Shown one piece after another: positions 1-64,000 of a stretch of DNA of 64,000 bases. This DNA comes from Nocardioides zeae. GTDB lineage: Bacteria > Actinomycetota > Actinomycetes > Propionibacteriales > Nocardioidaceae. The notes under the pieces were generated by a model that ran no database searches, was not told the DNA's origin, and worked only from the letters and a program-made list of their open reading frames with translations. Every line of letters starts with the position of its first letter. Position 1 is the stretch's first letter. The position numbers were made by a program, and so were the translations under genes. Location of the stretch: assembly GCF_030818655.1 (NCBI RefSeq), contig NZ_JAUTAN010000001.1:1302001-1366000 (forward strand). Direction: 5' to 3'.

Positions 1-1
1 C

Positions 2-2020
2 GAGATCGGCATGACGGAGCCGACGCTGGTGGCGGCCCTGCTCCACGACACCGTCGAGGACACGCCCTACACGCTGGACGAGCTGCGCGCCGACTTCGGC
101 GACGAGGTCGCGCTGCTCGTCGACGGCGTGACGAAGCTCGACAAGGTGCAGTACGGGGACTCAGCGCAGGCCGAGACCATCCGCAAGATGATCGTCGCGA
201 TGTCGCGCGACATCCGCGTGCTCGTCATCAAGCTCGCCGACCGGCTGCACAACATGCGCACGCTGCGCTACGTGAAGCAGGAGACGCAGGAGCGCAAGGC
301 CCGCGAGACCCTCGACATCTTCGCGCCGCTCGCCCACCGCCTCGGCATGAACACGCTGAAGTGGGAGCTGGAGGACCTGGCGTTCGCGACGCTGCACCCG
401 AAGATCTACGACGAGATCGTGCGGCTCGTCGCCGACCGGGCGCCCTCGCGGGACCAGTTCCTCGCCGAGGTGATCGCCCAGGTCACGGCCGACCTGAAGG
501 ACGCGAAGATCAAGGCGACCGTCACGGGACGGCCGAAGCACTACTACTCGATCTACCAGAAGATGATCGTCGGCGGCCGCGAGTTCACCGACATCTACGA
601 CCTGGTCGGCATCCGCGTGCTCGTCGAGGAGGACCGCGACTGCTACACGGTGATGGGCACCGTGCACCAGCGCTGGAACCCGGTGCTCGGCCGGTTCAAG
701 GACTTCATCGCGATGCCGAAGTTCAACATGTACCAGTCGCTCCACACCACCGTCATCGGCCCGCAGGGCAAGCCGGTGGAGATCCAGATCCGCACGTTCG
801 CGATGCACAAGCGGGCGGAGTACGGCGTGGCGGCGCACTGGAAGTACAAGGAGGACAACCGCGCCGGGGTGGACACCGACCGGCTCGGCGACCCCGACGA
901 CATGAACTGGGTGCGCCAGCTGCTCGACTGGCAGTCGGACGTCGAGGACCCGAGCGAGTTCCTCGACTCGTTGCGCTACGAGATCAACCGCGCCGAGGTC
1001 TACGTCTTCACCCCGCGCGGCGACGTCATCGCTCTCCCGACGGGTGCCACGCCGGTCGACTTCGCCTACGCGGTGCACACCGAGGTGGGCCACCACACGA
1101 TCGGCGCGCGCGTCAACGGTCGCCTGGTGCCGCTCGAGTCCACGCTCGACAACGGCGACGTCGTCGAGGTGTTCACGTCGAAGGCGCAGACGGCCGCCCC
1201 GTCGCAGGACTGGCTGACCTTCGTGAAGTCGCCGCGGGCGCGCTCCAAGATCCGCGCGTGGTTCACCAAGGAGCGCCGCGAGGAGGCGATCGAGCGCGGC
1301 AAGGACCAGCTCGCGAAGCTGATGCGCAAGGAGGGCCTGCCCCTCAAGCGCCTCATGTCGGCGGAGACGCTGCGGCTCGCGGCCGTCCACTTCAAGCTCG
1401 ACGACATCACGGCGCTCTACGCCGCGGTGGGCGAGGGGAACCTCTCCGCCCAGGCCGTCGTACGCCGCGTGATCGACCTCCACGGCGGCGAGGAGGGGGC
1501 ACGGGAGCACGCGGCCGAGGGCGTCACGATCACCTCGCCGCGGCGGGCCCGCAAGGTCACGCCCAGCAGCACCGAGTCGGGCGTCATCGTGCGCGGTGTC
1601 GCCGACGTGTGGGTCAAGCTCGCCAAGTGCTGCACGCCCGTGCCGCCCGACCCGATCCTCGGCTTCGTCACCAAGGGCGGCGGGGTCTCGGTGCACCGGC
1701 AGGACTGCACCAACGCCGGCAACCTGCAGGGCCAGCCGGAGCGGCTCGTCGAGGTGGAGTGGGCGCCGACCGCGCAGTCGACCTTCCTCGTCAACATCCA
1801 GGTCGAGGCGCTCGACCGGGCGCGGCTGCTCTCCGACATCACGATGGTGCTGTCGGACGCCCACGTGAACATCCTCAGCGCGACGCTGAGCACCACCCGC
1901 GACCGGGTGGCGAAGAGCCGGTTCACGTTCGAGATGGCCGACGCGAAGCACCTCGACACCGTGCTCCGCGCCGTGCGGACCGTGCCGGGCGTGTTCGACG
2001 CCTACCGCGTGACGCAGTAG
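2..2020 (+). CDS. rel: Bifunctional (p)ppGpp synthetase/hydrolase, Rel (5' end missing)
   Basis: The protein makes and degrades the stringent-response alarmone (p)ppGpp. The reading frame is open from the first bases, so the start codon lies outside the window; roughly 70-110 N-terminal residues are probably missing compared with full-length actinobacterial Rel. The hydrolase HD signature HDTVEDT is present near the visible N-terminus. It is followed by the synthetase domain ([20 protein letters not shown]), a TGS domain (around [14 protein letters not shown]), a zinc-finger-like stretch with CCTPVPPD, and a C-terminal ACT domain ending in FDAYRVTQ. Both catalytic halves look intact. The gene converges with a DUF349 gene. 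Rel near glyoxalase II-like and hisS genes is also the order in Mycobacterium (Rv2583c-Rv2580c). Confidence 0.95.
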
Positions 2021-2070
2021 CCCGACCCACGAGACCGGCCGGCATCTGCTGGTCGACCCCCGCGCGGCGG

Positions 2071-2165
2071 AAGAAAACGCGGACCCGAAAAAGAAAACGC
2101 GGACCGGCTGCGCCTCTGGAACGATCCAAGCCGGGCTTCGGAGACCCGCGGTCCGCGTTTTCCTT
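2071..2165. repeat. Intergenic repeat family A, first locus
   Basis: Two direct copies of AAGAAAACGCGGACC (2071-2085 and 2091-2105) are followed by an inverted copy GGTCCGCGTTTTCCTT (2150-2165), so the second copy and the inverted copy can pair over 13 bp around a loop of about 44 nt. The same unit recurs in the same arrangement at 26071-26172. It lies between the convergent ends of rel and the DUF349 gene. The T-rich end of the hairpin could act as a terminator; that role is inference. Confidence 0.85.
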
Positions 2166-2232
2166 CCCCGGAGGGGCCTCGCCCGGGACCGCGCCCTTCC
2201 GCGGTACCGCCCGAACCGGCCACGAGGACCGG

Positions 2233-2286
2233 GCACGAACGACCCCGGCCCCGCACCTGGACGACGGTGCGGGGCCGGGCTCGTGC
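2233..2286. terminator. Bidirectional hairpin between rel and the DUF349 gene
   Basis: A perfect 14-bp stem, CCCGGCCCCGCACC (2244-2257) with GGTGCGGGGCCGGG (2266-2279), has an 8-nt loop. An outer 6-bp stem GCACGA/TCGTGC (2233-2238 and 2281-2286) closes around it. There is no U-tract. The position between convergent genes fits a terminator. Confidence 0.6.
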
Positions 2287-2303
2287 GCGGCGTACGGGGT
2301 CGG

Positions 2304-3531
2304 TCAGCCGAAGTCCGCCGACGCGCGCCGCGCGGCGTCGAGGAACATCTGCCGCGAGGCGAGGTTGCCCTCGAGCTCGGTGACCTTCTTCTGGTTGCCG
2401 GCGGCGCGCGCCTGCTCGAGCTCGGCCTCGACCTCGGCGATCGCGGACTCGAGCTTGGTGATCACGTCGTTGGCACGGGCCGACTTCTCGGGGTCGGACC
2501 GGCGCCACTGCTCGTCCTCGACGCCCCGCAGCGCCTGCTCGACGCGGCGCATCCGGCCCTCGAGGTCCTTCATGCGCTCGCGGGGCACCTTGCCGGCGGC
2601 GTCCCAGCGCTCGGCGAGATCGCGGAACGTCCGCTTGGCGGCCTCCAGGTCCTGCACGGGCACGAGGGCCTCGGCCTCGACGAGGATCTGCTCCTTGACC
2701 TCGGCGTTAGCGGCGAACTCGGCGTCCAGCTGGGAGTTCGCAGCGTCCCGGGCACCGAAGAACGCGTCCTGCGCGCCGCGGAAGCGACGCCACAGCGCTT
2801 CGTCCACGTCGCGCGGCGCGGGACCGGCCGCCTTCCAGTCGCGCATGAGGTCGCGGTAGCGACCGGCGGTCGGGCCCCACTCCGTCGACGTCGAGAGCGC
2901 TTCCGCCTCGACGACGAGGCGCTCCTTGACGGCGCGGGCGCCCTCGCGCTTCTCGTTCAGCTGGGCGAAGTGCGACTTGCGGCGCCGCGTGTACGCCGTC
3001 CCGCGCGCCCGAGAACCGGCGCCACAGCGTGTCGTCGGAGGTGCGGTCGAGCCGGGGGAGCGCCTTCCACTCCTCGAGCAGGTCGCGCAGGCGGTTGGCG
3101 CCGTTGCGCCAGTCGTCGCCCTCGGCGATCGCCTCGGCCGCGCTGGCGATCCGCTCCTTCTCGCCGCGGGCCGCCGCCACCTTCTCGGCGCGCTCCGCCT
3201 TCTTGGCCTCGCGCTGCGCGTCGATGGTGGTGGTGATCTTCTCGAGCCGCGCCAGCAGGCTGGCGAGGTCGCCCACGGCGTTCGCGTCGGTGACCGCGGA
3301 CCGGACCTTCTGCACGGAGGCGGCGGCGTCCTCGGGACCGACCGCTCCGCCCGAGATCCGCTGCTCCAGCAGGTCGACCTCGAACTTCAGTGCGTCGTAC
3401 CGGTCCGTGAAGAACTTCAGCGCCTCCGCGGGCGAGCCCTCCGGGTACTGCCCCACGGCACGTTCCCCGTCGGAGGTGCGCACGTAGACCGTGCCGTCCT
3501 CGTCGACTCGTCCCCACTCATGACCCGTCAC
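2304..3531 (-). pseudogene. DUF349 domain protein, interrupted by a +1 frameshift
   Basis: The N-terminal part (GTG at 3531, VTGHEWGRVDEDGTVYVRT) and the C-terminal part (ending at 2304) are both DUF349-type coiled-coil protein with repeated LWRRF-GA motifs, but they lie in different frames. The shift falls at about 2995-3003: removing one G from the coding-strand run CGGGACGG restores RRFSGARTAYTRRRKSHFAQLNEKREG, a normal DUF349 continuation. The span is 1228 bp, 3n+1, which fits one inserted base. A good Shine-Dalgarno (AGAGGA) precedes the GTG. DUF349 proteins are conserved in Actinobacteria, and the family's role is not firmly established. A sequencing error in a G-run is as likely as true inactivation. 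Confidence 0.85.
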
Positions 3532-3658
3532 GTGGTCGTCCTCTTCGCTCGCTGGCCGCTGGCCGCAGCCGCTGCGTCGGGGGGTGTGCCCGTCCGTGCG
3601 ACTACCGGGGCCCATGCTAGTCAGAAGCGCCGAAGTGCGGGGGCACGAACCCACTCGG

Positions 3659-3664
3659 TACTGT
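3659..3664 (+). promoter_or_regulatory. -10 box (TACTGT) of a leaderless promoter
   Basis: TACTGT ends 6 nt before the GTG at 3671. No Shine-Dalgarno is present, so a leaderless transcript is likely. This decides the start of the downstream hydrolase. Confidence 0.55.
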
Positions 3665-3670
3665 GCTCCG

Positions 3671-4399
3671 GTGTTCATCGCCGGATTCCCCGCAGGCTCG
3701 TGGGGCACGAACTGCTACGTCGTCGCGACCGGCAAGGGCACGGAGTGCATCGTCGTCGATCCCGGTCAGGACGCCGCCTCGGGCGTCGAGCAGGTCGTGG
3801 CCGAGAACCGGCTCAAGCCCGTCGCGGTGCTGCTGACCCACGGCCACATCGACCACATGTGGTCGGTGACGCCGGTGGCGGGCGCCTACGACGCGACGGC
3901 CTGGATCCACCCGCGGGACCGGCACCTGCTGAGCGACCCGATGGCCGGCATCTCCCGCGAGAGCGCCGCGATGCTCCTCGGCGGCCGGCACGAGTTCGTC
4001 GAGCCCGACGACGTCGCGGAGCTCGCGGACGGCCAGGCGCTCGAGCTGGCGGGCCTCACCTTCACCGTCGACCACACGCCGGGCCACACGGCCGGCTCCG
4101 TCACCTTCCGCACGCCGTACGGCGCGGCGGCGGGCCAGCCGGAGATCTCGGAGGTCATGTTCGCGGGCGACCTGCTGTTCAAGGGCTCGATCGGACGCAC
4201 CGACCTCCCCGGCGGCGACCATCCGACGATGCTGCGCACGCTGGCCAGCAAGGTGCTGCCGCTGGCCGACGACGTCGTGGTGCTGCCCGGCCACGGCGAG
4301 CAGACCTCGATCGGTCGCGAGCGCGCCACGAACCCCTACCTGCTCGACCTCCTCGAGAGCGACGGCGACGGCACCCCGCCGGTGCGCCGCGGCCTCTGA
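3671..4399 (+). CDS. MBL-fold hydrolase, glyoxalase II-like
   Basis: A 242-aa metallo-beta-lactamase-fold hydrolase, probably binding two metal ions and acting on thioesters such as S-D-lactoylglutathione analogues; the real substrate is unknown. The metal-binding motif THGHIDH is clear near residue 57. Further His/Asp ligands are visible in DHTPGHT, FAGDLLF and LPGHGEQT. The GTG at 3671 is chosen because VFIAGFPAGSWGTNCYV begins the conserved fold and a TACTGT box lies 6 nt upstream. The gene lies just before hisS, as does Rv2581c in M. tuberculosis. Upstream in-frame starts would add residues without homology. Confidence 0.88.
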   Translation: MFIAGFPAGSWGTNCYVVATGKGTECIVVDPGQDAASGVEQVVAENRLKPVAVLLTHGHIDHMWSVTPVAGAYDATAWIHPRDRHLLSDPMAGISRESAAMLLGGRHEFVEPDDVAELADGQALELAGLTFTVDHTPGHTAGSVTFRTPYGAAAGQPEISEVMFAGDLLFKGSIGRTDLPGGDHPTMLRTLASKVLPLADDVVVLPGHGEQTSIGRERATNPYLLDLLESDGDGTPPVRRGL

Positions 4400-4430
4400 G
4401 CGCTCGACCCGTCCCAGGAGACCCCACCCC

Positions 4431-5813
4431 ATGAGCAAGCCCACCCCGCTGAGCGGGTTCCCCGAGCTGCTGCCCGCCCAGCGGGTCGTCGAGCAGCTCG
4501 TCGTCGACACCCTGCGCCGCACCTTCGAGCTGCACGGCTTCGCGGGCATCGAGACCCGCGCCGTCGAGCCGATGGACCAGCTGCTGCGCAAGGGCGACAC
4601 CTCGAAGGAGGTGTACGTGCTGCGGCGCCTGCAGGCCGACGAGGCAGGCTCGGACGCCGGCATCGGGCTGCACTTCGACCTGACCGTGCCCTTCGCCCGC
4701 TACGTCCTGGAGAACGCCGGCAAGCTGGAGTTCCCGTTCCGGCGCTACCAGATCCAGAAGGTGTGGCGCGGCGAGCGGCCGCAGGACGGGCGCTACCGCG
4801 AGTTCACGCAGGCCGACATCGACGTCATCGGCCGGGACACGCTGCCGTTCCACCACGACGTCGAGGTCACCAAGGTGATGCTCGACGCGCTGCGCCGGCT
4901 CGCGCACCCCGACGTCATCGGCCTACCGGGCTTCCGCCTGCAGGTCAACAACCGGAAGCTCATCCAGGGCTTCTACCTGGGTCTCGGCCTGACGCAGGTC
5001 GACGAGGTCATGCGCCTCGTGGACAAGCTCGACAAGCTGCCGACGGAGAAGGTCGCGGAGCTGCTCGTCGCCGAGGCCGGGGCGACCCCCGAGCAGGCCG
5101 AGGCGTGCCTGCGCCTGGCGACCATCAAGGCCGAGGACGACTCGTTCGTCGAGCAGGTGCGCGCCCTCGGGGTGTCCCACGAGCTGCTCGACGAGGGTCT
5201 CGAGGAGCTGGCCACGCTCGTGCGCGGCGCCGCCCCGCTGGCCGACGAGCACGTGCGGATCACCGCCGACCTGTCGATCGCCCGGGGCCTCGACTACTAC
5301 ACCGGCACCGTGTTCGAGACGCGCCTCGACGGCTACGAGTCCATGGGCTCCATCTGCTCGGGCGGTCGGTACGACGCGCTCGCCTCCGACGGGCGCACGA
5401 CGTACCCCGGCGTCGGGATCTCGCTCGGCGTCTCCCGCGTGCTGGTGCCGCTGCTGTCGCGCGGCGTCCTCACCGCGAGCCGCTCGGTGCCCAGCGTCGT
5501 GCTCGTCGCCCTCACCGACGAGGCCACCCGCCCGGCGAGCGACGCCGTGGCGGACGCGCTCCGGGCCCGCGGCATCGCCTGCGAGGTCGCCCCCACGGCG
5601 GCCAAGTTCGGCAAGCAGATCAAGCACGCCGACCGGCGTGGCATCCCGTTCGTCTGGTTCGTCGGCACCGACGAGCAGGGCGCGCCGACCCACCAGGTCA
5701 AGGACATCCGCGACGGGAACCAGGTGGACGCCGACCCGGCGGCCTGGACACCATCGACCGAGGACCTGCGTCCGCAGGTCGTCAGCCCCACCACCGAGGA
5801 GACAAGCTCGTGA
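4431..5813 (+). CDS. hisS: Histidyl-tRNA synthetase
   Basis: A class II aminoacyl-tRNA synthetase (460 aa) that charges tRNA-His. Visible features are the class II motif 2 region ([25 protein letters not shown], positions 4735-4809), the histidine-specific motif [12 protein letters not shown], motif 3 around [11 protein letters not shown] and a C-terminal anticodon-binding domain. The length is a little above the usual 420-440 aa. An AGGAGA Shine-Dalgarno precedes the ATG. The stop overlaps the aspS start by 4 bp (GTGA), so the two synthetases are translationally coupled. Confidence 0.97.
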
Positions 5814-7582
5814 TCCGCACCCATGACGCCGGGGCCCTGCGCCCCGAGCACGTCGGCCAGACCGTCACCCTCGCCGGGTGGGTGGCCAAGCGGCGCGATC
5901 ACGGCGGCGTGGCGTTCCTCGACCTCCGCGAGTCGACCGGCGTGGCCCAGGTCGTCGTGCGCGACGAGGAGGTCGCCGGCGGGCTCCGCAACGAGTACTG
6001 CGTCAAGGTGACCGGCGACGTCGCCCTGCGCCCCGAGGGCAACGCCAACCCCAACCTGGCGTCCGGCGAGATCGAGGTCATCGCGACCGAGGTCGAGGTG
6101 CTGTCGGCCGCCGCGCCGCTGCCGTTCCCGATCGACGACCACGTGGACGTCGGCGAGGAGGCGCGCCTGCGGCACCGCTACCTCGACCTGCGCCGTACGG
6201 GCCCGGGTCGCACGCTGCGCCTGCGCAGCGAGGTCAACCGCGCGGCCCGCGCGGTGCTCGCGGGTCACGACTTCGTCGAGGTGGAGACGCCGACCCTCAC
6301 GCGCTCGACGCCCGAGGGCGCCCGCGACTTCCTGGTGCCCGCGCGGCTGCAGCCGGGCAGCTGGTACGCGCTCCCGCAGAGCCCGCAGCTGTTCAAGCAG
6401 CTGCTGATGGTGGCCGGGATGGAGCGGTACTACCAGATCGCGCGCTGCTACCGCGACGAGGACTTCCGCGCCGACCGTCAGCCGGAGTTCACGCAGCTCG
6501 ACATCGAGATGAGCTTCGTCGAGCAGGACGACGTCATCGCCCTGGCCGAGGAGATCCTCACCGCGCTGTGGGCGCTCGTCGGGCACGAGGTGCCGACGCC
6601 GCTGCCGCGGATGACGTACGCCGAGGCGATGGCCCGGTTCGGCTCCGACAAGCCCGACCTGCGCATGGGGCAGGAGCTCGTCGAGTGCACCGAGTACTTC
6701 AAGGACACGACGTTCCGCGTGTTCCAGGCGGAGTACGTCGGTGCGGTCGTCATGCCCGGCGGTGCGTCCCAGCCGCGCAAGCAGCTCGACGCCTGGCAGG
6801 AGTGGGCGAAGCAGCGCGGTGCCCGTGGTCTCGCCTACGTGCTGGTGCAGGAGGACGGCGAGCTCACCGGTCCGGTGGCGAAGAACCTCTCCGACACCGA
6901 GAAGGCCGGCCTGGCCGCGCACGTCGGCGCCGTCCCCGGCGACTGCATCTTCTTCAGCGCCGGCGCCACGAAGCCGATGCGCGCCCTCCTCGGTGCCGCG
7001 CGCCTCGAGATCGGTCGTCGCTGCGGCCTGATCGACGAGGACGCCTGGAGCTTCCTCTGGGTCGTCGACGCCCCGCTGTTCGAGCCGGCCTCCGACGCGG
7101 TCGCCAGCGGCGACGTCGCCGTCGGTGCCGGTGCGTGGACGGCCGTGCACCACGCCTTCACCTCGCCGCAGGACGTCGAGGCCTTCGACGCCGACCCCGG
7201 CAACGCGCTGGCGTGGGCCTACGACATCGTCTGCAACGGCAACGAGATCGGCGGCGGCTCGATCCGCATCCACCGCGAGGACGTGCAGAAGCGCGTGTTC
7301 GCGATCATGGGCCTCGACGAGGCCGAGGCCGAGGAGAAGTTCGGCTTCCTGCTGGAGGCGTTCAAGTACGGCGCGCCCCCGCACGGCGGCATCGCCTTCG
7401 GCTGGGACCGGATCGTGGCGCTGCTCGCGGGCGTCGACTCGATCCGTGAGGTCATCGCGTTCCCGAAGTCGGGCGGCGGCTTCGACCCGCTGACCGCGGC
7501 CCCGGCCCCGATCACCCCGGCCCAGCGCAAGGAGGCCGGCGTCGACGCCAAGCCCGAGCCGAAGGCCGAGCCCGAGGCCTGA
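5810..7582 (+). CDS. aspS: Aspartyl-tRNA synthetase
   Basis: A class IIb synthetase (590 aa) that charges tRNA-Asp. Order of domains: an N-terminal OB-fold anticodon-binding domain ([21 protein letters not shown], 5851-5913), the catalytic core with motif 2 ([18 protein letters not shown]), a bacterial GAD insertion, and motif 3 ([15 protein letters not shown]). The GTG at 5810 overlaps the hisS stop (GTGA) with GAGGAGA upstream. The long bacterial-type enzyme is often non-discriminating (it also charges tRNA-Asn); whether that holds here depends on gatCAB, which is not in the window. The gene ends just before repeat family B. Confidence 0.97.
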
Positions 7583-7590
7583 TCCCTCGC

Positions 7591-7748
7591 CGAGTTTGGT
7601 CGAACGCCGCGGCGTTGACGTCGAGTTTGGTCGAACGCCGCGGCGTTGACGTCGAGTTTGGTCGAACGCCGCGGCGTGGACGTCGAGTTTGGTCGAAGCG
7701 TTCGACCAAACTCGACGCGTCTGCCGCGGCGTACGACCAAACTCGACG
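7591..7748. repeat. Intergenic repeat family B: 31-bp tandem units ending in a 17-bp hairpin
   Basis: Three 31-bp units beginning CGAGTTTGGTCGAA abut head to tail (7591-7621, 7622-7652, 7653-7683; the third has one change). A fourth, partial unit forms a perfect hairpin: CGTCGAGTTTGGTCGAA (7681-7697), loop GCG, TTCGACCAAACTCGACG (7701-7717). A diverged inverted unit follows to 7748. It fills the gap between convergent aspS and the TrkA gene. There are no unique spacers, so it is not a CRISPR array. Confidence 0.9.
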
Positions 7749-7760
7749 CAGCCCCGCGCC

Positions 7761-8429
7761 TCAGGGGTGGGTGGACGGCGCGAGGAGGCGCTCGAGGTCG
7801 TCCTCGAGCTCGGTGGGGATGACGAACAGCAGCTCGTCGCCCGCCTCGAGGGGCTGCTCGGCGTCGGGCGTGTAGACCTGGCCGTCGCGCAGGATCGTGA
7901 CGAGGGCACAGTTGTCGGGGAACGGCACGAGCCCCGACGGGGTGCCGACGTACGGCGAGTCCTCGGGCAGCGTCAGCTCCACGAGGTTCGCCTGGCCCTG
8001 GCGGAAGGTGAAGAGCCGCACGAGGTCGCCGACGGCGACGGCCTCCTCGACGAGCGCCGACATGATGCGCGGCGTCGAGACGCTGACGTCGACGCCCCAG
8101 GCCTCGCCGAAGAGCCACTCGTTGTCGGGGTGGTTGACCCGCCCCACGGTGCGCGGCACGGCGAACTCCGTCTTCGCCAGCAGCGACGTGACGAGGTTGG
8201 CCTTGTCGTCGCCGGTCGCGGCGATGACGACGTCGCACTTGTCGAGCCGGGCCTCCTCGAGCGAGGACAGCTCGCAGCAGTCGGCGAGCAGCCACTCGGC
8301 CTCCGCCACCCGCTCCGGGCGGATCGCCTCGGCGGACTTGTCGATGAGGAGGACCTCGTGGCCGTTCTGGATGAGCTCGGCCGCGATGGAGCGCCCGACG
8401 GCGCCCGCTCCGGCGATGGCGACGCGCAT
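7761..8429 (-). CDS. TrkA-family potassium uptake regulator (CeoC-like)
   Basis: A 222-aa soluble regulator that gates a K+ transporter by binding NAD(H) or nucleotide. The Rossmann glycine motif AIAGAGAVGRS is at the N-terminus, with an acidic residue after the second strand (LLIDKS). A TrkA-C (RCK_C) domain (YVGTPSGLVPFPDNCALVTI) occupies the last 80 residues. The ATG shares one base with the stop of the upstream paralogue (TGATG), so the two are coupled. The pair matches Rv2691/Rv2692 (ceoB/ceoC), including the divergent permease. No Trk/Ktr membrane subunit is encoded beside them; the divergent permease is a possible partner. Confidence 0.9.
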   Translation of the reverse strand: MRVAIAGAGAVGRSIAAELIQNGHEVLLIDKSAEAIRPERVAEAEWLLADCCELSSLEEARLDKCDVVIAATGDDKANLVTSLLAKTEFAVPRTVGRVNHPDNEWLFGEAWGVDVSVSTPRIMSALVEEAVAVGDLVRLFTFRQGQANLVELTLPEDSPYVGTPSGLVPFPDNCALVTILRDGQVYTPDAEQPLEAGDELLFVIPTELEDDLERLLAPSTHP

Positions 8430-9091
8430 CAGCTCTCCTCCGGGCCGCGGTCGATGGTGCGGTAGGCGTGCGCGGCGTTCTCCTCGCGCATCACCAGGTG
8501 GAGGAGGTCGCCCTCCTGGATGACGCTCTCGCGGTGGGGCAGCTCGCCCTCGCCGAGCCGGTCCATCCAGGCGATGCGCGTGCGCGTCTGCTCCTGGAAG
8601 GCGACGGTGCGGTGGCCGACCCACGCGCCGGGGGCCGGCACCTGGTCGAGTCGGATGGTGCCGGACGGGTCGCGGAAGTCGGGCTCGGCGCCCGCGGGCA
8701 GCAGGCGTCGCAGCACCTGGTCGGCCGTCCACTTCACCGTGGCGACGGTGGTGATGCCGAGCCGCTGGTAGACCTCGGCGCGCCCGGGGTCGTAGATGCG
8801 GGCCACGACCTGCTCGAGCCCGAAGGACTCGCGCGCGACGCGCGCCGCGATGATGTTGGAGTTGTCGCCGCTCGAGACCGCGGCGAACGCGTCGGCGCGC
8901 TTGATGCCCGCCTTGACGAGCACCTTGCGGTCGAAGCCGACGCCGGTGATCTTGTCACCGTTGAACTCGGGCCCGAGCCGCCGGAACGCCTCGGACGCGA
9001 CGTCGATGATCGACACCGTGTGGTTGCGGTCCTCGAGGCTGCGCGCCAGCGTGGAACCGACGCGGCCGCAGCCCATGATCACGACATGCAC
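8429..9091 (-). CDS. TrkA-family potassium uptake regulator (CeoB-like)
   Basis: The first gene of the pair, 220 aa, with the Rossmann motif VVIMGCGRVGS, the acidic ligand in SIIDVAS and a TrkA-C domain near the C-terminus (EGELPHRESVIQEGD). The GTG at 9091 is chosen because HVVIMGCG is the canonical TrkA N-terminus and TACCGT lies 7 nt upstream, as in a leaderless message. It is divergent from the APC permease across 89 bp. Its likely role is nucleotide-dependent control of K+ (or related) transport together with the downstream paralogue. Confidence 0.9.
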   Translation of the reverse strand: MHVVIMGCGRVGSTLARSLEDRNHTVSIIDVASEAFRRLGPEFNGDKITGVGFDRKVLVKAGIKRADAFAAVSSGDNSNIIAARVARESFGLEQVVARIYDPGRAEVYQRLGITTVATVKWTADQVLRRLLPAGAEPDFRDPSGTIRLDQVPAPGAWVGHRTVAFQEQTRTRIAWMDRLGEGELPHRESVIQEGDLLHLVMREENAAHAYRTIDRGPEES

Positions 9092-9098
9092 GTGCGGA

Positions 9099-9104
9099 AC
9101 GGTA
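9099..9104 (-). promoter_or_regulatory. -10 box (TACCGT) for the TrkA pair
   Basis: TACCGT on the minus strand ends 7 nt before the GTG at 9091; a probable leaderless promoter. Confidence 0.5.
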
Positions 9105-9166
9105 GCCCAGCAGCGGTCCGTGTGGTGGATCACCGCCGCTGGCACCCGTGCGCCGTCTCCGACGCG

Positions 9167-9172
9167 TACCAT
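9167..9172 (+). promoter_or_regulatory. -10 box (TACCAT) for the APC permease
   Basis: TACCAT ends 8 nt before the GTG at 9181; a probable leaderless promoter. Confidence 0.45.
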
Positions 9173-9180
9173 CGCGCCTC

Positions 9181-11247
9181 GTGGGTCTTGCCGACGCCTC
9201 GAAACGGATCCTGCTGGGGCGCAAGCTCCGCAGCTCCCAGCTCGGGGAAACTCTCCTCCCGAAGCGCATCGCGCTCCCGGTCTTCGCCAGCGACGCGTTG
9301 TCGTCGGTCGCCTACGCGCCCGACGAGGTCTTCATCATGCTGTCGATCGCGGGGACGACGTCGTACGTCTTCTCCCCGTGGATCGGTGTCGCGGTCGCCC
9401 TGGTGATGACCGCGGTGATCGCGTCGTACCGCCAGACCGTGCACGCCTACCCGAGCGGGGGCGGCGACTACGAGGTGGCGAGCGTCAACCTCGGCCCCGC
9501 CGCCGGTACGACGGTGGCGAGCGCCCTGCTCGTCGACTACGTGCTCACCGTGGCGGTGTCGATCTCGTCGGGCTCGCAGTACGCCGCGGCGGCGATCCCG
9601 TTCCTGTCGGGGCACGAGGTGCTCTTCGCCTCCGCGCTCGTCGTCGTGCTCATGGCGCTCAACCTGCGGGGCATCCGGGAGTCGGGCAGCTACTTCGCCG
9701 TGCCGACCTACCTCTTCATGGTCGCGATCATCGGCATGGCGGTCTACGGTGGCTACCGGTGGGCGGTCGGCACGCTGCCCGAGGTGGAGAGCGCCGCGCT
9801 CGACGTCGTCCCCCGCGAGGGCTTCGAGGGCCCGCTGACCCAGTTCGCCATGGTCTTCCTGCTGGCACGGGCCTTCTCCTCGGGCTGCGCGGCGCTGACC
9901 GGCGTCGAGGCGATCTCCAACGGCGTCCCGGCGTTCACGCGGCCCAAGAGCCGCAACGCGGCCTCGACGCTGCTCATGCTCGGCATGATCGCGGTGACGA
10001 TGATGCTGTCGGTCATCCTGCTCGCCCGGGAGATGGGCATCCGCTACGTCGACCCCCACGAGCTCGACCGCCTCCGCACGGCGGCGGGGGACCCGATGCC
10101 CGACGGCTACGACCAGCACACGGTCATCGCCCAGATCGCGGGTGCGCTCTTCGCCGACTTCCCGCCGGGCTTCTACTTCGTCGTGACGATGACCGGCGTC
10201 ATCCTCGTGCTCGCGGCCAACACGGCCTTCAACGGCTTCCCGGTGCTCGGCTCCATCCTCGCGAAGGACGGCTTCGCCCCGCGCGCGCTCGGCTCCCGCG
10301 GCGACCGTCTCGCCTACAGCAACGGCATCGTCTTCCTGGCCGTCATGGCGATCGTGCTCATCGTCGCGTTCGACGCCCAGACCACCAAGCTGATCCAGCT
10401 CTACATCGTGGGCGTCTTCGTGTCGTTCAACCTGAGCCAGCTCGGCATGATCCGCCACTGGACGCGCCACCTCGCCACGGAGAAGGACCCCGGTCGCCGG
10501 CGCACGATGCAGCGGTCGCGGCTGATCAACGCGATCGGCCTGGCGTTCACGGCGGTGGTCCTCGTCGTCGTGCTGCTCACCAAATTCCTCGAGGGCGCCT
10601 GGATCACGATCCTGGCGATGACCGCGGCGTACTTCCTCATGCGCTCCATCCGGCGCCACTACGACCGGGTGGCGACGGAGATCGCGGCCGAGGAGACCGA
10701 CAAGGTCCTCCCCACCCGCGTCCACGCGATCGTGCTCGTCTCCAAGCTGCACAAGCCGACGCTCCGCGCGCTCGCCTACGCCAAGGCCTCGCGCCCCAAC
10801 GTGCTCGAGGCAGTCTGCGTGTCCACCGACCCGGCGGAGACCGACCGGCTGCTGGCCGCCTGGGACGAGCGCCGCATCGACGTGCCGCTCAAGGTGCTCT
10901 ACTCGCCCTACCGCGAGCTCATCAAGCCCATCGTCGACTACGCGGTGGAGATCCGGCAGGCCAACCCGCGCGGTGTCGTGGCGGTCTACATCCCGGAGTA
11001 CGTCGTGGGTCGCTGGTGGGAGCAGCTGCTCCACAACCAGAGCGCGCTGCGCCTCAAGGGCCGCCTGCTCTTCACGCCCGGCGTGATGGTGACGTCGGTG
11101 CCCTTCCAGCTCCAGTCCTCGGCCGTCGCGCTCGAGCGGGAGGACCGCCAGCTCACCCGCGTGCGTCCCGGCGACCTCCGTCGGGGTCGCGTGACGAGCG
11201 AGGAGGCGCCCGACCGGGTGCGTCCCCGCTCGCCGAGGCAGCGGTGA
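9181..11247 (+). CDS. APC superfamily permease with a large C-terminal cytosolic domain
   Basis: A 688-aa membrane protein. The first ~490 residues hold about 12 hydrophobic segments of amino acid-polyamine-organocation type, starting at FASDALSSVAYAPDE and including LRGIRESGSYFAVPTYLFMV. The last ~190 residues are soluble and resemble the USP-like tail of DUF/KUP-type APC transporters (VLVSKLHKPTLRALAYAKA). The family includes K+ and amino-acid transporters; the divergent TrkA-type regulators suggest cation transport, which is inference. It corresponds in position to Rv2690c. An alternative GTG lies at 9148. The stop overlaps the downstream methyltransferase start (GTGA). Confidence 0.88.
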   Translation: MGLADASKRILLGRKLRSSQLGETLLPKRIALPVFASDALSSVAYAPDEVFIMLSIAGTTSYVFSPWIGVAVALVMTAVIASYRQTVHAYPSGGGDYEVASVNLGPAAGTTVASALLVDYVLTVAVSISSGSQYAAAAIPFLSGHEVLFASALVVVLMALNLRGIRESGSYFAVPTYLFMVAIIGMAVYGGYRWAVGTLPEVESAALDVVPREGFEGPLTQFAMVFLLARAFSSGCAALTGVEAISNGVPAFTRPKSRNAASTLLMLGMIAVTMMLSVILLAREMGIRYVDPHELDRLRTAAGDPMPDGYDQHTVIAQIAGALFADFPPGFYFVVTMTGVILVLAANTAFNGFPVLGSILAKDGFAPRALGSRGDRLAYSNGIVFLAVMAIVLIVAFDAQTTKLIQLYIVGVFVSFNLSQLGMIRHWTRHLATEKDPGRRRTMQRSRLINAIGLAFTAVVLVVVLLTKFLEGAWITILAMTAAYFLMRSIRRHYDRVATEIAAEETDKVLPTRVHAIVLVSKLHKPTLRALAYAKASRPNVLEAVCVSTDPAETDRLLAAWDERRIDVPLKVLYSPYRELIKPIVDYAVEIRQANPRGVVAVYIPEYVVGRWWEQLLHNQSALRLKGRLLFTPGVMVTSVPFQLQSSAVALEREDRQLTRVRPGDLRRGRVTSEEAPDRVRPRSPRQR

Positions 11248-12502
11248 GCCGCCCCGACCACCGCCGTCGTCCCGGTCCCCAGCGGGGCCGCGGCACCCGC
11301 AGCCGCGCGCCGCGCGGACGCTCGCGCGTGGGGGAGCGGTACGACGCGGACATCGGGCCCGTCGCCCACGGCGGCCACTGCGTCGCGCGCGTGGCCGTCG
11401 CCGGGGAGGAGCGGCCCCGGGTCGTGTTCGTGCGCCACGGCATCCCGGGCGAGCGCGTCGTCCTCGAGATCACGGAGGGCTCCGACGGCGACCGCTTCTG
11501 GCGCGCGGCGACGTGGTCGAGGTGCGCGAGGCCTCGCCCCACCGCGTCGTCGCCCCCTGCCCGGTCGCGGGTCCGGGCCTGTGCGGCGGCTGCGACTTCC
11601 AGCACGTCGACCTCGCCCACCAGCGCACCCTGAAGACGGCGGTCGTGGCCGAGCAGCTGCAGCGCCTCGCCGAGGTCACCTGGGACGGCGAGGTGCAGCC
11701 CGTCGCGGGGGACCTCCCCGAACAGCTGGCCGGCCTGCGCTGGCGCACCCGGGTCCGTTACGTCGCGCTGCCCGGGGGAGGGCGCGGGATGCGCCGCCAC
11801 CGGTCGCACGACGTCGTGCCCGTCGACGAGTGCCTCATCGCCCACCCGGACGCCCGGGAGCCGCACCCCGGCACGACCACCGAGCACGTCGCGGTGGCCG
11901 GCCCGGGGGCCGTCACCGGGGAGCACGCCTTCGCCGTCGCGACCGACGGGTTCTGGCAGGTGCACCCCGGCGCGCCCGGCACCCTCGTCGCGACGGTGCT
12001 CGAGCTGCTGCAGCCGCAGGCGGGGGAGACCGCGCTCGACCTGTACGGCGGGGTGGGTCTCTTCGCGCGCTACCTGGCGGACGCGCTCGGGCCCGACGGC
12101 TCGGTGCTCAGCGTCGAGGGCGACGCGACCGCGTCGGCCCACGCCGTCGACAACCTGCGCGCGGCACCCGGGCGGGTGCGCGCCGTACGGGGGGACGTGG
12201 CGACCGTGCTCGCCGACGGCGACGCGACGCTCCCCGCGCTGGCCGCACCCGATCTCGTCGTGCTCGACCCGCCCCGCGAGGGGGCCGGCCGAGCGGTCGT
12301 CGACGAGCTGGTGCGGCGCGCTCCGCGTGCGGTGGCGTACGTCGCGTGCGACCCCGCCGCGCTGGGCCGGGACGTCGGACTGTTCCGGGCGGCCGGGTGG
12401 GAGCTCGTCGAGGTGCGCGGGTTCGACCTCTTCCCGATGACGCAGCACGTCGAGTGCGTCGCGCTGCTGCGCCCGTCGGTCGCTGCGCTCCCGGTGGTGT
12501 AA
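11244..12502 (+). pseudogene. TRAM-domain RNA methyltransferase (TrmA/RlmCD type), broken by a -1 frameshift
   Basis: The N-terminal part (GTG at 11244; ERYDADIGPVAHGGHCVARV, a TRAM domain) and the catalytic part run in different frames. The break is at about 11499: adding one G to GCGCGGCGACG restores WRAGDVVEVREASPHRVVAPC. The span is 3n+2, as expected for a single deletion. The C-terminal half keeps the cysteines of a possible Fe-S site (CPVAGPGLCGGC), the SAM motif DLYGGVGLFA, LDPPREGA and the catalytic cysteine in ACDPAALGRD, so an intact gene would encode a uridine-5-methyltransferase of rRNA or tRNA. It corresponds to Rv2689c. The TAA stop sits inside repeat family C. Confidence 0.85.
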
Positions 12503-12568
12503 CGCGGTGTCCGGGTGTCCATGGAAGTGGTAGACCGCGTGCACAGTGACTCGGACACCGCGTTACAC
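12497..12568. repeat. Intergenic repeat family C, inverted pair
   Basis: GTGTAACGCGGTGTCCG (12497-12513) and its exact inverse CGGACACCGCGTTACAC (12552-12568) form 17-bp arms around 38 nt. The left arm contains the TAA stop of the methyltransferase. A 19-bp stretch starting here, GTGTAACGCGGTGTCCGGG, recurs identically at 59585-59603, again over a stop codon. Confidence 0.85.
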
Positions 12569-12613
12569 GGGGGTGGACACCGGCCTGCGGGATTTGTCGC
12601 TCGACATCGTGTA

Positions 12614-12627
12614 TCTTGACGTCAAGA
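12614..12627. promoter_or_regulatory. Perfect 14-bp palindrome upstream of acnA
   Basis: TCTTGACGTCAAGA is a perfect palindrome 134 bp before the aconitase start. It includes a possible -35 element (TTGACG). It is a candidate operator of a central-metabolism regulator; the protein that binds it is unknown. Confidence 0.45.
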
Positions 12628-12672
12628 CAAACCGGCCGACGCGTGCACCACGGCACGCCGCCCGGGACCGCG

Positions 12673-12706
12673 CCAGGTAAGGCGAGCCTTCCTGGGAACG
12701 GTTCCC
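12673..12706. promoter_or_regulatory. Iron-box-like site and second palindrome before acnA
   Basis: Positions 12673-12691 read CCAGGTAAGGCGAGCCTTC and match 12 of 19 positions of the DtxR/IdeR consensus TTAGGTTAGGCTAACCTAA, with the core AGGT-AGGC-A-CCT kept. Directly after it GGGAACGGTTCCC (12694-12706) is a second perfect inverted repeat. Aconitase is an Fe-S enzyme and is iron-regulated in some actinobacteria, which makes the site plausible but unproven. Confidence 0.35.
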
Positions 12707-12760
12707 GACCCAGCGGCAAGATGGGTGGGCGCGGCCAACCAGCGGACGAGGAGACGGACT

Positions 12761-15571
<2,811 letters not shown>

Positions 15572-15587
15572 TCTCCCGGTCCCCCCA

Positions 15588-15627
15588 CCGACGGCCCGTC
15601 CCCGCACCCGCGGGGGCGGGCCGTCGG
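15588..15627. terminator. Strong hairpin between acnA and the DUF418-like gene
   Basis: An 18-bp stem with one G-T pair (15588-15605 with 15610-15627, CCGACGGCCCGTCCCCGC on the left) and loop ACCC lies between convergent genes. There is no U-tract, as is usual for high-GC actinobacterial terminators. Confidence 0.75.
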
Positions 15628-15644
15628 CGTACGACGAGGTCGGT

Positions 15645-16706
15645 CTAGCGCCGCACGCGGTCGACGCCCGCGGTGATGCCCCGGGCCAGTCCGCGCTCGA
15701 TCCCCTCGACGGGGCCCCGCGACCAGGGCTCCCAGCGCACCAGTCGCGGCCACAGCCACCCGAGCGCCAGCGAGCCCACGATCATCGCGGCCATGAGCCC
15801 CCAGGAGTCGTCGCGGAAGCCCGGTTCCCGGTCCTGGACCCACTGGTGGGCCACCAGGATCTGCACCACGTAGGCCGTGAGGGTGATCCGGCCGGCGTCG
15901 GCCAGGGGCCGCGCCGCGGCGGGCACCCACGTCGCCGCGAGCCGCACCGCCTGCACGACGGCCACGACGAGCACGACCTCGAAGGTCAGGACGGCCGGGG
16001 TCCCCGTGTACGGCGCCATGTCGAGCGTCCCGGCGCGCTGCGCGCCGATCATCCCGGCCGTGACGAGCGCACACCCCGCCAGGCTCGCGACGGTCACCAG
16101 CCGCCCGGCGTGCCGGGCGAGCACGATCGCGAGGCACGCGACCACGAGCATCGAGGTCAGGCGGTAGTAGGGGCCGGCGACCGCGAGCTCGAGGAGCCGC
16201 GGGTAGAGCCCGTCGGCGGTCTCGCCGGCCATCAGCCGCTCGAACCGCCAGTCGCGGAGCGCGGCGGCGGTGCTCGTCAGCAGCCGCGGCTCCAGCACGT
16301 AGAGGGCGACGGCGATGCCGAGCAGCGCCAGGTCGGGCAGCCGGACGAGCACGAGGCACAGCAGGGTCAGCGCGCCCAGCCAGACGAGGACGACCACGAT
16401 CTGCGCGTCGCTGCGCTCGAGCAGCAGGCCGATGCCGATGAGCGCCGCCGCCCGCACCAGCACGGCGACGACCTCGCCGTGGCGGCCGCGGCCCAGCTGG
16501 GCTCCCCACCCGATGAGGAACGCGAAGAGCGGCGCGGTGAGGTACTCGCTGAGGTCGAGGACGCCGCCGGGGCCGCCGCCGGGCGCGAAGTGCGCGACGA
16601 ACATCGACACGAGGGCCAGCCCGCGGGCCGCGTCGATGCCGAGGTCGCGGGCGCGGCCGGCGGTGGCGGAGTCGGAGCGGGACCCGAGGGGGAGGGGAGC
16701 GGTCAC
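15645..16706 (-). CDS. DUF418/DUF1624-like polytopic membrane protein
   Basis: A 353-aa protein with about ten hydrophobic segments. RDLGIDAARGLALVSMFVAH at the start is typical of the YeiB/DUF418 and heparan-alpha-glucosaminide acetyltransferase-like (DUF1624) group, and LTAYVVQILVAHQWV near the C-terminus fits DUF418. An acyltransfer role at the membrane is possible; the substrate is unknown. The GTG start directly abuts the stop of the preceding gene (TGAGTG), making this the last gene of a five-gene coupled operon whose first four members are two small/large gene pairs of unknown function. Confidence 0.75.
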   Translation of the reverse strand: MTAPLPLGSRSDSATAGRARDLGIDAARGLALVSMFVAHFAPGGGPGGVLDLSEYLTAPLFAFLIGWGAQLGRGRHGEVVAVLVRAAALIGIGLLLERSDAQIVVVLVWLGALTLLCLVLVRLPDLALLGIAVALYVLEPRLLTSTAAALRDWRFERLMAGETADGLYPRLLELAVAGPYYRLTSMLVVACLAIVLARHAGRLVTVASLAGCALVTAGMIGAQRAGTLDMAPYTGTPAVLTFEVVLVVAVVQAVRLAATWVPAAARPLADAGRITLTAYVVQILVAHQWVQDREPGFRDDSWGLMAAMIVGSLALGWLWPRLVRWEPWSRGPVEGIERGLARGITAGVDRVRR

Positions 16707-17582
16707 TCACCCATCGTCGTGCACGAGCCCGGCCAGCAGGTCCGGATCGGCGATCTCGGGTAGCCGCACGAGGTGGTGGAGGGCGTCGGCGCTGATCCGC
16801 GACAGCACGGGCAGCACCTGCTCCCACGCGGCCTGCCGGACGACCGCCCGCACGAGGCGCCGCTGGTGCAGGCGGTCCAGCCGGGGCAGCAGCTCGAACA
16901 ACCGCGCCCGGGCCTCGAGCCCGAGCAGCGCCATCAGCAGGACGGCCTCGTCGGCGCGGTCGTGCTCGCCCGCGGCGGTGAGGATCCGCTCCAGGGTCGC
17001 GTCCGGCAGCCCGGCCAGCACCTCGTCGAGCGCCGCCGGGTCCTCGGCGTGGACGGCGATCTCGAGGATCGCCAGCCCGGGGGCGTCCCGGACCACCTCG
17101 ACGCTGGCGTCGGCGGGCATGACGCCGACGAAGCCGCCGAGGGTCAGGTGGTCGCCGTTCGCGAGCATGCGCCGGCCGACGGCGACGAGGAGGTCTGCGG
17201 GCAGGCCCGTCACGATCGCGGTCGCCCGGGTCGGCTCGAGGTGGCCGGTCAGCTCCGCCAGGAAGTCGGGCGAGATCCGCTCGGCGAGCCGCGAGGCCTC
17301 ATCGGGCTCCATCACGGAGGCCGTGCGGGCCGAGACGAGGGGGCCGAGCGCCGTCTCGGCGGCCTTGGCCGCCACCGCGACGGGGAGGAAGCGGGTGATG
17401 CCGGCGAGGCGCGCGAACCGTCCGGCCTGGCGGGCGTGCCGGGCCGCGTCGACGCTGCGACGCAGGTGGGTGACCTCCGCGGGGGACAGCGCGGCCAGGA
17501 AGTCCAGGTCGGAGGCGTCCGCGGGCACCTGCAGGGCGTGCTTGAGCTTGGCGACCTCGACCACCGACCGGCCGGCGTTCAC
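16707..17582 (-). CDS. Large helical protein of the duplicated pair, copy 2 (unknown function)
   Basis: A 291-aa, almost entirely alpha-helical, Ala/Leu/Arg-rich protein without signal peptide or clear membrane segment. It is paralogous to the 359-aa protein at 17848-18927: FLPVAVAAKAAETALGPLVS matches LVPVAIAARAAQHAVGPLVS, and SPDFLAELTGHLEP with GGFVGVMP matches PADFLAEVCLTLDP with GRFVSVVP. The helical repeat style recalls MgtE-N/FliG-M domains, but this is only an impression. The GTG at 17582 overlaps the stop of the small gene upstream (GTGA). I do not recognise the family. Confidence 0.7.
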   Translation of the reverse strand: MNAGRSVVEVAKLKHALQVPADASDLDFLAALSPAEVTHLRRSVDAARHARQAGRFARLAGITRFLPVAVAAKAAETALGPLVSARTASVMEPDEASRLAERISPDFLAELTGHLEPTRATAIVTGLPADLLVAVGRRMLANGDHLTLGGFVGVMPADASVEVVRDAPGLAILEIAVHAEDPAALDEVLAGLPDATLERILTAAGEHDRADEAVLLMALLGLEARARLFELLPRLDRLHQRRLVRAVVRQAAWEQVLPVLSRISADALHHLVRLPEIADPDLLAGLVHDDG

Positions 17583-17851
17583 GAGGACGCCCCGGTGGCC
17601 GCGGACGGCTCCGCCGCCCCGTCCCGCGGGAACAGCGTCGCGGCGACCCGCCGCCGCAACGGCGCGGGGACCAGACGTACGGCGTCGCGCATCCCGCGGC
17701 GTACCTCGAGGTCCTCGCGGTGCTGCGCCATGGCGACCGCCGTGTCGAGGGCGTCCAGCTGCGCGTCGTCGAACCGGCCGAGGTAGGCGAGGTCGTCGGG
17801 AGCCAGCCCGAGGCGCTCGGCCACCCGCTCGAGCGGCGGAGGCGCGTTCAC
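17579..17851 (-). CDS. Small helical protein of the duplicated pair, copy 2 (unknown function)
   Basis: A 90-aa protein starting VNAPPPLERVAERLGLAPDD. It is paralogous to the 78-aa protein at 18920-19156: AVAMAQHREDLEVRRGMRDA with VRLVPAPLRRR matches AISLAIRAEDRAVADGLEEA with VRFVPRPLRGR. The GTG start overlaps the previous large gene's stop by GTGA, and its own stop overlaps the next large gene in the same way. Each small protein immediately precedes a large one, which suggests an obligate complex. No known domain is recognised. Confidence 0.7.
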   Translation of the reverse strand: MNAPPPLERVAERLGLAPDDLAYLGRFDDAQLDALDTAVAMAQHREDLEVRRGMRDAVRLVPAPLRRRVAATLFPRDGAAEPSAATGASS

Positions 17852-18927
17852 GATGCCTGCAGCAGGGCGGTCAGGCGGTCGTCGCCGTCGTCGTGCCGCT
17901 CCAGCCACCTCCGCACGTCGGCGTCGGCCAGTGCCGGCGCGCCCCGCAGGGCGGCGAGGTGCTCCTCGTCGAGCGCGTGGAGCACCCGCAGCAGCGTCGG
18001 GGCGAGGTCGAGCTCCCGGCCGGTGCGCAGCACGGCGTCGAGCACGGTCGGGTCCGTCGTGGCGGGCACGTTGACCAGGGCGCGCAGCGCTCCGTCGTCG
18101 AGGGCGCCCAGCGCGGGGAGGAGCTCGCGCCAGGCGTCGATCTCCGCCACGGCGGCCAGGAAGCCCGCGGCGCGGTCCGCGGGGAGACCGGCGACGACGC
18201 CGACCACGCGAGCGCGCGCCCTCGGGTCCAACGAGGTGACCAGGGTGAGGGCGTCGAGGTGCGCGTCGGTGGCGTGCGCGTGCTCCACGACGGCGACGAG
18301 GACGTCGTCGTCGAGCCCGTCCACGAGGGCCGGGAGCACCGAGCGGTCGTCGGCGAAGAGCGCGGCGCGCAGCAGGTCGCCCGGGTCGGCGCCGTCGACG
18401 ACGGCGAGGGCCGACGCCGTCGGCACCACGGACACGAAGCGTCCGAGCACCACGTGCTCGCCGCGCTCCAGCAGGAGGCGGCCGATCTGCGCCACGAGCT
18501 CCACGTCGAGGTCCGCGACGATGCCGCGCACCCGGTCGGGGTCGAGGGTGAGGCACACCTCCGCCAGGAAGTCGGCGGGCAGCCGCCGCGCGAGGCGCAC
18601 GGCCTCGGTCGGCGGCAGCGAGCCGGCGATGCGGGCGCTGACGAGGGGCCCGACCGCGTGCTGTGCCGCGCGGGCGGCGATGGCGACCGGCACGAGGGAG
18701 CTGAGGTGGGCGATGCGGGCGAACCGGTCGGCGTGCCGGGCGAAGAGCCGCTCGGCCACGTCGGTGCGGAACCGGCGGAGGTCGTCGGGGTCCGCGTCGG
18801 CGAGGAAGGCGACCTCGTCCAGGCCGAGGTCGAGCTCGTGGGCGAGCTTGGTGAGCTCGATGCGGGCGGCGAGCCGGGTGGCGGCGTTGCCGCCCCGGGG
18901 TGCGTCGCGGGCGGCGGTCTCAGCCAC
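17848..18927 (-). CDS. Large helical protein of the duplicated pair, copy 1 (unknown function)
   Basis: A 359-aa helical protein, about 70 residues longer than its paralogue at 16707-17582; the extra length lies in a C-terminal extension (LRVLHALDEEHLAALRGAPA and onward). The central block PADFLAEVCLTLDPDRVRG...ERGEHVVLGRFVSVVP is the most conserved part of the two copies. The GTG at 18927 is inferred from the 8-bp overlap with the small gene and from the loss of family similarity upstream. No catalytic motif, signal peptide or membrane span is seen, so a cytosolic scaffold or regulatory role is possible. Confidence 0.7.
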   Translation of the reverse strand: MAETAARDAPRGGNAATRLAARIELTKLAHELDLGLDEVAFLADADPDDLRRFRTDVAERLFARHADRFARIAHLSSLVPVAIAARAAQHAVGPLVSARIAGSLPPTEAVRLARRLPADFLAEVCLTLDPDRVRGIVADLDVELVAQIGRLLLERGEHVVLGRFVSVVPTASALAVVDGADPGDLLRAALFADDRSVLPALVDGLDDDVLVAVVEHAHATDAHLDALTLVTSLDPRARARVVGVVAGLPADRAAGFLAAVAEIDAWRELLPALGALDDGALRALVNVPATTDPTVLDAVLRTGRELDLAPTLLRVLHALDEEHLAALRGAPALADADVRRWLERHDDGDDRLTALLQAS

Positions 18928-19156
18928 GGTCGGTCCCGAACACGAGCGCCCGGGCCCGGCCCCGGAGCGGTCGGGGCACGAAGCGCACGGCCTCCTCGAG
19001 CCCGTCGGCCACGGCGCGGTCCTCCGCACGGATCGCGAGGCTGATCGCGTCGTCGAGCACGGTCAGGTCGGCCTCGTCGTAGGCCTCGAGGAGCGCGAGC
19101 CGCTCGACGGGCAGGTCGAGCCTCCGGGCCATCGACGTGAGCACGGGTCGTGACAT
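18920..19156 (-). CDS. Small helical protein of the duplicated pair, copy 1 (unknown function)
   Basis: A 78-aa protein, MSRPVLTSMARRLDLPVERL..., the first gene of the operon. It is paralogous to the 90-aa protein at 17579-17851 over nearly its whole length. The ATG at 19156 is chosen because TAGGGT lies 7 nt upstream; a GTG at 19165 is also possible. Only 49 bp separate it from the divergent thiamine-binding-protein leader, so both promoters lie there. Confidence 0.7.
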   Translation of the reverse strand: MSRPVLTSMARRLDLPVERLALLEAYDEADLTVLDDAISLAIRAEDRAVADGLEEAVRFVPRPLRGRARALVFGTDRG

Positions 19157-19163
19157 GCGCCTC

Positions 19164-19169
19164 ACCCTA
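19164..19169 (-). promoter_or_regulatory. -10 box (TAGGGT) of the small/large-pair operon
   Basis: TAGGGT on the minus strand ends 7 nt before the ATG at 19156, as in a leaderless promoter. It drives the five-gene operon down to 15645. Confidence 0.5.
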
Positions 19170-19205
19170 CTCGCGGGTCACTTCGCTGCGGGAGATGCTG
19201 GGGAC

Positions 19206-19265
19206 ATGACCACCGTGATCCCGACCCCCCGCCCGGTCCCCGCACGCTCCGGACGGGCCGCCTGA
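19206..19265 (+). CDS. Possible 19-aa leader peptide coupled to the thiamine-binding protein
   Basis: ATG at 19206 encodes MTTVIPTPRPVPARSGRAA and its TGA shares a base with the next ATG (TGATG at 19263-19267). A GATGCT sequence 6 nt upstream resembles a leaderless -10 box. The coupling suggests it is translated and delivers ribosomes to the downstream gene. Codon bias cannot be judged at this length. Confidence 0.35.
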   Translation: MTTVIPTPRPVPARSGRAA

Positions 19266-19585
19266 TGCTCGTTGCGTTCTCCGTCGCCCCCAGCGGCACC
19301 GGCCGGGACGACGCGTCCGTCGCCGACGCGGTCGCCGACGCCGTGCGCGTGGTGCGCGAGTCGGGGCTCCCGCACCGCACCGATGCCATGTTCACCACGA
19401 TCGAGGGTCCGGACTGGGACACCGTGATGGACGTCGTCAAGCGCGCCACCGAGGCCGTCCAGGCCCACGGGACCCGGGTGTCCCTCGTGCTCAAGGCCGA
19501 CATCCGTCCGGGCCACGAGGGCGAGCTCGACGGCAAGGTCCGGCGCGTCGAGGAGCGGCTGGCCGACGGGGGCTCCACCCGGTGA
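19265..19585 (+). CDS. Thiamine-binding protein, MTH1187/YkoF-like (DUF77)
   Basis: A 106-aa protein of the MTH1187 family, small ferredoxin-fold proteins reported to bind thiamine-like ligands. It begins MLVAFSVAPSGTG and contains LPHRTDAMFTTIEGPDWDTV and VSLVLKADIRPGH, all typical. The length is usual for the family (about 100 aa). The ATG overlaps the stop of a possible leader peptide, and its own stop overlaps the next start by GTGA. No thiamine (TPP) riboswitch is recognisable in the 49-bp upstream gap. Confidence 0.85.
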   Translation: MLVAFSVAPSGTGRDDASVADAVADAVRVVRESGLPHRTDAMFTTIEGPDWDTVMDVVKRATEAVQAHGTRVSLVLKADIRPGHEGELDGKVRRVEERLADGGSTR

Positions 19586-20541
19586 CGCGGCCGTCCTCCC
19601 CGCTCGACGTCGTCGAGGTGCCCGGACACGGGGCCGAGGACGTGCTGGTCGCCACCGCCGGACCCCACGAGGGGTCGGTCTTCACGGGCACCGAGGACGG
19701 GGCGGTGCTCCGGGTCGCCCACGACGGTCGCCGGGTGACGCGCGTCGGGCACACGGGCGGGCGTCCGCTCGGCCTCGAGGAGCTGCCCGACGGACGGCTC
19801 CTCGTCTGCGACGCCCACCGTGGCCTCCTGGCCCTGGACCCCGCCACCGGCGCGGTCGAGACGCTGCTCACCGAGGTCGACGGCGTGCCGATGCGCTTCT
19901 GCAACAACGCGGCCGTCGCGCCCGACGGCACGGTCTTCTTCTCGGACTCCTCGACCCGGCACGGGATCGCGGAGTGGAAGCACGACTTCGTGCGCCTGAC
20001 CCGCACGGGCCGGCTCCTCCGCCGCGACCCCGACGGCACCGTCACCGTCCTCCTGGACGGGCTCGCCTTCGCGAACGGGGTCGCCCTCGCCCCGGACGCC
20101 TCCTGGGTCGCCGTGGCCGAGACGGCCGCCCGCACCGTCGTGCGGCTCTGGCTCACCGGCCCGCGGGCGGGGGAGCGCGACCTCCTGGCCGAGGACCTGC
20201 CGGGCTACCCCGACAACATCGCCCGCGGCTCCGACGGCCTCGTCTGGCTCGCGCTCGCGAGCCCGCGGGACCCGGTCGTGGAGCGGCTGCAGCGGGCGCC
20301 GCTGTGGGTACGTCGCGCGGCCACCTCCCTGCCGGAGGCCGTGCAGCCCGCGCCGAAGCGCGTGGTCCACGTCCGCGCGGTCGACGCGGACGGCCGGGTG
20401 GTGCACGACCTCGACGTCGACGACCCGGCGGCCCGTCGGGCGTTCCACATGGTCACCGGCGTGCGGGAGCACGAGGGCACCGTCTGGCTGGGCAGCCTGC
20501 ACGAAGCCGCCGTCGCCCGGCTCCGACCAGACCGCGGCTAG
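19582..20541 (+). CDS. SMP-30/strictosidine synthase-like beta-propeller protein
   Basis: A 319-aa six-bladed propeller of the SMP-30/gluconolactonase/strictosidine synthase-like group. Motifs include [29 protein letters not shown] and [20 protein letters not shown], where the Asn/Asp residues line the metal-binding pore of such hydrolases. Members hydrolyse lactones or organophosphates; this one's substrate is unknown. No signal peptide is evident. It overlaps the thiamine-binding protein by 4 bp. Confidence 0.8.
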
Positions 20542-20617
20542 AGTGGCCGGACGCCTCGGGGCCGGTCGGGCCGGCCTCCGGCCGCACGGGCACCACGCCA
20601 ACGAGAGGACCGCACGC

Positions 20618-22522
20618 ATGGGACACCTGGAGTCGATCACGACGCCGGAGCACCTGCGTGACCTCTCGACCGCCGAGCTGACGGACCTGGCCGGGGAGAT
20701 CCGCGACCTGCTCGTCGCCACCTGCGCGCGCACCGGCGGCCACCTCGGCCCCAACCTCGGCGTCGTCGAGCTCACGCTGGCGATCCACCGCACCTTCGCC
20801 TCGCCGCACGACCGGGTCGTCTTCGACACCGGCCACCAGACCTACGTGCACAAGCTGCTCACGGGGCGTGCTGCGACCTTCGACTCGCTCCGCCAGGAGG
20901 GTGGCCTGTCGGGCTACCCGAGCGCGGCGGAGTCACCCCACGACATCGTGGAGAACTCGCACGCGTCGACGGCGCTCAGCTACGCCGACGGCCTGGCGAA
21001 GGCCTACGCGCTCCAGGGCGCCGACCGCCACGTGGTCGCGGTCATCGGCGACGGCGCGCTCACCGGTGGCATGGCCTGGGAGGCGCTCAACAACATCGCG
21101 ATCGCGCCGAACAGCCGGCTCGTCATCGTGGTCAACGACAACGGGCGGTCCTACACGCCGACCATCGGCGGCCTGGCCACGGCACTGACGGCGCTGCGCA
21201 CCAGCCCGCGCTACGAGAACGTGCTCGACCTCGTCAAGCGTCGGCTCACCGCGGTCCCGGGGGTCGGGCCCGCGGCGTACGACACCCTCCACGCCATCAA
21301 GAAGGGGCTCAAGGACGCGATCGCGCCGCAGGGCCTCTTCGAGGACCTCGGTCTGAAGTACGTCGGGCCGGTCGACGGCCACGACCTCGAGGCCCTCGAG
21401 CACGCGCTGGCGCAAGCCAAGCGGTTCGACGGCCCCGTCATCGTGCACGCGCTGACGAACAAGGGGCAGGGGTACGAGGCGGCGCTGCGCCACGAGGCCG
21501 ACCAGTTCCACGCGCCCGGTCCGTTCGACGTCGGCACCGGCGTCGAGAAGCCGAAGGGCCGCGGCTGGACCGACGTCTTCTCCGAGGAGATCGTGCGCCT
21601 CGGCGAGCAGCGTCCCGACCTCGTCGGCATCACCGCGGCGATGCTCCACCCCGTGGGCCTGCAGGCCTTCGCCGAGCGCTTCCCCGACCGCACCTTCGAC
21701 GTCGGCATCGCCGAGCAGCACGCGGCGACGTCCGCCGCCGGCCTGGCCCTGGCGGGCATGCACCCCGTGGTGGCGGTCTACGCGACCTTCCTCAACCGCG
21801 CCTTCGACCAGGTGCTCATGGACGTCGCGCTGCACCGCTGCGGGGTCACCTTCGTGCTCGACCGCTCCGGCGTGACGGGCGACGACGGTGCGAGCCACAA
21901 CGGCATGTGGGACATGTCGGTGCTCCAGGTCGTGCCCGGGCTCCGGCTCGCCGCGCCGCGGGACGCCACCCGGCTCGCCGAGCTCCTCGCGGAGGCCGTC
22001 GAGGTCGACGACGCCCCCACCGTCGTGCGCTACCCGAAGGGTCCGCCGCCGGCCGACATCCCGACCGTCGAGACCGTCGACGGCGTCGACGTGCTGCACC
22101 GCAGCGCGAGCCAGGACATCCTGCTCGTGGCCGTCGGCGCCATGGCCACGACGGCCATGGACGTCGCCGCCCGGCTCGAGGCCCAGGGCATCGGCGTGAC
22201 GGTCGTCGACCCCCGCTGGGTCATCCCGGTGGCACCGGCGCTCGTCGACCTCGCCCGCGACCACCGCCTCGTGGTGAGCGTGGAGGACAACGGCCGCCAG
22301 GGCGGCTGCGGGGCGTCGCTCCTGAGCGCGCTCAACGACGCGCGGGTGACGACCCCCGTGCGGGTGCACGGCATCCCCCAGGAGTTCCTGGCCCACGCCA
22401 AGCGGGCCGCGATCCTGGAGCAGGTGGGCCTGGACGCGCAGACGCTCGCCCGGTCGTGCGTCGAGGAGATCACGGCGCTGGCCGACCACAGCCGCCTCCT
22501 CGACGTCGACCGCACCGGCTGA
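20618..22522 (+). CDS. dxs: 1-deoxy-D-xylulose-5-phosphate synthase
   Basis: A 634-aa thiamine-diphosphate enzyme that condenses pyruvate and glyceraldehyde 3-phosphate, the first step of the MEP isoprenoid pathway. The TPP motif ([16 protein letters not shown]), the [13 protein letters not shown] block near the N-terminus, the catalytic glutamate region ([20 protein letters not shown]) and the C-terminal domain ([19 protein letters not shown]) are all present. The ATG at 20618 has GAGAGG 8-9 nt upstream. Enzyme length matches the family (620-640 aa). Confidence 0.96.
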
Positions 22523-22615
22523 GGCCGGCGCCGGGGAGCGCGCCCGCGGCCGGTCCGGCCGGGTCCCGTGCGGCGCGTCGCGGCCGCGACGAGCCCGGGG
22601 TCACCACCCGCGTCG

Positions 22616-22621
22616 TACGGT
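22616..22621 (+). promoter_or_regulatory. -10 box (TACGGT) for the amino-acid permease
   Basis: TACGGT ends 7 nt before the GTG at 22629 and no Shine-Dalgarno is present; a probable leaderless promoter. Confidence 0.5.
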
Positions 22622-22628
22622 CCCTCCT

Positions 22629-24131
22629 GTGAACGTCCTGCGCACCAAGTCCGTCGAACGGTCGATCGCCGACACCGAGGAGCCGGAGCACCGGCTCAAG
22701 AAGAACCTGACCGCGCTCGACCTCACGGTCTTCGGCGTGGGCGTCATCATCGGCGCGGGCATCTTCGTCTACACGGGCCAGGTGGCGGCCAGCAACGCCG
22801 GGCCCGCCATCGCGATCTCCTTCGCCATCGCGGGCCTCGCGTGCGCGCTGGCGGCGCTCTGCTACGCCGAGTTCGCCTCCACGGTGCCGGTCGCGGGCAG
22901 TGCCTACACGTTCAGCTACGCCACGTTCGGCGAGCTGGTCGCGTGGATCATCGGCTGGGACCTGGCGCTGGAGTTCACCGTGGGCGCCGCTGCGCTCTCG
23001 GTGGGCTTCTCCGGCTACCTCCAGGCGGTGCTCGAGGGCACGCCGTTCGCGATCCCCGACCAGATCGCCTCGGTCGAGTCCGGCGTGGTGAACCTGCCGG
23101 CGATCGTGATCTCGCTGCTGGTGATGGTCGTGCTCATCGGGGGCGTCAAGCTGTCGAGCCGCATCAACCAGGTCGTCGTCGCCATCAAGCTCGCGGTCGT
23201 CGCCATCGTCATCGTCATGGGCATCGGGTACGTGAAGCTGTCGAACTACACGCCCTTCATCCCGGAGTCGAAGCCCCCGGCGAGCGAGGGGGGCGGGGAC
23301 TTCTGGTCGTCCACCCTCATCTCGTCGATCTTCGGCCTGGAGCCCGCGGTGTACGGCGTGGCCGGCGTCGTGGCCGGCGCCTCGATCGTGTTCTTCGCGT
23401 TCATCGGGTTCGACGTCGTCGCGACGACGGCCGAGGAGACGAAGAACCCGCAGCGCAACGTGCCGATCGGCATCCTGAGCTCGCTCGCCATCGTCACGGG
23501 CCTCTACATCGCGGTCAGCCTCATCATCACCGGCATGCAGAGCTACGACGAGATCGACCCGACGGACGCGGCCCCGCTCGCGACGGCGTTCGACGCGGTC
23601 GGCCAGGACTGGATCGGCGACGTCATCGCGATCGGTGCCTGCATCGGCCTCACGGTCGTCGTGATGATCCTGATGATGGGCCAGACGCGGGTCGCGTTCG
23701 CCATGGCGCGCGACGGCCTGCTCCCGCCGGTGCTGAGCAAGGTGCACCCGACGTACGGCACGCCGTACGTCATCACGATCATCGCGGGCGTCGGCGTCGC
23801 GGTCATGAGCGGCTTCGTGCCCTTCGCGACGCTCGGCCACCTCGTGAGCATCGGCACGCTGTTCGCCTTCGTGCTGGTGAGCATCGGGGTCGTCGTGCTG
23901 CGCCGCACCCGTCCCGACCTGCCCCGCGCCTTCCGGGCGCCCGCCGTCACGCTCGTCGCGACGCTCTCGGTGCTGCTGTGCGGCTACCTCATGCTCAACC
24001 TCACCGGTGAGACCTGGGTGCGCTTCGGCGTGTGGATGCTCATCGGCGTGGTCGTCTACTTCGCCTACGGCGTGCGCCGCAGCAACCTGGCGCGCGAGGA
24101 ATCGGGCGAGAAGGCCGTCCCAGGTCGCTGA
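22629..24131 (+). CDS. APC family amino-acid permease (cationic amino-acid transporter type)
   Basis: A 500-aa permease with about 12-14 membrane segments. The N-terminal HRLKKNLTALDLTVFGVG and VIIGAGIFVYTGQ form the substrate-binding unwound helix of APC transporters (GxG motif). FFAFIGFDVVATTAEETKNPQRN is the signature of the CAT/YfnA subgroup, which moves cationic or broad-range amino acids. Its start fits a leaderless TACGGT promoter. It stands alone between dxs and the PAC2 gene. Confidence 0.9.
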   Translation: MNVLRTKSVERSIADTEEPEHRLKKNLTALDLTVFGVGVIIGAGIFVYTGQVAASNAGPAIAISFAIAGLACALAALCYAEFASTVPVAGSAYTFSYATFGELVAWIIGWDLALEFTVGAAALSVGFSGYLQAVLEGTPFAIPDQIASVESGVVNLPAIVISLLVMVVLIGGVKLSSRINQVVVAIKLAVVAIVIVMGIGYVKLSNYTPFIPESKPPASEGGGDFWSSTLISSIFGLEPAVYGVAGVVAGASIVFFAFIGFDVVATTAEETKNPQRNVPIGILSSLAIVTGLYIAVSLIITGMQSYDEIDPTDAAPLATAFDAVGQDWIGDVIAIGACIGLTVVVMILMMGQTRVAFAMARDGLLPPVLSKVHPTYGTPYVITIIAGVGVAVMSGFVPFATLGHLVSIGTLFAFVLVSIGVVVLRRTRPDLPRAFRAPAVTLVATLSVLLCGYLMLNLTGETWVRFGVWMLIGVVVYFAYGVRRSNLAREESGEKAVPGR

Positions 24132-24218
24132 CCTCGTCGGGGAACAACGGCGGGGCCCACTACGGTTGTGCCCTGCGCCGGTGACCGCCGGCGCGCAGGA
24201 CCGGCTGAGGAGGAACGC

Positions 24219-25145
24219 GTGGAGCAGGAGCGAGCCGACCGCCTCGTGCACGTCGTCGACGACGTGGAGCCGCTGGAGGCTCCCGTGCTGCTGCTCGCCC
24301 TCGAGGGCTTCCTCGACGCGGGCCGTGCGGCCGACCTCGCCGTCGACCACCTGCTCACCGAGCGCGGGCCCGTGGTCGCGACGTTCGACGTCGACGAGCT
24401 CTACGACTACCGCGCGCGCCGTCCCCCGGTCTCGTTCGTCCGCGACCACTACGCGGACTACGCGGCGCCGCGCCTCGTCGTACGACGGCAGGCGGACGAC
24501 GCCGGCACGCCGTACCTCCTGCTCACCGGCCCCGAGCCCGACATCCGCTGGGAGGCCTTCGCCCGCGGCGTGCGCACCGTGGTGGAGCGCTTCGGTGTCG
24601 CCCGGGTCGTCTCCATGGCGGCCGTGCCCATGGCGGTCCCGCACACGCGGCCCGTCGCGCTCACCGAGCACGCCAACGACCCGTCGGTCGTGCTGGGCAG
24701 CTCGGCGTGGCAGGGAGAGCTCCGGGTGCCGTCGAGCGCGCAGGCGCTCCTCGAGATCCGGCTGGGCGAGTGGGGTCACCTCATGCAGGGGGCCGTCGTG
24801 CACGTTCCGCACTACCTGGCCCAGATGAGCTACCCGCGGGCCGCGATCAGCCTGCTGGAGCACGTCACCCGGGTGGCCTCCCTCGACGTGGACCTCGCCG
24901 ACCTGCGCGCGGCCGCCGAGCGCACGGACGCGGACGTCGCGGAGTACCTGGTGGAGCACGACGAGGTGCGCCAGGTGGTCGAGGGCCTCGAGCGCCAGTA
25001 CGACACGTTCCACCGTGCCGAGGCCGCGGGGTCGAACCTGCTCGCCGAGGACGCGCCGTTGCCGTCGGGCGAGGAGATCGGACGCCAGTTCGAGCAGTTC
25101 CTCGCCGGGCTCGACGGTCCCGACGGTCCCGACGACCGGGCCTGA
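24219..25145 (+). CDS. PAC2 family protein
   Basis: A 308-aa member of the PAC2 (proteasome assembly chaperone 2-like) ATP-grasp-free family, common in proteasome-bearing actinobacteria. Core strands are visible in LLLALEGFLDAGRAADLAVDHLL, PYLLLTGPEPDIRWEAFA and VVSMAAVPMAVPHTRP, followed by VHVPHYLAQMSYPRAAISLL and an acidic C-terminal helix. The GTG start has GAGGAGGAA 4-6 nt upstream. The precise function of bacterial PAC2 proteins is not settled; a link to protein quality control is only suggested by homology. Confidence 0.85.
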   Translation: MEQERADRLVHVVDDVEPLEAPVLLLALEGFLDAGRAADLAVDHLLTERGPVVATFDVDELYDYRARRPPVSFVRDHYADYAAPRLVVRRQADDAGTPYLLLTGPEPDIRWEAFARGVRTVVERFGVARVVSMAAVPMAVPHTRPVALTEHANDPSVVLGSSAWQGELRVPSSAQALLEIRLGEWGHLMQGAVVHVPHYLAQMSYPRAAISLLEHVTRVASLDVDLADLRAAAERTDADVAEYLVEHDEVRQVVEGLERQYDTFHRAEAAGSNLLAEDAPLPSGEEIGRQFEQFLAGLDGPDGPDDRA

Positions 25146-25180
25146 GCCCGCACCTCCCGAGAGACGAGAGAGGCCACGCC

Positions 25181-26059
25181 ATGCCCCAGACCGCCGCCGA
25201 GCTGCTCGACCTGCTCGACCTCGAGACGATCGACGTCAACCTGTTCCGCGGCCGCCAGCCCGACACGGTGCGCCAGCGGGTCTTCGGTGGCCAGGTCGCC
25301 GCGCAGGCGTTCCTCGCCGGCGCGCGCACCGTCGACGCCGACCGGGCCGCCCACTCCCTGCACGCCTACTTCCTGCGCCCCGGGGACCCGCGGGTTCCCA
25401 TCGTGTACGACGTCGAGCGGCTCCGCGACGGACGCTCGTTCTCGACGCGACGCGTCGTGGCCCGGCAGCACGGGCGGGACATCTTCTACGTGACCATCAG
25501 CTTCCAGGTGGCCGAGGACGGCTTCGAGCACCAGACGCGCATGCCGTCGGTGCCGGCCCCCGAGGACGGCATGCGGCTGGTCGACATCATCCGGGGACAG
25601 AGGAACGCGGACGTCAGCGTGTGGGAGCGCGAGTGGTCGGCGCTCGACGTGCGCTACGTCGGCATCTCGGGGATGGGGCTCCCCGCCGACGAGGCGAACC
25701 CCGCGCAGGCCCGCATCTGGGTGCGCATCGAGGGCGACTTCCCCGACGACCCGGTCCTGCAGCAGGCGGCGTTCGTCTACGCGAGCGACCTGACCCTCCT
25801 CGGCGCCACGCTCGTGCCGCACGGCACCACGATCAACTCGCCGGGACTGCAGCCGGCCTCGCTCGACCACACGGTCTGGTTCCACCGCGCGTTCCGGGCG
25901 GACCGCTGGTGGCTCTACGACCAGGAGTCGCCGTCCGCCGGCGGGGCTCGCGGCTTCGCGACGGCGGGGATCTACACCGAGGACGGCGGCCGCGTCGCGA
26001 GCGTCGCGCAGGAGGGCCTCATCCGCCGGGTCGAGGGCCCGAACCCGAACGCCATCTGA
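25181..26059 (+). CDS. tesB: Acyl-CoA thioesterase II
   Basis: A 292-aa double-hotdog thioesterase that hydrolyses medium- and long-chain acyl-CoA to free acid and CoA. Family marks are RVFGGQVAAQAFLAGARTV, LHAYFLRPGDPRVPIVYDVERLRDGRSF (split across 25359-25442), the catalytic-site region with YASDLTLLGATLVPHG, and LDHTVWFHRAFRADRWWLY. A GAGAGAGG-like Shine-Dalgarno precedes the ATG. Followed by repeat family A. It neighbours a MaoC/FabG4/FadA2 module and probably belongs to the same lipid metabolism. Confidence 0.93.
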   Translation: MPQTAAELLDLLDLETIDVNLFRGRQPDTVRQRVFGGQVAAQAFLAGARTVDADRAAHSLHAYFLRPGDPRVPIVYDVERLRDGRSFSTRRVVARQHGRDIFYVTISFQVAEDGFEHQTRMPSVPAPEDGMRLVDIIRGQRNADVSVWEREWSALDVRYVGISGMGLPADEANPAQARIWVRIEGDFPDDPVLQQAAFVYASDLTLLGATLVPHGTTINSPGLQPASLDHTVWFHRAFRADRWWLYDQESPSAGGARGFATAGIYTEDGGRVASVAQEGLIRRVEGPNPNAI

Positions 26060-26070
26060 CGCTCCGGAGG

Positions 26071-26172
26071 AAGACGCGGACCGGCCCTTGGCCGGAGAAG
26101 AAAACGCGGACCGGCCTCCCGCCGGAACAGGAAAACGCGGACCGCTCCGTACGTGCGGTCCGCGTTTTCCTG
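26071..26172. repeat. Intergenic repeat family A, second locus
   Basis: Three direct units of (A/G)AAAACGCGGACCG type (26071-26085 with one change, 26098-26115, 26128-26144) are followed by an inverted unit. The last pair makes a perfect 18-bp stem: CAGGAAAACGCGGACCG plus C (26128-26145) with its inverse (26155-26172), 9-nt loop. It occupies the gap between convergent tesB and the MaoC gene, as the first locus does for rel and DUF349. The T-rich arm could make it a bidirectional terminator. Confidence 0.88.
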
Positions 26173-26199
26173 TGCTGCCGGGTCGCCCCCGGCCGGCGG

Positions 26200-27090
26200 T
26201 CAGAGCGCGTGCGTGCGCCCGAGCAGGTGCACCGCGCCGTTGCGCGGGCTCGTGAGCGAGAACGCCCAGCCGTCGTGCTCCGCGCGCGACCCGAAGGCCA
26301 CGGTGCCCGGCAGGAACACCGGCTTGCGGAAGGAGACGTCGACCCGCACGGCGTCGGGCAGACGGTTCTCCAGCTGCGCGATGCAGCGGGCCTTGGTCCA
26401 CATGCCGTGGGCGATCTGGCGCTGGAAGCCGAGCGCCTTGGCCGTCCACGGGTAGAGGTGGATCGGGTTGTGGTCGCCCGACACGGCGGCGTACCGGCGG
26501 CCGAGGTCGCCGCCCAGCCGCCAGCGCGTGCCGGTCGGGGCCACCTCCTCGAAGGGGGTGCCGAACGGCGCGTCGTCGTCGCCGCGTCCGCGGCGCAGGT
26601 ACACCGACGTGCTCTCCCAGACCAGCTCGTCGCCCACGTGCGCGCTGGTGCGGAAGTCCAGGACCTTGCCCTTGGGGTGCGGCCGGGGCGAGCCGACCTC
26701 GGTCCGCACCGCCACCTCCTCGCCGATCGCGATCGGGCGGTGGGAGGAGATCGAGTTCTCCAGGTGCACCGTGCCGATCGCCGGGTAGGGGAAGCCGGGG
26801 TCGCTCATGATCGCCATGTGCAGCGGGAACGCCAGCATGTGGGGGAAGGGGAGCGGCGCCGTGTCCTTGGCGGGGAAGCCGCACACCTCGGCGTACGCCC
26901 GCACCGCGTCCCGCTCGACCCGCACCGGCGGCCGCTCGTAGGCCAGCCCGGCCGGGTCCCCGCCCGTCTTGCGGACGCCGGGGAGCTGGTTCAGACCGGG
27001 TACGGCGGGGAGCGCGGCCCGCGCGAGCACGCCCAGGCCGCCGCCGGTGGAGGTCAGGGTCTTCGTCGTGGGGCTCGCAGCAGCGGCCAT
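26200..27090 (-). CDS. MaoC/HtdX-like (3R)-hydroxyacyl dehydratase
   Basis: A 296-aa double-hotdog hydratase/dehydratase acting on 3-hydroxyacyl thioesters. The hydratase-2 motif is clear in YAAVSGDHNPIHLYPW followed by GFQRQIAHGMWTKA, with catalytic Asp and His. The N-terminal hotdog lacks this motif, as in other MaoC double-hotdog proteins such as Rv0241c (HtdX). It lies 4 bp after fabG4 in the same operon, an arrangement that matches Rv0241c-Rv0242c, so the two enzymes probably act on consecutive steps of fatty-acid elongation or degradation. Confidence 0.88.
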   Translation of the reverse strand: MAAAASPTTKTLTSTGGGLGVLARAALPAVPGLNQLPGVRKTGGDPAGLAYERPPVRVERDAVRAYAEVCGFPAKDTAPLPFPHMLAFPLHMAIMSDPGFPYPAIGTVHLENSISSHRPIAIGEEVAVRTEVGSPRPHPKGKVLDFRTSAHVGDELVWESTSVYLRRGRGDDDAPFGTPFEEVAPTGTRWRLGGDLGRRYAAVSGDHNPIHLYPWTAKALGFQRQIAHGMWTKARCIAQLENRLPDAVRVDVSFRKPVFLPGTVAFGSRAEHDGWAFSLTSPRNGAVHLLGRTHAL

Positions 27091-27094
27091 CGCG

Positions 27095-28432
27095 TCAGGC
27101 CCCCAGCATCATCTGGCCGCACACCCGCACGACGTTGCCGTTGACCGCGGTGGAGCCGGGGGAGGCGAACCAGGCGATGGTCTCGGCGACGTCGACGGGC
27201 AGGCCACCCTGCGCCATGGCGTTGAGGCGCTGGCCGACCTCGCGGGTCGCGAACGGCACGGCCGCGGTCATCTGCGTGATGATGAAGCCCGGCGCCACGG
27301 CGTTGATGGTGATGCCGTCGGTCAGCTCGGGAGCGAGGGCCTCGACCAGCCCGATGACGCCGGCCTTCGAGGCCGCGTAGTTGGTCTGGCCCACGTTGCC
27401 CGCGATGCCGGCGATGGACGCCACGCCGATCACGCGGCCGTTGGGCCGGATGGCCTTCTGCTCGAGCAGCTCGGCGGTGATGCGCTCGGGTGCCGCCACG
27501 TTGACCGCGATGACGGAGTCCCAGCGGTCCTCCTTCATGTTGGCGAGCTTCTTGTCGCGCGTGATGCCGGCGTTGTGGACCACGATGTCGACGCCGCCGT
27601 GCTTGGCGAGCACGTGCTGCGCGATGCGCTGCGGCGCGTCCTTCGCCGTGATGTCGAGGGCGATGTGGTCGCCGTCGAGCTCCTTGACGAGCGCGACCAG
27701 GTCGGAGGCCGCCTGCGGGACGTCGACGCCGACGACGGTCGCGCCGTCGCGGTGGAGGACGCGGGCGATCTGCTCGCCGATGCCCCGGCTGGCGCCGGTG
27801 ACGAGGGCGACCTTGCCCGCGAGCGGCTTCGCGAGGTCGGGGACGGGCTCCGCCGCCGTGGTGCCCGTGGCGCCGATGCGCACGACCTGGCCCGACACGT
27901 AGGCCGACTTGGGGGACAGGAGGAACGCCAGCGTCGAGTCGACGGCGGTCTCGGCACCCGGGGCGACGTAGACCAGCTGCACGGTGCTGCCGCGGCCGAC
28001 CTCCTTGCCGAGCGACCGGGTGAAGCCCTCGAGCGCGCGCTGCGCGATCCGCTCGTCGGTCGACGTGGTGTCGGCGGGCGTCGTGCCCAGCACGACGACG
28101 CGTCCCGAGGACGTCAGGCTCCGCAGCACCGGGGTGAAGAAGTCGCGCAGGGCGCGCAGGTCCTCGGGGGTGGTGAGGCCGGTGGCGTCGAAGACCAGGC
28201 CCTTGTACGACGCGCCGTCCTCCGGGAGGGACGCCGAGGTGATCCCGAGGGCGTCGAGCGTCTCGGGCAGCTGCTCGACGAGCCGGCCGCGGCCGCCGAC
28301 GAGGACGGTGCCGTCGACGAGGGGCGCCCCCTCGACGTACCGGTCGAGCGCCACCGGGCTGGGCAGGCCGAGGTTCTTGACGAGGATCTTGCCGACGGGG
28401 CTCGCGACGAAGCTCTGGTAGCGATCGGTCAT
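27095..28432 (-). CDS. FabG4-type 3-oxoacyl-ACP/CoA reductase (high-molecular-weight SDR)
   Basis: A 445-aa two-domain reductase. The N-terminal ~200 residues form a flavodoxin-like domain without catalytic residues. The C-terminal SDR domain has the cofactor motif TGASRGIGEQ, NAG (HNAGITRD), catalytic Ser in VIGVASIAGIAGN and YAASK. This architecture is FabG4 (Rv0242c), an NADH-dependent beta-ketoacyl-CoA reductase. The ATG at 28432 has CTGGAGGA upstream. It is divergent from fadA2 across a 193-bp region containing inverted repeats. Confidence 0.92.
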   Translation of the reverse strand: MTDRYQSFVASPVGKILVKNLGLPSPVALDRYVEGAPLVDGTVLVGGRGRLVEQLPETLDALGITSASLPEDGASYKGLVFDATGLTTPEDLRALRDFFTPVLRSLTSSGRVVVLGTTPADTTSTDERIAQRALEGFTRSLGKEVGRGSTVQLVYVAPGAETAVDSTLAFLLSPKSAYVSGQVVRIGATGTTAAEPVPDLAKPLAGKVALVTGASRGIGEQIARVLHRDGATVVGVDVPQAASDLVALVKELDGDHIALDITAKDAPQRIAQHVLAKHGGVDIVVHNAGITRDKKLANMKEDRWDSVIAVNVAAPERITAELLEQKAIRPNGRVIGVASIAGIAGNVGQTNYAASKAGVIGLVEALAPELTDGITINAVAPGFIITQMTAAVPFATREVGQRLNAMAQGGLPVDVAETIAWFASPGSTAVNGNVVRVCGQMMLGA

Positions 28433-28490
28433 GGTGGGACGTCCTCCAGGTGCGCAGGATCGGGCGACGGTGGATGATGGTGCGGGGGCA

Positions 28491-28521
28491 ACACTACTCA
28501 TCAGTAAGTAACGGGTAGTGT
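28491..28521. promoter_or_regulatory. Inverted repeats in the fabG4-fadA2 divergent promoter
   Basis: ACACTAC (28491-28497) and GTAGTGT (28515-28521) form 7-bp arms; each carries a TAGTGT hexamer reading outward, a possible -10 box for the divergent genes. Inside lies TACT-CATC-AGTA (28495-28506), a second small inverted repeat typical in size for a TetR-type half-site pair. Confidence 0.35.
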
Positions 28522-28625
28522 AACTCCGTGTCCACTTTTCGTGACGTGACCCTCAGCCGGTTCCGTCACGGCCGGGCCATCGCCAGGATAGGCACAGACT
28601 TCCCAACGATCAGGAGCACACCGAC

Positions 28626-29909
28626 ATGCAGGCACAGACCCGCCGTGTCGCCGTCATCGGCGGCAACCGCATCCCGTTCGCCCGGTCGAACACCGTCTAC
28701 TCCGACGCCTCCAACCAGGAGATGCTGACCGCCGCCCTCGACGGGCTCGCCGAGCGCTTCGGCCTCGTCGGGGAGCAGGTCGGCGAGGTCGTCGCCGGCG
28801 CCGTGCTGAAGCACTCCCGCGACTTCAACCTGGCCCGCGAGTCGGTGCTCGGCTCGAAGCTCGCGCCGACGACGCCTGCGACCGACCTGCAGCAGGCCTG
28901 CGGCACCGGCCTCCAGGCGGTCATCTACGTCGCGAACAAGATCGCCCTCGGCCAGATCGACGTGGGCATCGCGGGCGGCTCGGACACGACGTCCGACGCG
29001 CCGATCGCCCTCGGCGAGAACCTGCGGAAGATCCTGCTCGAGGCCAACCGCGCGAAGGACCTCAAGGGCCGCCTGGCCGCGTTCGCCAAGATCCGGCCGG
29101 CCGACATCATCCCGACCATCCCGCAGAACGGCGAGCCCCGCACCGGGCTGTCGATGGGCGAGCACCAGGCCCTCACCGCCATCGAGTGGCAGGTCGCCCG
29201 CGAGGCGCAGGACGAGCTCGCCGCGGCGTCGCACCAGCACCTGGGTGCGTCGTACGACGAGGGCTGGCAGGACGACCTGGTGACGCCGTTCCGCGGCGTC
29301 GAGCGGGACACGAACCTCCGCCCCGACTCCACGGCCGAGAAGCTCGCCAAGCTCAAGCCGGTGTTCGGCAAGGGCGAGGCCGCGACGATGACGGCCGGCA
29401 ACTCGACGCCGCTGACGGACGGAGCGTCTGTGGTACTGCTGGCCTCGGAGGAGTGGGCCGAGGCGCACGGGCTCCCCGTGCTGGCCTACTTCACGGCCTA
29501 CGAGACGGCGGCCGTGGACTACGTGCACGGCGGCGAGGGACTGCTGATGGCCCCGGCCTACGCGATGCCCCGGATGCTCCAGCGCGAGGGCTACGACCTG
29601 CAGGACTTCGACTTCTACGAGATCCACGAGGCGTTCGCCTCGCAGGTGCTGTCCACGCTGGCCGCCTGGGAGGACCCGGTGTTCTGCAAGGAGCGTCTCG
29701 GCCTCGACGCCCCGCTGGGCGCGATCGACCGCTCCAAGCTCAACGTGAAGGGCTCGTCGCTCGGCGCCGGCCACCCGTTCGCCGCCACGGGCGGCCGCAT
29801 CGTCGCGAACGCGGCGAAGCTGCTGGCCGAGAAGGGATCGGGCAAGGCCGTCATCTCGGTCTGCGCGGCCGGTGGCCAGGGCGTGACCGCGATCCTCGAG
29901 CGCCCCTGA
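28626..29909 (+). CDS. Acetyl-CoA C-acyltransferase (FadA2/FadI-type thiolase)
   Basis: A 427-aa thiolase that carries out the last step of beta-oxidation (or Claisen condensation in reverse). The nucleophilic cysteine is in DLQQACGTGLQAV, the catalytic His in EIHEAFASQVL, GSSLGAGHPFAATGGR is conserved and the second cysteine is in VCAAGGQG. AGGAG precedes the ATG by 11 nt. The pairing with divergent FabG4 and MaoC matches Rv0243-Rv0241c, a partial fatty-acid beta-oxidation/elongation cycle lacking only an acyl-CoA dehydrogenase. Confidence 0.94.
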   Translation: MQAQTRRVAVIGGNRIPFARSNTVYSDASNQEMLTAALDGLAERFGLVGEQVGEVVAGAVLKHSRDFNLARESVLGSKLAPTTPATDLQQACGTGLQAVIYVANKIALGQIDVGIAGGSDTTSDAPIALGENLRKILLEANRAKDLKGRLAAFAKIRPADIIPTIPQNGEPRTGLSMGEHQALTAIEWQVAREAQDELAAASHQHLGASYDEGWQDDLVTPFRGVERDTNLRPDSTAEKLAKLKPVFGKGEAATMTAGNSTPLTDGASVVLLASEEWAEAHGLPVLAYFTAYETAAVDYVHGGEGLLMAPAYAMPRMLQREGYDLQDFDFYEIHEAFASQVLSTLAAWEDPVFCKERLGLDAPLGAIDRSKLNVKGSSLGAGHPFAATGGRIVANAAKLLAEKGSGKAVISVCAAGGQGVTAILERP

Positions 29910-29916
29910 CGTCACC

Positions 29917-29956
29917 CGACCGGCCCCGCCGCACCTCGGAGCGGCGGGGCCGGTCG
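29917..29956. terminator. 16-bp GC hairpin after fadA2
   Basis: CGACCGGCCCCGCCGC (29917-29932) pairs perfectly with 29941-29956, loop ACCTCGGA. It lies between the convergent fadA2 and TetR genes. Confidence 0.75.
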
Positions 29957-29978
29957 GCGTGCCGGGGACTGGCGCCGC

Positions 29979-30692
29979 TCAGGAGGCCGAGGCCGCCAGC
30001 GCGAGCGCGGAGGTCACCATGTGGCTGCGGACCTGCTCGGTGGTGATCGACGAGACGACGGGGATGCCCGGTGCGGCCTCCTTGACGAGGATGCCGACCC
30101 GCGCGAGCTGGAGCGCGCCGAGCCCGCTGGCGTAGAGCGTGTTGGACAGCAGGATGGGGTCCTCGACCGCGAAGTCGCCCGCCTGCACGCCGTCCTCGAG
30201 CACGGCGGTCAGCACCGCGAGGCAGCCCGAGATGCCGCGCCCCAGCCGCAGCAGGGCGCTCTCGCTGATCTCGTCGAGCAGCTCGGTGCCGGTGCGGCGC
30301 ATGAGGGTCTGGGCGCAGTCGACGAACGCCGGGTGGGCCATGCCGTAGTCGACGAACGCCGAGACGACGGCCTCCAGGCGCGCCGCGGACGGCCCGTGCG
30401 ACGCCGCTCCGGCGGCCAGGGCGTCGCGCAGCTCGTCGAGGTAGCCGACGAGCGTGAGCGCGAACAGCTCCTCCTTGCCCGTGAAGTGGCGGTAGACGAT
30501 CGCGCGGTTGATGCCGACGGCGCGGGCGATGTCCTCGATCTGGGCGTCACGCACGCCGCGCTCGTCGAAGAGGGCGCGCGTGGCGTCGAGGATCTCGCGC
30601 TCGCGCTGCCGCCGGCGGGAGGCGGCGGCCGAGCGGCGTCCGTCGCGCGGTGCGGCACCCGCGGGCGCAGCGGTGTCCCTGGGGTCGCTCAT
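29979..30692 (-). CDS. TetR/AcrR family transcriptional regulator
   Basis: A 237-aa TetR repressor. The HTH is clear: QIEDIARAVGINRAIVYRHF, preceded by an Arg-rich N-terminal stretch. The C-terminal ligand-binding domain (FVDYGMAHPAFVDCAQTLM) is of fatty-acid-regulator type in feel only. The ATG at 30692 follows a TAGGCT box by 6 nt. A perfect inverted repeat (30705-30723) sits immediately upstream, so it probably represses itself and possibly the divergent glycosylase. Its target beyond that is unknown; adjacent fadA2 is a candidate but lacks the same operator. Confidence 0.88.
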   Translation of the reverse strand: MSDPRDTAAPAGAAPRDGRRSAAASRRRQREREILDATRALFDERGVRDAQIEDIARAVGINRAIVYRHFTGKEELFALTLVGYLDELRDALAAGAASHGPSAARLEAVVSAFVDYGMAHPAFVDCAQTLMRRTGTELLDEISESALLRLGRGISGCLAVLTAVLEDGVQAGDFAVEDPILLSNTLYASGLGALQLARVGILVKEAAPGIPVVSSITTEQVRSHMVTSALALAASAS

Positions 30693-30698
30693 GGCAGG

Positions 30699-30704
30699 AG
30701 CCTA
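30699..30704 (-). promoter_or_regulatory. -10 box (TAGGCT) for the tetR gene
   Basis: TAGGCT on the minus strand ends 6 nt before the ATG at 30692; a leaderless promoter overlapped from upstream by the operator at 30705. Confidence 0.55.
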
Positions 30705-30734
30705 GTGCAACGTGCAGTTGCACGCCCGTTGCAC
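30705..30734. promoter_or_regulatory. TetR-type operator
   Basis: GTGCAAC (30705-30711) and GTTGCAC (30717-30723) are perfect inverted 7-bp arms around GTGCA. A third half-site GTTGCAC follows at 30728-30734. It abuts the tetR -10 box and lies in the divergent region with the DNA glycosylase gene. Confidence 0.6.
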
Positions 30735-30834
30735 ACGGGTCGCAGGCAGGGTGCCGGACCCCGGGCACCGAGGCTGGCAGGCTGGGCTGACGGGCGGGGT
30801 CGGCAGGAGGGTCGGCAGGAGGGGAGTGGCAGCC

Positions 30835-31761
30835 GTGGAGCACCAGACGCGTCGCTGGCGACCCGCGTGGCCGTGCCCCGTCGGTGGGGTGCTCGTGCAG
30901 CAGCGGCACGGCGGACGTGACCCCTCGTACGCCGTGACCCCGGACGGTGCCCACTGGCGCGCCTTCCGCACGCCGCAGGGGCTGGGGACGCTCCGGGTCC
31001 GCGCGGTGGCCGGCGAGGTCGAGCTCGACGCCTGGGGCGACGGCGCGGAGTGGCTCCTGGACGCGGCACCGGGCCTCCTCGGCGCGGACGACGACGTCGC
31101 CGGCTTCACGCCCCGGCACGCGATCGTGGCCGACGTGTGGCGGCGCAACCCGTCGTGGCGGTTCTCGCGCAGCGGCCTCGTGCTGGACGCGCTCGTGCCC
31201 GCGGTCTTCGAGCAGAAGGTGACGGGCCAGGAGGCCTTCGGTGCGTGGGGTCGGCTGCTGCGCCGGCACGGCGAGGCCGCCCCCGGTCCGGACGTGCCGG
31301 CGGCGCCGCGACTGCAGGTCGCACCGTCGGCGGAAGTCCTCGCCCGCATCCCGTCCTGGGAGTGGCTCCAGCTCCCCGTCGACCACGCCCGCTCGCGCAC
31401 CGCGGTCCAGGTGGCGCGCGTCGCCGCCGGCCTGGAACGCACCGTCGCGCGCCCTCCCCGCGAGGCCGAGCCGCTGCTCCGCTCGGTGCCGGGCGTCGGG
31501 GTCTGGACGGCTGCGGAGACCCTCCGGCGGGCCTGGGGCGACCCCGACGCGGTGAGCTTCGGGGACTACCACGTGGCGAAGGACGTGGGGTGGGCGCTGA
31601 CGGGCACGCCGGTGGACGACGCCGGCCTGGCCGAGCTCCTCGAGCCCTACCGACCGCATCGGGGGCGGGTCGTCGAGCTGCTCGCGCGCGCCGGCCTGGG
31701 GCGGCCCCGCCGGGGCGCGCGGATGGCGCCCCGACGCCACCTCCCGGGGTCCCGGCGGTGA
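30835..31761 (+). CDS. HhH-GPD DNA glycosylase (3-methyladenine glycosylase-like)
   Basis: A 308-aa base-excision-repair glycosylase of the HhH-GPD superfamily, AlkA/Rv-type. The helix-hairpin-helix LLRSVPGVGVWTAAETL is followed by the catalytic Asp in SFGDYHVAKD. FEQKVTGQEAFGAW is typical of this actinobacterial subgroup. The start is uncertain: GTG 30835 has AGGAGGGG upstream at a long spacing; GTG 30826 is too close to it. The gene is divergent from tetR, whose operator lies between them. The C-terminus is Arg-rich and probably unstructured. Confidence 0.85.
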   Translation: MEHQTRRWRPAWPCPVGGVLVQQRHGGRDPSYAVTPDGAHWRAFRTPQGLGTLRVRAVAGEVELDAWGDGAEWLLDAAPGLLGADDDVAGFTPRHAIVADVWRRNPSWRFSRSGLVLDALVPAVFEQKVTGQEAFGAWGRLLRRHGEAAPGPDVPAAPRLQVAPSAEVLARIPSWEWLQLPVDHARSRTAVQVARVAAGLERTVARPPREAEPLLRSVPGVGVWTAAETLRRAWGDPDAVSFGDYHVAKDVGWALTGTPVDDAGLAELLEPYRPHRGRVVELLARAGLGRPRRGARMAPRRHLPGSRR

Positions 31762-31796
31762 GGGCGGGCAGCGCTCTGGCCAGCGGTGACGCTGTA

Positions 31797-31822
31797 CTGC
31801 CACTGGCAGGCGCCAGTGGCAG
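31797..31822. terminator. 11-bp hairpin downstream of the glycosylase
   Basis: CTGCCACTGGC (31797-31807) pairs perfectly with GCCAGTGGCAG (31812-31822), loop AGGC. It is either the glycosylase terminator or part of the mce control region. Confidence 0.45.
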
Positions 31823-31875
31823 GGAGATCGGCCCGGGGGACTTGCGAACTCCCTCCCGACCCTCCACTCTGTGAT

Positions 31876-31909
31876 CCGCGTAACCCCGGGGTGAACCCCG
31901 CGTTACCCC
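31876..31909. promoter_or_regulatory. Direct and inverted repeats before the mce operon
   Basis: CCGCGTAACCCC (31876-31887) and CCGCGTTACCCC (31898-31909) are direct repeats exactly 22 bp apart (two helical turns). Between them ACCCCGGGGT (31883-31892) and GGGGT-GA-ACCCC (31888-31899) are nested palindromes. They lie 33-66 bp before the first gene of the mce operon and are a candidate regulator site. Confidence 0.4.
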
Positions 31910-31941
31910 CTGTGACCGCTTGAGGGAGTGGAACGGAGCCA

Positions 31942-32970
31942 ATGCATGTGGACGCCTCGCGCCCGGAGCACGACCGGCTGCACGAGCAGCCCGTCGTGGC
32001 GTCGGCGGGTGGACGGATGACGGTGACCGCGCCGTCCTCCGTGGGCCACCTCGCCGACCGGGGCGCCGGCAGCGTGCTGGCGACGGTGGCGACGACCTCC
32101 GACGCCGCCCTGGCGACCTGGGCCAGCGGGCCCACCGGTCCGCAGCTGCTCGTCCGGCTCACCGAGCTCCTCGTCGAGGGCTCCCGCGGCCGCGCCGTCG
32201 ACGCCGACGTGCTGGTCACCTTCGCGCTCCACCGCCGCGGCCAGGTCGTCGACCGCGTCCGTCTCCTGCTGGAGGCGGGCAGCCCGGGTGGCGGCGCCGC
32301 GCCGTACGACGGAGCCCGCGCCCTGCGCGCGGACGTGCGCTCGGTCGTGGTCCGGTGCACGCCCCTCACTTTCGCGCGGCTCGTGACGGGCCAGTGCTCC
32401 GCGCCGCTCGAGCTGCTCGCCGACCGGCTGGGCGTGGAGGGGGACGCGGCCACGGTGCTGGACGCCGGCCGCGTGCTGCGCTGCCCGGCGAACGGGACCG
32501 CGCTGGTGGACCCGGCCGGGCTCGAGCCGCGCGCCGTCGCGTCCGCCCTGCGCGGCGTGTCGACCGCGCACCTCCGCTCGGTGATGCGCGGCCCGTTCCG
32601 CGACGTGGTGCTCGGCGAGGTGGCCCGGCGGCTGCCCGAGCACGTGCGGCCGGAGGCGGCGCGACTGCGGCTCACGGCCGTGCTGCGGGTCACCGGTCCG
32701 TCGCGCGACGACGCGCCGGAGGTGACCGACCGTTTCGTCGTCACGATGACCGACGGACGCGTTAAGGTGACGCGGCTCACGGGGCCGGACGCCCCACCCG
32801 CCTCTCGGCGCGACGTCACGCTCACCTGCACGGGGGAGGACTTCCTGCGGCTCGCGACCGGCCACCTCCACCCCGTCACGGCCGTCCTCCGCGGACGTCT
32901 GGCCGTGCGCGGCGACCGAACCGCGGCGCTGCAGCTCAGCACCGCCCTCGACATCCCCCGACCGAGCTGA
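31942..32970 (+). CDS. Protein with two SCP2-like sterol-binding domains, first gene of the mce operon
   Basis: A 342-aa cytosolic protein. Two blocks resemble the C-terminal part of SCP2 domains: VRCTPLTFARLVTGQCSAPL (about residue 135) and VTLTCTGEDFLRLATGHLHP (about 290), each followed by a VEG/VRGD strand and hydrophobic helix. SCP2 folds bind sterols or acyl lipids. It is 10 bp upstream of the first YrbE gene and on the same strand, so it probably handles a lipid delivered by the Mce transporter, or regulates it. SCP2 identification is by eye and the middle region (100 aa) is unassigned. Confidence 0.65.
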   Translation: MHVDASRPEHDRLHEQPVVASAGGRMTVTAPSSVGHLADRGAGSVLATVATTSDAALATWASGPTGPQLLVRLTELLVEGSRGRAVDADVLVTFALHRRGQVVDRVRLLLEAGSPGGGAAPYDGARALRADVRSVVVRCTPLTFARLVTGQCSAPLELLADRLGVEGDAATVLDAGRVLRCPANGTALVDPAGLEPRAVASALRGVSTAHLRSVMRGPFRDVVLGEVARRLPEHVRPEAARLRLTAVLRVTGPSRDDAPEVTDRFVVTMTDGRVKVTRLTGPDAPPASRRDVTLTCTGEDFLRLATGHLHPVTAVLRGRLAVRGDRTAALQLSTALDIPRPS

Positions 32971-32980
32971 GGAGCACGCA

Positions 32981-33814
32981 GTGTCCGCTTCCACCCGCAG
33001 CGTGCCCGGGGTCGCGCTGGTCAGCGACCTGAAGGGTCGTGCGCAGACCGGCATCACCACGACGGGCGCGATGATCATCCTCGCCGTCGAGGCGACGAGG
33101 GCGATCTTCGTCGACATCGCGAAGCGGAAGTTCTCCTGGCAGGAGGCGCTCTTCCAGGCCTGGTTCATGACGAAGGTGTCGCTGCTGCCGACGATCCTGG
33201 TGGCCATCCCCTTCGGCGTCATCGTCTCCGTGCAGATCGGCGGCATCGCCAACCAGATCGGCGCCATCTCGTTCTCCGGCGCCGTCAACGGCATCGGCGT
33301 GCTGCGCCAGGGTGCGCCGCTCGTGACCTCGCTCATGATCGCCGGCGCGGTCGGCTCGGCGCTCTGCTCCGACATCGGCGCGCGCACCGTGCGCGAGGAG
33401 GTCGACGCGCTGCGGGTCATGGGCATCAACCCGGTGAACCGGCTGGTCGCCCCCCGTCTGTTCGCCGCGATCGTCGTGGCGCTGCTGCTCAACGTCATCG
33501 TGGCGGTGACCGCGATCGCGACGGGCTACTTCCTCAACGTCGGCGGTGGCAACGTCAGCTCGGGCACCTACCTGAACTCGTTCATCTCGTTCTCCCAGGT
33601 GACGGACCTCCTGCTGGCCGAGATGAAGGCGGCGATCTTCGGCTTCATCGCGACGATCGTCGCCGCCCACAAGGGCCTGAACGCGAAGGGCGGCCCGAAG
33701 GGCGTCGCCGACGCGGTGAACCAGGCCGTCGTCCTGAGCTTCATCCTGCTGTCGGTGGTGAACGTCGCCCTCACGCAGGCCTACGTGATGCTCGTCCCGC
33801 AGCGGATCGCCTGA
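32981..33814 (+). CDS. YrbEA: MlaE-type ABC permease of the Mce system
   Basis: A 277-aa integral membrane permease, MlaE/YrbE family, one half of the heterodimeric lipid ABC-transporter core. About six hydrophobic segments are seen. The conserved EExxAL loop that contacts the ATPase is present as REEVDALRVMGINPVNRLVAPR (33392-33457). The GTG start is 10 bp after the SCP2-like gene. The ATPase (MceG/Mkl) is not in this window, as is usual for actinobacteria. Confidence 0.93.
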   Translation: MSASTRSVPGVALVSDLKGRAQTGITTTGAMIILAVEATRAIFVDIAKRKFSWQEALFQAWFMTKVSLLPTILVAIPFGVIVSVQIGGIANQIGAISFSGAVNGIGVLRQGAPLVTSLMIAGAVGSALCSDIGARTVREEVDALRVMGINPVNRLVAPRLFAAIVVALLLNVIVAVTAIATGYFLNVGGGNVSSGTYLNSFISFSQVTDLLLAEMKAAIFGFIATIVAAHKGLNAKGGPKGVADAVNQAVVLSFILLSVVNVALTQAYVMLVPQRIA

Positions 33815-33827
33815 GAGGAGGAGAGAC

Positions 33828-34649
33828 GTGGCCAGCAAGATCCTCGACGGTCCCACCGACGCGCTCGCGCGGTTCGGCGACTTCGTCACCTTCGCGGTGC
33901 GGGCGCTGCTCGCGACCCGGTACACGCTCGTCAACTACCGCAAGGAGGTGCTGCGCCAGCTGATGGACATCAGCTGGGGCTCCGGCGCCATCATCGTCGG
34001 CGGCGGCACGATCGGCGTCATGGTGCTGCTGTCGCTCTCGGCGGGCACGTCGCTGGGCATCGAGGGCTTCAACGGCCTCGAGCTCGTCGGCCTCGCACCG
34101 CTGACCGGCTTCGTGTCGGCGTCCGTCAACACCCGCGAGCTCGCGCCGCTCATCGCGGCGCTCGCGCTCGCCGCCCAGGTCGGCTGCCGGTTCACCTCTC
34201 AGCTCGGGTCCATGCGGATCCACGAGGAGATCGACGCCCTCGGCGTCATGGCGGTGCACCCGCTGCGCTACCTCGTGACGACCCGCGTGCTGGCGTCGAT
34301 GATCGCGATCCTGCCGCTCTACCTCATCGGGCTCATCGGCTCGTGGATCGCGTCGCAGTTCGCGGTGGTGGTGGTGTTCGGCCAGTCGGCCGGAACCTAC
34401 GAGTACTACTTCGACATCTTCATCTCGGGACGCGACGTCTTCTTCTCGGTGATCAAGATCGTGGTCTTCGCCGCGCTCGTCACGCTCATCCACTGCTGGT
34501 TCGGCTTCAACGCGGGCGGGGGACCGCAGGGTGTCGGCGAGGCGACCGGCCGCGCCATCCGCGCCAGCATCGTGGTCGTCATCCTCATGAACATGCTGCT
34601 CACGCTGGCCTTCTGGGGCAACGACCCCGGATTCCGGATCACGGGGTGA
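33828..34649 (+). CDS. YrbEB: MlaE-type ABC permease of the Mce system
   Basis: A 273-aa permease and partner of YrbEA. The EExxAL signature appears as HEEIDALGVMAVHPLRYLV. A GAGAGGAGGAGAGAC Shine-Dalgarno region lies just before the GTG at 33828. Hydrophobic segments mirror those of YrbEA. With YrbEA it forms the membrane channel to which the MceA-F proteins dock. Confidence 0.93.
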   Translation: MASKILDGPTDALARFGDFVTFAVRALLATRYTLVNYRKEVLRQLMDISWGSGAIIVGGGTIGVMVLLSLSAGTSLGIEGFNGLELVGLAPLTGFVSASVNTRELAPLIAALALAAQVGCRFTSQLGSMRIHEEIDALGVMAVHPLRYLVTTRVLASMIAILPLYLIGLIGSWIASQFAVVVVFGQSAGTYEYYFDIFISGRDVFFSVIKIVVFAALVTLIHCWFGFNAGGGPQGVGEATGRAIRASIVVVILMNMLLTLAFWGNDPGFRITG

Positions 34650-34662
34650 ACGGGGTGGACCG

Positions 34663-35739
34663 ATGAACGTCATGGACCTGCTGCGCGGCAACACGCGCGA
34701 CCCCAGCCGTGCCACGCTCGTGGTGCGCGGCATCGTGGGCCTGGCCGTGCTGGCCCTGGTGGTCGCCCTGCTCGTGCTCGTCGGGCGCGGCGCCTTCGCG
34801 GAGAAGTTCGACGCGACGGTGACGCTCGACAACGCCGGCGGCGCGCTCGTCGGCGGCTCCGACGTGCGCTACGAGGGCGTGGTGATCGGTCGCGTCCAGT
34901 CGATCGCCCACGGCTCCGAGCGCGACGCGGAGACCGGCCGCCAGCCCGTCGAGGTGGGGGTGCAGCTCGACCCCGAGCTCTCCGAGGACGTCCCCGACAA
35001 CGTCGTCGCCCGGGTGCTCCCCGCGACGGTGTTCGGCACGTCGTTCGTCGAGCTCGTCTCGCCCGGCGCGAGCGGGGACTTCCTCCAGGCCGGACAGCGC
35101 ATCCCGCAGGACACCAGCCAGGAGACCCTCGAGCTGCAGCAGGTGCTCGACAGCATCGACCAGATCGTGACGGCACTCGGTCCCGCCGAGCTCGCGACCA
35201 CGCTGCGCAACCTCGCCCAGGCGCTCGACGGCAACGGCGAGCAGCTCGGCGTGACGATCGAGCGGCTGGGGTCCTACCTGGGTCGCCTCAACCCGGAGAT
35301 GCCGGCCGTGCGCCGCAACCTCGAGCTCCTGTCGTCCAACCTCGAGGCCTTCCAGCGCTACGCCCCCGACCTCTTCGAGGCCACCGACGACGTGCTCGTC
35401 GCGGCCCGCACGCTCATCGAGCAGGAGGGGAACTTCGCGGCCCTGGTCACCAACGGCTCGGCGGCCTTCGACGAGACCAACGCCCTGCTGACCGAGAACG
35501 AGGAGCAGCTCATCTCCGTCCTCATGACGACGGCCGTGACGGTCGACGTGCTCTTCGACGAGCGCGACCAGGTGGTCGCCGGCGTGCTGGCGGCGGCCGA
35601 CTTCGGCCGCGGCTTCACCGAGGCCATGAGCTTCGGCCGCTACGTGCGCATCGACGCGAACCTCGTGCTCACCGGACCGCGGCCGTACGGCGCGGCCGAC
35701 TGCCCGACGTACGGCGACCTGCGCGGACGGGGGTGCTGA
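34663..35739 (+). CDS. MceA protein
   Basis: A 358-aa Mce protein: one N-terminal membrane anchor (GLAVLALVVALLVLVGRG), then an MCE/MlaD domain (FDATVTLDNAGGALVGGSDV, VRYEGVVIGRVQSI) and a long helical region predicted to build the periplasmic lipid tunnel. Position first among the six mce genes, right after the two yrbE genes, makes it MceA. The C-terminus is short (GAADCPTYGDLRGRGC) with two cysteines. Confidence 0.9.
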   Translation: MNVMDLLRGNTRDPSRATLVVRGIVGLAVLALVVALLVLVGRGAFAEKFDATVTLDNAGGALVGGSDVRYEGVVIGRVQSIAHGSERDAETGRQPVEVGVQLDPELSEDVPDNVVARVLPATVFGTSFVELVSPGASGDFLQAGQRIPQDTSQETLELQQVLDSIDQIVTALGPAELATTLRNLAQALDGNGEQLGVTIERLGSYLGRLNPEMPAVRRNLELLSSNLEAFQRYAPDLFEATDDVLVAARTLIEQEGNFAALVTNGSAAFDETNALLTENEEQLISVLMTTAVTVDVLFDERDQVVAGVLAAADFGRGFTEAMSFGRYVRIDANLVLTGPRPYGAADCPTYGDLRGRGC

Positions 35740-35740
35740 C

Positions 35741-36757
35741 GTGACCGGATGGAAGAGCACCCTCGTCAAGTTCACCATCTTCGCGGTCATCTCCGTCGTG
35801 CTCTTCGTCGGCCTGTTCCGGATGATGACGAACTCCGTCGGCGGCGACACCGCGACGTGGACCGCCCAGTTCACGGCCGTCAGCGGCCTGCGCGAGGGCG
35901 ACGACGTGCGGGTCGCCGGCGTCAAGGTGGGCCGCGTCGAGACCATCGAGCTCGGCGAGGGCAACGTCGCCGAGGTGACGTTCTCGCTGCGCGAGGACCA
36001 GCCGGTCTACGAGAAGACCCTGCTGGCGCTGCGGTACCAGAACCTGCTGGGCCAGCGGTACCTGGCGCTCAGCGCCCCCGAGGACCGGGGGGCCGAGCTG
36101 GAGCCGGGCGGCACCATCCCGCTCGAGCGGACGTCACCGGGCTTCGACCTCACCGTGCTGCTCAACGGCTTCGAGCCGCTCTTCAACGTGCTGGAGCCCA
36201 GCGAGGTCAACCAGCTGGCGGCCAACATCGTCGCGGTGCTGCAGGGCGAGGCCGGCACGATCGAGTCGCTGCTGCAGAACACGGCCGAGGCGACGCAGTA
36301 CCTGGCGAGCAAGGACGAGGTCTTCGGCGAGGTGCTGACCAACCTGACGCCCGTGCTGGAGAACCTCGACGAGCAGTCGGCGCAGTTCGACGCGACCGTC
36401 GACCAGCTGCGGGACCTGATGACCGGGCTCGCCGCCCAGCGCGACGTCTTCGCCGACTCCATCGACAACCTCGGTGACCTCGTGGCCTCGACCTCGGACC
36501 TCCTCGGGGAGATCCGGGCCCCGCTGGCCTCCGACATCCAGAGCCTGCAGAGCACGGCCGCGCTGCTCGCCCGTGAGCAGGAGCGGGTGGCGCGCACCAT
36601 CGAGTCGCTGCCGCTGCTGCTGGGCGGGTACGGCCGGTCCATGTCCTACGGCGCCTACCTCAACGTCTACATCTGCACCCTCGGGGTGGAGGTGCTCGGC
36701 GCGACCGCCTACGTGCCCAGCGCGGGCGGCCCGTACTCGGAGGGGTGCACCCTGTGA
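35741..36757 (+). CDS. MceB protein
   Basis: A 338-aa Mce protein starting VTGWKSTLVKFTIFAVISVVLFVG (N-terminal anchor). Its MCE domain is in WTAQFTAVSGLREGDDVRVAG and VKVGRVETIELGEGN. The helical domain follows and the C-terminus has a cysteine pair (YICTLGVEV...GCTL) as in mycobacterial MceB. It is one base after the MceA stop, and its stop overlaps mceC (GTGA). Confidence 0.9.
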   Translation: MTGWKSTLVKFTIFAVISVVLFVGLFRMMTNSVGGDTATWTAQFTAVSGLREGDDVRVAGVKVGRVETIELGEGNVAEVTFSLREDQPVYEKTLLALRYQNLLGQRYLALSAPEDRGAELEPGGTIPLERTSPGFDLTVLLNGFEPLFNVLEPSEVNQLAANIVAVLQGEAGTIESLLQNTAEATQYLASKDEVFGEVLTNLTPVLENLDEQSAQFDATVDQLRDLMTGLAAQRDVFADSIDNLGDLVASTSDLLGEIRAPLASDIQSLQSTAALLAREQERVARTIESLPLLLGGYGRSMSYGAYLNVYICTLGVEVLGATAYVPSAGGPYSEGCTL

Positions 36758-37737
36758 GCAAGTTCAGCCTGGCCAACGCCAACCGCTACCGCGTCGGACT
36801 CGCGGGTCTCGCGGTCCTCGCCTTCGTCGCGGCGCTCGTCGGCGCCGCGTCGGGCCTCTCGATCGGCACCCGCACCTACTCGGCGATGCTCCAGAGCACC
36901 GGCGGGATCCGAGCCGGCGAGGAGGTCCAGGTCGCCGGTGTCAGTGCCGGCGACGTGACGTCCGTCGAGCTCGACGGCGAGGCCGTGCGCGTCACCTTCA
37001 CCATGGACGAGGACATCGAGCTCGGTGCGGGCACCACCGCCGAGGTCAAGGTCGCCACCCTCCTCGGCACGCACTTCCTGCTCGTCACGCCGGGCGGCGA
37101 GGGCGAGCTCGACGACGACACGATCCCGGTGGCCCAGACGCGGGTGCCCTACAACCTGCAGGACGCCGTCGACGGCGCGGTGGGCGAGCTCTCCGAGTTC
37201 GACACCGTGCAGCTCGAGCAGAGCCTCGCCCAGATCACCGAGGTGCTCGACGTCACGGGGGACGACATCGGTCCGGCCCTCGACGGCGTCGAGGCGCTCT
37301 CCGGGGTCGTCGTCGAGCGGTCCGACCAGCTCTCCTCGCTGCTGACGGCGGCGCGCCAGGTCACCCAGCAGCTCACGGACACGACCCCCGCGCTCATCGA
37401 GCTCATGCAGCAGGGTGACCTCATCCTCGACGTGCTCCGGGTGCGCCGCGACGCGATCAGCCAGCTGCTCACCGACATGACGGAGCTGGGCAACCTGCTG
37501 ACGGGGGTGATCGAGGACAACGAGGAGGCCGTCGGCCCGCTCCTGAGCGACCTCGACGTCACCGTCGGCGTGCTCCAGCGCCACGAGCAGACCCTCAACC
37601 AGGCGTTGACGATGCTGCCGGCGACCGCCCGGTACTTCACCAACAGCGCCGGCACCGGGCCGTGGGTCGCGCTCTACACGCCCGCCGCCCTGCCCGACAA
37701 CCTCGAGTGCGTCATCGAAAGGCGGTGCGTGGGATGA
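36754..37737 (+). CDS. MceC protein
   Basis: A 327-aa Mce protein, start GTG at 36754 by the 4-bp overlap with mceB. The anchor is GLAGLAVLAFVAALVGAASG. The MCE domain reads YSAMLQSTGGIRAGEEVQVAG and VSAGDVTSVELDGE. It is followed by the helical lipid-tunnel domain and a C-terminal cysteine pair (LECVIERRCVG). Its stop overlaps the next gene (ATGA). Confidence 0.9.
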   Translation: MSKFSLANANRYRVGLAGLAVLAFVAALVGAASGLSIGTRTYSAMLQSTGGIRAGEEVQVAGVSAGDVTSVELDGEAVRVTFTMDEDIELGAGTTAEVKVATLLGTHFLLVTPGGEGELDDDTIPVAQTRVPYNLQDAVDGAVGELSEFDTVQLEQSLAQITEVLDVTGDDIGPALDGVEALSGVVVERSDQLSSLLTAARQVTQQLTDTTPALIELMQQGDLILDVLRVRRDAISQLLTDMTELGNLLTGVIEDNEEAVGPLLSDLDVTVGVLQRHEQTLNQALTMLPATARYFTNSAGTGPWVALYTPAALPDNLECVIERRCVG

Positions 37738-38837
37738 GCACGCCGACCACGGCCCGACCGAGCCGTCGCCCCCTCGTGCGGCGCGCCCTCGCGGGGCTCG
37801 CGATCGCCGGGCTCCTGGCGAGCACCGGCGGGTGCTCCGTCGGCGACGACAGCATCACCGTCACGGCCCAGTTCCGCACGACCTCCGGTCTGTTCGTCGG
37901 CAACGACGTCGGCATCCTGGGCGTCACGGTGGGCACGGTCACCGAGATCGAGCCGCGCGGCGAGATCGTCGACGTGACCCTCGAGATCGGGCCCGACGCC
38001 GACCTGCCGGCCACCGCCGGGGCGGTCGTCGCGTCGCGCTCGGTCGCCACGGACCGGTACGTCGAGATGACGCCCGCCTTCGCCGACGGGCCCCGCCTGG
38101 AGGACGGAGCGGTGATCCCCGTCGAGCGCACCCGCACGCCGGTGGAGTTCGACGAGGTGCTCGAGACGCTGCGCACCTTCAGCGACGGCCTCCGCGGACC
38201 GGACGGCAACGCCGACACGCTCAACCGCCTGCTCGAGGTCGGCGCCGAGACCCTCAACGGCCGGGGCCAGCAGATCAACGAGACGATCACCCAGTTCGCC
38301 GCCGCGGCGGAGGCGCTGTCGGGCAACACCGACGACGTCGCCGGCACCATCGTCGACCTCGACGAGCTGACGACCCTGCTGGCCACCAACCAGGACACGA
38401 TCAACGAGTTCCTCACCAGCGTCACCGAGGCGACCGAGCTGTTCGCGGCGGAGCAGGACAACTTCGGCGACTCGCTCGTGGCGCTGAGCAACGCGCTCGA
38501 GGCCCTGGGCCGCTTCTCGGTCGAGAACCGCGCGGGCATCGTCAACACCACGCGCGGCCTCACCGACGTGCTCGAGAACCTCGTGGAGCACCGGGCCCAG
38601 CTCGAGGAGACCATCGAGATCGCGCCGCTCGCCTTCCGCAACGTGGGCGACGCGGTCACCGACGACAACCGGGTGCTGGTGAAGCTGCCGCCCCAGTACT
38701 TCTCGCCGGTCCAACCGGTGACGGAGGCCCTGTGCCAGAGCCTGGCCGACCTGCCGCTGGACCTGTGCCAGCAGCTCGGCACGAGTCCCGACCTGCTCGC
38801 CCTCCTCGGCGACCTGAGGGAGCTGTTGCAGCCATGA
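37734..38837 (+). CDS. MceD protein
   Basis: A 367-aa Mce protein. The N-terminus has a signal/anchor (ALAGLAIAGLLASTGGCSVGDD); the cysteine is placed like a lipobox but lacks a canonical L-A/S-G/A-C order. The MCE domain begins ITVTAQFRTTSGLFVGNDVG. The C-terminus carries paired cysteines (ALCQSLADLPLDLCQQ). Start and stop both overlap neighbours by 4 bp. MceD is the fourth of six. Confidence 0.88.
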   Translation: MSTPTTARPSRRPLVRRALAGLAIAGLLASTGGCSVGDDSITVTAQFRTTSGLFVGNDVGILGVTVGTVTEIEPRGEIVDVTLEIGPDADLPATAGAVVASRSVATDRYVEMTPAFADGPRLEDGAVIPVERTRTPVEFDEVLETLRTFSDGLRGPDGNADTLNRLLEVGAETLNGRGQQINETITQFAAAAEALSGNTDDVAGTIVDLDELTTLLATNQDTINEFLTSVTEATELFAAEQDNFGDSLVALSNALEALGRFSVENRAGIVNTTRGLTDVLENLVEHRAQLEETIEIAPLAFRNVGDAVTDDNRVLVKLPPQYFSPVQPVTEALCQSLADLPLDLCQQLGTSPDLLALLGDLRELLQP

Positions 38838-39886
38838 TCGACCCCCGCACCTCCACCGCAGCCCCGGCGCGGCGCCTCGTCGCCGCCGTCGTCGCCCTCG
38901 GACTGGGCGCCGCCGCCCTCACGGGCTGCAGCTCGGCCCGCGAGCGGGCCGACGCCCTGCGCCCGTCCGCGGTCGGCGCCGGGCAGTACACGATCGAGGC
39001 GACCTTCTCCGACGCCCTCAACCTCCCGGCGGGCGCCGCCGTGAAGCTCGACGGCGTCAAGGTCGGCAAGGTCGTCGACATCCAGCCCGCCGACTACGCC
39101 GCCCGCGTCACGATGGCCGTCGACGAGGACGTCGAGATCCCGGAGGGCTCCGACTTCCGGCTGCGCTACACGACGGCTCTCGGCGAGGTGTACGTCGAGG
39201 TCTCGGCCGCCGAGGACGGCGGGGCGCCGCTGGCGGACGGCGCCGTGGTGCCCGCCGACGCGACGACCGTCGCGACGACCGTCGAGGACGCGCTGGCCTC
39301 GGCCTCGCTGCTCGTCAACGGCGGCAACCTGGGGCAGATCCAGACGATCGTCGGCGAGCTCAACACCGCGCTCGACGGTCGGGTCGGGGCGACGCAGAAC
39401 TTCATCGAGCAGACCGACGTCTTCCTGGCCGAGGCCCTCGCCTCGACCCAGGAGATCGACCGGGTGCTCGACGCCCTCGCGGCCGCGTCGCAGACCCTCG
39501 ACGCCCGCGAGGAGACCATCAACGCGGCGCTGCGCGACCTCCGGCCGGCGGCCCAGACCCTGACGGAGAACACCGACGACCTCGCGGCGCTCCTCGAGAG
39601 CGCGGACGCGCTGGCGATCACGGCCGACGGCCTGGTGGAGAGCACGCGCGACGACCTCGTGCAGATCGTCGACGAGCTCGGACCGGTGCTGGACACGCTC
39701 CTCGACGCGGAGGACGAGCTCCTGCCGGCGCTCGACGACCTGCAGACCTTCGGTGCCACGATCGACTCGCGCACGCCGACGGACTACCTGAACCTCTACT
39801 TCAAGCTGCGCGTCACCTCCGTCCTCAACTCACCGCTGCCGGGCCTGGGCGACCTGCTCGGCGGCTCGACCCCGAACGGAGGCTGA
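38834..39886 (+). CDS. MceE lipoprotein
   Basis: A 350-aa Mce protein with a clear lipobox, GLGAAALTGCSSA, so the mature protein is acylated at Cys and anchored outside the membrane. The MCE domain starts YTIEATFSDALNLPAGAAVK and VKVGKVVDIQPAD. The helical domain follows. MceE is the lipoprotein member in mycobacterial mce operons (LprK-type), in agreement with its position. Confidence 0.9.
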   Translation: MIDPRTSTAAPARRLVAAVVALGLGAAALTGCSSARERADALRPSAVGAGQYTIEATFSDALNLPAGAAVKLDGVKVGKVVDIQPADYAARVTMAVDEDVEIPEGSDFRLRYTTALGEVYVEVSAAEDGGAPLADGAVVPADATTVATTVEDALASASLLVNGGNLGQIQTIVGELNTALDGRVGATQNFIEQTDVFLAEALASTQEIDRVLDALAAASQTLDAREETINAALRDLRPAAQTLTENTDDLAALLESADALAITADGLVESTRDDLVQIVDELGPVLDTLLDAEDELLPALDDLQTFGATIDSRTPTDYLNLYFKLRVTSVLNSPLPGLGDLLGGSTPNGG

Positions 39887-39887
39887 G

Positions 39888-40979
39888 ATGGCGCGCCTCG
39901 TCCCCAGCAAGCCGGTGCTCAGCGTCGTCGGGCTCGTCGTCACGCTCGCGATCTGCGTCGGGTACCTCCTGACGGTCGTGCTCAACCTGCCGCTCACGGG
40001 TCGACCCGACCGGGTCACCATCGAGCTGCCGCGCTCCGGTGGTCTCTTCGAGGGGTCGGCCGCGGCGTACCGGGGGTCGCGGGTCGGCACCGTCGAGCAG
40101 ATCCGCATCAACCCCGACGGCGGGGTGACCGCCACGGTCAGCCTGTCGGACGGGGTCGAGGTCCCGCGCTCGACGCAGGCGCAGGTGCGGAGCCTCTCGC
40201 CGGTGGGTGAGCAGTACCTGGACTTCCGTCCGGAGAACGACGAGGGCCCGTACCTCGCCGACGGCGACACGATCTCCGCCGACGCGGTGGACATCCCGGT
40301 CTCGTTCGCCGAGGCGGCCGAGAGCGTCAACGCGTTCATCGAGGTCATCGACCAGAACCAGCTGCGCACGGTGCTGCAGGAGCTGGGCACGGCGACCGAC
40401 GGCGTCGGCGACGACCTCGAGACGCTCCTCGACGCGACCGACCAGCTCTCGACCGCCCTCGACGAGGTGTGGCCCGAGACCCAGAACCTCCTCGTCAACG
40501 GCGAGACGGTGGGCGAGGTGCTCCAGGGCAACCAGGAGAACCTCGAACGGTTCTCGGCCGCGGCCGCCTCGCTCGCGGCCTTCCTGCGGGACTTCGACCC
40601 CACCTTCCGCGACATCCTCTCCCGCGCCGGTGGCGACTTCGCCAACACGCGCCTGCTCGTCGCGGACCTCCGCCCCGTGCTGCCGCCGCTGCTCACGCAG
40701 CTCGACGTCCTCGGGCAGGTGGTCTACGAGCGCGAGCCGCACCTGCGGGCACTGCCCGACGCCCTCGTCTACGGCAACAGCCGCTTCGCCTCCGCCTTCG
40801 AGGACGGCTGGCTGAACGTGGACCTGTGGTTGCAGGGGGCCGACGAGTGCGACTACCGCGACTTCCGGGCCGACCCCATGGGTGTCGACCAGCAGCCGCT
40901 GTTCCTCGACGGCCGGTGCGCGGTGGGCGGGCCGGTGCGACGCGGGGCCCAGCACGCCCCGGCGCCGCTCGACCGCTGA
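39888..40979 (+). CDS. MceF protein
   Basis: A 363-aa Mce protein and last of the operon. The anchor is LSVVGLVVTLAICVGYLLTVVL; the MCE domain reads VTIELPRSGGLFEGSAAAYRG and SRVGTVEQIRINPDGGV. The C-terminus has three cysteines near ECDYRD and DGRCAVGG. There is one base between it and mceE. Its stop is only 3 bp from the end of the convergent cardiolipin-synthase gene, with no visible terminator between. Confidence 0.9.
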   Translation: MARLVPSKPVLSVVGLVVTLAICVGYLLTVVLNLPLTGRPDRVTIELPRSGGLFEGSAAAYRGSRVGTVEQIRINPDGGVTATVSLSDGVEVPRSTQAQVRSLSPVGEQYLDFRPENDEGPYLADGDTISADAVDIPVSFAEAAESVNAFIEVIDQNQLRTVLQELGTATDGVGDDLETLLDATDQLSTALDEVWPETQNLLVNGETVGEVLQGNQENLERFSAAAASLAAFLRDFDPTFRDILSRAGGDFANTRLLVADLRPVLPPLLTQLDVLGQVVYEREPHLRALPDALVYGNSRFASAFEDGWLNVDLWLQGADECDYRDFRADPMGVDQQPLFLDGRCAVGGPVRRGAQHAPAPLDR

Positions 40980-40982
40980 GGC

Positions 40983-42242
40983 TCAGAGCAGCGGGCGCAG
41001 GGGGGCGAGCACGAACTCGGTGAACTTCCGGTGCGCCGAGCGTGCCTCCCACTCGGCGCTGTGCAGCTCGAGCGAGTGGCCCTGGTCGGTGAGGAAGATG
41101 GCCTCCATCGTCGCGGCGAACTGCTCGTCGATCACCTCGACGTTGACCTCGTAGTTGCCCTGGAGGCTGAGCCGGTCGACGTTGGCCGTCCCGACGGTGG
41201 ACCAGCTGCCGTCGATCGTCGAGGTCTTCGCGTGCACCATCGCCTCGCGGAAGCGCAGGATGCGCACGCCGGCGTCGAGCAGCTGGGAGTAGTAGCCCCG
41301 GGAGATCCAGTCGGCCACCACGTGGTTCGACTTGTGGGGGAGCAGCACGCGGACGTCGACGCCCCGGTTCGCCGCGCGCACGAGCGAGTCCACGAAGTCC
41401 TGGTCCGGGATGAAGTAGGCGTGCGTCATCCAGATGTGGTCGGTGGCGCGGTCGATGGCCTCGAGGTACATCGAGCGGATGGGGAACATCCACAACCGCG
41501 GGATGTTGCGGTGGATCCGGATGCGGGGTTCCCAGACCGACGCCGCCTCGAGGAGGAGCGGGCGCTCGCTGGAGCGGAAGCGCTTGCGCCGGTTGAGGTT
41601 CCAGAAGTCCGCGAAGGTGCGGGTGAGGTCCCAGACGCTCGGCCCGGTGAGGCGCACGTGGGTGTCGCGCCACTCGGTGGCGTAGGCGGAGCCGATGTTG
41701 TACCCGCCGACGAACGCGACCTCGTCGTCCACGACCAGGATCTTCCGGTGGTCGCGCCCGTACCGGCGGAGGTCCCAGAAGCGCAGGCCCGCGCTGTAGA
41801 CGGGGTAGCGCAGGACCTTGATCTCCGGCGGGAAGCGCTTGAAGCGGGGCGAGACGACGAGGTTCGCGAACGCGTCGTAGATGCAGTAGACCTCGACCCC
41901 GCGCCGGGCGGCGTCGACGAGTGCCGCCTTGAACCGCTCGCCGACCTCGTCGCCCTTCCAGATGTAGGTCTCGAGGAGGATCCGCTTCCGGGCGCCGGCG
42001 ATCGCCGCCAGCATGTCGTCGTAGAGATCCTGGCCGTAGGTGTAGACGGTCATCTCCCCGCCGCCCACCTCGTTGCTCGAGGGGGGAGTGGTGGGGAACG
42101 GGCGGGGCTTCTTGCCACGCCGCCGGTAGGAGTCCACGAGGGTCATCCCGATCGCGAGGGCGAACGGCACGCCGACCAGCGCGAGCAGCGTCCGGCGCAG
42201 GGCACGCAGCAGCCGGTCGGTGGGGGCGCCCCGGAGTCTCAC
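40983..42242 (-). CDS. Phospholipase D-superfamily protein, cardiolipin synthase-like
   Basis: A 419-aa membrane-anchored enzyme. One N-terminal hydrophobic segment (LLALVGVPFALAIGM) is followed by two HxK(x4)D motifs, DHRKILVVDD and VHAKTSTIDGSW, both complete. This is the ClsA/B type that condenses two phosphatidylglycerol molecules, or another phosphatidyltransferase. The GTG at 42242 follows a TAGGTT box by 6 nt. It converges with the mce operon. Confidence 0.88.
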   Translation of the reverse strand: MRLRGAPTDRLLRALRRTLLALVGVPFALAIGMTLVDSYRRRGKKPRPFPTTPPSSNEVGGGEMTVYTYGQDLYDDMLAAIAGARKRILLETYIWKGDEVGERFKAALVDAARRGVEVYCIYDAFANLVVSPRFKRFPPEIKVLRYPVYSAGLRFWDLRRYGRDHRKILVVDDEVAFVGGYNIGSAYATEWRDTHVRLTGPSVWDLTRTFADFWNLNRRKRFRSSERPLLLEAASVWEPRIRIHRNIPRLWMFPIRSMYLEAIDRATDHIWMTHAYFIPDQDFVDSLVRAANRGVDVRVLLPHKSNHVVADWISRGYYSQLLDAGVRILRFREAMVHAKTSTIDGSWSTVGTANVDRLSLQGNYEVNVEVIDEQFAATMEAIFLTDQGHSLELHSAEWEARSAHRKFTEFVLAPLRPLL

Positions 42243-42248
42243 GGACCC

Positions 42249-42254
42249 AACCTA
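42249..42254 (-). promoter_or_regulatory. -10 box (TAGGTT) of the phospholipase D-like gene
   Basis: TAGGTT on the minus strand ends 6 nt before the GTG at 42242; a probable leaderless promoter. Confidence 0.5.
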
Positions 42255-42390
42255 CCCAACCGCGGCGTCCGGGCGGCGGTGGGAGCCGTTGTCCGCCGCG
42301 GAGCGCCTGGGGGACGGTCTCCGGCGGATGTGGTTGGCTTCTGCCCGACAGGGTGGGACCGGGCTGGACGACGCGGGACGAGGGTTGTGG

Positions 42391-42774
42391 ATGACGGAGC
42401 GGGGCCGCGTGCTGGTCGTCGACGACGATGCCGACATCCGGGAGCTCGTCGCCATCGTCGTGGGGCAGCTGGGTGTCGACGTGCTGCAGGCCGGTGACGG
42501 GCTGACCGCTCTCGAGCTGGCCCGGCGCGAGTCGCCGCACCTCGTCACCCTCGACCTCGGGCTGCCCGACATCGACGGCATCGAGACGTGCCGTCGGCTC
42601 CGCGAGTTCTCCGACGCCTACGTGCTGATCCTCACGGCCCGCGAGGAGCGCGCCGACCGCGAGGTGGGCTCGGAGAGCGGGGCGGACCAGTTCATGAGCA
42701 AGCCGTTCGCGCCGAAGCAGCTGCGCGCGACGGTCCGCGAGGCGCTCGGTGCGCGCGGGGTCGAGCTGGCCTGA
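42391..42774 (+). CDS. Receiver-only response regulator
   Basis: A 127-aa CheY-like receiver with the acidic pair (VVDDDAD), the phosphoacceptor Asp in LVTLDLGLPDIDG, Thr in LILTARE and Lys in MSKPF. There is no output domain and no histidine kinase next to it. The receiver closely resembles that of the OmpR-type regulator at 53063 (both contain LREFSDAYV), which suggests one kinase could serve both. The ATG at 42391 lacks a good ribosome site. Confidence 0.85.
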   Translation: MTERGRVLVVDDDADIRELVAIVVGQLGVDVLQAGDGLTALELARRESPHLVTLDLGLPDIDGIETCRRLREFSDAYVLILTAREERADREVGSESGADQFMSKPFAPKQLRATVREALGARGVELA

Positions 42775-42818
42775 CGCTCGGGGCGCCGTCGCCCGCGAGG
42801 ACTGTCGGTGCCGCGTCG

Positions 42819-42824
42819 TACGCT
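42819..42824 (+). promoter_or_regulatory. -10 box (TACGCT) of uvrB
   Basis: TACGCT ends 7 nt before the uvrB ATG; a leaderless promoter. No LexA box is visible here. Confidence 0.5.
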
Positions 42825-42831
42825 CGCAGGC

Positions 42832-44973
42832 ATGCGACCCGTCACCGATCTCGAGCGCAGCGTGGCCCCGCTGCACGTGCTCTCCGACTACCAGCCGGGC
42901 GGCGACCAGCCGACGGCGATCGCCGAGATCACGCGGCGCATCCAGGGCGGCACGGAGGACGTGGTGCTCCTCGGTGCGACCGGCACCGGCAAGACGGCCA
43001 CCGTCGCGTGGGTCGCGGAGCAGCTCCAGCGCCCGCTGCTCGTCCTGCAGCCCAACAAGACCCTGGCGGCCCAGTTCGCCAACGAGCTGCGGCAGCTCTT
43101 CCCGAAGAACGCGGTCGAGTACTTCGTGTCCTACTACGACTACTACCAGCCCGAGGCCTACGTGCCGCAGACGGACACCTACATCGAGAAGGACTCGGCG
43201 ATCAACGAGGAGGTCGAGCGGCTGCGCCACTCGGCGACCAACTCGCTGCTCACCCGCCGCGACGTCATCGTCGTCTCGACCGTGTCGTGCATCTACGGCC
43301 TCGGCACCCCGCAGGAGTACGTCGACCGGATGCTGCGGCTGCGGGTGGGCGAGGAGCACGACCGGGACAGCGTGCTGCGGCGCCTCGTGGAGATCCAGTA
43401 CGCACGGAACGACATGTCGTTCACGCGCGGCACGTTCCGCGTGCGCGGCGACACGCTCGAGATCTTCCCGGTCTACGAGGAGCACGCGGTGCGCGTCGAG
43501 TTCTTCGGCGACGAGATCGAACGCCTCTCGACCCTCCACGCGGTCACGGGCGAGGTGCTGACGGAGGACACCGAGCTCCACGTGTTCCCGGCGTCGCACT
43601 ACATCGCGGGCCCCGAGCGCATGGAGAAGGCGATCCGCGGCATCGAGGCCGAGCTGGCGGAGCAGCTCGCCGCGTTCGAGGCCCAGGGCAAGCTGCTCGA
43701 GGCGCAGCGGCTGCGGATGCGCACGACCTACGACATCGAGATGATGCGCCAGGTCGGGTCGTGCTCGGGCATCGAGAACTACTCGATGCACATGGACGGC
43801 CGTGCCCGCGGCACGGCGCCCAACACGCTGCTCGACTACTTCCCGGAGGACTTCCTGCTCGTCGTCGACGAGTCGCACGTGGCCGTGCCCCAGATCGGCG
43901 GGATGTACGAGGGGGACATGTCCCGCAAGCGCAACCTGGTGGAGCACGGCTTCCGGCTGCCCAGCGCCATGGACAACCGGCCGCTGCGCTGGGAGGAGTT
44001 CCTCGAGCGGATCGGCCAGACGATCTACCTCTCGGCGACGCCGGGGGACTACGAGCTCGACAAGGTCGGCGGCGACGTCGTCGAGCAGATCATCCGGCCG
44101 ACCGGCCTCGTCGACCCCGAGGTCGTCGTCAAGCCGACGAAGGGCCAGATCGACGACCTCATCGGTGAGATCCGCGCCCGGGTGGAGCGGGAGGAGCGCG
44201 TGCTCGTCACGACCCTGACGAAGAAGATGTCGGAGGACCTCACCGACTACCTGCTCGACGCCGGTCTGCGCACGCGCTACCTGCACTCCGAGGTCGACAC
44301 CCTCAAGCGGATCGAGCTGCTGCGCGACCTCCGGATGGGCGCCTACGACGTGCTCGTCGGCATCAACCTCCTCCGCGAGGGCCTCGACCTGCCCGAGGTC
44401 TCCCTCGTGGCGATCCTCGACGCCGACAAGGAGGGCTTCCTCCGCTCCGACAAGTCGCTCATCCAGACCATCGGCCGCGCGGCGCGCAACGTCTCGGGCC
44501 AGGTCCACATGTACGCGGACCGGATCACCCCCTCCATGGAGCGGGCGATCGACGAGACGAACCGGCGCCGCGACAAGCAGATCGCCTACAACCGCGAGCA
44601 CGGCATCGACCCCCAGCCGCTGCGCAAGAAGATCGCCGACATCACCGAGATGCTCGCCCGCGAGGACGAGACGACCGAGGCGCTCCTCCAGACGTGGGCC
44701 GACGTCGGGCAGAAGGGCCGTGCCGGCGGGGTGAAGCCCTCGGCGAAGTCGCCCGCCCGGGCGCCCGTGCCCGTCCTCGGCGAGCGCGCGAAGGAGCGCG
44801 AGTCGGGTGCCGCCGGCCTGCCCAGCGCCGACCTGGCCCAGCTCATCCAGGACCTGTCCGACCAGATGAAGACGGCCGCCGCCGAGCTGCAGTTCGAGCT
44901 GGCGGCCCGGCTGCGCGACGAGATCTCCGAGCTCAAGAAGGAGCTGCGGCAGATGATGGAGGCGGCCAAGTAG
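42832..44973 (+). CDS. uvrB: Excinuclease ABC subunit B
   Basis: A 713-aa DNA-damage recognition helicase of nucleotide-excision repair. Walker A is [14 protein letters not shown]; the beta-hairpin that clamps DNA is in [15 protein letters not shown]; the DEAD-like box is VVDESHV; helicase motif VI is QTIGRAARN. The UvrC-binding UVR motif is at the C-terminus ([20 protein letters not shown]). The ATG at 42832 is supported by a leaderless -10 box. The order uvrB then an MFS gene matches Rv1633-Rv1634. Confidence 0.97.
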
Positions 44974-44990
44974 GCGGCGCGGGCGTTGCG

Positions 44991-44996
44991 TAGCAT
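44991..44996 (+). promoter_or_regulatory. -10 box (TAGCAT) of the MFS gene
   Basis: TAGCAT ends 6 nt before the GTG at 45003; a probable leaderless promoter. Confidence 0.5.
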
Positions 44997-45002
44997 CTGC
45001 TT

Positions 45003-46277
45003 GTGATGAGCAACTATCCCGGCGGGGTGGCACGCACGCACCTCGTCTGGGCCGTCGCCGTCTCCGTCTACCTCCTCGCGGTCTTCCACCGCTCCTCGCT
45101 CGCCGTGGCCGGCCTCCTCGCCACGGAGCGGTTCGACATCACGGCGGCGCAGCTGGCGACCTTCGTCATGCTCCAGCTGGCGGTGTACGCCGCGATGCAG
45201 GTGCCGGTCGGGTTGCTGGTCGACCGGTTCGGCTCGCGCTCGATCCTCACGGCGGGCGTCGTGGTGATGAGCCTCGCCCAGACGGGCTTCGCGTTCGCCG
45301 ACACCTACGCGCTGGCGCTCGTCGCCCGCCTGTTCGTCGGCATGGGGGACGCCCTCACCTTCATCTGCGTGCTGCGCCTGGTGACGTCGTGGTTCCCCAC
45401 GCGGCAGGTGCCGCTGTTCTCCCAGCTGACCGGCACGGTGGGCCAGCTGGGGGCGGTGGTCGCCGCCGTGCCGATGACCCTCGCGTTCCGGGAGCTGGGC
45501 TGGACCACGACGTACCTGGTGTCGGCCCTCGTCGGCGTCGTGCTCCTCGTGGTCCTCCTGGTGGTCGTGCGCGACACCCCCGACCGGCGCCACCTGCGCG
45601 GCGCGTCGCTCTCGTGGCGCGAGACACGGGCCAGCCTGGCGGCGTCGTGGACCCACCCGGCGACACGGCTCGGTTTCTGGATGCACTTCGTGACCCAGTT
45701 CAGCGCCACGGCCCTCGGGCTGCTCTGGGGCTACCCGTTCCTCGTGCGCGGCGAGGGGCTCTCGGAGGCGACGGCCGGCGGCCTGCTCACGCTGATGGTG
45801 CTCGTGATGATGGTCGCGGGGCCCACGCTGGGCTGGCTCGTCGGCACGTTCCCCTACCACCGGTCCACGATGGTGCTGGGGATCGTCGGGGCGATCGTGC
45901 TCCTCTGGACCGTCGTGCTCGCCTGGCCGGGCGACGCGCCCCTGCCCCTCCTCGTGCTCCTCGTGGTCGTGACCGGCGTCGGTGGACCGGCGTCGATGAT
46001 CGGGTTCGACGTCGCCCGCACCGCCAACCCCGTGGAGCGCCTCGCGAGCGCCACCGGCCTCGTCAACCAGGGCGGGTTCATCGCGACCCTCAGCCTCGTG
46101 ATCGGCATCGGCCTCGTGCTCGACTGGCGCACGCCGGGCGGCGGCACGGGCTACACCGCCGACGCGTTCCGCTGGGCGATGAGCCTGCAGTACGTGCTCT
46201 GGACGCTCGGCCTCACCCAGGTGTGGCGACTGCGCCGCACGGCCCGTGCCCACGCGGCCGCCGCGGCCACCCCCTGA
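45003..46277 (+). CDS. MFS transporter
   Basis: A 424-aa major facilitator with 12 predicted membrane segments. The family loop 2-3 motif is in LLVDRFGSRSILTAG (G-x-x-D-R-x-G-R variant). RDTPDRRHLRGASLSWRET forms the central cytosolic loop. It resembles Rv1634, a proposed drug exporter, and also lies next to uvrB; the substrate is unknown. The start is GTG 45003 or ATG 45006; the TAGCAT box favours 45003. Confidence 0.85.
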   Translation: MMSNYPGGVARTHLVWAVAVSVYLLAVFHRSSLAVAGLLATERFDITAAQLATFVMLQLAVYAAMQVPVGLLVDRFGSRSILTAGVVVMSLAQTGFAFADTYALALVARLFVGMGDALTFICVLRLVTSWFPTRQVPLFSQLTGTVGQLGAVVAAVPMTLAFRELGWTTTYLVSALVGVVLLVVLLVVVRDTPDRRHLRGASLSWRETRASLAASWTHPATRLGFWMHFVTQFSATALGLLWGYPFLVRGEGLSEATAGGLLTLMVLVMMVAGPTLGWLVGTFPYHRSTMVLGIVGAIVLLWTVVLAWPGDAPLPLLVLLVVVTGVGGPASMIGFDVARTANPVERLASATGLVNQGGFIATLSLVIGIGLVLDWRTPGGGTGYTADAFRWAMSLQYVLWTLGLTQVWRLRRTARAHAAAAATP

Positions 46278-46302
46278 CGCACCCGGTACGCCTCGCCGCG
46301 GG

Positions 46303-48921
46303 TCAGCGGGGGATCACCGAGAAGAGGAAGCGCTTCTTCACCATCACCCAGATGAGCGCGAGCACGGCCGTGTGGACGAGCGTCCCCTGCCACCACGAGC
46401 CGCGGTCGAGGCCGGGGATGTTGCCGACCGCGAGCACGAAGAACACGTGCACGATGAAGACGTAGAGGCTCGCCGCGCCGAGCGGGATCCAGAACCAGCC
46501 GACGATCTTGTCGATGGGCTTCCACATGGTGGTGAGCACCGCGTAGGCCACGATGATCATGAGGACCAGGTCGAGGAGACGGCCCGGCTGCAGGAAGACC
46601 CGGGTGTAGGCGTTGTCGTAGAGCCAGCCGTAGGAGCCCTCCGGGAACGGTGAGGCGGAGTAGCCGTAGGTGTGCGCCAGCCACAGCCACACGAGCGCGC
46701 CCGCGTAGGCGAAGACGAACACCGCGCAGCCGATCTTGCCCGCTCGGCTCACCAGGGCCTGCGTCACCTGGCGTCGGTAGACGCCGAGCACGAGGCCGTG
46801 GGTGAAGGCGATCTGCCAGGTGAGCAACGGGAAGACGTCCTCGAACTGCGACGGCAGCACGTGCACCTCGGAGATCGAGTTCCACACGAACAGCGCCCAC
46901 GACACGGCCAGCACCAGCCACCACAGGCCGCGCTTGATGAACCACATCAGCACCGGGAGCAGCAGGCTGAGCACCACGAACAGCCCCATGATGTTGAAGA
47001 CCCACGGGCCCATCTCGAGCAGCAGCAGCTGCTTGACGGCGTACCACGGCGGCGGGTAGTCGAACAGGCGCGGAGCGTTGGCGTAGAGGTCGTAGACCTG
47101 CCCCGTCACCGCCTCGCCGTTCTCGCCCGTCCCGCGGTCGGTGAACGTCGTGATCACCGTGGCGTCGACGAACGGCAGCAGGCCGAGCAGGTAGACGAGC
47201 ATGACGACGACCAGCGCGACGAGGTACTGCTTGCGTGCGCGCTTCCACATCGTCACCGCCGTGACCCACTCGCCCAGCTTCCGCACGGTGGGGAGGTAGA
47301 TCATGCCGAGCACGATCCCGGAGAGCAGCACGAACATCTCGGCGCCGGTGATGGCGCCGACGGCGTTGAGGGTGATGTAGGAGTACGGCGACGTCACCTC
47401 GACGTGGGTGATGACGACGGCGAGGATGATCCAGCCGCGGAAGAGGTCGAGACGCTGGTCGCGGGGGTCGTTCTCGTTCGGGTAGCGCCAGGACGGCACG
47501 TACTTGCCGGCGATGCCGGCCAGGAGGAAGAGGACCGCGAGCACCGCGACGCAGAAGACGATCCAGCCCATCTCGGCGCCGATCTCGTCCGCGGCCGGCT
47601 GCCGGCCCTGGGCCGTGGCCTCGTTCGCCGCCTCCTGGTCGAGGACCCGGGTGACCGGACCGATGTCGACGCGGTCGGAGCCCAGGTCGGCCCGGAGGGC
47701 GTCCGCGAGCTCGTCGGTGCGCGTGGCCCGCCAGTCGACGACCCGGTCGTCCGCCTCGGCCTCCGGCCGACGCTGCTCCAGCCAGGAGATGCCGCGGACG
47801 AGCGGGTAGTCCGCGTTGGCCTCGAGGACCTGCTCCCACCACCCCTGCTTGATGGCGACCTCGGGGTCGCCCTCGCCGTCGGGGATCCAGAGGGCGCCGG
47901 TCTCGACGAGCATGGGCTTGTCGTACGTCGCGGCGAAGCGCTCGTAGAACGGCGTGCCCCCGCCGCCCTGGTTGTAGTTGAAGCGCTCCTCGAGCCGTTC
48001 GCGGTAGGCGTCGGGGGTGGCCACGCGGTCGAGCTCGAAGCCCTCGCTGGTCTCGAGGTCGCCGGTCTCGCCGTCGCCGTCGAGACCGAGGTCGTTGTCG
48101 ATCCGGCCCCGGTCGGGCCCGAAGTGGTAGAGCGTGAGCCCGACCCAGTCGACGACGTCGTCCCCCGGCCAGTAGGGCCCGTAGGGGTCGTCACCCTCGT
48201 CGAGGCGGCCGTTGTCGTCGGTGTCGAGCTCGCCCGCCTCGGTCATCCGCTCGGGGTCGACGTCGCCGTAGGCCGCGCCGTACGGGTAGCCCGCGCCGTA
48301 CACCGGCGCCCAGACCATCGCCGCGTGGGGCGTGGCCGCGTGGACCTGGTCGGCGACGGTGCGGAAGGCCTCGACGTACGCCCGCGGCTGCTGGCCCCAG
48401 CCGTACCAGGTGCCGTTCATCTCGGGGGCGAAGCGCACGAGGAAGTAGGTGTCGAGCTCGCGGTGGAGCTCGACGAGGTCGTCCGTGAACGCCTCCGCGT
48501 CGTCCTCGGTGAGCTCCTCCAGCGGGACGACGGGCTCGAGGCTCACGACCGCGACGGCACCCTGGGTGGCCGCCTGCTCGACGAACTGCCGGAGGTAGGT
48601 GCGGTCGTCCTCACCGAGGGGGTAGTTGACCCGCTGGGTGTAGAGCGAGGGTGACGCGCCGAGGCGGTTCGCATAGTCGGCGGCGGAGTCCTCGGTCCAC
48701 GTCAGGCTCGGACCGAACCACGGGCTGCCCGCGGCGGGCAGGCCCGGGGGCGCGTCGTCGTCGGCGGCCGACGCCGGGGGTGCCCACGAGAGCAGCCCCG
48801 CGACGAGCCCGAGCACGGCGAGGAGGAGCGCCGCGCGCACGGAGCGCGGTCGGGTCGGGGATGCGGATGCGGATGCGGCGGGCGCCGTCGACGGCGCCGG
48901 TGTCACGGTCGGCGCTCGCAT
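46303..48921 (-). CDS. GH26-like glycoside hydrolase fused to an OpgC-type membrane acyltransferase
   Basis: An 872-aa fusion. Residues 28-52 are a signal peptide (ALLLAVLGLVAGLLSW...ASA). Residues ~60-385 form an extracytoplasmic GH26-like (beta-mannanase) TIM barrel: RFAPEMNGTWYGW carries the acid/base Glu (E167) and KPMLVETG the nucleophile (E340). An EF-hand-like loop (DTDDNGRLDEGD, 233-244) is probably a calcium site. A membrane helix at ~451-472 is followed by an OpgC domain with about ten spans (QRLDLFRGWIILAVVITHVE). OpgC proteins acylate or succinylate glycans. Last gene of the phosphatase/GT2 operon; its ATG overlaps the anti-sigma gene by 19 bp. It probably trims and acylates the polymer made by the GT2. 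Confidence 0.8.
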   Translation of the reverse strand: MRAPTVTPAPSTAPAASASASPTRPRSVRAALLLAVLGLVAGLLSWAPPASAADDDAPPGLPAAGSPWFGPSLTWTEDSAADYANRLGASPSLYTQRVNYPLGEDDRTYLRQFVEQAATQGAVAVVSLEPVVPLEELTEDDAEAFTDDLVELHRELDTYFLVRFAPEMNGTWYGWGQQPRAYVEAFRTVADQVHAATPHAAMVWAPVYGAGYPYGAAYGDVDPERMTEAGELDTDDNGRLDEGDDPYGPYWPGDDVVDWVGLTLYHFGPDRGRIDNDLGLDGDGETGDLETSEGFELDRVATPDAYRERLEERFNYNQGGGGTPFYERFAATYDKPMLVETGALWIPDGEGDPEVAIKQGWWEQVLEANADYPLVRGISWLEQRRPEAEADDRVVDWRATRTDELADALRADLGSDRVDIGPVTRVLDQEAANEATAQGRQPAADEIGAEMGWIVFCVAVLAVLFLLAGIAGKYVPSWRYPNENDPRDQRLDLFRGWIILAVVITHVEVTSPYSYITLNAVGAITGAEMFVLLSGIVLGMIYLPTVRKLGEWVTAVTMWKRARKQYLVALVVVMLVYLLGLLPFVDATVITTFTDRGTGENGEAVTGQVYDLYANAPRLFDYPPPWYAVKQLLLLEMGPWVFNIMGLFVVLSLLLPVLMWFIKRGLWWLVLAVSWALFVWNSISEVHVLPSQFEDVFPLLTWQIAFTHGLVLGVYRRQVTQALVSRAGKIGCAVFVFAYAGALVWLWLAHTYGYSASPFPEGSYGWLYDNAYTRVFLQPGRLLDLVLMIIVAYAVLTTMWKPIDKIVGWFWIPLGAASLYVFIVHVFFVLAVGNIPGLDRGSWWQGTLVHTAVLALIWVMVKKRFLFSVIPR

Positions 48922-49340
48922 CGCAGGGTCCACACGTTGCGGCTCCCCACCCGCTCGTAGGACAGGTCGTCGAGCGCCGCGACGGCCAGGGCGAGCCCCC
49001 GGCCGCTCTCGGCGTCGGCGTCCGGCATCGCCACGTCGCTCAGGTCGAGCGCCGCCGGCTGGCCGTTGTCCTCGATGCGTCCGTGCAGGCCACCGTCGCC
49101 GTCGCCGTCGACCTCGACCGTGAGCCGACGCTCGTGGGCGCGGGCGTCGGCCGCGTAGGCGTGCTCGACGACGTTGCCGAGGATCTCCATGAGCGCGGTC
49201 ACGAACCGCAGTCGCTCCCCGGCACCGACGTCCGGGTGCTCGGACCACGCTGCGTCGAGGGCGTCGTGCGCGGTGTCGAGCGCCTCCGGGTCCGCGGGCA
49301 GCTCGAGACGGGCGACGGGACGCCCGGTCGGCTCAGACAT
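48903..49340 (-). CDS. RsbW-type anti-sigma factor/serine kinase
   Basis: A 145-aa GHKL ATPase. The N-box is in ALMEILGNVVEHAY, the G1 box in IEDNGQPAALD and the G2 box in GRGLALAVAAL. RsbW-like proteins bind and inhibit a partner and phosphorylate the STAS antagonist. The STAS gene precedes it with 8-bp overlap and a PP2C phosphatase is two genes up, so the full partner-switch set is in one operon. No sigma factor gene is nearby; the target could instead be the GT2 or a distant sigma factor. Confidence 0.88.
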   Translation of the reverse strand: MSEPTGRPVARLELPADPEALDTAHDALDAAWSEHPDVGAGERLRFVTALMEILGNVVEHAYAADARAHERRLTVEVDGDGDGGLHGRIEDNGQPAALDLSDVAMPDADAESGRGLALAVAALDDLSYERVGSRNVWTLRCERRP

Positions 49341-49665
49341 CGAAGGCGCTGGCGACGTCCGGCCGGGGCCGGAGCACCTTGTCGATGTTGGTGAGCTGGA
49401 AGACGGCGAGCACCTCCGGCGTCGGCCGCGCCACGCGCAGGTCGCCGCCGGCCTGGCGGGCCGCCTTGAGGCCGCTGACGAGCGCGCCCAGCCCGGAGGA
49501 GTCGAGGAAGGTGGTCTCGCCGAGGTCGACGACGACCCGGTTGGTGCCGGCGCCGACGACCCCGGCGAGCGTCTCGCGGAGCTGCTTGGCGGCCACCATG
49601 TTGAGCCGGCCACGCGGCACGACGATCGCGATACCGCGTTCGGTGGACACGTCGATCTCGATCAT
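49333..49665 (-). CDS. STAS-domain anti-anti-sigma factor
   Basis: A 110-aa RsbV/SpoIIAA-like protein. The phosphorylatable serine is in TTFLDSSGLGALVSGL. The N-terminus IEIDVSTERGIAIVVPRG is a typical STAS beta strand. Its ATG overlaps the GT2 stop by 4 bp (ATGA). Dephosphorylated by the phosphatase, it would sequester the kinase at 48903-49340. Confidence 0.92.
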   Translation of the reverse strand: MIEIDVSTERGIAIVVPRGRLNMVAAKQLRETLAGVVGAGTNRVVVDLGETTFLDSSGLGALVSGLKAARQAGGDLRVARPTPEVLAVFQLTNIDKVLRPRPDVASAFDV

Positions 49666-51695
49666 CGGGCTCCTTCAGGGGTGTCGGGCGGGGAGGAGGG
49701 TGGGGAGGAGGACGCCGCGGGTGGGTCGACCCCGTCGGTACCCTCCGCGCTCGCGGCGAACCCGCGGTAGCGCACGGCCTGGATGATCACGGAGAAGATC
49801 ACGAGGTCGAACACGACCCAGATCATGTTGAGCGACGTGCCGAGCCAGGAGGCCTGTCCGGCGGCGAGCCGCACGACGCCGACGGCCGCGGCGAGCACCA
49901 GCAGTCCCATCGCGACGAGCTGGGGACGGACGAGGTCCCACCGCTGCACGGTGGACTCCTTGGCCACCTTGGGCGTCACCGAGAAGTCGAGGGAGCGGCC
50001 GAGGAAGACGTTGAGGAAGACGTTGCCGAAGGCCGAGGTGACGGACTTGATCCAGACCGGGAACAGCGCGAGGGAGTACTGCTGGCCCCGCCACGTCGGT
50101 CTCCCCGCCGCGGCCACGAAGAACAGGAGCTGGTTGAGCACGAGGAACGGCACCAGCCGCCAGAAGAAGTCGGAGCTGAGCGCCTGGACGGGGAGCACGC
50201 CGATCGTCAGGTAGATGACGGGTGCCGCGATGTAGACGAGCGCCGCGAAGCCGGAGAGGTAGCTCCACATCGTGGCGAAGTACATGAGCCGCTGGGGCCA
50301 CGACAGACCGCGCTGGGTCAGCGGGTTCTCCCGGAACATCACCTGCGCCGTGCCCTGCGCCCAGCGGAGGCGCTGCGTGAGCATCGACTCCAGGTCCTCC
50401 GGCGCGAGACCGTGCGCCAGCACCTCGTCGTGGTAGACCGTGCGCCAGCCGAGACCGTGGATGCGCATGCAGGTCGCCATGTCCTCGGTGACCGAGATGG
50501 TCGCCATGGGCATGACGGGGATGGCCTCGCCGGACCGGTCGACGTCGATGGACCGCACCAGCGCCTCGACGGCCTCGATGGCGCCGAGGGGGGACAGGTC
50601 GCGCGCCGTGACGCGGTCGAGGCTCTCCAGGCTGACCGATGCGAGGGTCTCGTCCGACTCGCCGAGCGCCTCGAGCTGGGCGATGACCTCGAGGTCTGCC
50701 GCCACGAGCTGGAGGTCGGCCGCCACGAGCTGGCGACGGATCTCCGCGACGCGGGCCTGGAACCGGTAGGTGACGTCGAGCAGTGCCCCGCCGCGGTCGA
50801 TCTCCCGCTGGGCCCGGCCCACGTCGTACAGGACCTCGTCGAGGGCGGTCGCCACGGCCGCGTCGTCGGGGCCGAGGTCCTTCCGCGCGGTGGTGAGGAC
50901 GGTGCGCGCCGAGCGCAGTGCGCGGGTGACGCCGAGGGTGGTGTCGTGCACGTAGCGGGCGATGCCGACCTGGATGAGCGCCTCGCGCCGGATGACCGCG
51001 TTGGAGCCGCAGAAGAAGGCCGCGTTCCAGCCGTCCTTGCCCTGCTGGATCGGACCGTAGAAGAGCGGCGCCTGGCTGCCCAGGGGGTCGGACTCCGGCA
51101 CGTTGACGAAGTACTGCGGCGTCTGCACCAGCGCGACCTCGTCGTCGGTGAAGTAGCCGAGGGTGCGGTCCAGGATCTCCGGCACCGGGATCTGGTCGGC
51201 GTCGAGGATGAGCAGGAACTCGCCGTCGGTCGCCAGCAGGGCGTTGTTGAGGTTGCCGGCCTTCGCGTGCCGCGGCATGCCGACCCACTCGGGCGACCGC
51301 GTGATCCACCCGATGCCGAGCTCCTCGGCGAGCGCCTGCATCTCCGGACGGTTGCCGTCGTCGAGGATCCAGGTGCGGTGGGGGTGCCGGATGGCGACCG
51401 CCGCCACGGCGGTGTCGCGGACGAGCTCGACGGGCTCGTTGTAGGTCGTGATGAACACGTCGACGGTCGCCTCGGGGTCCGGCGTCGGCGGGTCGCCGCG
51501 CTCCTTGAGGCGCCACATGGTCATCCCGAAGAGGAGCGAGTCGACCATGCTGTAGGTCTCGGCCAGGATCAGCGGGACGGCGATCCACCACGCCGACCAG
51601 TGCACCGAGAAGAGCCACCGCCAGGTGATGTAGTTGATGCCCAGCAGCGCGGTCAGCACGACCACGCAGCGGAGAAGCACCAGGCGCCGCGTCAC
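49662..51695 (-). CDS. Cellulose synthase-like family 2 glycosyltransferase
   Basis: A 677-aa membrane processive GT2. Two N-terminal spans precede the catalytic domain with TTYNEP (84-88), LDDGNR, LDADQIP (DxD) , SVTEDM (the TED motif, ~402) and QRLRW (~441-445), then about five to six C-terminal spans. Between SNAVIRREAL (231-240) and TED there is an insert of about 150 helical residues (245-398) containing QLVAADLQLVAADLE; in usual bacterial cellulose synthases this stretch is short. There is no PilZ domain, so control by cyclic-di-GMP in the usual way is unlikely. The GTG at 51695 overlaps the phosphatase stop (GTGA). Confidence 0.88.
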   Translation of the reverse strand: MTRRLVLLRCVVVLTALLGINYITWRWLFSVHWSAWWIAVPLILAETYSMVDSLLFGMTMWRLKERGDPPTPDPEATVDVFITTYNEPVELVRDTAVAAVAIRHPHRTWILDDGNRPEMQALAEELGIGWITRSPEWVGMPRHAKAGNLNNALLATDGEFLLILDADQIPVPEILDRTLGYFTDDEVALVQTPQYFVNVPESDPLGSQAPLFYGPIQQGKDGWNAAFFCGSNAVIRREALIQVGIARYVHDTTLGVTRALRSARTVLTTARKDLGPDDAAVATALDEVLYDVGRAQREIDRGGALLDVTYRFQARVAEIRRQLVAADLQLVAADLEVIAQLEALGESDETLASVSLESLDRVTARDLSPLGAIEAVEALVRSIDVDRSGEAIPVMPMATISVTEDMATCMRIHGLGWRTVYHDEVLAHGLAPEDLESMLTQRLRWAQGTAQVMFRENPLTQRGLSWPQRLMYFATMWSYLSGFAALVYIAAPVIYLTIGVLPVQALSSDFFWRLVPFLVLNQLLFFVAAAGRPTWRGQQYSLALFPVWIKSVTSAFGNVFLNVFLGRSLDFSVTPKVAKESTVQRWDLVRPQLVAMGLLVLAAAVGVVRLAAGQASWLGTSLNMIWVVFDLVIFSVIIQAVRYRGFAASAEGTDGVDPPAASSSPPSSPPDTPEGAR

Positions 51696-52891
51696 GAGCC
51701 GCACCGGTAGACGGCGAGGACCGTGACGTCGTCGAGGGGCGCCCGCCGACGGGTCAGGCCCCGCACCTCGTCGAGCAGCGCCGTCGGCGTGGGGGAGCGG
51801 CGCACGACGAGGTCGATCTCCGGCCAGGGGTCGAGCGGGTCGTCGAGCACGTCGAGGATCCCGTCGCTGACGATCACGAGGCGGTCGCCCGGGTCCAGCA
51901 CGGACGTGTGCTCGCTCCAGTGGTCGTCGGGGAGCACCCCGAACGGACGGTCCTCGCCGGCCAGCACCTCGTACCCGCCGCCGGCGCGCACGATGACCGC
52001 GAGGCCGGCGCCGGCGTCGACCCACCGGGTGTAGCCGTCGTCGAGGTCGACCGCCGCCTCCGTCAGGGTGAGGAACGCGCCGGCCCCCTCGAGGTCGGGC
52101 AGGAGGCTGCGCGCCACCTGGGTGGCGACCACGCCGAGGTCCGCCCCGGCGACGACGGCCTGGTGGGTCGCCCGCACCGCCGACCGCGCGCCGGCGCCGA
52201 GCAGGGCCGCGCTCGTGCCCTTGCCCATGACGTCCCCGACGCCGAGGTGCAGCACGTCGCCCCCGACGCCGTAGTCGAAGAAGTCACCGCCCACCGCGAG
52301 GGCGGGGAGGCAGAAGCCGTCGACGAGCCAGCCGTCACGGTCGACGGGGGTCGTCGGGAAGAGCGCCGACTGCACCTGGCGCGCCTGTCCCATCTCGCTC
52401 GACGACACCAGCTCGTGCTCGGCCCAGGCGGCGAGGTCGGCGAGGTCGGCCCGCTCCTCGTCGTCGAGGTCCCGCCTGCTGCCGTGGAACAGGCAGAGCG
52501 TGCCGACGACGTTGCCGAGGTGGTCCTTCAGCGGGTGGCCGGCGTAGAAGACCACGTCCCCTCCCGCGACGACGGGCAGCGAGCTGAACCGCTCGTCGCC
52601 CCGGGCGTCGGGCACCACCATGGGCTCGCCGAGGGCCTGCGTGGTGTGGCAGAAGGTGTCCCGGCGCGGCAGGGTGCCCGTCGGCAGGCCCTGCGCGCTC
52701 GGCAGCCACGCGTGGCGCGCGTCGAGGAGGGTGATCGAGGTCGCGTCGACGCGGAACAGCTTGCGCGCGAGGCGGGTGATCCGGTCGAGCTGCTCGTGCG
52801 CAGCGTCGACGGCGTCGGCGATGCCCGCCGCAGCACGCTCGCGCGCCGCGGCTTCCTCGCCCGACCTGACTTCGGGTACGACGTCGTCCAC
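51692..52891 (-). CDS. GAF-domain PP2C (SpoIIE-type) phosphatase
   Basis: A 399-aa cytosolic phosphatase. Residues ~30-165 form a GAF sensor domain (ITRLARKLFRVDATSITLLD...FYAGHPLKDHLGNVVGTLCLF). Residues ~185-399 are the PP2C/SpoIIE domain with ALAVGGDFFDY and GVGDVMGKGTSAALLGA (metal-binding Asp residues) and DGILDVLDD. It should dephosphorylate the STAS protein. It is the first gene of the operon and diverges from an OmpR-type regulator across 171 bp. Start is the GTG at 52891. Confidence 0.92.
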   Translation of the reverse strand: MDDVVPEVRSGEEAAARERAAAGIADAVDAAHEQLDRITRLARKLFRVDATSITLLDARHAWLPSAQGLPTGTLPRRDTFCHTTQALGEPMVVPDARGDERFSSLPVVAGGDVVFYAGHPLKDHLGNVVGTLCLFHGSRRDLDDEERADLADLAAWAEHELVSSSEMGQARQVQSALFPTTPVDRDGWLVDGFCLPALAVGGDFFDYGVGGDVLHLGVGDVMGKGTSAALLGAGARSAVRATHQAVVAGADLGVVATQVARSLLPDLEGAGAFLTLTEAAVDLDDGYTRWVDAGAGLAVIVRAGGGYEVLAGEDRPFGVLPDDHWSEHTSVLDPGDRLVIVSDGILDVLDDPLDPWPEIDLVVRRSPTPTALLDEVRGLTRRRAPLDDVTVLAVYRCGS

Positions 52892-53026
52892 GCCCTCTTC
52901 TCCGCTCCCTCAGAACAGCGCCCGGAGGCGCAGCGGTGTCGGTGACGAGTGCCACGCTAGCGTGGCCACCACAGGAGACCGCGCGGCGCCATCCGGTTGC
53001 CGCCTTTTTTCCTCAAGAACGACGAA

Positions 53027-53046
53027 ATCGGTCCGAAGATATCGGT
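53027..53046. promoter_or_regulatory. ATCGGT direct repeats in the divergent promoter
   Basis: ATCGGT occurs at 53027-53032 and again at 53041-53046, 14 bp apart start to start, in an AT-richer stretch between the phosphatase operon and the response regulator. CCGA/TCGG arms lie between. A possible binding site for the OmpR-type regulator itself. Confidence 0.3.
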
Positions 53047-53062
53047 ACATCGAGGAGGTGAG

Positions 53063-53827
53063 GTGGCCGTGGCCGACGGGACGGCGAACCCGGAGCAGCG
53101 TACGGTGCTGGTGGTCGACGACGACCCCGACCAGCGGGAGCTGGTCGCCGTGGTGCTCGGCGGCGTGGGCTACCGGATCGAGGAGGCCGGCTCGGGGGCC
53201 GCGGCCGTGGAGGCGACGCGCACGCACGCGCCCGACCTCGTCACGCTCGACCTCGGTCTGCCGGACATGGACGGCACCGAGGTGTGCCGCGCCCTCCGTG
53301 AGTTCAGCGACGCCTACGTGATCATGCTGACGGGCCGCGCCGACGAGTCGGACCGGTTGATCGGGCTCGACGTGGGGGCGGACGACTACATGGTCAAGCC
53401 CTTCTCGCCGAAGGAGCTGCGGGCCCGCGTGGCCGCGGTGCTGCGCCGTGCACGACCGGCCGCCGAGCGTCCCGTGCCGGCGCCGATGGTGGCACCGACC
53501 TCCGTGGTCGACCCTGCCCGCGGCCTCGTCGTGGTGCCGGACCGCGAGCTCGCCCTCGTCGAGGGCGTCCCGCTCCCGCTGACCGGTGCCGAGGTGCTCG
53601 TGCTCGCCGCGCTCGCGCGTGAGCCCGGGCGGGCCTGGGAGCGGCGCGACCTCGTGCGGGCCGTCTGGACCGAGGAGTTCGGCGAGTCGCAGTTCCTCCT
53701 CGACGTCCACGTCGGCAACCTCCGGCGCAAGCTCCGCAAGGCCGGGGTGCGCGAGGAGTGGATCCGGAGCGTCGGGGGCACGGCCTACGCGTTCATCCCG
53801 AGTCGGCCCACGGATGCACCTGACTGA
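53063..53827 (+). CDS. OmpR/PhoB-type response regulator
   Basis: A 254-aa regulator. The N-terminal receiver has VVDDDPD, the phosphoacceptor in LVTLDLGLPDMDG, Thr in IMLTGRA and Lys in MVKPF. The C-terminal winged helix ends with FLLDVHVGNLRRKLRK and VGGTAYAF, so it binds DNA. An AGGAGGTGA sequence (53053-53061) is a near-perfect ribosome site; GTG 53063 or 53069 may be used. No sensor kinase is adjacent. It probably controls itself and the divergent polysaccharide operon. Confidence 0.9.
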   Translation: MAVADGTANPEQRTVLVVDDDPDQRELVAVVLGGVGYRIEEAGSGAAAVEATRTHAPDLVTLDLGLPDMDGTEVCRALREFSDAYVIMLTGRADESDRLIGLDVGADDYMVKPFSPKELRARVAAVLRRARPAAERPVPAPMVAPTSVVDPARGLVVVPDRELALVEGVPLPLTGAEVLVLAALAREPGRAWERRDLVRAVWTEEFGESQFLLDVHVGNLRRKLRKAGVREEWIRSVGGTAYAFIPSRPTDAPD

Positions 53828-53846
53828 CGGGTAACCTTCCCGAGCA

Positions 53847-53864
53847 CGCGGCCGGCAGGCCGCG
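53847..53864. terminator. Small hairpin after the response regulator
   Basis: CGCGGCC (53847-53853) pairs with GGCCGCG (53858-53864), loop GGCA. It lies between the regulator and the glycosyltransferase and could be a terminator or attenuating hairpin. Confidence 0.35.
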
Positions 53865-53890
53865 CGTCCCCGAGAGCGTCAGGAGAACGG

Positions 53891-55159
53891 ATGCGCGTCG
53901 CCCTGCTGTCCTACCGCAGCAAGCCGCACTGCGGGGGCCAGGGCGTCTACGTGCGGCACCTCAGCCGGGAGCTGGTCGCGCTGGGCCACGAGGTCGAGGT
54001 GTTCTCCGGCCAGCCCTACCCCGAGCTCGACCCCGGCGTGCGGCTCACGCCGGTCCCGAGCCTCGACCTCTACCGCGACCCCGACCCGTTCCGCACGCCG
54101 TACCCCGGGGAGCTCCGCGACCTCACCGACCTGCGCGAGGTCGCGACGATGTGGACCGCCGGCTTCGGCGAGCCGCGCACCTTCAGCGAGCGCGTGCGGC
54201 GCGTGGTGCGCGAGCGGGCGGACGAGTTCGACGTGGTCCACGACAACCAGGTGCTGGGGTACGGGATCCTCGACCTGGCCGCCGACGGGATGCCGGTGGT
54301 GACGACCCTCCACCACCCGATCACGTTCGACCGCCGGATCGACCTCGAGGCCGCGACGAGCCGGCGCAAGCGCCTCTCGCTGCGGCGGTGGTACGGGTTC
54401 CTCCGCATGCAGGGGCGCGTGGCGCGCCGTGCGACGCTCGTGCTCACCCCGTCGGAGTCGTCCAAGCGCGACATCGTCGCGGACTTCGGCGTCGACCCCG
54501 AGCGCATCCGGGTGATCCTGCTGGGCGTCGACGACGTCTTCCAGCCGCCGACGGAGCCGCGGGTCCCGGGGCGCATCCTCGCCATGGCGAGCGCCGACGC
54601 GCCGCTCAAGGGCATCGGGACGCTCCTCGAGGCGTTCGCCAAGCTGCGCACGGAGCGGGACGTCGAGCTGGTCCTCGTCTCGCGGCCGCAGCCGGGCGGG
54701 CCGACGGAGCAGCTCGTCGAGCGGCTCGGCATCGGGGACCACGTGCACTTCGTGCACGGCGTGAGCGACGCCGAGCTCGTGCGCGTCATGGGATCGGCCG
54801 AGGTCGCCTGCGTGCCGTCGCTCTACGAGGGCTTCTCCCTGCCGACCGCCGAGCTGATGGCGTGCGCCACGCCCCTCGTGGCGTCGCGCGCCGGCGCGAT
54901 CCCCGAGGTCACCGGGCCGGACGGGCTCTGTGCCGACCTGGTGACCCCCGGCGACGTCGGCGAGCTCGAGCAGGCGCTGGGTGCGCTGCTCGACGACCCG
55001 GAGCGTCGCGAGCGCATGGGTCGCGCCGGCCGCGAGCGGGTGCGGGCCGAGTTCAGCTGGCGGGCGGTGGCCAGGGCCACCGCGCAGGCCTACGAGGACG
55101 TCGTCGCGGTGACGCGCGGACGCCAGGACCACGCCGCGCACGTCGCGTCGGCCGAGTGA
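53891..55159 (+). CDS. GT4-family glycosyltransferase
   Basis: A 422-aa GT-B fold transferase that should add a sugar from a nucleotide sugar. The N-terminal domain starts MRVALLSYRSKPHCGGQGVYV (glycine-rich acceptor loop). The C-terminal donor site has VPSLYEGFSLPTAELMACATPLV with the EGF-x7-E motif. An AGGAG site precedes the ATG. It starts a three-gene unit with a methyltransferase and a barrel protein. Confidence 0.9.
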   Translation: MRVALLSYRSKPHCGGQGVYVRHLSRELVALGHEVEVFSGQPYPELDPGVRLTPVPSLDLYRDPDPFRTPYPGELRDLTDLREVATMWTAGFGEPRTFSERVRRVVRERADEFDVVHDNQVLGYGILDLAADGMPVVTTLHHPITFDRRIDLEAATSRRKRLSLRRWYGFLRMQGRVARRATLVLTPSESSKRDIVADFGVDPERIRVILLGVDDVFQPPTEPRVPGRILAMASADAPLKGIGTLLEAFAKLRTERDVELVLVSRPQPGGPTEQLVERLGIGDHVHFVHGVSDAELVRVMGSAEVACVPSLYEGFSLPTAELMACATPLVASRAGAIPEVTGPDGLCADLVTPGDVGELEQALGALLDDPERRERMGRAGRERVRAEFSWRAVARATAQAYEDVVAVTRGRQDHAAHVASAE

Positions 55160-55171
55160 GGAGCGAGCAGG

Positions 55172-55885
55172 ATGCTGACCGTTGACTTCGACCGGTTGGG
55201 CCTGCGGCCCGGCGAGCGCGTGCTCGACATGGGCTGCGGTGCCGGCCGGCACGCCTTCGAGATGTACCGCCGCGGCGCCGACGTCGTGGCCTTCGACCAG
55301 GACGCCGACGAGCTCGCCGGGGTGCGGGACCTCTTCGGCGCGATGAAGGAGGCCGGCGAGGTGCCTGCGGGCGCCGAGGCGGACACCAAGGAGGGCGACG
55401 CCCTCGGGCTGCCGTTCGCCGACGGCGAGTTCGACCGTGTCGTCGCCGCCGAGGTCCTCGAGCACATCCCCGCCGACCTCCAGGCGATCGACGAGCTCGT
55501 GCGCGTGCTGCGTCCGGGCGGGACGCTGGCCGTCAGCGTGCCGCGGTGGCTCCCGGAGGCCATCTGCTGGCAGCTGTCGACGGAGTACCACGACACGCCC
55601 GGCGGCCACATCCGCATCTACACCGACAAGGAGCTCGTCACGAAGGTGACGAACGCCGGCCTCGAGCTCGTGGGCAAGGACTACGCGCACGGCCTGCACG
55701 CGCCGTACTGGTGGATCAAGTGCGCCGTCGGCGTGCGCAACGACGACCACCCGCTCGCGAGGGCGTACCACCGGCTCCTCGTCTGGGAGATCATGAAGCA
55801 GCCGCGTGCGCTGCGCCTGGCGGGCCGCGTGCTCGACCCGCTGATCGGCAAGAGCCTCGTCCTCTACTTCCGCAAGCCCGCATGA
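55172..55885 (+). CDS. Class I SAM-dependent methyltransferase
   Basis: A 237-aa methyltransferase. SAM motif I is VLDMGCGAGRHAFEMYRRG; motif II is in VVAFDQDADE; post-I and IV regions are DGEFDRVVAAEVLEHIPA and LVRVLRPGGTLAVSVPR. It belongs to the Methyltransf_11/UbiE-like group and the target is unknown. It lies 12 bp after the GT4 gene, and its stop overlaps the next start by 4 bp, so it may methylate the glycan or glycolipid made there. Confidence 0.9.
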   Translation: MLTVDFDRLGLRPGERVLDMGCGAGRHAFEMYRRGADVVAFDQDADELAGVRDLFGAMKEAGEVPAGAEADTKEGDALGLPFADGEFDRVVAAEVLEHIPADLQAIDELVRVLRPGGTLAVSVPRWLPEAICWQLSTEYHDTPGGHIRIYTDKELVTKVTNAGLELVGKDYAHGLHAPYWWIKCAVGVRNDDHPLARAYHRLLVWEIMKQPRALRLAGRVLDPLIGKSLVLYFRKPA

Positions 55886-57000
55886 GCGGCGCCGGGAGCG
55901 CCGCCGAGAGCGTGGGCCACGCCGTGCCCGCGGTCGCCGGCGTGCTGAGCGCCGAGGAGGTACGCCGCACGGCCGCCTCCATCGCCGCGATGCAGCACCC
56001 GGACGGTGCGATCCCGTGGACGACCGGCGACAAGACCGACGCCTGGAACCACGTCGAGGCGGCCATGGCGCTGCTCGTCGGCGGCGAGGTCGAGGCGGCC
56101 GAGCGCGCCTACGACTGGTGCCGGGCCCAGCAGCGGGCGGACGGCTCGTGGCCGGTCAAGGTCGTCGGCACGGAGGTCGCCGACGACAGCGGCGAGTCGA
56201 ACATGACGGCGTACGTCGCGGTGGGGGTCTGGCACCACTGGCTCGTCCGGCGCGACCGGGCGTTCGTGGAGGCCGCCTGGCCGATGGTGCGCGCCGCGCT
56301 CGACTTCGTCGTCGGGATGCAGCTGCCGTTCGGTGGTCTGGCGTGGGTGCAGGACTGGGTGGACGGCGCGCCCGCGGGCGTGCGGCAGGAGGCCCTGCTG
56401 ACGGGGTCGTCGAGCTGCTACCAGTCGCTGCGAGCGGGGCTGGCGCTGGCCGAGCTGGTCGACGACGCGCAGCCGACGTGGGAGCTCGCGGCCGGACGGC
56501 TGCGCCACGCCGTGCGCCACCACCCCGGCGACTTCCTGGACAAGTCGACGTTCTCGATGGACTGGTACTACCCCGTGCTCGGCGGCGCCGTCCGCGGCGA
56601 GGCCGCCCACCGGATGATCGAGGCCCGGTGGGACGACTTCGTCGTGCCCGGGCTGGGGATCCGCTGCGTCGACACCAACCCGTGGGTCACGGGTGCCGAG
56701 ACCTGCGAGCTGGTCATGGCGCTCGACGCCATCGGCGACCGCGAGCGCGCCCTGCGGCTGTTCGGCGACATGCAGCACCTGCGGGTGGACGACGGTGGGT
56801 ACACGACCGGCTGGGTGTGGCCCGACGAGGTGTTCTGGCCCAACGAGCGCACGACCTACACCGCGGCCGCGGTGCTGCTCGCCGCCGACCAGCTCAGCGG
56901 GACGACGCCGGGGGCCGACATCATGGTGGGCTCGACCTTCGGGCCGCACCCCGCCGAGGTGGCGGGCGACTGCGGCTGCACCGTCCCGGCCCCGACCTGA
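55882..57000 (+). CDS. Alpha/alpha-barrel (prenyltransferase/glycosidase-like) protein
   Basis: A 372-aa protein with alpha-helical repeats of the six-hairpin type (AAMQHPDGAIPWTTGDKTDAW, YDWCRAQQRADGSWPVKVVG, DDGGYTTGWVWPDEVFW). The repeated QxxDGSW-like motifs recall squalene-cyclase/prenyltransferase repeats, and the fold is shared with some glycosidases. Annotated relatives are usually called prenyltransferase without evidence. Its ATG overlaps the methyltransferase stop (ATGA), so it is probably in the same pathway. Function not assigned. Confidence 0.7.
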   Translation: MSGAGSAAESVGHAVPAVAGVLSAEEVRRTAASIAAMQHPDGAIPWTTGDKTDAWNHVEAAMALLVGGEVEAAERAYDWCRAQQRADGSWPVKVVGTEVADDSGESNMTAYVAVGVWHHWLVRRDRAFVEAAWPMVRAALDFVVGMQLPFGGLAWVQDWVDGAPAGVRQEALLTGSSSCYQSLRAGLALAELVDDAQPTWELAAGRLRHAVRHHPGDFLDKSTFSMDWYYPVLGGAVRGEAAHRMIEARWDDFVVPGLGIRCVDTNPWVTGAETCELVMALDAIGDRERALRLFGDMQHLRVDDGGYTTGWVWPDEVFWPNERTTYTAAAVLLAADQLSGTTPGADIMVGSTFGPHPAEVAGDCGCTVPAPT

Positions 57001-57021
57001 GCCGGGGGCCGCGGTCGCGGC

Positions 57022-57024
<3 letters not shown>
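56998..57024. terminator. Hairpin covering both convergent stop codons
   Basis: TGAGCCG (56998-57004) pairs with CGGCTCA (57018-57024). The TGA stop of the barrel protein and that of the converging methyltransferase are both in the stem. Confidence 0.4.
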
Positions 57025-58995
<1,971 letters not shown>

Positions 58996-59047
58996 TCACC
59001 GGAGGGTGCTGCCCGCCGGTCGCGGACCCGGGTGCCACGATGAGTGC

Positions 59048-59590
59048 GTGTCCGTCCCCCCGTCCGTCCCGCTGCCCGACGTGCCGATCCCGCGCCTGCG
59101 CGACGTGATGGGCACCTTCGCGACCGGTGTCGTCGTCGTGACGGCGCTGGACGAGGGGGAGCCCGTCGGCATGACGGTGCAGTCCTTCGCGAGCCTGTCG
59201 CTGCGACCGCCGCTCGTGGTGTTCGCCCCCGCACGCACGTCGCGCACGTGGCCCCGGGTCCGCCACGCGGGCTGGTTCTGCGTCAACGTGCTGGCGGAGG
59301 ACCAGGCTGACGTCGCCGCGGCGATGGCGTCGGGCGGGGACCGCTTCCGCGACCTCCGGTGGACCCCGGGCCTCGGTGGCGAGCCCCTGCTCGACGGGGC
59401 CCTGGCGCACGTGGAGGCGACGGTGCAGGCCGTCCACGACGGCGGCGACCACGACCTGGTGGTGGGCCGGGTGCGTCGCGTCGAGCGCGTCCGCGACGCC
59501 GCCCCGCTGCTCTACCACCGCAGCGCCTACGCGCGCCTCGTCGCCGAGGCCCCGACCGCCGAGCAGCCGCCGCGCCCCACCGTCGTGTAA
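59048..59590 (+). CDS. Flavin reductase family protein
   Basis: A 180-aa split-barrel FMN-binding protein, the small component that reduces flavin for two-component monooxygenases. LRDVMGTFATGVVVVTALDEG and VGMTVQSFASLSLRPPLVVFAPA are the flavin-binding core, and DHDLVVGRVRRVE is the C-terminal strand. No monooxygenase is nearby. Start GTG 59048 is chosen from the family N-terminus. The TAA stop is inside a family C repeat. Confidence 0.88.
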   Translation: MSVPPSVPLPDVPIPRLRDVMGTFATGVVVVTALDEGEPVGMTVQSFASLSLRPPLVVFAPARTSRTWPRVRHAGWFCVNVLAEDQADVAAAMASGGDRFRDLRWTPGLGGEPLLDGALAHVEATVQAVHDGGDHDLVVGRVRRVERVRDAAPLLYHRSAYARLVAEAPTAEQPPRPTVV

Positions 59591-59603
59591 CGCGGTGTCC
59601 GGG
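59585..59603. repeat. Intergenic repeat family C, second locus (single copy)
   Basis: GTGTAACGCGGTGTCCGGG is identical over 19 bp to 12497-12515 and, as there, contains the TAA stop of the upstream gene, which ends in Val-Val in both cases. There is no inverted partner. Confidence 0.8.
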
Positions 59604-59671
59604 CTACTTCACACGCGGTCGACCACCGCACAGGACGCACCAGCACCGCACCAGTGGGGGCGGAGCCGGTT

Positions 59672-59829
59672 CGCATGACGTCCGCACCGGGCGCGGGTCC
59701 CGCTGCGGACGTCATGCCTGTCGCTCGTCGGGGGCGCCGCGTCGCATGACGTCCGGGAGGTCAGCGTGCGGCCTCGCGCAGGACGTCATGCGCGGCGACC
59801 GCCGGGGCCCCCGGTTCGCATGACGTCCC
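59672..59829. repeat. Intergenic repeat family D
   Basis: Three direct copies of CGCATGACGTCC (59672, 59743, 59817) alternate with two inverted copies (GCGGACGTCATGC at 59705-59717, GGACGTCATGC at 59781-59791). The first pair, GCATGACGTCCGC (59673-59685) with 59705-59717, is a perfect 13-bp stem. They fill most of the 291-bp gap between convergent flavin reductase and symporter. No gene is seen in this gap. Confidence 0.85.
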
Positions 59830-59881
59830 GGGAGGGCGGGGGACGCCGCACGGAGTGGGACCCGTGGTGGTCCCGCCCCGA

Positions 59882-61267
59882 TCAGGCAGCCGCGCGCACC
59901 GGGGCGGCGACGTCGGAGGGGTCGTCGACGGTGACGTCGATCCGCGGGCCGTCGTACCGCTCCTGGTCGAGGATGCCCTCGCGCTTCGCGACGATCGTCG
60001 GCACGAGCGCCTGGCCGGCGACGTTCGTCGCCGTGCGCATCATGTCCAGGATCGGGTCGATGGCGAGCAGCAGCGCCACGCCCTCCAGCGGGAGCCCCAG
60101 CGTGGTCAGTGTCAGCGTCAGCATGACGACGGCGCCGGTGAGGCCCGCCGTGGCCGCCGAGCCGATGACGGACACGAAGGCGATGAGCAGGTAGTCCTGG
60201 ATCCCCAGGGGGATGCCGAAGATCTGGGCGACGGTGATCGCCGCGAGCGCCGGGTAGATCGCGGCGCAGCCGTCCATCTTGGTCGTGGCGCCGAACGGCA
60301 CCGCGAACGACGCGTACTCCTCCGGCACCCCCAGGTTGCGCGTGGTCACCCGCTGCGTCAGCGGCATGGTGCCGACCGACGAGCGCGACACGAACGCCAG
60401 CTGGATCGCCGGCCACGCACCCGAGAAGAACTTCGCGGGGGAGAGCCCGTGGAGCCGGGCGATGACCGGGTAGACGACGAACATCACGATCGCGCAGCCG
60501 ACGTAGACGTCGACGGTGAAGACGGCGAGCGGACCGAGCAGGTCCCAGCCGTACGACGCGACCGCGGCACCGATGAGACCGAGCGTGCCGAGCGGCGCGA
60601 GCTTGATGATCCACCAGAGGATCTGCTGCACCACGGCGAGGAACGACCGCATGATGCCGAGGAACGGCTCGGCCTTGTCACCGGCCTTGAGCGCCGCCGC
60701 GCCGATGGCGAGGGCGACGACCACGATCTGCAGCACGTTGAAGCTGATGCCGCTCTCCGAGGAGGAGATGCCGAGGAAGTTGGCCGGGACGAGGCCCGTC
60801 AGGAAGTCCACCCACGAGCCGGTGCCCCCGTCGTACGTCGCGCCCTGGGCGCTCACGTCGGCCGAGCGTCCGGGGTTCGTCAGCAGGCCGAGGCCCAGGC
60901 CGATGGCGACGGCGATGAGCGACGTGATCATGAACCACAGGAGCGTCTGCGCGGCCAGGCGGGCCGCGTTCGCCACCTGCCGCAGGTTGGCGATGCTCAC
61001 GACGATCGCGGCGAACACGAGCGGCGGCACCACGGCCTTGAGCAGCCCGACGAACACGTCGCCGATCGTCTGCAGCGTCGTCGTCAACCAGCTGACGTCG
61101 CCGAGGCGCGCCACGAGGCCGAGCGCGACGCCCAGCACGAGCGCCAGGACGATCTGCGCCCAGAACGGCACGCGCAGGAACGCCGGGCGGCGCCGACCGC
61201 CGGACGCGCGTCCGGCGTCGGGACCGGAGTCCGGGCCGGGGGAGGCTGCGGAGGGAGCGTGGGACAC
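59882..61267 (-). CDS. Dicarboxylate/amino-acid:cation symporter (DAACS)
   Basis: A 461-aa GltP/DctA-type Na+ or H+ symporter with eight predicted spans and two re-entrant hairpins. FVSRSSVGTMPLTQRV is hairpin 1 (Ser-rich) and FGATTKMDGCAAIYPALAAI contains the NMDGT-like cation motif as TKMDGC. DPILDMMRTATNVAGQAL is the substrate-site helix. Likely substrates are glutamate, aspartate or C4-dicarboxylates. The start is GTG 61267 with AAGGCGG upstream; GTG 61318 would extend the N-terminus by 17. Confidence 0.9.
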   Translation of the reverse strand: MSHAPSAASPGPDSGPDAGRASGGRRRPAFLRVPFWAQIVLALVLGVALGLVARLGDVSWLTTTLQTIGDVFVGLLKAVVPPLVFAAIVVSIANLRQVANAARLAAQTLLWFMITSLIAVAIGLGLGLLTNPGRSADVSAQGATYDGGTGSWVDFLTGLVPANFLGISSSESGISFNVLQIVVVALAIGAAALKAGDKAEPFLGIMRSFLAVVQQILWWIIKLAPLGTLGLIGAAVASYGWDLLGPLAVFTVDVYVGCAIVMFVVYPVIARLHGLSPAKFFSGAWPAIQLAFVSRSSVGTMPLTQRVTTRNLGVPEEYASFAVPFGATTKMDGCAAIYPALAAITVAQIFGIPLGIQDYLLIAFVSVIGSAATAGLTGAVVMLTLTLTTLGLPLEGVALLLAIDPILDMMRTATNVAGQALVPTIVAKREGILDQERYDGPRIDVTVDDPSDVAAPVRAAA

Positions 61268-61384
61268 GGAGGACCGCCTTTCCGAGAGCCCGCGGACCTC
61301 ACGGGCACGAAGGGTCACAACGGGCCCCCGCGCACCGCTATTCCGCGCAGGCCGCTCCCGCGCCGGCGGTCCGGGTGGCGTCGG

Positions 61385-62062
61385 TCACCAGCCCCGCTCG
61401 CGCCACGTGCCGAGGGAGGGGCGCTCGTCGCCGAGGGTCGAGTCGTCGCCGTGGCCCGGGTAGAAGGTGGTCGCGTCCGGCAGCGTCCCGAAGATCTTGG
61501 TCTCGACCTCGCCGAGGAGCTGCCGGAAGGCCGCGTCGTCGCCGAACGTGCCGCCGACGCCCCCGGGGAAGAGGGAGTCGCCGGTCCAGAGGTGCGGAGC
61601 GCCCGAGCCGTCGTCGTACACGAGCGCGACCGAGCCGGGGGTGTGCCCCGCGAGCGCGATGACGCCGAGGGTGACCTCGCCGAAGGAGACGGTGTCCCCG
61701 TGCTCGAGGCGCCGGTCGACGGCCACACCGGTCTGCTCGGTGATCGCGTCGGCGTCGGGCGCGCCGGCGTACGTCGTCGCTCCCGTCGCCTCCACCACGG
61801 CGGCCAGCGCGCGGTGGTGGTCCCAGTGCTGGTGGGTCGTCACCACGCCCGCGAGCCCCGCGTCCCCGACAAGGGGCACGACCCGCTCGGGCTCGGCGGC
61901 CGCGTCCACCAGGAGCTGCGCGCCGGTGGCGGTGCAGCGCAGCAGGTAGACGTTGTTGGACATCGTGTCGTCCACCGCCAGCTTCGTGATGGTGAGGCCC
62001 GGCAGCTCGCGCACCTGCGGCGGGCCACCCGGCGTGACACGGCCCGTGTAGTCATCGGTCAT
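61385..62062 (-). CDS. MBL-fold metallo-hydrolase
   Basis: A 225-aa metallo-beta-lactamase-fold protein. The motif is THQHWDHH (residues ~76-83); other ligands are AGHTPGS, WTGDSLFPGGVGG and YPGHGDDS. It resembles Rv1637c, which also sits next to and divergent from uvrA. The substrate is unknown; glyoxalase II-like thioesterase activity is possible. The ATG at 62062 follows a TACGAT box by 6 nt. Confidence 0.9.
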   Translation of the reverse strand: MTDDYTGRVTPGGPPQVRELPGLTITKLAVDDTMSNNVYLLRCTATGAQLLVDAAAEPERVVPLVGDAGLAGVVTTHQHWDHHRALAAVVEATGATTYAGAPDADAITEQTGVAVDRRLEHGDTVSFGEVTLGVIALAGHTPGSVALVYDDGSGAPHLWTGDSLFPGGVGGTFGDDAAFRQLLGEVETKIFGTLPDATTFYPGHGDDSTLGDERPSLGTWRERGW

Positions 62063-62068
62063 GGGCCG

Positions 62069-62074
62069 ATCGTA
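62069..62074 (-). promoter_or_regulatory. -10 box (TACGAT) of the MBL gene
   Basis: TACGAT on the minus strand ends 6 nt before the ATG at 62062; a probable leaderless promoter. Confidence 0.5.
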
Positions 62075-62137
62075 GGAGCGGTTGGGGCGGGGTGACATCG
62101 TGGTGCCGCGCGTCGGCTTGCGGTTCGACGCCCGATG

Positions 62138-62153
62138 TCGAAAACTTGTTCGA
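62138..62153. promoter_or_regulatory. LexA/SOS box of uvrA
   Basis: TCGAAAACTTGTTCGA matches the actinobacterial LexA consensus TCGAAC-N4-GTTCGA at 11 of 12 defined positions. It lies 53 bp before the uvrA start. Confidence 0.75.
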
Positions 62154-62206
62154 CGCGACGCGGCCCGCTCGGGGCCGCGGTCCCCTCCGACACGCGAAGG
62201 ACCACC

Positions 62207-64000
62207 GTGGCCGACCAGCTGATCATCCGAGGTGCCCGCGAGCACAACCTGAAGGACGTCTCGGTCGACCTGCCGCGCGACAGCCTCATCGTCTTCACCG
62301 GTCTGTCCGGGTCGGGCAAGTCGAGCCTCGCCTTCGACACCATCTTCGCGGAGGGCCAGCGTCGCTACGTCGAGTCGCTCTCGGCCTACGCCCGCCAGTT
62401 CCTGGGCCAGATGGACAAGCCCGACGTCGACTTCATCGAGGGCCTGTCGCCGGCGGTGTCGATCGACCAGAAGTCCACCTCGAAGAACCCGCGCTCGACC
62501 GTCGGCACCATCACGGAGGTCTACGACTACCTCCGCCTGCTCTACGCCCGGGCCGGCACGCCGCACTGCCCCGTCTGCGGCGAGACGATCGCCCGCCAGA
62601 CCCCCCAGCAGATCGTCGACCGCGTGCTCGGCCTCGAGGAGGGCCGCCGGTTCCAGGTGCTCGCTCCGGTCGTGCGCGGCCGCAAGGGGGAGTACCTCGA
62701 GCTCTACCGCTCCCTGCAGACCCAGGGCTTCTCCCGCGCCCGCACCAACGGGGAGACGCACGCCCTCGACGAGCCGCCGAAGCTCGACAAGCAGAAGAAG
62801 CACACGATCGAGGTCGTGGTGGACCGGCTCGCGGTGAAGCCGTCGTCCAAGCAGCGCCTCACCGACTCGGTGGAGACGGCCCTCGGCCTCGCCAACGGCC
62901 TCGTGGTGCTCGACTTCGTCGACCTCCCCGACGACGACCCCGGTCGCGAGATGCGCTTCTCCGAGAAGCTCGCGTGCCCCAACGACCACCCGCTCGAGGT
63001 CGACGAGCTCGAGCCCCGCTCGTTCTCCTTCAACGCCCCGTACGGCGCGTGCCCGGACTGCTCCGGCCTCGGCGTCCGCATGGAGGTCGACGCCGAGCTC
63101 GTCGTGCCCGACCCCACCGCGACCCTGGGCGAGGGCGCGCTGGCGCCCTGGACCGGCGCCCACGTGGCCGACTACTTCCTGCGGCTGCTCGCCGCCCTCG
63201 GCGACGAGATGGGCTTCGACCTCAACACGCCGTGGGACGAGCTCCCCGAGCGCGTCCGCAAGGTCGTGCTCGACGGCCACGCCAAGAAGGTGCACGTGCG
63301 GCACCGCAACCGCTACGGGCGGGAGCGGTCCTACCACGCCGACTTCGAGGGCGTCCGGGCCTACGTCGAGCGGCGCCACCGCGAGGCGGAGACGGACACG
63401 AGCCGCGACCGGTTCGAGGGCTTCATGCGCGAGGTGCCGTGCCCCACGTGCCGCGGCGCCCGTCTGCGCCCCGTCGTGCTGAGCGTGACCGTCGGCGGCC
63501 GCAACATCGCCGAGGTCTGCCGGATGCCGCTCAACGAGGCGTCGGCGTTCCTCGACGGGCTGCAGCTGAGCGAGCGCCAGCGCCAGATCGCGGCCAACGT
63601 GCTCAAGGAGATCCAGGAGCGGCTGCGCTTCCTGCTCGACGTGGGTCTCGACTACCTGACGCTCGACCGCTCCTCGGGCTCGCTGTCCGGCGGCGAGGCC
63701 CAGCGCATCCGGCTCGCCACGCAGATCGGTGCGGGCCTCGTCGGTGTGCTCTACGTGCTGGACGAGCCCTCGATCGGCCTCCACCAGCGCGACAACCAGC
63801 GCCTCATCGAGACGCTGCTGCGGCTCAAGAGCCTCGGCAACACCCTCATCGTCGTCGAGCACGACGAGGACACCATCCGGGTCGCGGACTGGGTCGTCGA
63901 CGTCGGTCCCGGCGCCGGCGAGCACGGCGGCCAGATCGTGCACTCCGGCAGCGTGCAGGGGCTCTACGAGCACCCGGACTCGATCACGGGGCAGTACCTG
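62207..64000 (+). CDS. uvrA: Excinuclease ABC subunit A (3' end missing)
   Basis: The first ~598 residues of UvrA, the damage sensor of nucleotide-excision repair and an ABC-type ATPase with two nucleotide sites. [21 protein letters not shown] is the first Walker A (62291-62353). Zinc cysteines are visible in [16 protein letters not shown] and CPTCRGA. The first-half signature [16 protein letters not shown] and Walker B region [17 protein letters not shown] are near the right end. The GTG at 62207 has AAGGA 6 nt upstream. The frame is open to the window edge; the second ATPase half is beyond it. A LexA box upstream indicates SOS control. Confidence 0.97.

Follow-up and report, generated by a model that had tools for sequence, protein, structure and literature searches.

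Partner switches are normally known for controlling gene-expression factors. An earlier note on the window analysed here, a stretch of 64,000 nucleotides from Nocardioides zeae, described a phosphatase, a STAS protein and an RsbW-type kinase set among polysaccharide genes with no sigma factor encoded nearby, which raises the question of what such a switch controls. Our favoured answer, held with moderate confidence, is that the partner switch of PP2C phosphatase, STAS protein and RsbW-like kinase has the BcsA-like synthase of the same operon as its output, in place of a sigma factor. As the note had stated, the five ORFs lie on one strand (46303-52891, minus) and overlap, by 4, 4, 8 and 19 bp in the order from the PP2C phosphatase to the GH26-OpgC protein.

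Table 1. Features of the operon, with positions counted from the first nucleotide of the window
Feature	Length	Position	Strand	Evidence
GAF + PP2C (SpoIIE-type) serine phosphatase	399 aa	51692..52891	-	Pfam GAF 55.9 bits, SpoIIE 94.7 bits
BcsA-like processive GT2 synthase, without PilZ	677 aa	49662..51695	-	Pfam GT2 with Cellulose_synt
GT2 insert, helical in the model, flanked by FFCGSNAVIRREAL and the catalytic TED	154 residues	50502..50963	-	Alignments
Single-domain STAS protein, DSSG phosphorylation motif	110 aa	49333..49665	-	Pfam STAS 66.2 bits
RsbW-type GHKL serine kinase	145 aa	48903..49340	-	HATPase_c_2 52.8 bits
GH26-like domain fused to OpgC-type membrane acyltransferase	872 aa	46303..48921	-	OpgC_C 177.8 bits

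Based on the Pfam matches, the earlier assignments of the GAF-PP2C, GT2, STAS and RsbW-type kinase proteins were confirmed. The STAS protein matches TM1442 and SpoIIAA, and RsbW (6m36) matches the kinase at 35.4 bits in the profile comparison. In four loci (L196, L133, L216 and L240) the phosphatase is of the REC-PP2C type, without a kinase domain. The PP2C phosphatase is predicted to dephosphorylate the STAS protein. Except for the variable G1 box of the kinase (Asp in 118/135, Gly in 86/135), the catalytic residues examined are conserved in 128-135 of 131-135 sequences: the metal-binding Asp of the phosphatase in 128-131 of 131, the DSS motif of the STAS protein, with its phosphorylatable serine predicted from sequence, in 135/135, the N-box E/N of the kinase in 134/135 and its GRG in 135/135, and the DD, DxD, TED, QxxRW and FxVTxK motifs of the GT2 in 134-135 of 135. 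Since both these residues and the gene order GT2-STAS-kinase are conserved, a chance arrangement is excluded. A reading of the operon as a defence system was dropped because none of its five proteins was matched by PADLOC.

The absence of PilZ from the synthase was likewise borne out, as Pfam called no PilZ domain in the window GT2, nor in three relatives (L135, L202 and P0002). The enzyme family is large: of 8000 proteins scored, 3092 matched the GT2 profile at E <= 1e-100, the insert being no criterion. Neither PilZ nor any fusion of the GT2 with a STAS protein or a kinase appears in the Pfam assignments of the 120 listed of these 3092 relatives. BcsB was not among the Pfam calls of the five ORFs. 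The polymer is probably a beta-glucan and is perhaps acylated. The cytosolic insert, which had been named only in passing, is real; its length, its place before the TED and its link with the trio of phosphatase, STAS protein and kinase are newly described here. In the structure model the insert is predicted to form helices at residues 236-271, 278-299 and 304-343, and the stretches 344-366 and 386-399 are of low confidence. Alignment indicated that the insert is missing in 15/15 insert-less GT2s compared. The Pfam Cellulose_synt profile covers the window GT2 in one stretch, insert included, whereas in the 15 insert-less GT2s the best match to this profile begins at profile position 414-420.

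To examine the linkage, 140 distinct insert-bearing GT2 loci were collected after removal of 6 duplicates: 59 from the family, 7 from the class and 74 named loci. L132, which stops at a contig edge, was set aside, leaving 139 informative loci, and a broken remnant (L136) was not counted. In 132 of the 139 the GT2 is directly followed by the STAS and kinase genes, including three loci (L032, L099 and L171) whose genes overlap, and the linked loci range from Nocardioides to Microbacterium, Cellulomonas, Rhodococcus and Arthrobacter. Among the seven exceptions, G033 and G1009 (Arthrobacter agilis) have the PP2C-STAS-kinase trio as a separate unit in trans, another two are second GT2 copies of Arthrobacter and three are rearranged loci; in every case the genome contains a kinase of the subfamily. 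The earlier note had named regular separation of the trio from the GT2 in relatives as a finding that would speak against its proposal, and no such regular separation was seen. No STAS or kinase gene was found beside an insert-less GT2 (0/15 loci), the insert-less family loci being 12 fetched of 21 listed places.

Every checkable insert-bearing locus (139/140) has the kinase adjacent or elsewhere in the genome. This bears on a quite improbable alternative, that the insert serves only structure or oligomerisation, as the class-specific region of plant CesA does, the trio regulating transcription or bypassing the insert. Its position lends support to such a role, as the insert, judged by the Cellulose_synt match, sits where plant CesA has that region; the constant presence of the kinase with the insert argues against it, though this association is confounded by common descent.

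The module is wide but patchy in actinomycetes. In 294 genomes of the Nocardioides family, GT2 and kinase occur together in 59, the GT2 alone in 0, the kinase alone in 3 and neither in 232, with 13 candidates scored per genome; the kinase profile was made from linked kinases and is therefore tuned to them. The three kinase-only genomes, two with a whole trio (G046 and G106) and one with the kinase alone (G196), have no insert-bearing GT2. Outside the family, 8/394 class genomes carry the insert-bearing clade, one as a remnant; among 396 phylum genomes no insert-bearing GT2 was detected outside the family (GT2 profile, E <= 1e-60), and the three GT2s found there are all insert-less. Most of the co-occurrence is explained by linkage alone, which leaves the few genomes with unlinked genes as the independent cases. 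As the insert and the trio both mark one GT2 clade, their association is close to a single evolutionary event.

The trio could instead be an ordinary switch for a distant sigma factor or transcription regulator, whose targets would be this operon and perhaps others, with the GT2 merely co-transcribed. We regard this explanation as unlikely, even though the trio has every catalytic part of a classical switch and the two genomes that carry a whole trio but lack an insert-bearing GT2 count against strict dedication to the enzyme. The complete genome contains 23 Sigma70_r2 matches, any of which is a possible distant target, but the nearest is about 351 kb from the operon, so that no sigma-70-type factor was found in the window or within 350 kb (the search covered Sigma70_r2, not sigma-54), in agreement with the earlier note. 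No sigma factor was called either among the 14 ORFs beside four stand-alone trios, 9 of which have no Pfam call. The trio also keeps to one synthase clade. A general sigma switch is expected in members of the genus that lack the GT2 as well, and its kinase subfamily was detected at 60 bits or above in 0/20 of these, with one 50-bit match, using the kinase profile tuned to linked kinases; this absence counts against a sigma output. In the tree the stand-alone trios nest among the linked ones, with G106 on a long branch and G1009 at a support of 0.57, and their separation from the GT2 therefore looks secondary.

The residues of the STAS protein point in the same direction as the synthase reading. 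At the positions aligned to Glu21 and Asp23 of SpoIIAA (a numbering that we assume for this comparison), it has Arg/Lys in 135/135 and Asn/Thr in 130/135 sequences, respectively, which fits insulation from sigma-type switches. Mean identity in the 135 paired loci was 0.55 for the STAS protein versus 0.37 for the kinase, a slight hint that the STAS protein may be the output component. The correlations of tree distances were 0.56 for GT2-STAS, 0.55 for GT2-kinase and 0.53 for STAS-kinase, and no pair stands out. Mean-field DCA of the 135 paired loci (Neff 80 at 80% identity) was dominated by ancestry and did not recover its positive control, the STAS-kinase pair.

Neither GGDEF nor PilZ was found in searches of the complete genome, and the earlier proposal of a partner switch tied to the GT2 with no sigma factor nearby is supported in this setting. 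Its further suggestion that the switch replaces control by c-di-GMP stands in part: the closest insert-less GT2s do carry PilZ, but overall the domain is present in only 4/15 of the insert-less GT2s examined. For this reason an exchange of PilZ for the insert was abandoned as a general rule.

The unity of the five genes, by contrast with the recurring GT2-STAS-kinase order, was not upheld. Applying a cut-off of 60 bits, GH26-OpgC was detected near 43/59 family loci, 0/7 class loci and 4/74 named loci, and it is an accessory part of the operon. The fusion itself was verified, OpgC_C by Pfam and GH26 by a structure search of the modelled protein (pLDDT 84), not by Pfam. The 21 best PDB matches of the model are GH26 enzymes (E 5e-9 to 3e-5), most of them by title. 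Among the glutamates of this domain that are candidates for the acid/base and nucleophile roles, E167 of FAPEMN is invariant in 29 sequences and E382 is invariant, and in relatives E340, on a later strand, varies to D or Q. Glycoside-hydrolase matches, all of them weak (21-42 bits), occur upstream in L129-L131 and in a few of the named loci.

These genes are relevant to an alternative that we consider very improbable, in which the trio acts on another step of polymer formation such as precursor supply, export or the membrane acyltransferase. The overlap of GH26-OpgC with the kinase gene in the window, its frequency in the family and the weak hydrolase matches would agree with such a target. 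Its absence near 70/74 named and 7/7 class loci indicates, however, that GH26-OpgC is dispensable and thus not the general target of the switch, a role for which it was ruled out; the one gene common to all loci is the GT2, by the choice of loci.

In many actinobacteria the PilZ-less GT2 with the insert is nearly always accompanied by the switch genes, an arrangement suggesting that it is the enzyme itself that is switched on and off. In the mechanism that we propose, the kinase would phosphorylate the STAS serine when no signal is present. A signal would activate the phosphatase through its GAF domain (a receiver domain in some relatives), and the STAS protein, once dephosphorylated, would change its protein contacts. 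One of the small proteins may then bind the helical insert, the proposed docking site, before the catalytic TED loop and open or close polymer synthesis. As a first guess this binder would be the unphosphorylated STAS protein, as with SypA, and as a second guess the kinase in its free form, in the manner of an anti-sigma factor. The phosphorylation cycle, the binding to the insert, the sign of the effect and the identity of the polymer are all inferred. The switch would do the job of PilZ and c-di-GMP in classical BcsA. In its widest form, on which we are evenly divided, the proposal is of a widespread c-di-GMP-independent control of the synthase in actinomycetes, in which a STAS/RsbW switch docks on a helical domain inserted into the catalytic domain of a BcsA-type enzyme, where plants have the class-specific region, and gates beta-glucan synthesis directly.

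Like the BcsA cellulose synthase, the GT2 possesses the whole synthase fold with its catalytic and gating-loop motifs. Unlike BcsA it lacks PilZ and carries the insert of 154 residues before the TED, in a genome in which no GGDEF was found; if correct, the proposal would account for the control of a BcsA-type synthase in an actinomycete whose genome yielded neither GGDEF nor PilZ. The trio shares its three protein types and their catalytic motifs with RsbU/RsbV/RsbW and SpoIIE/SpoIIAA/SpoIIAB of Bacillus, but differs from these switches in that no sigma-70-type factor is encoded in or near the operon and that the acidic kinase-contact residues of the STAS protein are replaced.

In a literature search, mainly of freely readable texts, no published description of the module was found, in line with the earlier note, which knew of no system of this composition. 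The partner switch SiaA/B/C/D of Pseudomonas is reported to control a diguanylate cyclase, on which SiaC acts, and so to work through c-di-GMP (PMC8457831, PMC7647112); no diguanylate cyclase was found in the present genome. In all4160 of Anabaena a STAS domain is reported to be combined with a glycosyltransferase in a single protein (PMC8256260), unlike the relatives of the present GT2 noted above. HmpU/V/W of Nostoc punctiforme is presented in the same text as a partner switch for motility and polysaccharide, the target of HmpV being described as unknown (PMC8256260).

The nearest logic is that of SypE/SypA of Vibrio fischeri, in which a STAS protein is likewise reported to be controlled by a serine kinase and a PP2C phosphatase, again within a polysaccharide locus and with no sigma factor as the output. 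SypE is a single kinase-REC-PP2C protein, whereas kinase, phosphatase and STAS protein are three separate proteins here. Polymer synthesis by the syp locus relies on another set of genes, and unlike in syp the constant neighbour here is one particular BcsA-like enzyme that carries an additional domain. SypA is reported to act at a level below transcription, on a target described as unknown (PMC10120452, PMC8256260, PMC4517449), and the output of the STAS protein in sigma-less partner switches is treated there as an open question for both SypA and HmpV (PMC8256260, PMC10120452). Since the constant neighbour in the present case is one enzyme with one extra domain, the question of the STAS target becomes a single binding experiment; if our reading is right, a membrane enzyme would occupy the position that a sigma factor normally has in a partner switch.

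The five genes lie on the minus strand where the earlier note had placed them, with successive overlaps of 4, 4, 8 and 19 bp, and their products carry Pfam matches to GAF and SpoIIE, GT2 with plant-type Cellulose_synt, STAS, HATPase_c_2 and OpgC_C, respectively. The NCBIfam family nearest to the GT2 was UDP-forming cellulose synthase (337 bits, under the 699-bit cut-off), while an NCBIfam search gave no family for either the kinase or the GH26-OpgC protein. The best structure matches of the GH26 domain include family 26 lichenases. Together, the BcsA-like core, the GH26 domain and the OpgC-type acyltransferase suggest a beta-glucan product, with trimming and acylation possible in some species.

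The GT2 contains a 154-residue helical insert just before its catalytic TED. In 294 Nocardioidaceae genomes, drawn evenly out of a larger group, 59 orthologs were detected (56-100% identity, the window's own among them), and a distinct kind of GT2 without the insert was matched at 21 places. Outside the family, a class-level sample of 394 genomes yielded the insert-bearing GT2 in 8, one being a remnant, and a phylum-level sample of 396 yielded none; its clade is patchy in distribution. Together with the window's own locus, the 58 other family orthologs, 7 class-level loci (the remnant being left out) and 80 named loci from species genomes, kept out of at least 536 relatives, made up a set of 140 distinct loci with the insert once 6 duplicates were dropped: 59 from the family, 7 from the class and 74 named. 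As the comparison set, 15 insert-less loci were used, 12 from the 21 family places and 3 from the phylum.

STAS and kinase were located directly downstream of the GT2 on the same strand in 132 of 139 insert-bearing loci (family 58/59, class 6/6, named 68/74), the seventh class locus being left out for ending at a contig edge. For the insert-less loci, STAS or kinase was detected in 0/15 within 5-8 kb on either side. PP2C was just upstream of the GT2 in 119/140 insert-bearing loci. At a 60-bit threshold, GH26-OpgC was near the GT2 in 43/59 family, 0/7 class and 4/74 named loci, and weaker hydrolase matches were found upstream in L129-L131 and a few named loci. Four insert-less GT2s (L059, L060, L068 and L070) lie within open frames of 1096-1498 codons, that of L070 also including acyltransferase and SGNH domains.

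Rearranged, unlinked and neighbouring features of the module
Locus	Source	Position	Strand	Feature
Window	N. zeae	52997-53827	+	Response regulator (receiver + Trans_reg_C), divergent from PP2C gene
Window	N. zeae	42220-42774	+	Second response regulator receiver gene, ~3.5 kb past GH26-OpgC end; adjoining gene presumably uvrB
L047	G033			Stand-alone PP2C-STAS-kinase operon ~1.4 Mb from GT2, same genome
L189	G1009 (Arthrobacter agilis)			REC-PP2C, STAS and kinase as stand-alone set
L201, L219	Arthrobacter			Second GT2 copies; other copy in genome has STAS and kinase
L204, L207	Kocuria			STAS and kinase ~5 kb off, opposite strand
L200	Pseudonocardia			Kinase and PP2C on opposite strand, adjoining STAS
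L243, L244	G046, G106			Complete PP2C-STAS-kinase, no insert-bearing GT2
L241	Microbacterium ureisolvens	8751-10613	+	One open frame, 621 codons, across STAS and kinase; fused or read as one protein
L239	Arthrobacter sp. ISL-30	13648-15764	-	PP2C-STAS-kinase set adjoining intact GT2-STAS-kinase set; GT2 reduced to ~50 C-terminal residues near STAS start
L136	G605 (1.6 Mb)	9000-10399		Broken module remnant: GT2 in pieces, PP2C fragment

The seven insert-bearing loci that break the usual order are L047, L189, L200, L201, L204, L207 and L219. Since these exceptions have the kinase elsewhere or rearranged, all checkable insert-bearing GT2s are in genomes with this kinase. The kinase profile was scored over the same 294 family genomes, with a score gap between 109 and 52 bits; one kinase falling within it (G291), split over two frames (90 + 71 bits), was counted as present. 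Kinase and GT2 occurred together in 59 genomes, GT2 only in 0, kinase only in 3 and neither in 232. Linkage and shared descent confound this co-occurrence, and only the unlinked genomes count as independent. Of the kinase-only genomes, G196 has just the kinase. The other two, G046 and G106, have the whole trio of PP2C, STAS and kinase, the insert-bearing GT2 being absent from both even with all candidates scored. These two trios are real evidence against the trio serving only the insert-bearing GT2. In the STAS-kinase tree, G033 and G046 clustered with a congeneric linked locus (support 0.97). The branch of G106 was long and adjoined a Cellulomonas-like group (0.84), while G1009 was among Arthrobacter-like loci (0.57); because of this placement, the separation of the unlinked trios from the GT2 looks secondary.

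The absence of a nearby sigma factor, also claimed earlier, was borne out by a search for sigma-70-type factors: the host genome (single contig, 4.38 Mb, completeness 97.8%) has 23 Sigma70_r2 matches, but the stretch from 618 kb to 1706 kb, which includes the module at 1348-1355 kb, is free of them. The same genome gave no GGDEF and no PilZ match, the control matches being obtained in 8/14 and 5/14 genomes, respectively. PilZ was present in 4/15 insert-less GT2s, the closest ones (L137-L139) and L069, and absent from the other 11. When 58 family loci were compared, a response regulator gene comparable to the divergent one adjoined the PP2C gene in 24 and was a few genes off in 2 more; this regulator may control the operon.

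The catalytic residues of the switch proteins are conserved, including the STAS DSS motif (135/135), the kinase N-box glutamate and asparagine (134/135) and GRG (135/135), and the PP2C aspartates (128-131 of 131); the kinase G1 box is variable (Asp 118/135, Gly 86/135). Among 12 phosphatases scanned besides the window's, the input domain was GAF in 8 and a response-regulator receiver in 4. As these domains vary, the signal would differ, with STAS, kinase and GT2 constant. STAS is conserved more than the kinase (mean identity 0.55 versus 0.37), which slightly favours STAS as the output of the switch, as for SypA.

As the best reading, we infer that STAS would be phosphorylated by the kinase, that PP2C, on signal, would reverse this phosphorylation, and that STAS or free kinase would dock on the insert beside TED, thereby gating the GT2; the docking, the direction of its effect and the polymer identity all belong to this reading.

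The 'GELD' of Bacillus SpoIIAA provides two acidic positions, whereas the module STAS has Arg/Lys (135/135) and Asn/Thr (130/135) there. SypA of Vibrio fischeri has two aspartates opposite kinase arginines, according to the available part of PMC10120452, and in our own alignment these are at the positions of the SpoIIAA pair. Replacement of these acidic positions suggests a STAS-kinase interface private to the module. No literature was found on a STAS/RsbW switch paired with a BcsA-like enzyme in actinomycetes, and a term search through the main text of PMC7112194, which surveys the operons of biofilm machineries, gave no STAS, anti-sigma or OpgC. SypE/SypA is nearest in logic to the module; in the parts available, PMC8256260 and PMC10120452 leave the target of SypA unidentified, and PMC8256260 likewise that of HmpV of Nostoc punctiforme. 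The parts of the module are already known; new, within the literature searched, are its constant enzyme partner, the insert and its breadth.
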